Of a DNA stretch of 44,285 nt, positions 1 through 44,285 are shown one piece after another. Source of the stretch: an uncultured Pelagibacteraceae bacterium (lineage in GTDB: Bacteria; Pseudomonadota; Alphaproteobacteria; Pelagibacterales; Pelagibacteraceae); assembly GCA_902532225.1 (NCBI GenBank), contig CACAHI010000006.1, forward strand, positions 1 to 44,285, in the 5' to 3' direction. How positions within the stretch are numbered: position 1 is the stretch's first letter; each line of letters opens with the position of its first letter. Both the position numbers and the translations under genes were made by a program. Under the pieces are notes generated by a model, which was not told the origin of the DNA, ran no database searches, and saw only the letters and a list, made by a program, of their open reading frames with translations.

Positions 1-7
1 ATAATTT

Positions 8-817
8 TTATTTTATAATTATATTTTTACTAGAACCATGGGGAATATTTAAAGAATAATCATAAATATCATCTATCTTAGCTAAACTATTCATTTCAAA
101 AAAAGAATATTTAAATGACTTTAAAAGGTTTACTAAATCATCAAGGGAATAATTATTTTCTTTATAAAGATATGGAGCTAATTCCATAATAATAGGTATT
201 TTTTTTTTTAAAGTATTTTTGGCACTTTTAAAGACATAAAGTTCATTACCATCAACATCAATTTTTATTAATGAGATATTTTTTATGTTTTTTTTTGAAA
301 TAAAATTATCTAAGGAAAAAACTTTTGATGAATTAGTAGATTTAAATGTACCGTAGTGATTTTTATGAAATTTTTTACTCTTTAAATTCCAACTTGAATA
401 AACCATTTTTGGTTTTCTCTTTTTATTTGTAATAAATGCTTGATATATATTAATTCGGGATTTTAATTTTTTATTTAAATTAATATTAAATTTTAATTTA
501 CTAAACGCAAAATCTGTAGGTTCAATAGCATATACTTTATTAGTTTTAAAAACGTTAGCAAATTGCAAAGTTTGAATACCAGTATTAGCACCTATATCAA
601 TTATTGATGAATTTTTTCTTATATTTAGTTTCATAGATGATTTAATAACTTCAAATTCAAACTTTTTAAAAATGTATAAGCTTAAATCAATGCCTTCATT
701 TAAATCGAAACTCCATTTTATCCCACCAACTTTCTTTATAAATTTAAGATTATTAATAAAAATATTTAAAAATTTTAAAATTATCTTAGCTATAAATATT
801 TTATATTTAGTTTTCAA
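8..817 (-). CDS. FkbM family SAM-dependent methyltransferase
   Basis: ORF of 269 aa with SIIDIGANTGIQTLQFA (SAM-binding motif I), AIEPTDFAFSKLKFNINLN, and SLIKIDVDGNELYVFKSA, typical of FkbM methyltransferases. Confidence 0.85.
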   Translation of the reverse strand: MKTKYKIFIAKIILKFLNIFINNLKFIKKVGGIKWSFDLNEGIDLSLYIFKKFEFEVIKSSMKLNIRKNSSIIDIGANTGIQTLQFANVFKTNKVYAIEPTDFAFSKLKFNINLNKKLKSRINIYQAFITNKKRKPKMVYSSWNLKSKKFHKNHYGTFKSTNSSKVFSLDNFISKKNIKNISLIKIDVDGNELYVFKSAKNTLKKKIPIIMELAPYLYKENNYSLDDLVNLLKSFKYSFFEMNSLAKIDDIYDYSLNIPHGSSKNIIIK

Positions 818-1944
818 TTTGATAAAACTTCTTGTAATTTTAAATAGTGTCTAAATTTAGTATATTTAATTGAATTTTTTTTTGCTAAAATTTTTGAGTT
901 TAAATAGTCATTAACATTAAAGTTTATCAATTTATTTTTTAGTTCATCTCTTACATTAGTTCTAAACAATATTCCTGCTTTACCATCGCTAAGAAATTCT
1001 TTAGGACCATTTGGACAATCCGATGAAAATACAAATAAATTATTAACTGCCGCTTCTACTATAACAAAACCAACTTCTTCCCACAAAGATGCTAAAATTA
1101 AAAAACTAGCGTTTCTCATGTATGAGTAAACTTCATTTGAGTAGCCTAATATAAATATTCTATTTTCCATATTTAATGATTTTATTTGTTTTTCTAATTT
1201 TATTTTTTCTTCGCCGTCACCGACAATATAAAGATCATAACTATTATTTAATTTAAAAAAATTAGCAATTTCATTTATTAGATAAGGATAGTTTTTTTGT
1301 TTAGTAAGTCTACCTACTGATAATATGTATTTTTTATCGTTTTTCTTTTTAATAGAGCTATTTTTATATTTTAAAACTTTTTTTATATCTATAATTGCAT
1401 CTGGTAAAAAAAATAATTTTTCTTTTTGGAAACCATTGTTAATCATTTGCTTAAAAAGCTCTTGTGTTGGGCATGTTATTTTGAAAATTTTTTTACTAAA
1501 TACTTGCCAAAATGTTTTTCTTACAAAATGTAATTTTGGATACCCTGAAATTCTTAATATACATTTAAATTTGTCCTTTAGAATACTGTTTAAAAAAAGA
1601 GGCAATGAAGTAATTAAATGAGCAATTATAAAATCTGGTTTATTTTTTTTGATTAAACTAATTAGAGGAAAAAAAGATAATAAAAAGATTATTGCATAAG
1701 AAATTCTACTTTGAATAACTCCTTTTACTGGCAAAAATTTAAAATATTTAAAACCTAAATCTTCAATTTCTACATTGTTATTTTTTATTTCACTTTTGTA
1801 ACTATCCCATTCACCGCATGAATTAATTATTACGACTTTATTATTGTTAAAATCAAATTTTTTTAATGAGTAAGCAGAGTTAAGAGTAGACTTAATCGTT
1901 CCAACTTTTCCTAAACAAGGTGACCAATAATAAATTTTTCTCAT
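814..1944 (-). CDS. Glycosyltransferase family 1/4-like (GT-B fold)
   Basis: 376 aa; ILSVGRLTKQKNYPYLINE, LYIVGDGEEKIKLEKQI, LILASLWEEVGFVIVEAA (E-x7-E type motif); 4-nt ATGA-type overlap with the downstream FkbM gene. Confidence 0.88.
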   Translation of the reverse strand: MRKIYYWSPCLGKVGTIKSTLNSAYSLKKFDFNNNKVVIINSCGEWDSYKSEIKNNNVEIEDLGFKYFKFLPVKGVIQSRISYAIIFLLSFFPLISLIKKNKPDFIIAHLITSLPLFLNSILKDKFKCILRISGYPKLHFVRKTFWQVFSKKIFKITCPTQELFKQMINNGFQKEKLFFLPDAIIDIKKVLKYKNSSIKKKNDKKYILSVGRLTKQKNYPYLINEIANFFKLNNSYDLYIVGDGEEKIKLEKQIKSLNMENRIFILGYSNEVYSYMRNASFLILASLWEEVGFVIVEAAVNNLFVFSSDCPNGPKEFLSDGKAGILFRTNVRDELKNKLINFNVNDYLNSKILAKKNSIKYTKFRHYLKLQEVLSN

Positions 1945-1977
1945 TTTGTTTATATGAACAAATATAAATTATTTATA

Positions 1978-2054
1978 TGGCGCGCCCTGAAGGATTCGAA
2001 CCTCCGACCCACGGTTTAGAAAACCGTTGCTCTATCCAACTGAGCTAAGGGCGC
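1978..2054 (-). tRNA. tRNA-Arg (anticodon UCU), 3' CCA encoded
   Basis: Reverse complement GCGCCCTTAGCTCAGTTGGATAGAGCAACGGTTTTCTAAACCGTGGGTCGGAGGTTCGAATCCTTCAGGGCGCGCCA: 7-bp acceptor GCGCCCT/AGGGCGC, anticodon stem CGGTT/AACCG with loop TTCTAAA, GGTTCGAATCC T-arm, terminal CCA. Confidence 0.97.
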
Positions 2055-2078
2055 ATTAAAAAATAATATAATTATAAT

Positions 2079-3482
2079 TTAGTACTTTATAAAGATTTTT
2101 TTTAAAAAAATTACAATTGTTAACAGTTCAATTCTTCCTATCATCATAAAAATAATAAGTAAATATTTTGTAAAAACACTTAAATTTTCAAAATTAATTT
2201 GTTCTGGAATATAATTAGTAGAATTTACAGTATTTAATAAAGTTAATACTGCCAATTTTATTGAGTTTTCAAAGCTAAAGTCATAGATAGATAAAAGCAC
2301 ACTTAGCAAGAAAACTGATAGTATTAAAAAAAGTAATGATAAAAAATATTTATTAATATCTTCATTTTTAATTTTGGAATCACTTAGAAAAAGTTTGTTT
2401 ACAAATATATTTTTTGGTTTTGCATGCGAGATTAATTCATTAATTGAAAATATAAAAATTGAATAAATTTTATATAATCTAAGGCCTGAACTTGTAGAAA
2501 AAAAAGAACCACCAATAATTACCAAGGTTAAATAGAAAATTTCAAAGAAGTAGTTCTTACCATCTATTGAAAAACCAATATTTGATACACTGCTACAAAT
2601 TGAAAAAAAAATTGAACTAAAATTATAATCTTTAGCAAAAAAAAAATAAGATAATGCAATAATAATCACTAAATAAATTAATAGGTAAATGTCTTCTGAA
2701 TAAAAATTAAAAGATTTTTTTTTAAAAATTAGGTTATATCCTAAAAAAAGACTAAAGTATGAAGAAAGCATTAAAAGAGAAAAAATTATTATTTTTACCT
2801 TAGAATTTAAAATTATTGTGATGTCATTAAAAGGTAAAAAACCCCCTGAAGATATTAAGCTCATTGATAGATTAAATGAGTCAAAAGTTCTAAAATTAAA
2901 AATTTTCAAAATTATAAAAATTAATAGTGTAATCAAACTGTAGAGAAGTATTATTTTTAGAGATTGTTTTAAAGTTTCAGATAAGTTTAGAGATAAAAAG
3001 TTTGTTAATGTTTTTTTAAAATTTTCATCAAATATATCAATTAATAATATTATCGAAAATAAAAAATATAGCCCTCCTATCCATTGAGATGTAGATCTCC
3101 ATATTATTAAACTTTCGTCTATGTGTTTAATATTGTTAAAAATTGTAAAGCCTGTTGAAGTAAATCCAGAAATCGCTTCGAAATATGAATTTAAAAATGA
3201 TAAATTATAAATACTTAAGTAAAATGGAATACTTATAATCATAGGTAAAAAAATGTACCCTATTACTACGGTTAAAATTTTATGATAAATATTTAATTTA
3301 GTTAAAATATTTTTTTTAAAAATAAAAAAAATTCCAATAAATAAAGATATTAATAATGTATATAAATATGTATTTAAATTTAAATACAAATTGAAATAAT
3401 ATGAATAAATAATGTTAAAAAAAGATAAAATTGATATTAATATACAAAAAGTTCCTAAATAAAAAAAACTAAATTTATTCAT
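2079..3482 (-). CDS. trkH: TrkH-type potassium uptake transmembrane subunit (divergent)
   Basis: 467 aa multi-TM; YFEAISGFTSTGFTIF and WRSTSQWIGG match TrkH P-loop 1 and the following helix; FMMIGRIELLTIVIF C-terminal motif; sits next to trkA. Confidence 0.88.
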   Translation of the reverse strand: MNKFSFFYLGTFCILISILSFFNIIYSYYFNLYLNLNTYLYTLLISLFIGIFFIFKKNILTKLNIYHKILTVVIGYIFLPMIISIPFYLSIYNLSFLNSYFEAISGFTSTGFTIFNNIKHIDESLIIWRSTSQWIGGLYFLFSIILLIDIFDENFKKTLTNFLSLNLSETLKQSLKIILLYSLITLLIFIILKIFNFRTFDSFNLSMSLISSGGFLPFNDITIILNSKVKIIIFSLLMLSSYFSLFLGYNLIFKKKSFNFYSEDIYLLIYLVIIIALSYFFFAKDYNFSSIFFSICSSVSNIGFSIDGKNYFFEIFYLTLVIIGGSFFSTSSGLRLYKIYSIFIFSINELISHAKPKNIFVNKLFLSDSKIKNEDINKYFLSLLFLILSVFLLSVLLSIYDFSFENSIKLAVLTLLNTVNSTNYIPEQINFENLSVFTKYLLIIFMMIGRIELLTIVIFLKKIFIKY

Positions 3483-3488
3483 TAATTA

Positions 3489-4862
3489 TTAAATGCCACT
3501 AATTCGGAATATATTTTCTACAAGAGGTAACTCTTCTCTTTTAGCAAGGAACACTACTGTGTCATTTTTTTTAAAAACAAAATCTGATCTAGGAATTATA
3601 ATTTTGTCATCTCTTAACACAGCTCCAATTCTAAATTCATCAGGAAGATTTGAATTTTTAAGTTCTTTATTTATTAATTCTGATGTTTCAATTATGTCCG
3701 CTTCAATAACCTCGTATTCTCCATTAAGAATAGTATAGGCATCTTCTATTGTTCCTTTGTGAACATGTTTTAATATACTCGATACTGTATTCATTCTAGG
3801 GTCAATTAAATCATCAATCTTAAGTGAAGATTGTAGTAATGAATAATTAGCTTTATTTATTAATGCCATTGTTCTTTTATTTTTTGAAAATTTTTCAACA
3901 ACTACACTTACCATTAAATTATCTTCGTCGTCGTTAGTAAGGGCAAGAACTGTTTCTACATCTTCTAAACTCGCTTCTGCTAAAACTTCTTCATCCAGTC
4001 CGTTACCATTTATAACTATAGTATTATTTAATTCTTTAGCTATAAATTCAGCTCTGTCTTTATCCTTTTCAATTATTTTAATTCTTGCATCATCAAAATT
4101 ACTTTCGATATTTTTAGCTAAATTAAATCCAATATTACCACCACCTATAATTAATATCTTTTTTGAAATTTTTTCATTATGACCAAAAGCTTCTAAAGTT
4201 AAAACCATTTGATCAGAATTTATTATGACATATGCTTTGTCATTAGGCTTCATAACATCATTTTTCTTTAACATTTTAAATTTTTCTTCACGAATAACTC
4301 CTAAAATATTTGCATCTAAATCAGGAAACTTTTTTGTAAGTTGATTTAATTTTATGTCTACTAATGGACATTTGTTATCAACAAAAATTTCTAGAAGTCT
4401 TATTTTGTTGTCTGCGAAAGGTACATTATCAATTGCACCTGGTGCTTCTAATTTTCTCAATATAGATTTTGCAATTTCAAGCTCTGGTGAAATTATTACA
4501 TCTATAGGTAGATTTTCCTTATTATAAACCTTGGAGAATTTTGGATTTAAATAATCTTGCGATCTAATTCTAGCTATCTTTTTTGGAATATTAAAAACAG
4601 TGTATGCAATTTGACATATTAACATATTAATTTCATCAACTCTGGTAACAGCTATAATCATATCAGCATTAGTTGCATCGGCTTTTTCTAAGATGGATGG
4701 ATATGTTGCTTTTCCTACAATTGCTTTTACGTCAAGGGATTCTGTTATTTTTTGAATATCTTCACTAGATTGATCAATTACAGTAATCGAGTGGTCTTGT
4801 TCAGTCAATAACTTAGCTATGGTAAAACCAACTCTTCCAGCACCACAAATAATTATATTCAT
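3489..4862 (-). CDS. trkA: Trk system potassium transporter TrkA (two RCK_N/RCK_C repeats)
   Basis: 457 aa; MNIIICGAGRVGFTIAKLL and KKILIIGGGNIGFNLAKNIE dual Rossmann motifs, TrkA_C-like C-terminus. Confidence 0.95.
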   Translation of the reverse strand: MNIIICGAGRVGFTIAKLLTEQDHSITVIDQSSEDIQKITESLDVKAIVGKATYPSILEKADATNADMIIAVTRVDEINMLICQIAYTVFNIPKKIARIRSQDYLNPKFSKVYNKENLPIDVIISPELEIAKSILRKLEAPGAIDNVPFADNKIRLLEIFVDNKCPLVDIKLNQLTKKFPDLDANILGVIREEKFKMLKKNDVMKPNDKAYVIINSDQMVLTLEAFGHNEKISKKILIIGGGNIGFNLAKNIESNFDDARIKIIEKDKDRAEFIAKELNNTIVINGNGLDEEVLAEASLEDVETVLALTNDDEDNLMVSVVVEKFSKNKRTMALINKANYSLLQSSLKIDDLIDPRMNTVSSILKHVHKGTIEDAYTILNGEYEVIEADIIETSELINKELKNSNLPDEFRIGAVLRDDKIIIPRSDFVFKKNDTVVFLAKREELPLVENIFRISGI

Positions 4863-4866
4863 AATA

Positions 4867-6225
4867 TTAGTTTAAATCCTTAACACCTAGTAATTTTAAC
4901 TTTCTATGAAGTGCAGATCTTTCCATTCCAATAAATTTTGCTGTTTTAGATATATTCCCACCAAATTTTTTTACTTGATTTAACAAGTATTCCTTTTCAA
5001 AATTTTCTCTTGCTTCTTTAAGTGGAATTGAAAGTGAATCATTTAAAGAAAATTCATCAGATCTTGAATCTTTTAATGATTCTTTAATAATTTCAATAAC
5101 TTTACCTTTGTTATTTCCTGGAGATAATATTGCAATTCTCTCAATTAGATTTCGTAACTCTCTTACATTTCCAGGCCAATTATAATTTAGTAAATAGTTA
5201 TTATCTTCAATAGTAAATTTTTTTATGTTGTAATTTTTGGATATCTTTTCAGAAAAATATTCAATTAATAAAGGAATGTCCTCTATTCTGTTAGATAAAG
5301 GCTCTATATCTATTTGAAAAACATTTAATCTATGAAATAAATCTTCCCTAAAATTTCCATCTTTTATCTCTTTTTTGACATTTTTACTTGTTGAACAAAT
5401 AATTCTAACATTTACTTTAATATTATGATTACCATTAATTCTTTTAAACTTTTGATCTATTAAAACTCTTAGAATTTTTGACTGTGTTTCTAAAGGAATC
5501 TCTGTAACCTCGTCAATTAAAAGAATTCCACCGCTAGCATTTTCTAAAGCACCATATGATATTGAGCCATCATTTTTTTCTTCACCAAAAAGTTCTTTTT
5601 CATATTTTCTAACATCTAACAAAGCACCATTTAAAATTACAAATGGTTCTTTAGATCTTTTTGAATTTTTATGAATTTTTCTTGCTATCAATTCTTTTCC
5701 TGAACCAGTTGGTCCACATATAAAAATTCTACTTTCTGAATTTGAAAGTTTATTTATTTGGTCTCTAATTGTTAAAATATTTTGACTTTTTCCAATAAAC
5801 TCAAATGAATGAAAGAGTTGGGATTTAAGATTTTTATTTTCTCGAATTAAATTAATTTTCTCGACTGCTCTATTTACAAAATTCATCAATCTTTCTCTAT
5901 CAAAAGGTTTTTGTATAAATTCAAATGCACCTGATTTTAAAGACTCAATAGCCATCTCAATATTTGCATGTCCTGAAATAATAATTACTGGTACATCTTT
6001 ATTTTTTTGCTTTAAGTGATTTAAAAGCTCTATACCGTCATTATCTCCCTTGTCTAATTTAACATCAATTATCGCAACATCAGGTATTTTTTTATCTATT
6101 TCTGACAATGCTTGATTATAATTAGCAGCAAGTCTAGTTTTAAAGCCAGCATCTTTAATCATGTCATCTAAAATGACTCTAATATCAGCATTGTCATCTA
6201 CTATTAATATTTCGGTTATTTGCAT
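4867..6225 (-). CDS. ntrX: NtrX-type AAA+ response regulator
   Basis: 452 aa; receiver ILIVDDNADIRVILDDM, Walker A GPTGSGKELIARKIH, Walker B GGILLIDEV, C-terminal Fis-type HTH GNISKTAKFIGMERSALHRKLKLLG; adjacent to ntrY. Confidence 0.92.
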   Translation of the reverse strand: MQITEILIVDDNADIRVILDDMIKDAGFKTRLAANYNQALSEIDKKIPDVAIIDVKLDKGDNDGIELLNHLKQKNKDVPVIIISGHANIEMAIESLKSGAFEFIQKPFDRERLMNFVNRAVEKINLIRENKNLKSQLFHSFEFIGKSQNILTIRDQINKLSNSESRIFICGPTGSGKELIARKIHKNSKRSKEPFVILNGALLDVRKYEKELFGEEKNDGSISYGALENASGGILLIDEVTEIPLETQSKILRVLIDQKFKRINGNHNIKVNVRIICSTSKNVKKEIKDGNFREDLFHRLNVFQIDIEPLSNRIEDIPLLIEYFSEKISKNYNIKKFTIEDNNYLLNYNWPGNVRELRNLIERIAILSPGNNKGKVIEIIKESLKDSRSDEFSLNDSLSIPLKEARENFEKEYLLNQVKKFGGNISKTAKFIGMERSALHRKLKLLGVKDLN

Positions 6226-6230
6226 AAAAT

Positions 6231-8000
6231 TTAAATAGGTAAATTTATTTCGATTTTTGCACCATCTTTATTTTTCAAAAATGACATTTTGCCATTATGG
6301 TCATTTATAATTTTATTTACTATTGGCAATCCAAGACCAGTTCCATTTTTCTTAGTTGTGAAGTAAGGTTTCGTAATATCTTCTATATTTTTATCTGGAA
6401 AACCAATTCCATTATCAATAATTATGACTTTTATATAATCATTATTTTTAAATAATTCTATATTTATTATCCCTTTAAAATCATCACTTTTTTGACTTTT
6501 TTCATTAATACTTTCTATAGAATTTTTTATTAAGTTAAAAAAAACTCTATTAATTTGCTCTGAATCACAATTAATAAAAATTTCATTTATTCCAATAACT
6601 TTTATTACAATATTTGAATTTATATTTTTTAAAATTGATATGTTGGAATTAATTAAATCATAAAGATTATTTTTTTTTAATATGGGTTTGGGCATTCGAG
6701 CAAAATCTGAAAATTCATTAACTAAATTTTCAATTTGTTTAATTTGTTTATAAATAGTTTTTAGATACTCATCATATTTACTTTTTTCATTTTCAGGTAA
6801 TTTTTCAATATATTTACTTTTCAGCTGATCAATAGTTAATTGTATTGGGGTAAGGGGATTTTTTATTTCGTGAGCAAGTTTTCGTGCTACGTTTTCCCAT
6901 GCTTCGTGACGTTCTGTAAGCAATAGTTTATCTTGTTGAGTTTTTAATCTATCAATCATTGAATTAAAATTTTTAATTAAAATTTCAAGTTCTTTATCAG
7001 TTTTAATTTCTGGAACTTTAACATCAAGTTTTCCCTTACCTATATCTTCAGATGCAGAAATCAAATTGTTAATTGATAAAAAAAATCTAGATGAAAATCT
7101 TATTGCTATTGTTATGGAAAGGAAAAGTAATAATGCTACAACAATTATATATATTAAAGCAAATGAATATTTAATTCCAGAACTTTGACTTTCTACCACA
7201 TAATAAAAATCTAAAGCCTCTTCTGATTCTTTTAGATAATTTGAAATTTTTTGGTCAAGAAATTTTACTACATACAAATACGTATCAACATATTGATTAA
7301 GTTTAATTATAGCTGCAGATGAATTTTTAGGAGTATTAATAATTTTTAAAGGTTTATCTTGATTAAAAACCATTTCTAATGCTCTTTGATCTGGAGGGCT
7401 ATACTTATTATCTAATGAAGATGATATTATTAAATTTCCATTACTATCTATCAAATAAATCTCATCGATTTCTCTAACTAATTTTTGTGTATTCAATATA
7501 TTCATAAATCTTTTTGGATTTTCATAGAATATATTTACACTTTTATTTAGATCTAAAGACACAAGTAAAATATCTGATTCTATTTTGTTTCTTACATCCT
7601 CTACATAACTTTTTGCGATTTCATATGAATTGTTTACTGCTACAGTAATTTTTTTATCAAAATATTTTTCTAAGGCAAAAGAAAATAAAAATAGAGAAAA
7701 TACAGAAATTAGTATTGAGGGTATTAATGTAAATAATGAAAAAAAAGTTATATACTTTCTATTGGCTAATGAGCCTTTAACACTAATATCTTGTTTTAAA
7801 GATTTCTTAATATCTAAAAAAATCAGTAAAAAAAATAATATTAAGAGCGCTAGATCTACAATTAATAGTATTTGTAAATTAAATTCATTTAATTTTATAA
7901 AGCTTTTTTCAATAAAAGTTAAAAATGTTACAAACCCTACTGTTAGAGTAAAAATGAATATAACTATTAAAAAGATATTTCTTTTAATGAATGCTAGCAT
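6231..8000 (-). CDS. ntrY: NtrY-type sensor histidine kinase
   Basis: 589 aa; N-terminal TMs, HAMP region, HisKA motif WENVARKLAHEIKNPLTPIQL, HATPase DNGIGFPDKN / KKNGTGLGLPIV. Confidence 0.92.
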   Translation of the reverse strand: MLAFIKRNIFLIVIFIFTLTVGFVTFLTFIEKSFIKLNEFNLQILLIVDLALLILFFLLIFLDIKKSLKQDISVKGSLANRKYITFFSLFTLIPSILISVFSLFLFSFALEKYFDKKITVAVNNSYEIAKSYVEDVRNKIESDILLVSLDLNKSVNIFYENPKRFMNILNTQKLVREIDEIYLIDSNGNLIISSSLDNKYSPPDQRALEMVFNQDKPLKIINTPKNSSAAIIKLNQYVDTYLYVVKFLDQKISNYLKESEEALDFYYVVESQSSGIKYSFALIYIIVVALLLFLSITIAIRFSSRFFLSINNLISASEDIGKGKLDVKVPEIKTDKELEILIKNFNSMIDRLKTQQDKLLLTERHEAWENVARKLAHEIKNPLTPIQLTIDQLKSKYIEKLPENEKSKYDEYLKTIYKQIKQIENLVNEFSDFARMPKPILKKNNLYDLINSNISILKNINSNIVIKVIGINEIFINCDSEQINRVFFNLIKNSIESINEKSQKSDDFKGIINIELFKNNDYIKVIIIDNGIGFPDKNIEDITKPYFTTKKNGTGLGLPIVNKIINDHNGKMSFLKNKDGAKIEINLPI

Positions 8001-8037
8001 AAAATAAATATATATTTATTTAATTTTAAAAAAATAC

Positions 8038-9150
8038 ATGAATAATTGCTTTATAATACTAGCTGCGGGGAAAAGTAAGAGATTTAAAGGTAAAAAACCT
8101 AAACAATTCAATTTATATAATGGAAAATGTGTAATTCAGCACTCAATTGATAAAGCTAACCAATCAAATTTGTTTAAAAAGATTGTTTTAGTAATTAGTA
8201 AAAACCATAAAAAATATCTTAATGATTTAGTGCTAAAAAATACACTTGTTGCTTTCGGTGGTAAAGAAAGACATTTATCTTCTTTTAATGCTCTTAAAAA
8301 GATCAAAAAATCAAAAATTAATAATGTATTTATTCATGATGCTGCGAGACCAGATTTTGAAATAAGTCTACTAAAAAAACTAAACAAATATCTAAAAAAA
8401 TATAAAGCAGTTATACCGTATGTAAATACATCTAGTTCAACTAAATTAATTTTAAAAGGAAAAATCGAAAATTATGATAGATCTAAGGTTTTGCTTACAC
8501 ACACTCCACAAGCATTTAGATTTGAAGAATTGTATAAAAGATCTTTATCAAATAAAAAAAAAATTACTGATGAATCATCGCTTTATATAGATAATAAAAA
8601 AGAAATTAAATTTATAAAAGATAGTCAAGATAATTTTAAAATCACAAAATCATCTGATATTAAAAATAATAAAATAAATTATGGTATTGGTTTTGATGTA
8701 CATAGACTTGTTCCTGGAAGAAAATTATATTTAGGTGGACTTAAAATTAGATCAACTTTAGGAACTTTGGGTCATTCTGATGGCGATCCGGTTTTACATT
8801 CAGTTATTGATGCAATTCTTGGTGCATGTAAAATGGGCGATCTAGGTCAAAAATTTTCTGACAAAAGTGCAAAATTTAAAAATATTAGATCTACAATTCT
8901 TTTAAAAAAAGTTGTTAAACAAATAAAATTAAAAAAGTATTTTATTAATAATATAGATATAAATATAATTGCGCAAAAACCTAAAATACAAAAATATAAA
9001 AAAAAAATGATAAAAATAATTTCAAAACTTTGCAATATTTCAGAAAATCAAATTAATATAAAAGGTAAAACAACTGAAAAGTTAGGAGTTATTGGAAAGG
9101 AAAAAGCTATAGCTTGCGAAGTAATAGCTTCCGTTATTAGAAATGCTTAA
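8038..9150 (+). CDS. ispDF: Bifunctional IspD/IspF (MEP cytidylyltransferase / MECDP synthase)
   Basis: 370 aa; N-terminal IspD FIILAAGKSKRFKGKKPKQF, HDAARPDF; C-terminal IspF GIGFDVHRLVPGRKLYLGG, GHSDGDPVLHSVIDAILGA, KTTEKLGVIGK. Confidence 0.96.
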   Translation: MNNCFIILAAGKSKRFKGKKPKQFNLYNGKCVIQHSIDKANQSNLFKKIVLVISKNHKKYLNDLVLKNTLVAFGGKERHLSSFNALKKIKKSKINNVFIHDAARPDFEISLLKKLNKYLKKYKAVIPYVNTSSSTKLILKGKIENYDRSKVLLTHTPQAFRFEELYKRSLSNKKKITDESSLYIDNKKEIKFIKDSQDNFKITKSSDIKNNKINYGIGFDVHRLVPGRKLYLGGLKIRSTLGTLGHSDGDPVLHSVIDAILGACKMGDLGQKFSDKSAKFKNIRSTILLKKVVKQIKLKKYFINNIDINIIAQKPKIQKYKKKMIKIISKLCNISENQINIKGKTTEKLGVIGKEKAIACEVIASVIRNA

Positions 9151-9637
9151 AAAAATTAATTTTTTATTTGTTACTTTATTTGGTATTGGGAAAATTAGTA
9201 AAATACCAGGTAGTATTGCATCATTGGTAACTACTGTATTTTTATTTTTTTTATTTCATGTAGTAAATATTTCGGCAAACATTATATTGGCTTCTATTGT
9301 TGTTATTTTTTTCATATCACTATGGTCTGTAAGTATTTTTATAAAGTCTCTGGATAACAAAGATCCAAATGAAGTAGTCATTGATGAATTTATTGGTCAA
9401 TCAATTCCTATTTGTCTTTATGAAATAGCACATGAAGGCACAAAAGAAACTAGTCAAGTACTAACGTTTTATTTCATAATGTTTATTCTATTTAGAATTT
9501 TTGACATAGTTAAACCCTACCCTGTTAGCTATTATGATAAAAACTTTAAGAACAGTTTTGGTGTCGTGATGGATGATGTCTGTGCTGGATTGTACGTTGT
9601 TGCTGTTCTTGTTTTATATATGGTTATTACTTCATGA
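9143..9637 (+). CDS. pgpA: Phosphatidylglycerophosphatase A
   Basis: 164 aa; GIGKISKIPGSIASLV, PNEVVIDEFIGQ, FRIFDIVKPYPV, GVVMDDVCAGLY. Confidence 0.93.
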   Translation: MLKKINFLFVTLFGIGKISKIPGSIASLVTTVFLFFLFHVVNISANIILASIVVIFFISLWSVSIFIKSLDNKDPNEVVIDEFIGQSIPICLYEIAHEGTKETSQVLTFYFIMFILFRIFDIVKPYPVSYYDKNFKNSFGVVMDDVCAGLYVVAVLVLYMVITS

Positions 9638-10107
9638 TAAAACTAGCAAAAAAAGTAGTTAAATTATTAAGTAAAAAGGGATTAAGAATTTCTTTTGCAG
9701 AGTCTTGTACAGGTGGTTTGCTTTCAAGTTCAATTACTTCAATAAGTGGTTCTTCTAAAGTTTTTACTCTTGGATTTGTTACATATTCAAATCTAGCAAA
9801 AATTAATATTCTCAAAGTTCCTAAAAAAATATTAATAAAACATGGCGCTGTAAGTTACGAAACTTGTTCATCTATGGTTAAAAATATAAACAAAATTAGC
9901 AAAACTAATATTTCTTTATCAATTACTGGAGTTGCTGGACCTAAAGGTGGAACTAGAGAAAAACCTATAGGTTTAGTATTTATTGGTATTAAAAAAGGCA
10001 ATAAAACTTTGGTTAAAAAATTCCTTTTTAAAAATAAAAAAAGATCATCAATTCAAAAAGCGACTGTAAATAAAGCTTTAAATTTAATTTTAAGTTTTGC
10101 TAAATAA
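9634..10107 (+). CDS. pncC: CinA C-terminal domain protein / nicotinamide-nucleotide amidohydrolase
   Basis: 157 aa; LRISFAESCTGGLLSSSITSISGSSKVFTLGFVTYSNLAK, SITGVAGPKGGTREKPIGLVFIG. Confidence 0.93.
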   Translation: MIKLAKKVVKLLSKKGLRISFAESCTGGLLSSSITSISGSSKVFTLGFVTYSNLAKINILKVPKKILIKHGAVSYETCSSMVKNINKISKTNISLSITGVAGPKGGTREKPIGLVFIGIKKGNKTLVKKFLFKNKKRSSIQKATVNKALNLILSFAK

Positions 10108-10539
10108 TTCCTCTGCTCTTTTTTCAAAAGAATCAGCAATTTTATCTAAACCAAATTGAAATGATTTAGTCATAATCATATTTAAAAATTCATTTTTTAG
10201 TTCAAAATCAACTTCAAAAGAAACCTCGGTAGTTTTATTTAGTTGTTTAAAATGCCATCTGTTTTCAAGGTGTTTCAATGGTCCATCAAGATTAGTTACG
10301 AATATAGTATCATCTTTTTTATTATATTTAACATCGCTTTTATAAGTGTCTTTTAGTGGCCCTTTACCAATAGTAAGATCTGCTATCATCAATATTAAAT
10401 CGCCTTGTTCTTTTTTTTCGTGAACTTTAGAGTCCAAGCAAAAAGGGACAAAAAGTGGATATTTATCTACATCAAGAACTAAATCAATTAGCTGTTTTTT
10501 TTCACATTCAATTGATCTTTTAACTGATGCTTTGGGCAT
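10090..10539 (-). CDS. Coq10/RatA-like START-domain (polyketide cyclase-like) protein
   Basis: 149 aa; [47 protein letters not shown]; located next to lipA as in other alphaproteobacteria. Confidence 0.88.
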
Positions 10540-11458
10540 TAGTTTGATCTATTCTATTTTTTTTGAGTTTAGCAAAGTCTTCGTCGGCGTGATAAGAAGA
10601 TCTTGTTAATGGCGATGATGATACTAGCAGAAATCCTTTTGATTTTGCTGCAACTTCTAATTCTTCAAACTCTTCTGGATTATAATATCTGTTAAGAGGA
10701 TGGTGTTTGACGGAAGGTTGTAAATATTGACCTATTGTTAAAAAATCAACTTCAGCAGATTTAAGATCATCCATTACTTGTAAAATTTCTTCTTTATTTT
10801 CTCCCAAACCAACCATTAATCCAGATTTAGTAAATATATTTTTATCAATTTTTTTTGCATTCTTTAAAAGTTCTAATGAAGCAAAGTATCTAGATCCTGG
10901 CCTAACTTTTCTATAAAGTCCTGGTACTGTTTCTATATTATGATTAAAAACATCTGGTTTAGCCTCTATAACTTTTTTATATGAATCTCCCTTTCTTAAA
11001 AAATCAGGTGTTAAAACTTCTATAGTTGTACTTGGATTATTTTTTCTTGTTTCAACTATAACATCATGAAAATGATTAGCTCCGCCATCGTGCAGATCAT
11101 CTCTGTCAACCGATGTTATTACTGCATGTTTTAAATTTAATTTTTTAATAGCAGAAGAAATTTTATTTGGCTCAAGCGGATCTAAAGGTTTAGGTTTACC
11201 AGTAATAACGTCACAAAAGGCACATGCTCTCGTGCAAGTATCACCCATAATTAAAAATGTTGCGTGTCTTTTACTCCAGCATTCGGTAATATTTGGACAG
11301 TTAGCCTCTTGGCAAACAGTTTTTAGTTTATATTGATTAACAATACTTTTTGTGGAAAAAAATTCTTGGCTATTAACAATTTTTGATCTGATCCAATTAG
11401 GTTTTTTTTTAATCGGATTAATTGGTTTATTAACTTTTTCTGGATGTCTAATTGTCAT
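10520..11458 (-). CDS. lipA: Lipoyl synthase (radical SAM)
   Basis: 312 aa; [28 protein letters not shown] (CxxxCxxC), [25 protein letters not shown]. Confidence 0.98.
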
Positions 11459-11750
11459 TATTTTTAATTATATAGGTCGTTTCACCTTTTTTACCATAGA
11501 GAAATTTCTCTCTTATTAAAATTTCAACATAATCTAAATCTAAATTATCTGATAAAAGTGAATTTTTGTACTCAATATCAGATATTTTATTGATTAACTT
11601 CTTTTCTTCAATTTCTAGATTTCTAAGATCATTTTTTTTTTTAGTAAAAGATATTAAACCTCTCTCTCCACCTAATAAATTAATTATGAAATATAAAAGT
11701 AAAAAGGACAAAAGTATTTTTAAATAATTTTTTTTTACTTTTTGAAACAT
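11448..11750 (-). CDS. Septum formation initiator family protein (FtsB/DivIC-like)
   Basis: 100 aa; single N-terminal TM, coiled coil, [21 protein letters not shown]; position between eno and lipA. Confidence 0.82.
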
Positions 11751-11752
11751 AT

Positions 11753-13006
11753 TTAGAGTTTATGCATTTTTGCTTTAGTTCCAAGATTTTCTTCAATTCT
11801 TAACAATTGATTATATTTAGCTACTCTTTCTGATCTTGCTAGTGACCCAGTTTTAATTTGACTAGAATTAGTTCCTACAGCTAAATCTGCAATGAATGTA
11901 TCTTCACTATCACCAGATCTATGAGAAATAATTGTTTTATACCCAATGATTTGAGCAAATTTTATAACTTCCAATGTTTCAGAAACTGTACCTATTTGAT
12001 TTAATTTGATTAATATTGAATTAGAAGAATTATTTAAAAATCCAATTTTTAACCTTTCTAAATTCGTAACATATAAATCATCACCTACTATTTGAACTTT
12101 TTTTACAGATTTCATAAGGTCATGCCATGCTTTCCAGTCATTTTCAGAGAAAGGGTCCTCTATAGACTTAATTTTGTATTTTTTTACTAATTTTAAATAT
12201 TTTTTAATACTTTCATTTACAGTAATAAATTTGTTAGAGTGAATAGAATATTTACCTTTTTTGATTAATTCGTTAGCAGCAACATCAAGACAAATAGAAA
12301 TATGTTTACCATTGATAAAATCTGATTTTTTTATAGCTTGAGCTATTAATTTGAGAGCGAATTCATTATTAGAAATCATAGGAGCAAAACCACCTTCATC
12401 ACCTACGGAAACTGAAAAACCCTTTCTGTGAATTATTTTTTTTAAATTTTGAATAACTACAAAACACATTCTAACTGCTTCGGTAAAATTTTTAGCTCCA
12501 TCTGGTCTAATCATAAACTCTTGGATTCTTAGGCCATTATTTGCATGCACTCCACCATTAATAATATTCATTAATGGATAAGGTAGTTTAAAATTTTTTT
12601 TTTCTAAAAAACATTGATATAAAGGTTTTTTTTTAATTTTTGAAGAAAGTTTTTTAACAGCCATTGATACAGCTAATATTGAATTCGCTCCTAATTTTCT
12701 CTTTTGTTTTGTTCCATCTAAATTTATTAGTATGCTGTCAATTTTTTCCTGATTATGAATATTTTGATTGATTATTTTTTTTGAAATTTTTTTATTGATT
12801 AATTCAACAGCTTTCAAAACACTTTTGCCTAGGTATCTTTTGTTAGATTTATCTCTTTTTTCAAAAGCTTCGTAAGTACCTGTGGATGCTCCTGATGGGC
12901 ATATTGCTGATGCGCTTAGATTATTTGAAAATACTTCGGCTTCGATGGTAGGATTTCCTCTACTATCAAAAACCTGTCGAGCTTTAACTCGAAATATCTT
13001 ATTCAT
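11753..13006 (-). CDS. eno: Enolase
   Basis: 417 aa; ARQVFDSRGNPTIEAEV, PSGASTGTYEAFEKRD, SVGDEGGFAP, ISHRSGDSEDTFIADLAVG. Confidence 0.98.
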   Translation of the reverse strand: MNKIFRVKARQVFDSRGNPTIEAEVFSNNLSASAICPSGASTGTYEAFEKRDKSNKRYLGKSVLKAVELINKKISKKIINQNIHNQEKIDSILINLDGTKQKRKLGANSILAVSMAVKKLSSKIKKKPLYQCFLEKKNFKLPYPLMNIINGGVHANNGLRIQEFMIRPDGAKNFTEAVRMCFVVIQNLKKIIHRKGFSVSVGDEGGFAPMISNNEFALKLIAQAIKKSDFINGKHISICLDVAANELIKKGKYSIHSNKFITVNESIKKYLKLVKKYKIKSIEDPFSENDWKAWHDLMKSVKKVQIVGDDLYVTNLERLKIGFLNNSSNSILIKLNQIGTVSETLEVIKFAQIIGYKTIISHRSGDSEDTFIADLAVGTNSSQIKTGSLARSERVAKYNQLLRIEENLGTKAKMHKL

Positions 13007-13831
13007 TTATTTTTTAACTAAATTATCAATTTCAAAAAGTTGATTAACTAAATTTTCTAATTTATTTAATGGAACCATATTTGGTCCATCAGATGGTGCA
13101 TTGTCAGGATCTTGATGAGTTTCTATAAATACTCCAGCTACTCCAACTGCAACAGCTGCTCTTGCTAAATGTTCTACAAATTCTCTTTGGCCTCCGCTTT
13201 TTTCACCCATTCCTCCAGGTTGTTGTACAGAATGTGTTGCATCAAAAATTACTGGATAACCATTCTTAGCCATTATAGGAAGTGATCTCATATCTGATAC
13301 TAATGTGTTGTATCCAAAACTAGCACCGCGCTCGGTGACTAAAATATTATTATTTCCTGAGTCAGAAATTTTTTTAGTTACATTAACCATGTCCCAAGGA
13401 GCAAGAAACTGGCCTTTTTTTACATTTATAATTTTTTTAGTTTTTGCCGCTGCAACTAAAAGATCTGTTTGTCTGCATAAAAAAGCAGGTATTTGAAGAA
13501 CATCTACATGTTCAGCAACTTGTGAACACTGTTCTTCATTATGGATATCGGTTAAAATTGGAACATTTAATTCTTTTTTTATTTTATTAAATACTGGTAA
13601 CGATTTCTCAAGGCCGGCTCCTCTTTTTCCTTTTATACTTGTTCTGTTTGCTTTATCGAAAGATGTTTTATAAATAAAACCGATTTTAAATTTATCAGCA
13701 ATTTCTTTGATTTTTCCAGCCATATCCATAGCATGCTGCTCAGATTCAAGCTGACATGGTCCTGCTATTAAAGAAATTCTCTTATTATTAGAAATTTCTA
13801 TACCATTACAATTAATTATTTTGTTTTCCAT
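13007..13831 (-). CDS. kdsA: 3-deoxy-8-phosphooctulonate synthase
   Basis: 274 aa; [53 protein letters not shown]. Confidence 0.97.
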
Positions 13832-15444
13832 TAATAAAATTTTGCAGCTTTGATAAATGAAGAGAATAAAGGATGTGGATTTAAAGGTCTAGATTTAAAT
13901 TCTGGATGAAATTGTACTCCAATAAACCATGGATGATTTTTAAGCTCAATTATTTCAGGAAGCTTATTATCTGGTGACATTCCAGAAAAAAGCATACCTT
14001 TCTTTTCAAAACTATTTAAAAATTGATTATTCACTTCGTATCTATGTCTATGCCTTTCAAATATAGATTTGGATTTATATATTTTTTGTATCAAAGAATT
14101 ATGTCTTAATTTAGCTTCGTATAAGCCTAATCTCATTGTCCCTCCTAGATCTATATTTGTTCCTTTTATTAATTTTCCATTTTTATTCCATTCATTTAAA
14201 AGGCCAATAACTGGATAACATTTTTTATCAAGTTCACTGGATCCAGCTTTTTTAATTTTTAAAACATTTCTTGCAAATTCTATAACAGCCATTTGCATAC
14301 CAAAACAGATACCTAAAAAAGGAATTTTATGTTTTCTGGCATAATTGATTGCTGATATTTTACCTTCCGTCCCTCTTTTGCCAAACCCTCCTGGAATTAA
14401 AATTCCAGATACATTTTTTAATAATTTTTTAACTTGAAATGGTTTTAATTTATCAGATTCAATTCTAACTAAATTTACTTTTATATTATTCCTAATTCCT
14501 CCGTGAATTAATGCTTCGTCTAAGGATTTGTAAGCATCTTTTAAATTTACGTATTTTCCAATTATAGCAATATTTACTGTTCTTTTTTTGCTTAATACTG
14601 ATTTAGTTATTTTTTTCCATGGTAACAAATTAACTTTTTTTCTAGCTCTTAATTTAAAATATTTTAAAACCTGTTTATCTAGTTTTTCATTATAAAAACT
14701 TATTGGAGCTTCATAAATTGTTCTAACATCAACTGTTTCTATTACGTTTTCTATTGAAACATTGCAAAACAAAGATATTTTTTTTTTTTGATCTAAAGGT
14801 ATAGATTTCTGTGATCTACAAATAACTATATCTGGTTGTATCCCTAAACTTCTAAGTTCCTTGACAGAATGTTGGGTAGGTTTTGTTTTTATTTCGTCAG
14901 ATGATTTTAAAAACGGTACAAGAGTTAAATGAATAAACAAACTTTTGTTTTTTCCTACTTCATTGGAAAATTGTCTTATAGCTTCAACAAAAGGCAAGCT
15001 TTCAATGTCACCAACCGTACCTCCTATTTCACAAATTACAAAATCTTCATTAGTTATGTCTCCTTTTATAAATTCCTTAATTCTATCTGTGACATGAGGT
15101 ATGACCTGCACAGTCTTTCCTAAATATTTTCCTTTTCGTTCTTTTTGAATAATATCACTATAAATTTTACCTGTAGTTATATTGTCTGATTTTTTTGAAG
15201 ATATATTTGTAAATCTTTCGTAATGACCTAAATCTAAATCGGTTTCAGCACCATCGTCGGTAACAAAAACTTCTCCGTGTTGAAATGGACTCATAGTTCC
15301 TGGATCTACATTTAAATATGGATCCATTTTTCTTACTCTAACTTTGTAACCCTGTGATTTTAGTAGATATGCTAAAGATGCAGATGATAAACCCTTCCCG
15401 AGTGATGAGACCACGCCGCCTGTCACAAATATAAATCGCGCCAT
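13831..15444 (-). CDS. pyrG: CTP synthase
   Basis: 537 aa; [61 protein letters not shown], GATase GICFGMQ and [12 protein letters not shown]. Confidence 0.99.
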
Positions 15445-15485
15445 GGAAGTATCTTATAGACTTAATTTGTAAAAAATAAAAGTAA

Positions 15486-15788
15486 TTAATTATTATTTTC
15501 TGGTAATTTAGGAACTTCGTTTGAAGAATCTTCAGTTTTATCAATAACAGAAGTGCTAGAAGGTAAATCTTCTCTTGAAATAATAGTTAAACTTAAGGTG
15601 CAAATTATAAATAATGTTGCAACAACTGCTGTAGCTTTTGTAAAAAAGTCACCTGCAGTACGTGAAAACATAAAGCTATCTTGGGAGACACCAATACCTA
15701 GAGCTCCTCCTTCTGACTTTTGGAATAAAATCAATACTACTAAAATTACAGCAAGAATTATATTTATAGTTAAAAGGATATTTTCCAT
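15486..15788 (-). CDS. secG: Preprotein translocase subunit SecG
   Basis: 100 aa; ILVVLILFQKSEGGALGIG and a second TM; between tpiA and pyrG. Confidence 0.92.
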   Translation of the reverse strand: MENILLTINIILAVILVVLILFQKSEGGALGIGVSQDSFMFSRTAGDFFTKATAVVATLFIICTLSLTIISREDLPSSTSVIDKTEDSSNEVPKLPENNN

Positions 15789-15793
15789 GTGAG

Positions 15794-16546
15794 CTAGATA
15801 TATGATTTTTTTATTATATCAATGAATTTGTTTGGTTTTTGTGATGCTCCTCCAATTAAAAAACCATCAATATTTTTAATTTTACTTAAAAATTTAATAT
15901 TTTTATCGTTAACAGACCCTCCATAAAGAATTTTAAATTGAATGTGTTTTTTAACATTTTTTAATATTAACTTTATTGACTCAATATTTTTAAATAATTC
16001 TCTTTCTGACAGGATTCTGCCAGTTCCTATTGACCAAATAGGTTCGTAGGCTATCAATATTTTGTTATAATTTTTTACTTTATTTAAACCTTTTTTGATT
16101 TGATAAGATAATATTTTTTTAGTTAAGTTTTTTTTTTTTTGCTTTAAATTTTCACCAACACAAAAAATAACATTTAAATTATTATTTAACGAAGATAATA
16201 TTTTTTTATTTATTTTGATATCTGTATCTCCACTTTCTCTTTGTTCAGAGTGGCCAACAATTACATATTGAGAACCAATTTGTTTAATCATTTTTGAACT
16301 TACAAAACCAGTGTAAGGTCCTTCTCCATCTATAAAATGACAATTTTGAGCACCAACTTTAATATTGGTGTTTTTAAGTTTTTTTATAAAATCTCCTAAA
16401 ATAGTGTAAGGTGGACAATATATAATTTTTGCTCTTTTAAATTTTGATATTTTTGAAATCTTAATTACTTTATTTAAGGAATTAACTGATTTTTTATCAC
16501 CATACATTTTCCAATTTGCAACAAAATATTTATATTTATTTGTCAT
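15794..16546 (-). CDS. tpiA: Triosephosphate isomerase
   Basis: 250 aa; FVANWKMYGDKKSV, YVIVGHSEQRE, ILIAYEPIWSIGTGR, ILYGGSVNDKN, FLIGGASQ. Confidence 0.97.
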   Translation of the reverse strand: MTNKYKYFVANWKMYGDKKSVNSLNKVIKISKISKFKRAKIIYCPPYTILGDFIKKLKNTNIKVGAQNCHFIDGEGPYTGFVSSKMIKQIGSQYVIVGHSEQRESGDTDIKINKKILSSLNNNLNVIFCVGENLKQKKKNLTKKILSYQIKKGLNKVKNYNKILIAYEPIWSIGTGRILSERELFKNIESIKLILKNVKKHIQFKILYGGSVNDKNIKFLSKIKNIDGFLIGGASQKPNKFIDIIKKSYI

Positions 16547-16596
16547 ATAAAGATTTTTAATCTATAGATTTGTTTTTATACATCAACTATTAAAAA

Positions 16597-18030
16597 ATGT
16601 TAGATAAAGTAAGAAAATTTTCAGGAAGCATATTTGCTAAAATAATATTAGCGATTGTGGCGGTACCATTTATTTTTTGGGGAATGGGAAGTTCTTTCAA
16701 TCAAGGAGGAACAAATACACTGGCAAAAATAAACAATGAAAGAATCTCAACAGATGAGTTTCTTAATTTTGTTAATTCAAATAACTTAAACAGAGAAATG
16801 CTTCAAGAAAAAATCAATGAAAATATAATTGAAGAATTATTAGCTGCTCAAATATCACAAAAATTACTAGAATTAGAAATGAATGAATTAAACTTGAATA
16901 TTTCTGATGAAGTACTCGCATTGATAATAAAAAATAATTCAAATTTTCACGATGAAAAAAGTAATTTTTCTAGAATAAAATATGAAAAGTTTTTATTAGA
17001 AAATAGTATAACTGCATCACAGTATGAAAGCAGTATAAAGGAAAATAAATTAAAAAATAAATTATTCTTATACATTAGTGGTGGAATAATTTCACCAAAG
17101 TTATTTGTTAACAAAATATTTTCAGGTGAAAATAAAAAATTAAATATTGCTTACATAAATTTAGAAAATAACTACAAAAAAAAAGAAAGTTTCACAAAAG
17201 CTGAAATAGATGATTATATAAAAAAGAATTCAGATGAATTAAAAATTACAAAAATAGATTTTAAATATGTCAAAATTACTCCAAATGATTTAGTTGGATC
17301 CAGCGAATATAATGAACTTTTTTTTAAAAAAATAGACGAAATTGATGATAAAATTAATAACGATTTTTCAATAGAAGATATTGCTAATCAATTCAATTTA
17401 AAACTAATAGAAATTACAAATTTTGATCAAGCTGTAAATTTAAACAATGAAGATAAAATTCTAGATGAAATTTATAAAAACAAAGAAAACAAAAATACCC
17501 AGTTGGTTGAAAAAAAAGATTATTTTTTAATTTATCAAATTAAAAAATTAATAAAAATATTACCTGACGTTCAAAGTAAAGATTTTATAAAAAACGTTAT
17601 AGACAAAATTTTCATCGATGAAAAAAATAAATTTAATATGGAAATTTTTAAAAAAATTAGAAAAAATGAATTTACTGATCAATACTTCAATCAATTAGCT
17701 GAAATCTCTGAAAAAAAAGAAATTATTTTAAATTCCATGGATGATAACACTATATTTAATGTAGATTCTGTTAAACTTATTTATCAAATGCCAATAAATT
17801 CATTTTCATTAATCACTGATGATGAAAATAATATTTATATCTCAAAAATTTTAGGAGAAAAAAATGAACTATTAGATGAAAAATCAAATAAATTTAATAA
17901 ATATTTTATTAAATCTAACAATTTATTAAAAAATAAAATGTACACTTCATATGACTATTATCTTAACAACAAATACAAAATTAAAATTAATGAAAAAACT
18001 TTGGAAAGAGTAAAAAATTATTTTAAATAA
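16597..18030 (+). CDS. SurA_N/PpiD-like membrane-anchored periplasmic chaperone
   Basis: 477 aa; N-terminal TM MLDKVRKFSGSIFAKIILAIVAVPFIFWGMGSSF followed by LAKINNERISTDEFLNFVN, typical of alphaproteobacterial PpiD; syntenic between tpiA and trpE. Confidence 0.82.
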   Translation: MLDKVRKFSGSIFAKIILAIVAVPFIFWGMGSSFNQGGTNTLAKINNERISTDEFLNFVNSNNLNREMLQEKINENIIEELLAAQISQKLLELEMNELNLNISDEVLALIIKNNSNFHDEKSNFSRIKYEKFLLENSITASQYESSIKENKLKNKLFLYISGGIISPKLFVNKIFSGENKKLNIAYINLENNYKKKESFTKAEIDDYIKKNSDELKITKIDFKYVKITPNDLVGSSEYNELFFKKIDEIDDKINNDFSIEDIANQFNLKLIEITNFDQAVNLNNEDKILDEIYKNKENKNTQLVEKKDYFLIYQIKKLIKILPDVQSKDFIKNVIDKIFIDEKNKFNMEIFKKIRKNEFTDQYFNQLAEISEKKEIILNSMDDNTIFNVDSVKLIYQMPINSFSLITDDENNIYISKILGEKNELLDEKSNKFNKYFIKSNNLLKNKMYTSYDYYLNNKYKIKINEKTLERVKNYFK

Positions 18031-19490
18031 TGTTAAATTATAATTTGAAGCAATTTAAATCTCTTCACAAAAAAAAGAAAAATATTGTTTTATTTTATTC
18101 AGAAAAATCAGAAGGTATTAACGAAATCAATAATTTAATTAATAATTTATTAAATCAAAAAAATTCGTTTATCTTTGAATCTGTTGAAAAAGGAATTATA
18201 AAAGGCAGATATACAATATTTGGAACTGATCCAGATAAAATTTGGGAATTTAACAAAAATAATTCATTTATAATTAAGAAAAAAGTAAAAAGAAAAATTA
18301 AAAAAGGAAATCCAAAAAAAATTATTGAAAGTATAATAAATAATTTTAAGTTTGAAATTCCTAAAACACTGCCACCAATTAGCTCGCTTTTATCTGGATA
18401 TTTTTCATATGATATAATTAGATATATAGAAAATATACCGGATAGTTGCAAAGATGATCTAAAAATACCTGACGCAAGGATATTAAGACCAAAAACTTTA
18501 ATTATTCATGATAATTTAAAAAAAAAAATATTTTACATTATTAATTGTTTTGCTGATCAAAAAATTAATAATTATAAATCTGAATATTATAATATAGAAA
18601 ATAAAATTAATGATTTAATACTTAAATCAAAATATAATTTTAATTTTTCTAAAGAAAATTATTTTAAAGAAAAAATTAATGTAAAGTCTAATATTTCTAA
18701 AAAACAATTTATAAATATTGTTAAAAAAGCTAAAAAATATATTAAAAAAGGTGATATTTTTCAGGTCGTATTATCACAAAGGTTTGTAACTAACTTAAAT
18801 AAAAACCCTCTGGAAATTTATAAAAAACTCCGACTTACAAATCCATCGCCATTTATGTATTTTTTTAATTTTGATGACTTTCAAATAATAGGTGCAAGTC
18901 CTGAAATTTTAGTAAGATTGAGAAATAACAAAATAACTATTAGACCAATAGCTGGTACAAGACCTAGGGGTAAAAATAAAAAACAAGATAATCGCTATAA
19001 AAAAGAACTCTTAAATGATAAAAAAGAGTTATCTGAACATTTGATGCTTCTTGATTTGGGTAGAAATGATACTGGAAAAGTTTCTAAAATTAATTCTGTT
19101 AAAGTTACTGATAAATTTAAAATAGAAAAATATTCACATGTAATGCATATAGTTTCTAATGTTACTGGAATATTTGATAATAAATACACTAAATTTGAAA
19201 CATTGTTATCTGGTTTTCCCGCTGGAACTGTTTCTGGAGCACCGAAAATTCGTGCTATGGAAATTATTGATGAATTAGAAAAATCTAAAAGAAAAGTTTA
19301 TGCTGGAGGAATTGGTTATTTTTCTGCAAATGGTGATTTTGACACATGTATTGCTTTAAGGACTGCTATTTCTAAAAATAATAAATTTTACGTTCAAGCA
19401 GGAGCAGGAATAGTTGCTGACAGCAAACCTTTGAATGAGTTTAATGAAACTGTTAATAAAGCAAAAGCACTTATTAAAGCAATAGAGTAA
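18030..19490 (+). CDS. trpE: Anthranilate synthase component I
   Basis: 486 aa; GDIFQVVLSQRF, NPSPFMYFFNF, RPIAGTRPRGK, LLDLGRNDTGKVS, FPAGTVSGAPKIRAMEII, YAGGIGYFS. Confidence 0.98.
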   Translation: MLNYNLKQFKSLHKKKKNIVLFYSEKSEGINEINNLINNLLNQKNSFIFESVEKGIIKGRYTIFGTDPDKIWEFNKNNSFIIKKKVKRKIKKGNPKKIIESIINNFKFEIPKTLPPISSLLSGYFSYDIIRYIENIPDSCKDDLKIPDARILRPKTLIIHDNLKKKIFYIINCFADQKINNYKSEYYNIENKINDLILKSKYNFNFSKENYFKEKINVKSNISKKQFINIVKKAKKYIKKGDIFQVVLSQRFVTNLNKNPLEIYKKLRLTNPSPFMYFFNFDDFQIIGASPEILVRLRNNKITIRPIAGTRPRGKNKKQDNRYKKELLNDKKELSEHLMLLDLGRNDTGKVSKINSVKVTDKFKIEKYSHVMHIVSNVTGIFDNKYTKFETLLSGFPAGTVSGAPKIRAMEIIDELEKSKRKVYAGGIGYFSANGDFDTCIALRTAISKNNKFYVQAGAGIVADSKPLNEFNETVNKAKALIKAIE

Positions 19491-19492
19491 TT

Positions 19493-20059
19493 ATGAAAAT
19501 AATATTAATAGACAATTATGATAGTTTTACGTTTAATTTGTATCATTATATTTCATCTTTTAATGTCAAAGTGGATGTTTTTAGAAATGACAAAATAAAC
19601 TCTAAAGAGATTATTAAAAATAAATATAACAAAATAGTCATATCACCTGGGCCAGGAAATCCTATTCAAACTGGAAACTGTATTGAGATAGTGAAAAAAT
19701 TATATAAAAAGATTCCAATACTAGGTGTATGCTTAGGTCATCAAATTATTGGACATGTTTTTGGATCAAAAATTATTCAAGCAAATAAATTAATGCATGG
19801 AAAAACTAGCTTGATTTATCATAAAAAAAAAGGTGTTTTAAAAAATATTAAAAATAAATTTCAAGCAACGAGATATCATAGCTTAATTATTGATAAAAAA
19901 AACTTGTCAAACGAATTAGATATTACAGCTGAAACATCTGATGGTATAATAATGGGTGTAATGCATAAGAAATATAATGTACACGGTGTTCAATTTCATC
20001 CTGAAAGCATAAAAACTAATGTTGGAATTAAAATTATAAAGAATTTTTTGAAAGCTTAA
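19493..20059 (+). CDS. trpG: Anthranilate synthase component II (glutamine amidotransferase)
   Basis: 188 aa; ILIDNYDSFTFNLYHY, SPGPGNP, ILGVCLGHQIIG, GVQFHPESI. Confidence 0.97.
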   Translation: MKIILIDNYDSFTFNLYHYISSFNVKVDVFRNDKINSKEIIKNKYNKIVISPGPGNPIQTGNCIEIVKKLYKKIPILGVCLGHQIIGHVFGSKIIQANKLMHGKTSLIYHKKKGVLKNIKNKFQATRYHSLIIDKKNLSNELDITAETSDGIIMGVMHKKYNVHGVQFHPESIKTNVGIKIIKNFLKA

Positions 20060-20061
20060 TT

Positions 20062-21054
20062 ATGGAAAAAATTCTCAAAAAACTAGAAAATAAAGAAGAT
20101 TTAAGTTTTGATGAAAGTGTAAATGCGTTCGAAACGATAATGGAAGGAAAAGCTAATGATCAACAAATGCAAGACTTTTTAACATTATTATCAGCTAAAG
20201 GTGAACAGGCGAGTGAAATTGCTGGTGGGGTATATGTTTTAAGAAACAAATCAAAAAGAGTACAAATTAAAGATGCAATAGATACTTGCGGCACAGGTGG
20301 TGACGGAAAAAATACTTTAAATATTTCAACTGCTTCAGCTTTATTGTTATCAGCTCTAGGAATTAAAGTTGCTAAACATGGAAATAAAGCCGTTTCTTCA
20401 AAATGTGGTTCTGGGGATGTATTAGAAAAATTAAAAATAGACATAAATTTAGAACCATCTAGTATTGAAAAAAGTATTGATAAAAATAGTTTTGGTTTTA
20501 TGTTTGCACCAAATTATCATAGCGCGATGAAATATGTTGGTCCAATTAGAAAAAAAATTGGTAAAAGAACTATTTTTAATATGATTGGTCCTTTAAGTAA
20601 CCCTGCATTAGTTAATAGACAAGTAGTTGGAGTTTTTGATATAAAACTTTTAAGCATATTTGCTGAAGCATTAAAAAATTTGAAAATAAAATTTGCCTGG
20701 ATTGTTCATAGCAATGATGGTTTAGATGAAATTTCACCTTATGATGTAACCAATGTTTGTCAATTAAATGACGGAAAAATAGACAATATAAAAATAAATC
20801 CAAAAGATTTGGGAATAAACTCTTCCAATTTTGAAAATTTGATAGGAAAAGAATCTGATTACAATGCAGAAAAAATTATTGAAATTTTTTCAGGAAAAGA
20901 TAATGATTTTTCTACTGCTGTATGTCTAAATGCAGCTGCAGGATTAATTGTTTCTGAAAAATTTACTGATTTCAAAAGAGCTTATAATCATTCGAAAGAG
21001 TTTATTTTATCCGGTAAAGCTTTAGATCATCTTAAAAATATTCAAAATGTCTAA
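20062..21054 (+). CDS. trpD: Anthranilate phosphoribosyltransferase
   Basis: 330 aa; DTCGTGGDGKNTLNISTASALLLS, KHGNKAVSSKCGSGDVLE, TIFNMIGPLSNPA. Confidence 0.98.
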   Translation: MEKILKKLENKEDLSFDESVNAFETIMEGKANDQQMQDFLTLLSAKGEQASEIAGGVYVLRNKSKRVQIKDAIDTCGTGGDGKNTLNISTASALLLSALGIKVAKHGNKAVSSKCGSGDVLEKLKIDINLEPSSIEKSIDKNSFGFMFAPNYHSAMKYVGPIRKKIGKRTIFNMIGPLSNPALVNRQVVGVFDIKLLSIFAEALKNLKIKFAWIVHSNDGLDEISPYDVTNVCQLNDGKIDNIKINPKDLGINSSNFENLIGKESDYNAEKIIEIFSGKDNDFSTAVCLNAAAGLIVSEKFTDFKRAYNHSKEFILSGKALDHLKNIQNV

Positions 21055-21841
21055 TAATAAATTATCCGAAATAATAGATTTAAAAAAAACTCAAATAGAA
21101 ATCTTGAAAAAAAAAATATCTATTGAAGAGTTAAATACAAAAATTTCAAACTTTAATAACTATCTTGATTTTAAAGAAAAAATTAAAAAAAACATCAAAG
21201 AGAATAGGCTTTCTTTAATTGCTGAAATTAAAAAAGCTAGCCCTTCTGCGGGTGTTATTGTTGAGGATTATCAACCTAAAAATATCGCAAAAATATATAG
21301 TAATAATAATGCTTCTTGTCTTTCTGTATTAACTGAAGAAAACTTTTTTTTGGGTAAGTTAGCTGATATTTCAGAAATTAAACAAGAAGTAAGTTTGCCA
21401 GTATTGTGTAAAGATTTTTTTATCGACCCATTTCAGATAAAACTATCTAAGAGCTTTGGTGCTGATGCTATTTTATTAATATTAGCAGGACTTAATGATG
21501 ATCTTGCTTTAAAATTATATAATGAGGCAATAGTAAACAATATGAGTGTTATAGTCGAGGTGCATGATGCGCATGAAGCCGAGCGTGCTAAAAATTTTAA
21601 AGAAGCAATGATAGGAATTAATAATAGAAATCTTAAATCTCTCAAGACTGATATTAATACAACTTATGATTTATTTGATATATTAAAAAATCACGGCGAA
21701 CCTTTAATTTCTGAAAGTGGGATTAAAAATGACAAAGATATATTAAACATCAAAAATAAAACTAATATAAAATCATTCCTTATCGGTGAATCACTATTAA
21801 AAAGCATGGAATCTAACCCAATATTTGATTGTTTTGCTTAA
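21047..21841 (+). CDS. trpC: Indole-3-glycerol phosphate synthase
   Basis: 264 aa; SLIAEIKKASPSAGVI, LSVLTEENFFLGKL, VLCKDFFIDPFQI, IGINNRNLKSLKTD, LISESGI. Confidence 0.97.
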   Translation: MSNNKLSEIIDLKKTQIEILKKKISIEELNTKISNFNNYLDFKEKIKKNIKENRLSLIAEIKKASPSAGVIVEDYQPKNIAKIYSNNNASCLSVLTEENFFLGKLADISEIKQEVSLPVLCKDFFIDPFQIKLSKSFGADAILLILAGLNDDLALKLYNEAIVNNMSVIVEVHDAHEAERAKNFKEAMIGINNRNLKSLKTDINTTYDLFDILKNHGEPLISESGIKNDKDILNIKNKTNIKSFLIGESLLKSMESNPIFDCFA

Positions 21842-21867
21842 AAACACTTGTTTTCTAGGGTTTTTTA
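21841..21867 (+). terminator. Weak A/T hairpin plus T-tract downstream of trpC
   Basis: AAAACACTTGTTTT inverted repeat followed by CTAGGGTTTTTT; low GC stem so only tentative. Confidence 0.25.
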
Positions 21868-21884
21868 ATGGTTGAAATTTAAGA

Positions 21885-21899
21885 GAACTTTTGTAGAAC
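21885..21899 (+). promoter_or_regulatory. Alphaproteobacterial-type LexA operator (SOS box), perfect GAAC-N7-GAAC
   Basis: GAAC TTTTGTA GAAC, the reverse complement form of GTTC-N7-GTTC, directly upstream of lexA. Confidence 0.85.
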
Positions 21900-21905
21900 A
21901 TGAAT

Positions 21906-21920
21906 GTACGATATTTGTTC
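21906..21920 (+). promoter_or_regulatory. Second, one-mismatch LexA operator, GTAC-N7-GTTC
   Basis: GTAC GATATTT GTTC, opposite orientation, between the first box and the probable lexA start at 21922. Confidence 0.6.
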
Positions 21921-21921
21921 T

Positions 21922-22593
21922 ATGCTAACTAAAAAACAAAAAAACTTATTAATTTTTATTAATAAAAAAATTAGAAGCAGTGGGGTTTCTCCTTCTTATG
22001 AAGAAATGAAACATTCTTTAAATTTAAAATCTAAATCTGGAATTCATAGATTAATCAGCGCATTAGAAGAAAGAGGATTTATCAAAAGATTAGCTCACAA
22101 AGCAAGAGCTCTTGAAGTAATAAAATTGCCTGAAACTGCATCAGCTAATGATATTTATAATAGCTTTTCACCTAGTGTTATAAAAGGTGGATTAGACGAA
22201 GACAGTAATCAAGATAGTGATATACCAGTTTTAGGTAAAATAGCAGCTGGAACACCTGTTGAAGCTATTCAAAATGAAGTTTCAAGAATACCTCTGCCAA
22301 GTAATATTGAAAAAAATGGAGAATTTTTTGGACTTAAAGTTCAAGGAGATTCTATGATAGAAGCTGGCATTAATGAAGGTGATACTGTTATAATCAAAAA
22401 AACTGAAACTGCAGATAATGGAAAAATCGTTGTTGCTTTAATTGATGATCATGAAGCTATGCTTAAAAGAATAAGAAGAAAAGGCAAAACAATAGCTCTT
22501 GAAAGTGCAAACAGAAATTATGAAACTAAAATTTTTGGCCCCGATAGAGTAAAAGTACAAGGTGTTTTAGTATCTTTATATAGAAACTTCTAA
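21922..22593 (+). CDS. lexA: LexA repressor (start re-assigned to the internal ATG at 21922)
   Basis: MLTKKQKNLLIFINKKIRSSGVSPSYEEMKHSLNLKSKSGIHRLISALEERGFIKR HTH; IPVLGKIAAGTPVEAIQ cleavage region; FGLKVQGDSMIEAGINEGD catalytic Ser. ORF track starts at 21904 (MYDICS extension). Confidence 0.95.
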   Translation: MLTKKQKNLLIFINKKIRSSGVSPSYEEMKHSLNLKSKSGIHRLISALEERGFIKRLAHKARALEVIKLPETASANDIYNSFSPSVIKGGLDEDSNQDSDIPVLGKIAAGTPVEAIQNEVSRIPLPSNIEKNGEFFGLKVQGDSMIEAGINEGDTVIIKKTETADNGKIVVALIDDHEAMLKRIRRKGKTIALESANRNYETKIFGPDRVKVQGVLVSLYRNF

Positions 22594-22615
22594 AAAAATA
22601 GTCTAAATATTATTA

Positions 22616-24010
22616 ATGTCAAAAGTAGCAACAAGATTTGCTCCATCTCCAACAGGACCATTGCATATAGGTGGAGTAAGAACAGCTTTATTTAATTGGT
22701 TGTATTCAAAAAAACAAAAAGGATCTTTTTTTTTAAGAATTGAAGATACAGATAAAGAGAGATCAAAAGTTGAGTATAAAAATCAGATTATACAATCCCT
22801 TAAATGGATAGGTATTCAAAATGATGGAAATGAATACATACAATCTAAAAAAGTAAACGATCATATTAAAGTTGCTAACGAGTTACTAAAAAATGGTCAT
22901 GCTTATAAGTGTTATTGTTCAAATGAAGAAATAGAAGAGCAAAAAAATAGAGCAAAGCAAAAAAAAATTCCTTATGTTTATAATAGAAAATGGAGAGATA
23001 AAAGTGATGTTGATGCTCCAAAAGATATTAATCCAGCTATAAGATTTAAAAGCAAAATTGACGGATCTACTGTGTTAAAAGATTTGGTTCAAGGTGATAT
23101 AGAAATAGAAAATAATACAATTGAGGATTTTGTAATATTAAGAAATGATGGATCGCCAACTTATAATTTATCTGCTTCAGTTGATGATCATCTAATGGAT
23201 ATTACTCATATAATAAGAGGTGATGATCATAAAATTAATACATTTAAACAAATGCAGATTTATTTAGCTATGAAATGGCAGCTACCTTATTTCGCTCATA
23301 TACCTTTAATTCATACAACAGAAGGAAAAAAATTATCTAAAAGAGATAAGGAGTCAACGTTGGATGATTATTCAAAAATTGGAATTATGCCAGAAGCATT
23401 AAGAAATTATCTTCTAAGGTTAGGATGGTCCTTTAAAGATAAAGAAATCTTTACCGAAAAAGAAAGCATTCAGTACTTTAACTTAGAAGGTATAGGTAAA
23501 TCCCCATCAAAACTAGATATGAGTAGAATTTTATCAATGAACGAACACTACATTAAAAATATAGATGAAAATGAGCTTTTTGCTCAATTTACTAAATACT
23601 GTGAAAATTATAGAGAAAAGATACCTGGAGACAAAGGAGAAAAAATTAAAAAATCTTTAAATTTTCTAAAAAATAAAGCTAAAACGCTTGAAGATATATT
23701 TAATAATTCTCAGTATTTAATCAATGACAAAATTCAAATCTCATCTAAAGATTCTGAATTGTTGGACGATTTATCTAAAAAAATTTTAAATGATTTCGTA
23801 AAAGAATTTGAAAAACTTTCAAATTTGAACAAGGAAAATTTAGAAAAAATAATAAGTAATCTAATTAAAAATAATAAGACAAACTTTAAAGGTGTTGGAC
23901 AGCCATTGAGAATTGCTCTGGTTGGATCTAAATTTGGCCCTGGAATTTATAATATTATTTTATCTTTAGATAAGAAAGAAGTAATACAAAGATTAAAAAC
24001 TGTCATTTAA
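22616..24010 (+). CDS. gltX: Glutamate--tRNA ligase
   Basis: 464 aa; TRFAPSPTGPLHIGGVRTALFNWLYSKK, FFLRIEDTDKERS, KLSKRDKESTLDDY. Confidence 0.97.
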   Translation: MSKVATRFAPSPTGPLHIGGVRTALFNWLYSKKQKGSFFLRIEDTDKERSKVEYKNQIIQSLKWIGIQNDGNEYIQSKKVNDHIKVANELLKNGHAYKCYCSNEEIEEQKNRAKQKKIPYVYNRKWRDKSDVDAPKDINPAIRFKSKIDGSTVLKDLVQGDIEIENNTIEDFVILRNDGSPTYNLSASVDDHLMDITHIIRGDDHKINTFKQMQIYLAMKWQLPYFAHIPLIHTTEGKKLSKRDKESTLDDYSKIGIMPEALRNYLLRLGWSFKDKEIFTEKESIQYFNLEGIGKSPSKLDMSRILSMNEHYIKNIDENELFAQFTKYCENYREKIPGDKGEKIKKSLNFLKNKAKTLEDIFNNSQYLINDKIQISSKDSELLDDLSKKILNDFVKEFEKLSNLNKENLEKIISNLIKNNKTNFKGVGQPLRIALVGSKFGPGIYNIILSLDKKEVIQRLKTVI

Positions 24011-25120
24011 AATTGAAGCAGCAATTTTTGCTGATTTATTTGTTCTAAAAGTTTTTATAATTTCATGAGTTTTGTTAATTTGGTTTTTTATAGATGAATT
24101 ATTTTCAAAAAAAGTATCAATTTTGTTATAAATATTTTTAGAATTACAATTAGATTGAATAAGTTCAGGTATTATTTCCTCATTAGCAGCAATGTTAATT
24201 ATATTTGCAAATTTAACTTTAACTAACAATTTTACAATTAGATAATTTAAAAAATTCATTTTATAAATAATAATTGATGGAACTTGAGCATTACAAATCT
24301 CAAGAGAGATTGTTCCAGATTTAGCTACAGCAAATATAGAACATTTTAAAATTTCTGCTTTTATTTTTTCATCTGATATAGATCCACAATTGGTAAGATT
24401 TTCATTTAATAGTTTTTCTTGAATATATTTGTTAAATTCAGCAGTTGAATGAAAAACATAAAAAATATCTTTATGCTTTTTATTCATCATTTTAACAAAA
24501 TCAATTAAGATAGGTAGTAAAATATCTACTTCGGAACGTCTACTACCTGCAAAAATAGAAATAATTTTTTTGTGTTTTTTTATAATTTGAGTTACATCAA
24601 CTTTACTTTTTTCGACTTGTTCTAGTAATGGATGACCTGTAAATGTTGATTTAATATTTTCCTTATCAAAATACTTTTTTTCAAATGGGAATAATAATAA
24701 TATATGATCTAAAAAATATTTAAACTTTTTTACCCTATGTTCTCGCCAGACCCAAATTTGTGGAGCAACAAAATGTATAGTTTTTATATTTGGATTAATT
24801 TTCTTAACTTTTTCGGCCACTCTTAATGTAAAATCTGGACTATCTATACTAAATAATATATCAGGTTTAAATTCGATTATTTTTTCTACTGTTTCATTAA
24901 TTTTTTTTTTTATTTTAAAAATATTCATTAATACGCTAGTAAAACCTATATAAGTAACTTCTTTTAGATCATAAATTGTTTTTATACCTAATGAATTTAA
25001 ATGTGTTCCACCTACAGATAAATATTCAATATCAGAATTACTTTGTTTCAGTTTAGAAATTACTGTAGAAGCTAATTTATCACCAGACGGTTCTCCGGTT
25101 AATATAAAAATCTTTTTCAT
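23993..25120 (-). CDS. lpxB: Lipid-A-disaccharide synthase
   Basis: 375 aa; FILTGEPSGDKLASTVI, SIDSPDFTLRVAEKV, FVAPQIWVWREHRVKK, FTGHPLLEQ, IFAGSRRSEVDILLPI, VAKSGTISLEI. Confidence 0.97.
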   Translation of the reverse strand: MKKIFILTGEPSGDKLASTVISKLKQSNSDIEYLSVGGTHLNSLGIKTIYDLKEVTYIGFTSVLMNIFKIKKKINETVEKIIEFKPDILFSIDSPDFTLRVAEKVKKINPNIKTIHFVAPQIWVWREHRVKKFKYFLDHILLLFPFEKKYFDKENIKSTFTGHPLLEQVEKSKVDVTQIIKKHKKIISIFAGSRRSEVDILLPILIDFVKMMNKKHKDIFYVFHSTAEFNKYIQEKLLNENLTNCGSISDEKIKAEILKCSIFAVAKSGTISLEICNAQVPSIIIYKMNFLNYLIVKLLVKVKFANIINIAANEEIIPELIQSNCNSKNIYNKIDTFFENNSSIKNQINKTHEIIKTFRTNKSAKIAASILNDSF

Positions 25121-25129
25121 TAATTATCC

Positions 25130-25924
25130 TTATTTTACCTTAATAAACATTCGATTCTTGTTGGCAAAATTAATACATTTATTTCTTTCTAAAAAAACAT
25201 TGTATTTGCTTTTTAAAACTATTCCCTTGAGTCCAGCAATTTTGCATTGCTTTAAAGTTTTTAATCCTACTGTAGGTAAATCAACTCTAAGATCTTGTTT
25301 TTTCTTTGGAAACTTTACTAAAACTCCAACGTTACTAAATTTTTTTCTTTTACATTTTTTGAGCATTTTTTCTGTTCCGTCTTTACCTTCAATGGCAATT
25401 ATTTTTTTATTTCTAACAACTGTTCCTTGGCTATAATTAAAATTACTTAATTTATTTAATGTTTTTATAGCTTTCACAATGTCTCTTTTATCTTCTTTGC
25501 TTGGTATAATTTTAGAGTAATTACCTCTTTTAAGTGATAATTCCGGATTAAATGATATCGAACTTATTGTTTTTATTGATAGTTGACTTAATATTTTGAT
25601 AATTTCTTTTAAAATAGCTGCATCACCAAGTTTAGAAGCTTTAATTATCCTAGGTATATAATAAATCCCTTTTAGGTCTAATTTGAATTTTGAAAAATTT
25701 GGTTTTGTAACTTTTCCAGCAAATAAAACTTTTTTACACTTATTTTTCTTTAGAATATTGATGATTTTACCAAATTGGCCGATAGAAATAGAATATGAAT
25801 TTTTATCTTTTTTAAATTTTTTAGATTTGGATAAATCAATTATTAAATATTTAAACTTTTTTTTCTTTATTTTTTTTAATATTTCAGTTGGAAAGTTTGT
25901 ATCGCCAAATATTAATCCTATCAT
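25130..25924 (-). CDS. lpxI: UDP-2,3-diacylglucosamine diphosphatase LpxI (DUF1009)
   Basis: 264 aa; VLFAGKVTKPNFSKFKLD, GTVVRNKKIIAIEGKDGTEKML, LRVDLPTVGLKTLKQCKIAGLKGIVLK; between lpxB and lpxA. Confidence 0.93.
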   Translation of the reverse strand: MIGLIFGDTNFPTEILKKIKKKKFKYLIIDLSKSKKFKKDKNSYSISIGQFGKIINILKKNKCKKVLFAGKVTKPNFSKFKLDLKGIYYIPRIIKASKLGDAAILKEIIKILSQLSIKTISSISFNPELSLKRGNYSKIIPSKEDKRDIVKAIKTLNKLSNFNYSQGTVVRNKKIIAIEGKDGTEKMLKKCKRKKFSNVGVLVKFPKKKQDLRVDLPTVGLKTLKQCKIAGLKGIVLKSKYNVFLERNKCINFANKNRMFIKVK

Positions 25925-25925
25925 T

Positions 25926-26705
25926 TTACGAAAATGGTGTACAAATAGATCTTTTTTTATCTTTAGTTATAAAATCAATTATATTTTTAACTAAAGTGTT
26001 TTCTTTGAATTCCCCATTTAATTTACTTATGTTTTCTGTAAGGTTTTTTGTCGCAAAAATATCTTTGTATGCTTGGCTTAAACCAAGAATATCTTTGTTA
26101 TCAATCTTGGCTCTTCTTAGTCCAATTAAATTAAGTCCGTTCAATGTATTTCTATTACCTGTTGATAAACCATAAGGAATTACATCGTGGAGTACACCGG
26201 TCATTCCACCAATCATTGCCATTTGACCAATTCTCGTAAATTGTTGAACAGCAGAATTTCCTCCAATAACAACATTGTCTTCTATTGTTACATGTCCACC
26301 CAAAGGAACATTGTTTGCAATAATTACATTGTTTCCAACATAACAATCGTGAGCAACATGTGAAGAAATCATAAATAAGCTGTTGTTACCAATTTTAGTT
26401 AATCCACCTCCACCTTCTGTGCCTGGATTGATAGTCACGTACTCTCTTATTTTATTATTTTTACCAATTTCTAATTTTGAATTTTCACCTTTAAATTTTA
26501 AATCTTGAGGAATGGTTCCAATACTTGCAAATGGAAAAATAACAGTTCCATCTCCTATTTTAGTATTTCCTGCAATATGAACATGTGAATGAATTTCAAC
26601 ATTTTCACCAATTTCCACTTCTGGACCAATAACAACATAAGGTCCTATTTTTGCTGTGGTAGAAATTTTAGCTTTTTTATCAATATTTGAATTATTACTA
26701 ATCAC
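25926..26705 (-). CDS. lpxA: UDP-N-acetylglucosamine acyltransferase (GTG start)
   Basis: 259 aa; left-handed beta-helix hexapeptide repeats, IREYVTINPGTEGGGGLTKIGNNSLFMISSHVAHDCYVGN, LVGLRRAK-like NLIGLRRAKID. Confidence 0.97.
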   Translation of the reverse strand: MISNNSNIDKKAKISTTAKIGPYVVIGPEVEIGENVEIHSHVHIAGNTKIGDGTVIFPFASIGTIPQDLKFKGENSKLEIGKNNKIREYVTINPGTEGGGGLTKIGNNSLFMISSHVAHDCYVGNNVIIANNVPLGGHVTIEDNVVIGGNSAVQQFTRIGQMAMIGGMTGVLHDVIPYGLSTGNRNTLNGLNLIGLRRAKIDNKDILGLSQAYKDIFATKNLTENISKLNGEFKENTLVKNIIDFITKDKKRSICTPFS

Positions 26706-26761
26706 TTTATTAATTTTAATATCAAAATGAATTTGATTGTCTTATCAAGAAATATTGCTGA

Positions 26762-27211
26762 TTATTTCCTATCAACTATTGTTGCTGACCATTGAGCGTC
26801 TGCCATCCTTTTATCATCAACAATAGCTTCACCCTTATATTTCCATACTCTTCCGTGGGATCTAATTGCTTCTATATTTAATTCTAGTCTACAATCCGGT
26901 AATACAGGGCTTCTAAATCTGGCTTTTTCAACACTCATTAAAAAAACTAGTTTATTTTCATATACTTTTTTGTCTATTCCGTGCGCTGTTAAAGCAGCAG
27001 CAGCTTGACCAAATGCTTCTACAATTAGTACACCAGGCATCACCGGTTGGCCTGGAAAGTGACCTTGTACAAAAAAACTATTTTTTTTTACATTAACGAT
27101 TCCTGTAGCTGATGATAATTTTTTTATATTAATTAATTCATCAATAAGCAACATTGGTTCTCTATGAGGCAATAAATTTTCAATTTCTTTTTTGTTTAGA
27201 CTATTTGACAT
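26762..27211 (-). CDS. fabZ: 3-hydroxyacyl-ACP dehydratase FabZ
   Basis: 149 aa; LLPHREPMLLIDELI, FVQGHFPGQPVMPGVLIVEAFGQAAAAL, KARFRSPVLPDCRL. Confidence 0.97.
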   Translation of the reverse strand: MSNSLNKKEIENLLPHREPMLLIDELINIKKLSSATGIVNVKKNSFFVQGHFPGQPVMPGVLIVEAFGQAAAALTAHGIDKKVYENKLVFLMSVEKARFRSPVLPDCRLELNIEAIRSHGRVWKYKGEAIVDDKRMADAQWSATIVDRK

Positions 27212-28191
27212 TATTTATTTTCTTTTAAAAAACTTCGTAAATCCTTTGCAGGATAACCCATTACTTTAGTATTGTCAGGTATATCCTTAATTACTCCGCT
27301 TCCGCCAGCAATATGTACATTATTACCAATTTTTAAATGTCCGGAAATTCCAGCTTGCCCTCCTATCATAACATTGTCTCCTATAGTAGAACTTCCTGCA
27401 AAACCAACCTGACCTGCTATTATACAATTTTTTCCAATTTTTACGTTGTGAGCTATATGAACTTGATTATCTAAAAATGTGTTTTGACCAATTATAGTAT
27501 TTGACATTGATCCTCTATCAATTGTGCTTCCACAACCAATTTCACACCCACTTTCAATAATAAGAGAACCAACATGCGGATATCTAAAATTTGCTTTTTT
27601 TGATGGAAAAAAACCAAAACCTTTTTTTCCTAAAATACAAGATTCTAGAATATGAACATCATCACCAATAATTGAATTTTTAATTATTACATTAGATGAA
27701 ATAATACAATTTTTACCGATTACTACATTGCTTTCTATAATTACATTATTTCCTAATGCTGAATTTTTACCAATTGAAACATTTTTACCGACTAATACAT
27801 TTTTTCCATAAATAATTTTATTTTTATAATTAGTATTTTCTATTTTTTTTACATTATTATCTGGATGGTCATTAACTGAGTCGGGATAAAAACATTTTGT
27901 GATTTTAGCCATTGTTAAAATTACATTATCTGTAATAATTTTTTTACACTTTTTGGGTAAATAGTTTTTTAATTTATTTGTAGTAACACAATAAGAAGCA
28001 TTTGTATTTTTTGCATAATTTTCATAATTTTTTGAATGAAAAAATGTAATTTCGTTATTTTTTGCATTACTTAAATCATTAACATTTGTAATGATGTCTT
28101 TTTCAAAAGTATTTAAATTTTTTATACCAGATAGTTTAAGTAATTTATTGATTTTAAATGGACCTTTATTTTTAAAAAAAGGATTTTTCAT
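27211..28191 (-). CDS. lpxD: UDP-3-O-acylglucosamine N-acyltransferase
   Basis: 326 aa; hexapeptide repeats, GCGSTIDRGSMSNTIIGQNTFLDNQVHIAHNVKIGKNCIIAGQVGFAGSSTIGDNVMIGGQAGISGHLKIG, GYPAKDLR. Confidence 0.97.
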   Translation of the reverse strand: MKNPFFKNKGPFKINKLLKLSGIKNLNTFEKDIITNVNDLSNAKNNEITFFHSKNYENYAKNTNASYCVTTNKLKNYLPKKCKKIITDNVILTMAKITKCFYPDSVNDHPDNNVKKIENTNYKNKIIYGKNVLVGKNVSIGKNSALGNNVIIESNVVIGKNCIISSNVIIKNSIIGDDVHILESCILGKKGFGFFPSKKANFRYPHVGSLIIESGCEIGCGSTIDRGSMSNTIIGQNTFLDNQVHIAHNVKIGKNCIIAGQVGFAGSSTIGDNVMIGGQAGISGHLKIGNNVHIAGGSGVIKDIPDNTKVMGYPAKDLRSFLKENK

Positions 28192-28203
28192 TTAATATAT
28201 TAT

Positions 28204-28716
28204 TTAATCGATTTGTTTTATGTTTTTATCAATCAAATCCATTATTTCGCTTGTAATATCAAGTTCTGTTTTGCCCATTACAATATTTTTTTTTTGAATA
28301 ATAAGGGATATGGATTTTTCTTTAGCATATTCAGCAATAAGTGGATTAATTTTTTTTAAGAATTTTTGAGATATTTCAATTCTTTTTTTTGTAAGTAAAT
28401 CAAGAGATTTTTGTCTTTCATTTCTATAATTTCTTACTTCAATTCGTAAATCGTTAATTTTTTTAGAATATTCTTCATTTGAAAGAATATTTTTTTGCGA
28501 AACTATATCTCTTTCTTTTTTTTTTAAATCTTCTTCATTTTTTTTAAAATTCTGTATTTTTTTTTTATGATTTTCTTCTAAATTTGTTACAGCTTTTTTT
28601 CCTACCTTAGATGTATTTAAAATTCTATCCATATCTATATAGGCAATTTGATTATTTGCTAATACTGCAGAATTAAACATAAAACTTATGATTATTAAAA
28701 CAATTATTCTTTTCAT
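28204..28716 (-). CDS. OmpH/Skp family periplasmic chaperone
   Basis: 170 aa; signal peptide, IAYIDMDRILNTSKVGKKAV, long charged coiled coil; between bamA and lpxD. Confidence 0.9.
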   Translation of the reverse strand: MKRIIVLIIISFMFNSAVLANNQIAYIDMDRILNTSKVGKKAVTNLEENHKKKIQNFKKNEEDLKKKERDIVSQKNILSNEEYSKKINDLRIEVRNYRNERQKSLDLLTKKRIEISQKFLKKINPLIAEYAKEKSISLIIQKKNIVMGKTELDITSEIMDLIDKNIKQID

Positions 28717-30956
28717 TAAAATGTAGTTCCTATGTTAAATCTAAAACCTTCTGTCTTATCTGTGCTATCTTTACTTATCACTTCTGATAATGAGAAAGTT
28801 AATGGTCCTACTGGTGTGAACCAGTCAACCGCAACACCTGTTGAGGATCTTATTTTGCTAGATTGAGCAATAGTTCCGCTGTAATCAACTCCCCACACAT
28901 TTGCCGCATCAAGGAACCACTTAACATCAACATTCTGGAGTGTGTTTAAAAAATATGGCACTTCACTATTAAAATTCAAAGCAGCAGCATAATTGCCTCC
29001 CACATGATCTCCGTCATCTATAGGACCTATTCTACCCGCTTCAAATCCTCTCAGCTTTCTTGCTGGTAGAAAAACTCTCTGAGAAATTCTAACATCTTCA
29101 TTTCCAACAGCATTTATAGCTCGTGTATATAAGCTAAACGAAGATATAGTGTCTTCTACTAATTCTAAATAATTTGTAAATTCGTAACCATTTAAAATTG
29201 CAGAGTTATCAGATACAATTGGTAATTTTTGAATAAACTTACTTCTATAACCTGAGGTAGTTTGAAATCTTTGATTTCTTTTATCAAGATCAAATTCATA
29301 AAATAAGTTAGCATCAAAATATTCTCCTTCTTGATTTTTTAAACTAGAAGAAGCTGTATTATTAGTAACTAAGTTTTCATGAGAGATACTTAAAATTGGT
29401 TTAAAGAAAACATCTTCATATTGTTCGTATCTAGTGCCTAGACTAAAAGATTTATCTTCGGTTTGGTATCCATAATCTTGAAGTTTATCTATGGTGGTTG
29501 CACCTATTCCCAGTATTAATGATTTATCAGAATTTTTAAAATTTGGATTAACATAATCAAAATTTCCTTTTATACTATCTTCACTAATTGAAATATTAGT
29601 GCTTAAATTTATGCCTTTTCCTAAATAATTATTTTCCTTAATTCCAAAAGCTATTGTGCCCCCTGATGTTCCAACTCCAGCACCAGCAGAAATTTCTCCT
29701 GTGGGTTTTTCAACCACATCAATTTTAACAACTCTTTCACTTTCAGAACTTCCCTTAATTAATTTAGAATTAACATCTTTAAATATACCTCTGGCTCTTA
29801 AATTATTGACCGATTTTCCCAAGAGTATATTATTAAGTGGATCACCTTCATCGATTAGTAAAGAATTTCTAATCACTGCCTCTTCGGTAACACTATTACC
29901 GGTAATATCAATTCTTTCAACATAAGTTTGATCGGATTCGATTAATGTGATTTGAAAATCTATGAGATCGTTATTAACGATTTTTTCATTAACTTTTGCA
30001 TCTAAAAATTCAAAATCTTGCTGTAATGACAATAATTCAATTTTATCTAAAATTTTTTCAATTTTATTATATGAATAGACTTCACCCTTTAAATCTTCAA
30101 TTTTATTAATAACTTTTTTAAACTTAGATTTTTCATATTCGTCAGGTATAACTAATTTAGCTTCATTAAATTTAAATTTGCTTCCAGCATTTATGCTAAA
30201 AGTAACAATAAAACTATTATCATCTAAATATTTTGCATATGTATTTGAAACATTAACTTGGTAATAACCTTTGTTAATAAAAAAGTTTTTTAAAAGTCTT
30301 TCATCTAATTTAATTCTTTCTTCATTGAGATACTTTTTGCCACTAATAAATTTCCATGGTTTGTCTTCTTCAGAAATAATTACTCTTCGTAATTTTCTAT
30401 TTTTAAAAACTTTATCCCCAATAAATTGAATCTGTTTTATTATGGCTTTTTCGTTCAATTTAACATTATAAATTAAATTGACTGTATTATTTTTCTTTCT
30501 TTCAACTAATAAATCTACCTCAGAAAAATAATAACCATTTTTCTTTAAAGAATTAGAAATTCTTGTTACATCTTTTTTTGAAATATCTTCAACAAAAGAA
30601 TTTTTCTCTTTAATTTTTAATGAATCGTAAATTTGATCTTTTAATTTATTTGCTTTAATACCTTCAATAACTATGTTTTGAACAATAGGATTTTCAACAA
30701 CGTTTATATACAGTATTTGATTTTCATATTTTATGCTAACATCAGAAAAATAATTAGTTTCGTATAAGTCTTTAATAAGATTATTTAAATTTATATCTTC
30801 AAAATTTTGGCTTAGGTCAAGGTCAGAAAAAACTCTAATAGTTTCATCAGAAATTCTAGTATTGCCTGAAATTTTTATCTCTTTAATTTTTTCAGCATAA
30901 GTAGAATTAATTAGGAGCAAAAATGATAATAATAATGAAAATATAAATTTTAACAT
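28716..30956 (-). CDS. bamA: Outer membrane protein assembly factor BamA
   Basis: 746 aa; signal peptide, POTRA repeats (IKEIKISGNTRISDETI; VERIDITGNSVTEEAVIRNSLLIDEGDPL), barrel LPARKLRGFEAGRIGP (RGF motif), terminal FRFNIGTTF. Confidence 0.97.
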   Translation of the reverse strand: MLKFIFSLLLSFLLLINSTYAEKIKEIKISGNTRISDETIRVFSDLDLSQNFEDINLNNLIKDLYETNYFSDVSIKYENQILYINVVENPIVQNIVIEGIKANKLKDQIYDSLKIKEKNSFVEDISKKDVTRISNSLKKNGYYFSEVDLLVERKKNNTVNLIYNVKLNEKAIIKQIQFIGDKVFKNRKLRRVIISEEDKPWKFISGKKYLNEERIKLDERLLKNFFINKGYYQVNVSNTYAKYLDDNSFIVTFSINAGSKFKFNEAKLVIPDEYEKSKFKKVINKIEDLKGEVYSYNKIEKILDKIELLSLQQDFEFLDAKVNEKIVNNDLIDFQITLIESDQTYVERIDITGNSVTEEAVIRNSLLIDEGDPLNNILLGKSVNNLRARGIFKDVNSKLIKGSSESERVVKIDVVEKPTGEISAGAGVGTSGGTIAFGIKENNYLGKGINLSTNISISEDSIKGNFDYVNPNFKNSDKSLILGIGATTIDKLQDYGYQTEDKSFSLGTRYEQYEDVFFKPILSISHENLVTNNTASSSLKNQEGEYFDANLFYEFDLDKRNQRFQTTSGYRSKFIQKLPIVSDNSAILNGYEFTNYLELVEDTISSFSLYTRAINAVGNEDVRISQRVFLPARKLRGFEAGRIGPIDDGDHVGGNYAAALNFNSEVPYFLNTLQNVDVKWFLDAANVWGVDYSGTIAQSSKIRSSTGVAVDWFTPVGPLTFSLSEVISKDSTDKTEGFRFNIGTTF

Positions 30957-30960
30957 CGAA

Positions 30961-32121
30961 TTATAATATACTTAGAGTTTTGGTTTTCAATCTAACAAAA
31001 TTATTTAATTTAACAATTTGGGCTAAATTATTTGGTTTTTGCCTTTTATATTTAGCAAATATATTCAAATTTAAAAATTTGATTAAATTTTTTGAAATAT
31101 TTTGAAAACTAACTTGTTTTGTTAAAAATAAATCGACTAATTCGTCGTTCATAGTGACCAATAAAGTTTCAAAAAGAGACTCGTTATTAGGAATTTTATT
31201 AAGTAATTTTATAACCGGAAATTTTTTTGCATCAACTTCTTGCAATTTTAAATTATTTAAAATTTTTAAATTTATATCCTTGCTATGAATTGTTTTATTT
31301 TCATTATTATATAATGAGTTGAAAATTGGAATTTTCATATCAGTATCATGCGCAATTATTTTAATGAGTCCATTTTTAAATTTTATAATTGCGTGAATAT
31401 AAGATTGTGGGTGAATAAGTATTTTAAACTTATTAAATTTAATATTAAATATTTTTTTGGCTTCTATTACTTCAAAAATTTTATTCATTAAGGTAGCTGA
31501 ATCGATAGAAATTTTTTTTCCCATTTTCCAGTTTGGATGTTTTATAGCATCGATAGGATTAATTTTTTTTAATTGTTTATAAGATTTTTTTAAAAATGGC
31601 CCACCAGATGCAGTAATTATTATTTTATCAATGCCTTCGTGTGGTGAATTTTTAATTAATGACCATATAGAAAAATGTTCAGAGTCTATTGGAATAAAAT
31701 TAGTTTTGTGCTTTTTTAATTGTTTATTTATTAAATTCCATCCACATATGATAGATTCTTTGTTTGCAATTGCTATTGTCTTAGTAAATTTTATTATTTC
31801 TAGCGTTGGTTTTAATCCATTAAAACCTGAGATTGAACTCATTGTATAATCAATTTTTGATTTAAATATTGAATTAATTTTATTTAAGCTGTCATAAACG
31901 TTTTTATTTTTAAATTTTTTTTTTACAATTTTATAATTTTTATCATCAGTAATTATTATATTTTTAGGATTAAATTCTTTAATTTGTTTAATTAACAGGG
32001 ATGTATTTTTATTTGCTGTTAACAAAAAAATATCAAAGTTTTTTTTATCATTTCTTAATATATCCAATGTTTTTTTTCCAATCGAACCTGTGGATCCAAG
32101 TATTGCAATTTTCTTTTTCAT
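30961..32121 (-). CDS. dxr: 1-deoxy-D-xylulose-5-phosphate reductoisomerase
   Basis: 386 aa; KKIAILGSTGSIGKKTLDIL, IANKESIICGW, PIDSEHFSIW, ITASGGPF, HPNWKMGKKISIDSATLMNKIFEVIEA. Confidence 0.97.
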   Translation of the reverse strand: MKKKIAILGSTGSIGKKTLDILRNDKKNFDIFLLTANKNTSLLIKQIKEFNPKNIIITDDKNYKIVKKKFKNKNVYDSLNKINSIFKSKIDYTMSSISGFNGLKPTLEIIKFTKTIAIANKESIICGWNLINKQLKKHKTNFIPIDSEHFSIWSLIKNSPHEGIDKIIITASGGPFLKKSYKQLKKINPIDAIKHPNWKMGKKISIDSATLMNKIFEVIEAKKIFNIKFNKFKILIHPQSYIHAIIKFKNGLIKIIAHDTDMKIPIFNSLYNNENKTIHSKDINLKILNNLKLQEVDAKKFPVIKLLNKIPNNESLFETLLVTMNDELVDLFLTKQVSFQNISKNLIKFLNLNIFAKYKRQKPNNLAQIVKLNNFVRLKTKTLSIL

Positions 32122-32122
32122 A

Positions 32123-32797
32123 TCAATAAACTAAAAATTCTACTATTATCATTCCAGTTGGAATAGCTAAAAGAATTCCATCTATTCTATCAAGAATTCC
32201 TCCATGACCAGGTAACAAATCACCCGTATCTTTAACTTTTGCTTTACGCTTTAAATATGAAATCAACAAATCTCCAAGTTGACAAAAGAATGATACGATT
32301 AGCGCAAGAATAGTTAGCTCATAAAGATTTAGAGTTTTAGATTGTAAAATAAAAAAAAAAACAGGAACCGGAAATAGAGATAAAATAAATGATCCGATAG
32401 AACCTGATATAGTTTTGTTTGGACTTATTTTCGTTAATTTTTTTCCTTTAAAAATTTTACCAAAAATAAATCCACCAATGTCTGAACAAATACATATTGA
32501 GAATAAGTAAATAATAGTAAATTTGTAATTAACATCTGCTCGGGATAAAGCTTCGAATATAAATACTGAAAATAAAAATAAATACAGTAAACTAGATACT
32601 TTTGATATGAATTTAAAAAATTTACTATTAAAATTTTTTTTAATGAAAATTTTTGAAATTAATCCATTAAATTCTACCCATCCAATAATTAATAAACAAA
32701 TTAAAGAAATTATTAAAATAAATACGTTAAAAAAAGATAATGCTAGTAAAGCTAGCAAAAAAGATCCTGTTAATATTCTTTTTAAAATCTCTGACAT
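32123..32797 (-). CDS. cdsA: Phosphatidate cytidylyltransferase
   Basis: 224 aa; CSDIGGFIFGKIFKGKKLTKISPNKTISGSIG, C-terminal GDLLPGHGGILDRIDGILLAIP. Confidence 0.96.
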   Translation of the reverse strand: MSEILKRILTGSFLLALLALSFFNVFILIISLICLLIIGWVEFNGLISKIFIKKNFNSKFFKFISKVSSLLYLFLFSVFIFEALSRADVNYKFTIIYLFSICICSDIGGFIFGKIFKGKKLTKISPNKTISGSIGSFILSLFPVPVFFFILQSKTLNLYELTILALIVSFFCQLGDLLISYLKRKAKVKDTGDLLPGHGGILDRIDGILLAIPTGMIIVEFLVY

Positions 32798-33471
32798 TAT
32801 ATATTTCCAAAATTTCTTTTAATTTTTTTAAACTTATTAATTATTTTTGAATAATCATTACTATTAAAATCTGGCCATAATTTTTTTTCAAAAAAAATTT
32901 CTGAATAAGCCAATTGCCATAATAAAAAATTACTTAATCTTGAAGTGTTTCCTGTTCTTATTAGCATGTCTGGATCTGGTATTTTATAAGTGTATAAATT
33001 TTGATTTACTTTAATTTCTGTTATTTTGCCTTTTGTCTTTTTTAATCTATTTAATGCATAAACAATTTCTGCCTTAGAACCATAATTTAGTGCTAAATTA
33101 ATTTGAATTGTCTTATTGTTTTTTGTTTTACTTTCTGCGTAATTTAACAATTTATTTAATTTTTGTGAAAATATTTTTCTTCCTATTACTTTAAGCTTAA
33201 TATTATTTCGGTTCAGTTCGTCAAGTTTTTCTATTAAATATGTTTCTAACAGATTGAACAAAAAATTTTTTTCACTTGATGGACGTTTCCAGTTTTCTGT
33301 TGAAAATGCGTATAAAGTTAAAAATTTAATTTTTTTTTTTATACTCTCCTTTATTATCATTTCCACAGTTTTTAATCCTGCTTTATGACCTAAGTTCCTT
33401 GATTTTTTATTTTTTAAACCCCATCTGCCATTGCCATCCATAATTACGGCCACATGTTTTATTGGATTCAT
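32797..33471 (-). CDS. uppS: Isoprenyl (undecaprenyl) diphosphate synthase
   Basis: 224 aa; HVAVIMDGNGRWGLKNKKSRNLGHKAG, LTLYAFSTENWKRP, DMLIRTGNTSRLSNFLLWQLAYSEIFF. Confidence 0.97.
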   Translation of the reverse strand: MNPIKHVAVIMDGNGRWGLKNKKSRNLGHKAGLKTVEMIIKESIKKKIKFLTLYAFSTENWKRPSSEKNFLFNLLETYLIEKLDELNRNNIKLKVIGRKIFSQKLNKLLNYAESKTKNNKTIQINLALNYGSKAEIVYALNRLKKTKGKITEIKVNQNLYTYKIPDPDMLIRTGNTSRLSNFLLWQLAYSEIFFEKKLWPDFNSNDYSKIINKFKKIKRNFGNI

Positions 33472-34019
33472 ATGGTCATTATTTCTTTTTCTTTTGAAAT
33501 AATTTTTTCATCTACTATTTTTATATTTTGATCGGTATAATTTTGTATAACTCTTCCCAATTTTATTTCATCATCTTCGCTTATTTCTTTAGATTTCTGT
33601 TTATTTTTTAATTCATCATTAGCTTCTCTTCTTATGTTTCTTACTGAAACTTTACATTTTTCACCCATTGTTTTAATCATTTTTTTCATTTCAGTTCTTC
33701 TTTCTTCACTGAGGTTTGGGATTGGTAGTCTAATTAACTGACCATCAATTTGCGGGTTTAATCCTAAATCAGATTTTTTTATTGAAGAGTCTATTAAATT
33801 AACATTATTTAAATCCCAGACTTGGATATTAATAACTCTAGATTCGGGAGTAGTAATAGTACCTAGTTGATTTATAGGCATTTTTTGTCCATATACATCA
33901 ACTTTAATTAAATCTAACATATTTGCATTAGCTCTTCCTGTTCGTAAAGATGAGAGCTCCTTGTTAAAAACTTCAAGCGCTTTAGACATTTTTGTTTTAT
34001 AAATATCTTCTGAAAACAT
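33468..34019 (-). CDS. frr: Ribosome recycling factor
   Basis: 183 aa; SSLRTGRANANMLDLIKVDVYGQKMPINQLGTITTPESR, LIRLPIPNLSEERR, VSVRNIRREANDELK. Confidence 0.98.
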   Translation of the reverse strand: MFSEDIYKTKMSKALEVFNKELSSLRTGRANANMLDLIKVDVYGQKMPINQLGTITTPESRVINIQVWDLNNVNLIDSSIKKSDLGLNPQIDGQLIRLPIPNLSEERRTEMKKMIKTMGEKCKVSVRNIRREANDELKNKQKSKEISEDDEIKLGRVIQNYTDQNIKIVDEKIISKEKEIMTI

Positions 34020-34870
34020 TATTCACCTATTTTTATTCTAAAATATTCTTTTATTTTTAAATCTTTAACTTTTAACTCGGCCAAAATATCTTTGACTTTT
34101 TTTTTAGGATCCATAACCCAGTTTTGAGTAAGTAGACTGTTCTCTTCTTTAAATTTATTAATTTTTCCAAGACTAATTTTTTTTACTATTTCATCAGGTT
34201 TACCAGAATTTTTTAATTCTTCTGTTACTAATTCTTGTTCTTTTTTTAATATATTTTCATCAATAGAATCTGGTTTGAGTGCTATTGGATTTGAAGCTGC
34301 TATGTGCATGGAAATTTGTTTACCAAACAAATCTATTTTATCATTTTTTTCCTGGGTTTCTAGTGAAGTGATAACAGCTAATTTTGCTAGATTATCCTTT
34401 ACCACTGTGTGTAAATAAGTAAAATTTTTACTGTCATTATGATTTATTGACTTAGTTCTTCCTATGGTAATTTTTTCTCCAATTTTTGCAATTAATGAAA
34501 CCATATTTTCATCAACAGTTTTTTCATTCTTCATTTTTGAATTTTTTAAAGTATCCTGATCAGAGTTACATTTATTATTAATTTCACTTAACTCTTTTAC
34601 AAAATTTATAAAATCTTCATTTTTAGCAACAAAGTCTGTTTCGCAGTTAACTTCTATTATTGAAGATTTTGTTTCATCTCCCGACAAAGCTATTACTCCT
34701 TCTTTTGCAACTCTTGACATTTTTTTTGAAGCTTTTGAAACTCCCTTAACCCTAAGAATTTCAATTGCTTTATCGATATCACCTTTGGCCTCGTCTAATG
34801 CTGCATTACAGTCTTTGAATCCTGCGCCGGTAGATTTACGTAATTGCTTAACTTTATCTAAATTGCTCAT
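34019..34870 (-). CDS. tsf: Translation elongation factor Ts
   Basis: 283 aa; [62 protein letters not shown]. Confidence 0.98.
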
Positions 34871-34876
34871 TTAAAA

Positions 34877-35671
34877 TTAATTTAATTTTGGTGAGACTTT
34901 CGATTTGGTATCTTTATCTTTTGGAGATATAATTTTATCTTTATCCTTTATTTGTTCTTTTTTTTCTTCTGGTATTTTTTTTGTAATATCTTTGGATGCA
35001 TTTTGAATGGTCTCTTTTATTAAATTACAATATAAATCAATTGACCTTCTTGCATCATCATTTCCGGGTATAGGAAAATCTATACCTATTGGATCAGAAT
35101 TTGAATCCAAAATCGCAACTATTGGAATATTTAATTTTATCGATTCCTTAACAGCTAAAGACTCGTAATTAGTATCAATTATGAATACTAGATCAGGAAC
35201 CTTTTTCATGGAGGCAATTCCTCCTAATGATCTTTGTAATTTATCTCTTTGAATTCCCATTTTTAGAATTTCTTTTTTAGTAAAACCTCTATTTTCACCT
35301 ACAAGGTTTTGATTTAGTTTTTCTAATTTTTTAATTGAATTAGATATTGTTCCCCAATTTGTTAACATTCCACCTAACCATCTATAATTAACATAGTATT
35401 GATTTGTGGTTTTAGCTAATTCTGCAACAGAATCCGAAGCTTGCTTTTTTGTTGATATAAAAAGTATTTTTCCGTTTTCTTTTACAGTTTCATAAATTTT
35501 TTGCAGAGCAACATTAAACAACTCTAATGTTTGTGTTAAATCAATTATATGTATGGAATCTCTTTTGCCAAAAATATATTTTTTCATTTTTGGATTCCAT
35601 CTTAGCGTCTTGTGACCTAAATGAACTCCAGCTTCTAATAACTGTTGTATTGTTATATTTGGTATCTTCAT
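34877..35671 (-). CDS. rpsB: 30S ribosomal protein S2
   Basis: 264 aa; [80 protein letters not shown]. Confidence 0.98.
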
Positions 35672-35680
35672 ATTTTTCCC

Positions 35681-35738
35681 GGTTAATCCACCACAATCAT
35701 TGCCATTAAGGACCGGAGGTAATTAACCACTAATTGTG
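35681..35738 (-). ncRNA. Candidate structured rpsB (S2) leader, predicted H-type pseudoknot
   Basis: On the transcript: a = CACAAUU (35732-35738), b = GGUUAAU (35722-35728), a' = GAUUGUG (35692-35698), b' = AUUAACC (35681-35687), ordered a-b-a'-b'; ACCUCC (35715-35720) lies between b and a'. It ends 9 nt upstream of the rpsB ATG. No folding computation was run. Confidence 0.5.
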
Positions 35739-35774
35739 TGCGTTTTAATTAATGCTATTTACAAATTAATATTT

Positions 35775-35792
35775 AAAAAAACAAGTCTTTTT
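35775..35792 (-). terminator. Weak A/U hairpin and U-tract immediately after the dnaE stop
   Basis: Transcript AAAAAGACTTGTTTTTT right after the dnaE stop; short, GC-poor stem. Confidence 0.25.
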
Positions 35793-38700
35793 TTAATTGA
35801 TTTTTGAACTAATTTCTTTGTTTTTAAGATCATTTAGTAGTTTTCGATCAATTTTTCTCTTGTTAAGCAGTTCAAACGAATAAATATTATTATCATGATA
35901 ATATTCAATATTTACAGATGTTTTCCCTTGTTCAGTTAAACTTTCCTGTAGGACTTTTATATCTAAATGACTTTTCACATCAAACTTAACACTTTCAATT
36001 GGTTGATTTATAAAATTTTTTAATAGGGACACTTTTTTTACATTAATTCTAATTGATTTGCTTTTGTCATCAGGAGATTGATCATTTTTCATTAACATTA
36101 ACATCATTGAGTTACCTTCTTTTAAAATTTCTCTATTTAATTCAAATACATCTGAAAATACAAAAAGTTCAAATACCATACTTAAATCTGAAAATTTTAT
36201 TATTGAATACGAAGTTCCTTTTTGTGTTTTTTTTTCCTGAACTTTAAGTACAGTAGCAGCAATATTTGCACTTTTTATTTGTTTTTGATTTATAAAGTTA
36301 TCATAATTAATAATTCCGTATTCTTGAAATATATTTTTAAATTGATTCATTGGATGATCGGATATAAAAAAACCTACAGTTTCAAATTCTTTGGAAAGTC
36401 TATCTTCAAATGACCAGTCAGATACCTTTGTTAAATACTCTTCATCCGTATTCTCCTCTTTTGAAAATAAATTTGTTTGGTTAGCTTCTTTGTTTTCATA
36501 TTGTCTTTTATTTTTTAAAATTATGTTTGGTATTGATTCAAATAGTAATTGTCTATTTGAATTAATTTTGTCAAAAGATCCAGATTTAACGAGTCCTTCC
36601 ATCTGTAGTTTGTTAATATCTTTTGGATTAACTCGTTCTATAAAATTATTTAAAGATTTAAATTTACCATTTTTTTTTCTTTCATTTACAATATTAGATA
36701 TAGCTTCGTAACCCACGTTTTTCAGCGCACCTAAAGCATAGTAAAAATTATTATCCTTTGTTTTAAAATGTTCAAAACATTCATTTATATCTGGACGTAA
36801 AATATTTATTTTCATTTTTTTTAATTCTTCATAAAATTCACTTAGTTTTTTTTGGTTAGATAGCTCCATTGACATTGACGCTGCAAAAAATTCATTTGGA
36901 TAATGAGTTTTTAAATATGCAGTCTGATAAGCGATTATTGCATATGCTGCCGCATGACTTTTATTAAATCCATATTCAGCAAATGGTTCTATTTTTAAAA
37001 AAATACTTGCTGCTACTTCTTTCGGTATCCCATTTTTTTCAGCTCCACTTATAAATCTTTGCTTTTGCTGCTCTAATTCTGCTCTCTTTTTTTTTCCCAT
37101 TGCTCTTCTTAAAATATCTGCTTCACCAGCAGTAAACCCTGAAAGCACCTGGGCAATCTGCATAACCTGTTCTTGATAAATTATTACTCCATAAGTTGGT
37201 TTAAGTATTTCTTTTAATTTAGAGTGTAAATAATCAGGTTCTTTTTTTCCATTTTTGCAGTCATTATAAATTGGAATATTGCTCATTGGACCAGGTCTAT
37301 ATAATGCTACCAATGCAATAATATCTTCTAATCTATTCGGCTTCATTTGAGTTAAAGCTTCTCTCATCCCTGTACTTTCAAGTTGGAATAATCCAACAGT
37401 CTTACCTTTTGAAAGTAGTTGAAAAACTTTTTGATCCTCATAATCAATTTCTTCAATTTTAAAGTTTCTGTGATTTTCATTAATTAAATTTTGCGTTTTA
37501 TTAATTACTGTAAGTGTTTTTAAACCTAAAAAGTCAAATTTAACTAGCCCAGCATTTTCTGAAGAATACATATCAAATTGTGTAGATGGTAAAAGCAAAT
37601 TAGAAGATGAGTCTTTATATAATGGAACTGTATTAGTTAGATTTTTATCACCTATAACAACTCCTGCTGCGTGTGTTGCTATATTTCTATTTAAACCTTC
37701 CAATTGCAATGATAGATCAACTAATTTAGCAACTCTTTTATCTTCATTAATTAAATTTTGTAATCTTGGTTCAGAATTTATACATTCCTTTAAAGACATG
37801 GGTCGAGAAGGATCAAATGGTATCATTTTGCATATACTATCTACAAAACCGTAGGGCAAACCAATCACACGGCCAACATCTCTTATTACCATTCTAGCTT
37901 TAAGTTTTCCAAAAGTTATAATATGTGCAACACTATTTTTATATTTATCAGAAAGATATTTAAAAACTAAATCTCTTTTCTCTTCGCAAAAATCTATATC
38001 AAAATCAGGCATAGATATTCGGTCCGGGTTAAGAAATCTTTCAAAAATTAAATTAAATTTTATTGGGTCCACATCAGTTATAGACAAACACCAAGCCACC
38101 AAAGATCCAGCACCAGATCCTCTTCCGGGACCGACAGGAATATTATTATTTTTTGACCATTTGATATAATCTGAGACTATTAAAAAATAACTGGCATAGT
38201 TCATTTGAGTTATAATTTCAATCTCATGATACAGTCTTTTCTTGTATTCTAAATATTTGGAATCATTTTTAAATTCATCAAAATTTTTCTTTAGAATAAT
38301 TTTAAATTTTTCTATCAAGCCATCCTCGGCATCTTTTTTTAAGATATCATTTGGATTTTTACCACTTTCTGTAGTAATTTTTGGTAAAATTGGTTTTGAT
38401 GTGACCGGTCTAAAATTACATCTAAATGGTAAATTATAATTGTTTTCTAGCGCCTCAGGTAAATCAATGAACAGTTTTTTCATTTCATCATTTAATTTAT
38501 AATAATGTTGGTTTGATAATTTAAGTCTATTTTTGTCGTTTAAATAACTTTTTGTACCAATACAGATTAATGCATCATGAGCTTCGTAAGTAGATTTATC
38601 AAGATAGTAAATTTCATGGGTAGCTATTATGGGAATATTTAATTTTTTAGATATTTTTAAATTAAAGTTTTCAAAAAAAATTTCATTTTTGTCATTATGT

Positions 38701-39218
38701 CTTTGTATTTCTATATAAAAATTATTTTTATAATTTTTACTCAGCGCGGCATAATAATTTTCAATTTCATTCAATTTTCCATTATTAAATAAATTTCCAA
38801 AAAAACCATTAATGCCGCCCGATAAAACTATAACCCCTTCACTATTCGAGAGTAAATCTTTAAAATTACATTTGGGTAACTCGGCTTCAGTATTTTTTAA
38901 ATATGACATCGAAGAAAGTTCTATAATTCTTTGATATCCTTTATTGTTTTTTGCAATTAATGGTAATAGTCCAATCTCATTAAATTCTGTTTCAAAATTA
39001 ATTTGTGTACCAATAATTGGTTGTGTTCCGACTTTTGATAAACTTTCAGAAAATTCTAAGGCACCACTTAAATTTGATGTATCAGAGATGCCAGCAGATC
39101 TTATTTTATTTTTTTTACAAAAATCTTTTAAATCGTTAATCTTCACAGCTCCTTCACATATGGAAAATTGACTATGAATTTTAAAATGATTAAATGATTT
39201 ATTAACTGATTCTTCCAT
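35793..39218 (-). CDS. dnaE: DNA polymerase III subunit alpha
   Basis: 1141 aa; N-terminal PHP-like FKIHSQFSICEGAVKI, PVGPGRGSGAGSLVAWCLSITDVDPIKFNLIFERFLNPDRISMPDFDIDFCEEKRD, ALYRPGPMSNIP, FNKSHAAAYAIIAYQTAYLK. Confidence 0.98.
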   Translation of the reverse strand: MEESVNKSFNHFKIHSQFSICEGAVKINDLKDFCKKNKIRSAGISDTSNLSGALEFSESLSKVGTQPIIGTQINFETEFNEIGLLPLIAKNNKGYQRIIELSSMSYLKNTEAELPKCNFKDLLSNSEGVIVLSGGINGFFGNLFNNGKLNEIENYYAALSKNYKNNFYIEIQRHNDKNEIFFENFNLKISKKLNIPIIATHEIYYLDKSTYEAHDALICIGTKSYLNDKNRLKLSNQHYYKLNDEMKKLFIDLPEALENNYNLPFRCNFRPVTSKPILPKITTESGKNPNDILKKDAEDGLIEKFKIILKKNFDEFKNDSKYLEYKKRLYHEIEIITQMNYASYFLIVSDYIKWSKNNNIPVGPGRGSGAGSLVAWCLSITDVDPIKFNLIFERFLNPDRISMPDFDIDFCEEKRDLVFKYLSDKYKNSVAHIITFGKLKARMVIRDVGRVIGLPYGFVDSICKMIPFDPSRPMSLKECINSEPRLQNLINEDKRVAKLVDLSLQLEGLNRNIATHAAGVVIGDKNLTNTVPLYKDSSSNLLLPSTQFDMYSSENAGLVKFDFLGLKTLTVINKTQNLINENHRNFKIEEIDYEDQKVFQLLSKGKTVGLFQLESTGMREALTQMKPNRLEDIIALVALYRPGPMSNIPIYNDCKNGKKEPDYLHSKLKEILKPTYGVIIYQEQVMQIAQVLSGFTAGEADILRRAMGKKKRAELEQQKQRFISGAEKNGIPKEVAASIFLKIEPFAEYGFNKSHAAAYAIIAYQTAYLKTHYPNEFFAASMSMELSNQKKLSEFYEELKKMKINILRPDINECFEHFKTKDNNFYYALGALKNVGYEAISNIVNERKKNGKFKSLNNFIERVNPKDINKLQMEGLVKSGSFDKINSNRQLLFESIPNIILKNKRQYENKEANQTNLFSKEENTDEEYLTKVSDWSFEDRLSKEFETVGFFISDHPMNQFKNIFQEYGIINYDNFINQKQIKSANIAATVLKVQEKKTQKGTSYSIIKFSDLSMVFELFVFSDVFELNREILKEGNSMMLMLMKNDQSPDDKSKSIRINVKKVSLLKNFINQPIESVKFDVKSHLDIKVLQESLTEQGKTSVNIEYYHDNNIYSFELLNKRKIDRKLLNDLKNKEISSKIN

Positions 39219-39882
39219 TGATGATTTTCATCTTACCATCAATCAACTCAATTTTACAATCAGCCATATTGGCAAAATATCTATTATGAGTTGCAAAAAT
39301 AATTGTTCTGTTATTTATTTTATGCTGAAGAAGTAATTTAAAAATTAATTTGGCATTTTTTGTATCCAAGCTTCCAGTGGGTTCATCAGCTAAAATAATT
39401 TTTGGTGAATTAATTATTGCTCTAGATATTGCAACTCTTTGAGCTTCACCACCTGATATTTGTGATGGAAAATGATTTATTCTTTTTACTAAACCTACTT
39501 TTTCAAGTAAATATTTAGCTTCATCCAATGCTTTATTTTTGTTTCCATTTATGGCCAATCTCGCTAAATAGACATTTTCTAAAATTGTAAAATCTGAAAG
39601 TAAATTCTTATCTTGATAGACTATACCAATTTTATTTGATCTAATTTTGTCATTTGTATTATTTGAGGAGAAATTTATGTTTGTATTATCTATTTTAATA
39701 GAGCCTGAACTTGGTTTGTCAATTAGAGAAATAAGATTCAACAAAGTTGATTTTCCGGAGCCTGATGGGCCTGTTAATGAATAAGTTTTGCCTGCTTTAA
39801 AATTAAAACTTAAATTTTTTAAAACTCTTGTTTTTGAGTTATAATTTTTTGATAAGTTTTTTATTTGTATAATGCTATTCAT
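39202..39882 (-). CDS. lolD: Lipoprotein-releasing ABC transporter ATP-binding protein LolD
   Basis: 226 aa; Walker A LTGPSGSGKSTLLNLI, signature QISGGEAQRVAISRAI, Walker B KIILADEPTGSLDTKNA; next to lolC-type permease. Confidence 0.93.
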   Translation of the reverse strand: MNSIIQIKNLSKNYNSKTRVLKNLSFNFKAGKTYSLTGPSGSGKSTLLNLISLIDKPSSGSIKIDNTNINFSSNNTNDKIRSNKIGIVYQDKNLLSDFTILENVYLARLAINGNKNKALDEAKYLLEKVGLVKRINHFPSQISGGEAQRVAISRAIINSPKIILADEPTGSLDTKNAKLIFKLLLQHKINNRTIIFATHNRYFANMADCKIELIDGKMKIINGRIS

Positions 39883-41104
39883 ATTTTAATGATTTGATTG
39901 TATCTAAATTTGATGCCTTAACTGCAGGATAAATTGATACTATAGTAGAAATAATAATTGAACAAAAAGCGATAATAGCAATTGATTCAAAACTTATTTC
40001 AGAAGGCAAATTACTCAAAAAATAAATTTCTTCAGGAAATAGTTTTATATTGAATGCATTGCTTAAAAATTCTCTTAATTTTTCAATATTAACAGAAACA
40101 AAAATTCCTAAAATTATACCAAAAAAAGTAGCAAAAGTTCCAATTAAAAGTCCTACAAAAAAAAATATTTTTTTGATTGAATAGTTGGTGACACCGATTG
40201 ATTTTAATATGGCTATATCTCTTGTTTTGTTTGTTACAAGTATTGTTAAACCAGAAATAATATTAAAAGCAGCAACTATAATTATTAATGAAAGTATAAT
40301 AAACATTACATTTCTTTCGACTTTTAAAGCAGAAAACAATGATTGATTCATGTCAGCCCAAGTATAAATAAAGTTACCATCAAAAATTGATTGGATTATT
40401 TCTTTTGAAGCTTCAATATTTTCAGGTTCATTTAAATATATTTCTAAAGATCTTGTTGAGGCATCTGTCTCAAATAAATTCTCTAAATCATTAATATTTA
40501 AAAATGCAACATTTCTATCGAACTCATAAAGACCGCTACTAAATATTGATCTAATTTCGTATACTTCTTGTTTAGGTATCATTCCGATTAAAGTTTCGAT
40601 ACCTTTTGGAGATAAAATTGTAATTTTGTCTCCTATATTTAAATTTAAATCCAAGCTTAATTCTTTTCCAATTGATATACCTTTTTTCGATAAATTTTTA
40701 TCACCTTTAAATTTATTGTTATTTATCACACTTAATTTATCAAAATCTGAAAAATTATATCCCCTAAACAAAGCTCCAGATGCATTACTATTTGATAATA
40801 AAATTCCTTCGGAATTGTTGGTGACCAATACTTTATTAGAAATAATATGCAAATTAGTATTGTTTATTTCTTTTTCATTATAATTTCCTGAATAAGAGCT
40901 AACAACCACATGTGCATTAAATCCAATAATCTTATCTATTAGTTCAGATCGAAACCCGTTCATGACGGACATAACAACAATTAATACTGCAACACCTAAA
41001 CTAATGCCAATGAATGAAAAAATAGAAATTACATTTATAAAACCATTTTTTTTTCTAGTTTTTAAGTATCTGAATGTAATTTCTTTTTCTAATTGTGAAA
41101 TCAA
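39875..41104 (-). CDS. lolC: Lipoprotein-releasing ABC transporter permease LolC/LolE
   Basis: 409 aa; ITFRYLKTRKKNGFINVISIFSFIGISLGVAVLIVVMSVMNGFRSEL, C-terminal FtsX domain ending TIVSIYPAVKASNLDTIKSLKYE. Confidence 0.94.
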   Translation of the reverse strand: MISQLEKEITFRYLKTRKKNGFINVISIFSFIGISLGVAVLIVVMSVMNGFRSELIDKIIGFNAHVVVSSYSGNYNEKEINNTNLHIISNKVLVTNNSEGILLSNSNASGALFRGYNFSDFDKLSVINNNKFKGDKNLSKKGISIGKELSLDLNLNIGDKITILSPKGIETLIGMIPKQEVYEIRSIFSSGLYEFDRNVAFLNINDLENLFETDASTRSLEIYLNEPENIEASKEIIQSIFDGNFIYTWADMNQSLFSALKVERNVMFIILSLIIIVAAFNIISGLTILVTNKTRDIAILKSIGVTNYSIKKIFFFVGLLIGTFATFFGIILGIFVSVNIEKLREFLSNAFNIKLFPEEIYFLSNLPSEISFESIAIIAFCSIIISTIVSIYPAVKASNLDTIKSLKYE

Positions 41105-41105
41105 T

Positions 41106-42431
41106 TTATTTTTTTTTGTTACTAATTAATTCTATAATTTTGTCAATTTTTAAATACTTGGAATCGCTACCGATTTCTTTAAATTCAATTAAGTCATTTT
41201 CAGATTTTTTTCCAATCATAATTTGATACGGAACACCAAGTAAATTAAATTTTTTAATTTTAGATGAAAAATTTTCCTCTGTATCGTCAATAATGACATC
41301 TATATTTTTACTTTTCATATATTCATATATTTTAATTGCCTTCAAAAGATTAGTATCATCATTTTTATTTACCAAAGGTATTACAGCGCAGTCGAAAGGT
41401 GATACAGATAAAGGCCATTTCATAATTTCATCTTTATCTTTATATTTAGCTTCAATTATGGCACCCACCAACCTCGATACGCCAACACCATAGGAACCCA
41501 TTTTAACAAATATTTTTTTACCTTGATAGTCTACGCTCGCTTTCATCGGTTTTGAATATTTGTCACCAAAATAGAATATATGACCAACTTCTATACCTTT
41601 AGTTACTAATCTATTATTTTCATTTACTGAATTTTCAAAATCTGACTTGTTAAATTTATCATCAGTTACTGAGTAAAATTTATCATATTTATTTCTTAAA
41701 TTTTCTAAAGATTTTTTTTCTAAAGTAGTTTTTTCATATTCAACATCAAAAATTCTTTTGTCTGTGTAAATTTTACTTTCGCCAGTGTCAGCTAAAATAA
41801 TAAATTCGTGTGATAAATTTCCACCAATCGGACCTGTATCAGCTGCCATTGGTATTGCAGATAATTCTAGTCGCTTAAACGTCTTTAGATAAGATAAGAA
41901 AAATTTATTATAAGAAAATAATGCCTCTTCATCACTTATATCAAATGAATAAGCATCTTTCATATAAAATTCTCTACATCTCATGATGCCAAATCTTGGT
42001 CTCAGCTCGTCTCTAAATTTCCATTGTATATGATATAAAAGTTGAGGAAGTGATTTATATGATTTAGTACTCGAACGAAAAATTTCCGTAACCAGTTCTT
42101 CATTAGTAGGTCCGTATAACATTTCTCTATTTTGTCTATCTTTGATCCTTAACATTTCTTCACCATAATCCTCGTATCTGCCACTTTCTTTCCATATATC
42201 GCTTGATTGTATAGTTGGCATTAATATTTCTTGAGCACCAATTCTATCTTGCTCTTCTCTAACAATTTTTTCAATTTTTTTCATAACCTTAAATCCTAGT
42301 GGTAACCAAGAATATATTCCTGATGAGGACTGTTTAATCATGCCGGTTCGTAGCATTAATTGATGTGATTTAATTTTTGCTTCAGACGGATTGTTTTTTA
42401 AAATAGGTATAAATGATTTAGAAAAATACAT
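41106..42431 (-). CDS. proS: Proline--tRNA ligase (alphaproteobacterial short form)
   Basis: 441 aa; SHQLMLRTGMIKQSSSGIYSWLPLGFKVMKKIEKIVREE, LYGPTNEELVTEIFR, RDELRPRFGIMRCREFYMKDAYSFD, GSYGVGVSRLVGAIIE. Confidence 0.97.
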   Translation of the reverse strand: MYFSKSFIPILKNNPSEAKIKSHQLMLRTGMIKQSSSGIYSWLPLGFKVMKKIEKIVREEQDRIGAQEILMPTIQSSDIWKESGRYEDYGEEMLRIKDRQNREMLYGPTNEELVTEIFRSSTKSYKSLPQLLYHIQWKFRDELRPRFGIMRCREFYMKDAYSFDISDEEALFSYNKFFLSYLKTFKRLELSAIPMAADTGPIGGNLSHEFIILADTGESKIYTDKRIFDVEYEKTTLEKKSLENLRNKYDKFYSVTDDKFNKSDFENSVNENNRLVTKGIEVGHIFYFGDKYSKPMKASVDYQGKKIFVKMGSYGVGVSRLVGAIIEAKYKDKDEIMKWPLSVSPFDCAVIPLVNKNDDTNLLKAIKIYEYMKSKNIDVIIDDTEENFSSKIKKFNLLGVPYQIMIGKKSENDLIEFKEIGSDSKYLKIDKIIELISNKKK

Positions 42432-42488
42432 ATTAAAATAATAGTTTTTATAAGTTTAAATATTCATTTTTTACTAGCAAGTATATAA

Positions 42489-44147
42489 TTAAAGTCTAAC
42501 CAAATTAATATTCATTATAGGCCTTTTTCCAGTTTTTTCTTTGGAATATTTTCTACAAGTCGTTTTAATAGCATCAATTATATTAACTTCTTGTTTTTTA
42601 TTATTTAGAGAAAATGTCTTTGTAGTATTTTCAATTTCTTCTTCTAGTCCGTAAAGAAATTCATCTTTTTGTATTATAGGTAAACCTTTAAAATTTATAA
42701 TTGGTTTATTTTGAATGTTTCCTTTCTGATTAATTATAATTGTGACATCCATAAAACCATTGTTTGAAATATTTTTTCTTTCCTTGATAGATTGTGCATC
42801 CTCCTCTACGCTTATATTTCCATCAACATATAATCTTCCTGAAGGTGCTTTATCATAAACCTCGGGTTTGTCCCCTGGATATAATTTAACAATATCTCCA
42901 TTTTGTACTTTCACAGGAAAAGGTACTTGCATTTCTTTAGCAAAATTAATGTGTTCGAGCATATGTCTATGCTCTCCATGGACAGGAATTACGGATTTTG
43001 GTTTTATCCAATTATACATATCTCGTAAATCTTCTCGGTTCGGGTGACCAGATACATGAACAAATTCATCCTCTTCTGATATAACTTCAATTCCTTCTTT
43101 AACTAACTTATTGTGCAGATTGTATAATTTTTTTTCGTTCCCTGGAATTATTTTAGATGAAAAAATTACAGCATCACCCGATTCTATAAAAACATCAGGA
43201 TGAGTTTTATTTATTATTCTCATCATTGCTCCCATTGGCTCACCTTGGCTCCCAGTGCACAAATAAATTATTTTATCCTTTGATATATTTTTTACTTCTC
43301 TTGGATCAATCGGATCCATAACATTTTTTAAATAACCACACTGTCTTGCAGCTTTATATATTCTATGCATAGACCTTCCAACTAAAGATATTTTTCTATT
43401 AGATTTTTCTGCACAATAAAAAATAGTTTCCATTCTAGCGACATTAGATGCAAAAGATGTAACAATAATTTTTTTTTTTAATCTATCAATTACTTTTAAT
43501 AAATTTTTTCTTACATCTAATTCAGAGCCAGCTCTTCCAACGCTAAATACATTTGTTGAATCACATATCATTGCTAAAACTCCACCTTTACCTATTTTTT
43601 TTAATCTTTCTTCATCTATTTTTTCACCAATCAATGGGTTTGGATCACACTTCCAATCACCTGTGTGAAGTATAGTGCCTGCAGGTGTGTCTATTTTAAG
43701 ACCATTAGGTTCTAAAATCGAATGAGTAAGAGTTATAAATTCTATATTGAAAGGATTTAAATTTATTTTTCCATTTAATGGCACAATTTCAAGATACTTG
43801 CTTATATCAATTTTTTTTTCTTTAAATTTTTCAGTTATAAGTATTGAGGTAAAAGGTGTGGCATATATTTTACATTTCAACTTAGGCCAAATATGTACAA
43901 TAGCACCTATGTGATCTTCATGAGCATGTGTTAAAATAATGCCTAAGAGATCATTTTTTTTATCTACTATAAACCCTGGATCCGGATAAATTAAATCAAC
44001 ACCAGGTATTGAGTCGTCAGCAAAAGTTACTCCTATATCAACAATTATCCATTTTTGATTATCTGGTTCGCCGTACGCAAAAAGATTCATGTTCATTCCT
44101 ATTTCACCTGATCCACCAAGAGGACAAAAAATTAATTGATTTTTCAT
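42489..44147 (-). CDS. rnj: Ribonuclease J (metallo-beta-lactamase/beta-CASP)
   Basis: 552 aa; LGGSGEIGMNMNLF, GIILTHAHEDHIGAI, HTGDWKCDP, CDSTNVFSVGRAGSE, GSQGEPMGAMMRI, SGHPNREDLRDMYNWIKPKSVIPVHGE. Confidence 0.96.
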   Translation of the reverse strand: MKNQLIFCPLGGSGEIGMNMNLFAYGEPDNQKWIIVDIGVTFADDSIPGVDLIYPDPGFIVDKKNDLLGIILTHAHEDHIGAIVHIWPKLKCKIYATPFTSILITEKFKEKKIDISKYLEIVPLNGKINLNPFNIEFITLTHSILEPNGLKIDTPAGTILHTGDWKCDPNPLIGEKIDEERLKKIGKGGVLAMICDSTNVFSVGRAGSELDVRKNLLKVIDRLKKKIIVTSFASNVARMETIFYCAEKSNRKISLVGRSMHRIYKAARQCGYLKNVMDPIDPREVKNISKDKIIYLCTGSQGEPMGAMMRIINKTHPDVFIESGDAVIFSSKIIPGNEKKLYNLHNKLVKEGIEVISEEDEFVHVSGHPNREDLRDMYNWIKPKSVIPVHGEHRHMLEHINFAKEMQVPFPVKVQNGDIVKLYPGDKPEVYDKAPSGRLYVDGNISVEEDAQSIKERKNISNNGFMDVTIIINQKGNIQNKPIINFKGLPIIQKDEFLYGLEEEIENTTKTFSLNNKKQEVNIIDAIKTTCRKYSKEKTGKRPIMNINLVRL

Positions 44148-44153
44148 AATAAT

Positions 44154-44285
44154 TTAAAAAAATTTCAGTATTTTAATTAAACCTTTAATTGTTAAATCTT
44201 TATCTATTTTGACTTTTCTATTCAATGTATCCTTGTAAAGATGTGCTAAACCACCAGTAAGAATTATATCAAAAGATTTGGATGT
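44154..44285 (-). CDS. coaX: Type III pantothenate kinase, C-terminal fragment (truncated by window edge)
   Basis: Manual reverse translation: ...SKSFDIILTGGLAHLYKDTLNRKVKIDKDLTIKGLIKILKFF*; the TGGLA and DLTIKGL motifs resemble the CoaX C-terminus, and coaX is the usual neighbour of rnj in alphaproteobacteria. Confidence 0.7.
   Translation of the reverse strand, partial: TSKSFDIILTGGLAHLYKDTLNRKVKIDKDLTIKGLIKILKFF

Follow-up and report, generated by a model that had tools for sequence, protein, structure and literature searches.

The window analysed here is the whole 44,285-nt stretch of DNA. Its source genome belongs to SAR11, and close relatives by rpsB protein belong to the Pelagibacteraceae, named P. 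ubique strains among them. The rpsB gene, which encodes ribosomal protein S2, occupies 34877-35671 on the minus strand with its ATG at 35671 (TIGR01011, 307 bits). Downstream of it lie tsf (TIGR00116) and then frr (TIGR00496), and the upstream neighbor is dnaE. No intergenic region in the window is longer than the dnaE-rpsB gap of 121 nt (the next longest is 62 nt), and GC content reaches 36% at 35672-35760 compared with 25.6% window-wide, in agreement with an earlier note that had singled out this region as long and locally GC-rich.

The minus strand of the gap carries CACAAUU (35738-35732), GGUUAAU (35728-35722), GAUUGUG (35698-35692), and AUUAACC (35687-35681), in the order a-b-a'-b', and ACCUCC at 35720-35715. 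As the earlier note had read them, the four segments make two 7-bp complementary pairs in crossing order with one G-U, located in the first pair (CACAAUU/GAUUGUG). Between the end of AUUAACC and the rpsB ATG lie 9 nt that include GGGA, also as described. The note took the arrangement for an H-type pseudoknot in which ACCUCC, as an internal anti-Shine-Dalgarno (SD) element, could sequester a GG-rich site. The features assigned in this study are as follows.

35756..35785, minus strand: promoter-like boxes CTTG ... TTGTAAAT, with a putative start upstream of P1
35740..35742, minus strand: outer 5' strand of P1, CGC, pairing with GUG at 35689-35691
35739..35739, minus strand: single bulged A in P1, unpaired in the Rfam model; in the alignments it separates the two parts of P1
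35731..35738, minus strand: inner 5' strand of P1, CACAAUUA, pairing with 35692-35699 (UGAUUGUG) and including CACAAUU
35726..35728, minus strand: 5' strand of P2, GGU, previously placed in the second helix (RNAalifold; exchange of GGU/ACC for AGC/GCU between families)
35718..35720, minus strand: 3' strand of P2, ACC, the first half of ACCUCC (RNAalifold; genus and family comparison)
35712..35716, minus strand: 5' strand of the pseudoknot, CCGGU, in J2-3 (paired in 67/67 SAR11 sequences; compensatory variants)
35710..35711, minus strand: 5' strand of P3, CC (2 bp here, paired in 42/42, up to CCCC/GGGG in relatives)
35703..35704, minus strand: 3' strand of P3, GG (alignment A1)
35689..35699, minus strand: 3' strand of P1, UGAUUGUGGUG, inner part 35692-35699 and outer part 35689-35691 (covariation)
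35679..35683, minus strand: 3' strand of the pseudoknot, ACCGG, separated from the rpsB ATG by 7 nt
35662..35742, minus strand: whole rpsB motif (RF01815 match, cmscan 38.9 bits), running into the first rpsB codons

A cmscan search against Rfam matched the leader to the rpsB motif, RF01815, at 35742-35662 on the minus strand (38.9 bits, E = 1.6e-6, full model 1-132). The earlier note had mentioned reports of a structured rpsB leader in SAR11/alphaproteobacteria and suggested an Infernal search; RF01815 is the leader it meant, and the match has the right place and strand. The motif was first described from the dnaE-rpsB gap of 'Cand. Pelagibacter ubique', the same gap as here (Meyer et al. 2009, PMC2704228). 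It comprises a stem P1, a three-stem junction, and a 5-pair pseudoknot between J2-3 and a 3' extension of P1, and the 'Cand. P. ubique' copy has three pairs in P2 and two in P3 (PMC2704228). Like members of RF01815, which lie immediately 5' of rpsB (or tsf) on the coding strand, the window leader directly precedes rpsB on that strand, and it shares the long covarying P1 with a bulged A, the short P2 and P3 (3 bp and 2 bp, as in P. ubique), and the 5-bp pseudoknot, here CCGGU/ACCGG. It differs in its linker between pseudoknot and AUG, which is 7 nt without a separate SD, whereas most other Alphaproteobacteria have 12-23 nt.

The score of 38.9 bits is below the RF01815 gathering cut-off of 40 bits, which is a database annotation threshold and not a biological feature. 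When 101 genomes including the window's own were scanned with RF01815, 39 matched at E <= 1e-3 and none passed the cut-off. The other SAR11 copies tested were likewise under 40 bits (about 28-39), and named 'Cand. P. ubique' strains scored 32.9 and 35.7 bits. Since the cut-off also rejects 'Cand. P. ubique', the organism from which the motif was originally described, a score beneath it does not exclude membership. We assigned the window leader to RF01815; the match lies in the correct place and strand and in the same gap as the original description. The leader is an already known regulatory RNA, and the window comes from the clade that provided its first description.

Two crossing 7-bp helices also occurred in 46 of 1000 dinucleotide shuffles of the gap, so the bare topology is mildly unusual and pairing alone proves little. 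The nested MFE fold of the single sequence was unexceptional (z = -1.0); it recovered P1 with a different interior. These values would suit chance complementarity in AT-rich spacer DNA, an explanation whose probability we regard as negligible, as it is refuted by strong covariation and near-universal conservation. We collected rpsB leaders from the window's genus and its sister family, most of them reached via the rpsB protein rather than the motif, and aligned 42 leaders (A1) and 67 SAR11 leaders (A2). In these alignments, it is the comparative data, and not complementarity itself, that demonstrate a structured RNA.

P1 has 11 pairs with a bulged A: the first proposed helix (CACAAUU/GAUUGUG) is extended by one pair on the inside and by three pairs beyond the bulge. 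In A2, 92.9% of its cells were paired (77.2% in shuffles), and 122 cells showed double changes against a shuffle mean of 47. Compensatory changes were present in both alignments, P1 covariation exceeded all 500 shuffles, and sliding the partner strand abolished the signal in A2. The outer pair was C-G in 42 and A-U in 22 sequences of A2, and the middle pair of the outer part was G-U in 38, U-A in 20, and U-G in 2. The first helix of the earlier note is therefore real and forms the bulk of P1.

RNAalifold recovered P1, P2, and P3 unprompted. P2 reads GGU/ACC throughout the window's genus (41/41) and AGC/GCU throughout the sister family (25/25). The second proposed helix, GGUUAAU/AUUAACC, was rejected; among 42 relatives, its outer three positions pair in 3, 14, and 2, respectively. 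Overall, 62.6% of its cells were paired, and 495-497 of 500 shuffles did equally well or better on pairing and covariation (495 reached the same or higher covariation). Compensatory changes, which the earlier note had proposed to seek in both helices, thus appeared in the first, whereas the second stayed below shuffles. The GGU of this helix is P2, and its 3' bases pair with CCGGU instead. Within ACCUCC, ACC is the 3' strand of P2, a U follows, and the final CC opens the 5' strand of the pseudoknot. The hexamer occurs in 40/41 sequences of the window's genus and 0/25 of the sister family, and it is missing in deeper SAR11. Its pairing with GGUGG as an anti-SD was also rejected, as a U-U or other mismatch occurs in 41/42 sequences.

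The H-type pseudoknot with an internal anti-SD can draw on the window genome, where all of its segments are complementary with one G-U, and on the genus, where 40-42 of 42 sequences could form the inner four pairs GGUU/AACC. However, three of the seven pairs of its second helix fail in most relatives, the covariation of that helix falls under that of shuffles, and its GGU is used in P2, where it is exchanged between families. The sister family and deeper SAR11 lack ACCUCC, and SD-like sites are unenriched in the window. We consider this model highly improbable. What stands of it is a pseudoknotted rpsB leader and the first helix; the second helix and the anti-SD role of ACCUCC do not.

Neither A1 nor A2 shows any variation in the published pseudoknot, CCGGU/ACCGG. 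Since invariance within these alignments is uninformative on pairing, wider lineages were compared. CUGGU/ACCAG was found in three genomes of one alphaproteobacterial family (L281, L298, L305), and CCUGU/ACAGG in one Pelagibacteraceae cell, AG-447-O23 (L228). The double change in the latter preserves the published pseudoknot and disrupts a G-C of the second proposed helix, which also speaks against the H-type model. Gammaproteobacteria have GGGGU/ACCCC, CGGGU/ACCCG, or UGGGU/ACCCG at these positions; their 5' strands were read by eye from a MAFFT alignment, the soft spot of this comparison, in which the GGU-containing block is one gap-free column block. Between them, these separate lineages show double changes at three pairs out of five. 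All SAR11 rpsB leaders examined closely had the pseudoknot; most of them were reached via the rpsB protein. The comparison decides in favor of the published pseudoknot, CCGGU/ACCGG.

Two further observations concern single leaders. The AG-447-O23 leader (L228:300-400) was unreported by the Rfam model at E <= 0.1. An uncultured Rickettsiaceae genome (L278, rpsB ATG at 392) has a leader without CCGGU/ACCGG; at the positions of the pseudoknot strands it has UUUGUUAGU and ACUAACAAA, complementary over nine bases, and a separate AGGAG follows. An Rfam search of this rpsB leader detected nothing, and a class-wide rpsB search found no close relatives of the variant. Most Rickettsiaceae were listed without the motif by Meyer et al. 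(PMC2704228).

The leader also matched t44 RNA (RF00127) weakly, at 20.3 bits (E 0.049) against a gathering score of 44 bits. It shares with t44, the E. coli rpsB-tsf 5'UTR operator (Aseev et al. 2008), the P1 outline (CAC-A-CAC...GUGGAGG) and the position of the pseudoknot. However, t44 has GGGGU/ACCCC where the window has CCGGU/ACCGG, in gammaproteobacterial copies the pseudoknot is separated from the AUG by 14-25 nt that hold a clear SD, and the ribosome binding site (RBS) of E. coli is reported outside the operator (PMC10931766). Because of its low score, we did not file the window leader as t44, and the shared architecture suggests homology. The P1 outline, the bulged A, and the pseudoknot position are common to RF01815 and RF00127 copies (window 35662-35760; L131-L160). 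By this comparison, the two families look like one homologous leader divided by lineage.

The distance from the pseudoknot end to the AUG was 7-10 nt in 68 SAR11 leaders, 7 nt in the window, and 4-10 nt among Pelagibacteraceae from a second collection. Linkers were longer in 30 other Alphaproteobacteria (12-20 nt) and in 30 Gammaproteobacteria (14-25 nt), and nearly all of these contained a site of the AAGGA, GAGG, or AGGAG type. Most SAR11 genomes have no separate SD site between pseudoknot and AUG. The exceptions are another Pelagibacteraceae genus (G198, L181) with AAGGA in a 10-nt linker, and a few SAR11 genomes with GGA in the linker (L217, L222). Conversely, a handful of other Alphaproteobacteria (L197, L283, L300, L310) have linkers of 9-11 nt with a GGAG partly from the pseudoknot strand. 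In a deeper SAR11 subclade (L246 and L252, rpsB ATG at 401), four A residues alone lie between ACCGG and ATG. The arrangement of a short linker without a separate SD is near-universal in SAR11 and sporadic in other Alphaproteobacteria.

SD-like sites were not enriched in 41 gene upstream regions (window 8-44147) compared with shuffles, with a mean anti-SD pairing of -0.41 vs -0.58 kcal/mol, calculated with predicted start codons; no 16S of this genome was found. SD-based gating was rejected, as the upstream regions pair with the tail no better than shuffles. This suggests that initiation in the window's genome is largely SD-independent. Because the short linker of 4-10 nt lacks a separate SD in most SAR11, the likeliest action of the SAR11 pseudoknot is direct occupation of the initiation region rather than the hiding of an SD.

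Conserved promoter-like boxes lie upstream of P1. The pattern TTG-N17-19-GTA was found 5' of P1 in 35/41 genus leaders, at 35784-35760 in the window, against 1.5 expected from shuffles; it was picked after viewing the sequences, which makes the enrichment somewhat optimistic. A simple scan of the upstream region for the E. coli sigma-70 consensus gave no match. Given the conserved boxes, transcription likely starts upstream of P1, so that its 5' strand, and with it the first helix, would be transcribed.

In E. coli, S2 represses the rpsB-tsf mRNA through its 5'UTR, aided by S1 (Aseev 2008, as outlined in the review PMC10931766). As the structure and position of the leader are homologous with those of E. 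coli, we propose S2-dependent repression here as well. Excess free S2 would bind the leader fold and stabilize the pseudoknot, which, 7 nt before the AUG, would sit within the space needed by the 30S subunit. Initiation of rpsB would then be blocked, and expression of the downstream genes would drop. As assembling ribosomes consume S2, the pseudoknot would open and translation would resume. S2 probably limits its own production through this leader.

A conserved leader fold could instead serve mRNA stability, constitutive translation enhancement, or another role. The present data are conservation and structure, with S2 dependence measured in E. coli (PMC10931766), which leaves some room for such a role. 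However, the same fold precedes the same gene across Alpha- and Gammaproteobacteria, and the gene product is the simplest ligand, so we judge a role other than S2 autoregulation unlikely. We are confident in the reading as an rpsB-motif leader of the RF01815 kind on the rpsB-tsf transcript, with the proposed S2-dependent repression acting via the pseudoknot. More tentatively, and with somewhat less than even confidence, we suggest that operator and ribosome binding site are fused in the SAR11 rpsB leader, so that an S2-stabilized pseudoknot would block initiation directly and independently of an SD. We infer this blocking from the SAR11 spacing, whereas the E. coli RBS reportedly falls outside the operator.

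The published pseudoknot is now backed by independent double changes within SAR11, within Alphaproteobacteria, and between Alpha- and Gammaproteobacteria. The Rfam cut-off overlooks the motif across SAR11, which are among the ocean's most abundant bacteria. Since the E. coli RBS is reported outside the rpsB operator, the mechanism of repression has been termed unclear (PMC10931766). The SAR11 leader may offer a compact natural case for the question of how S2 represses.
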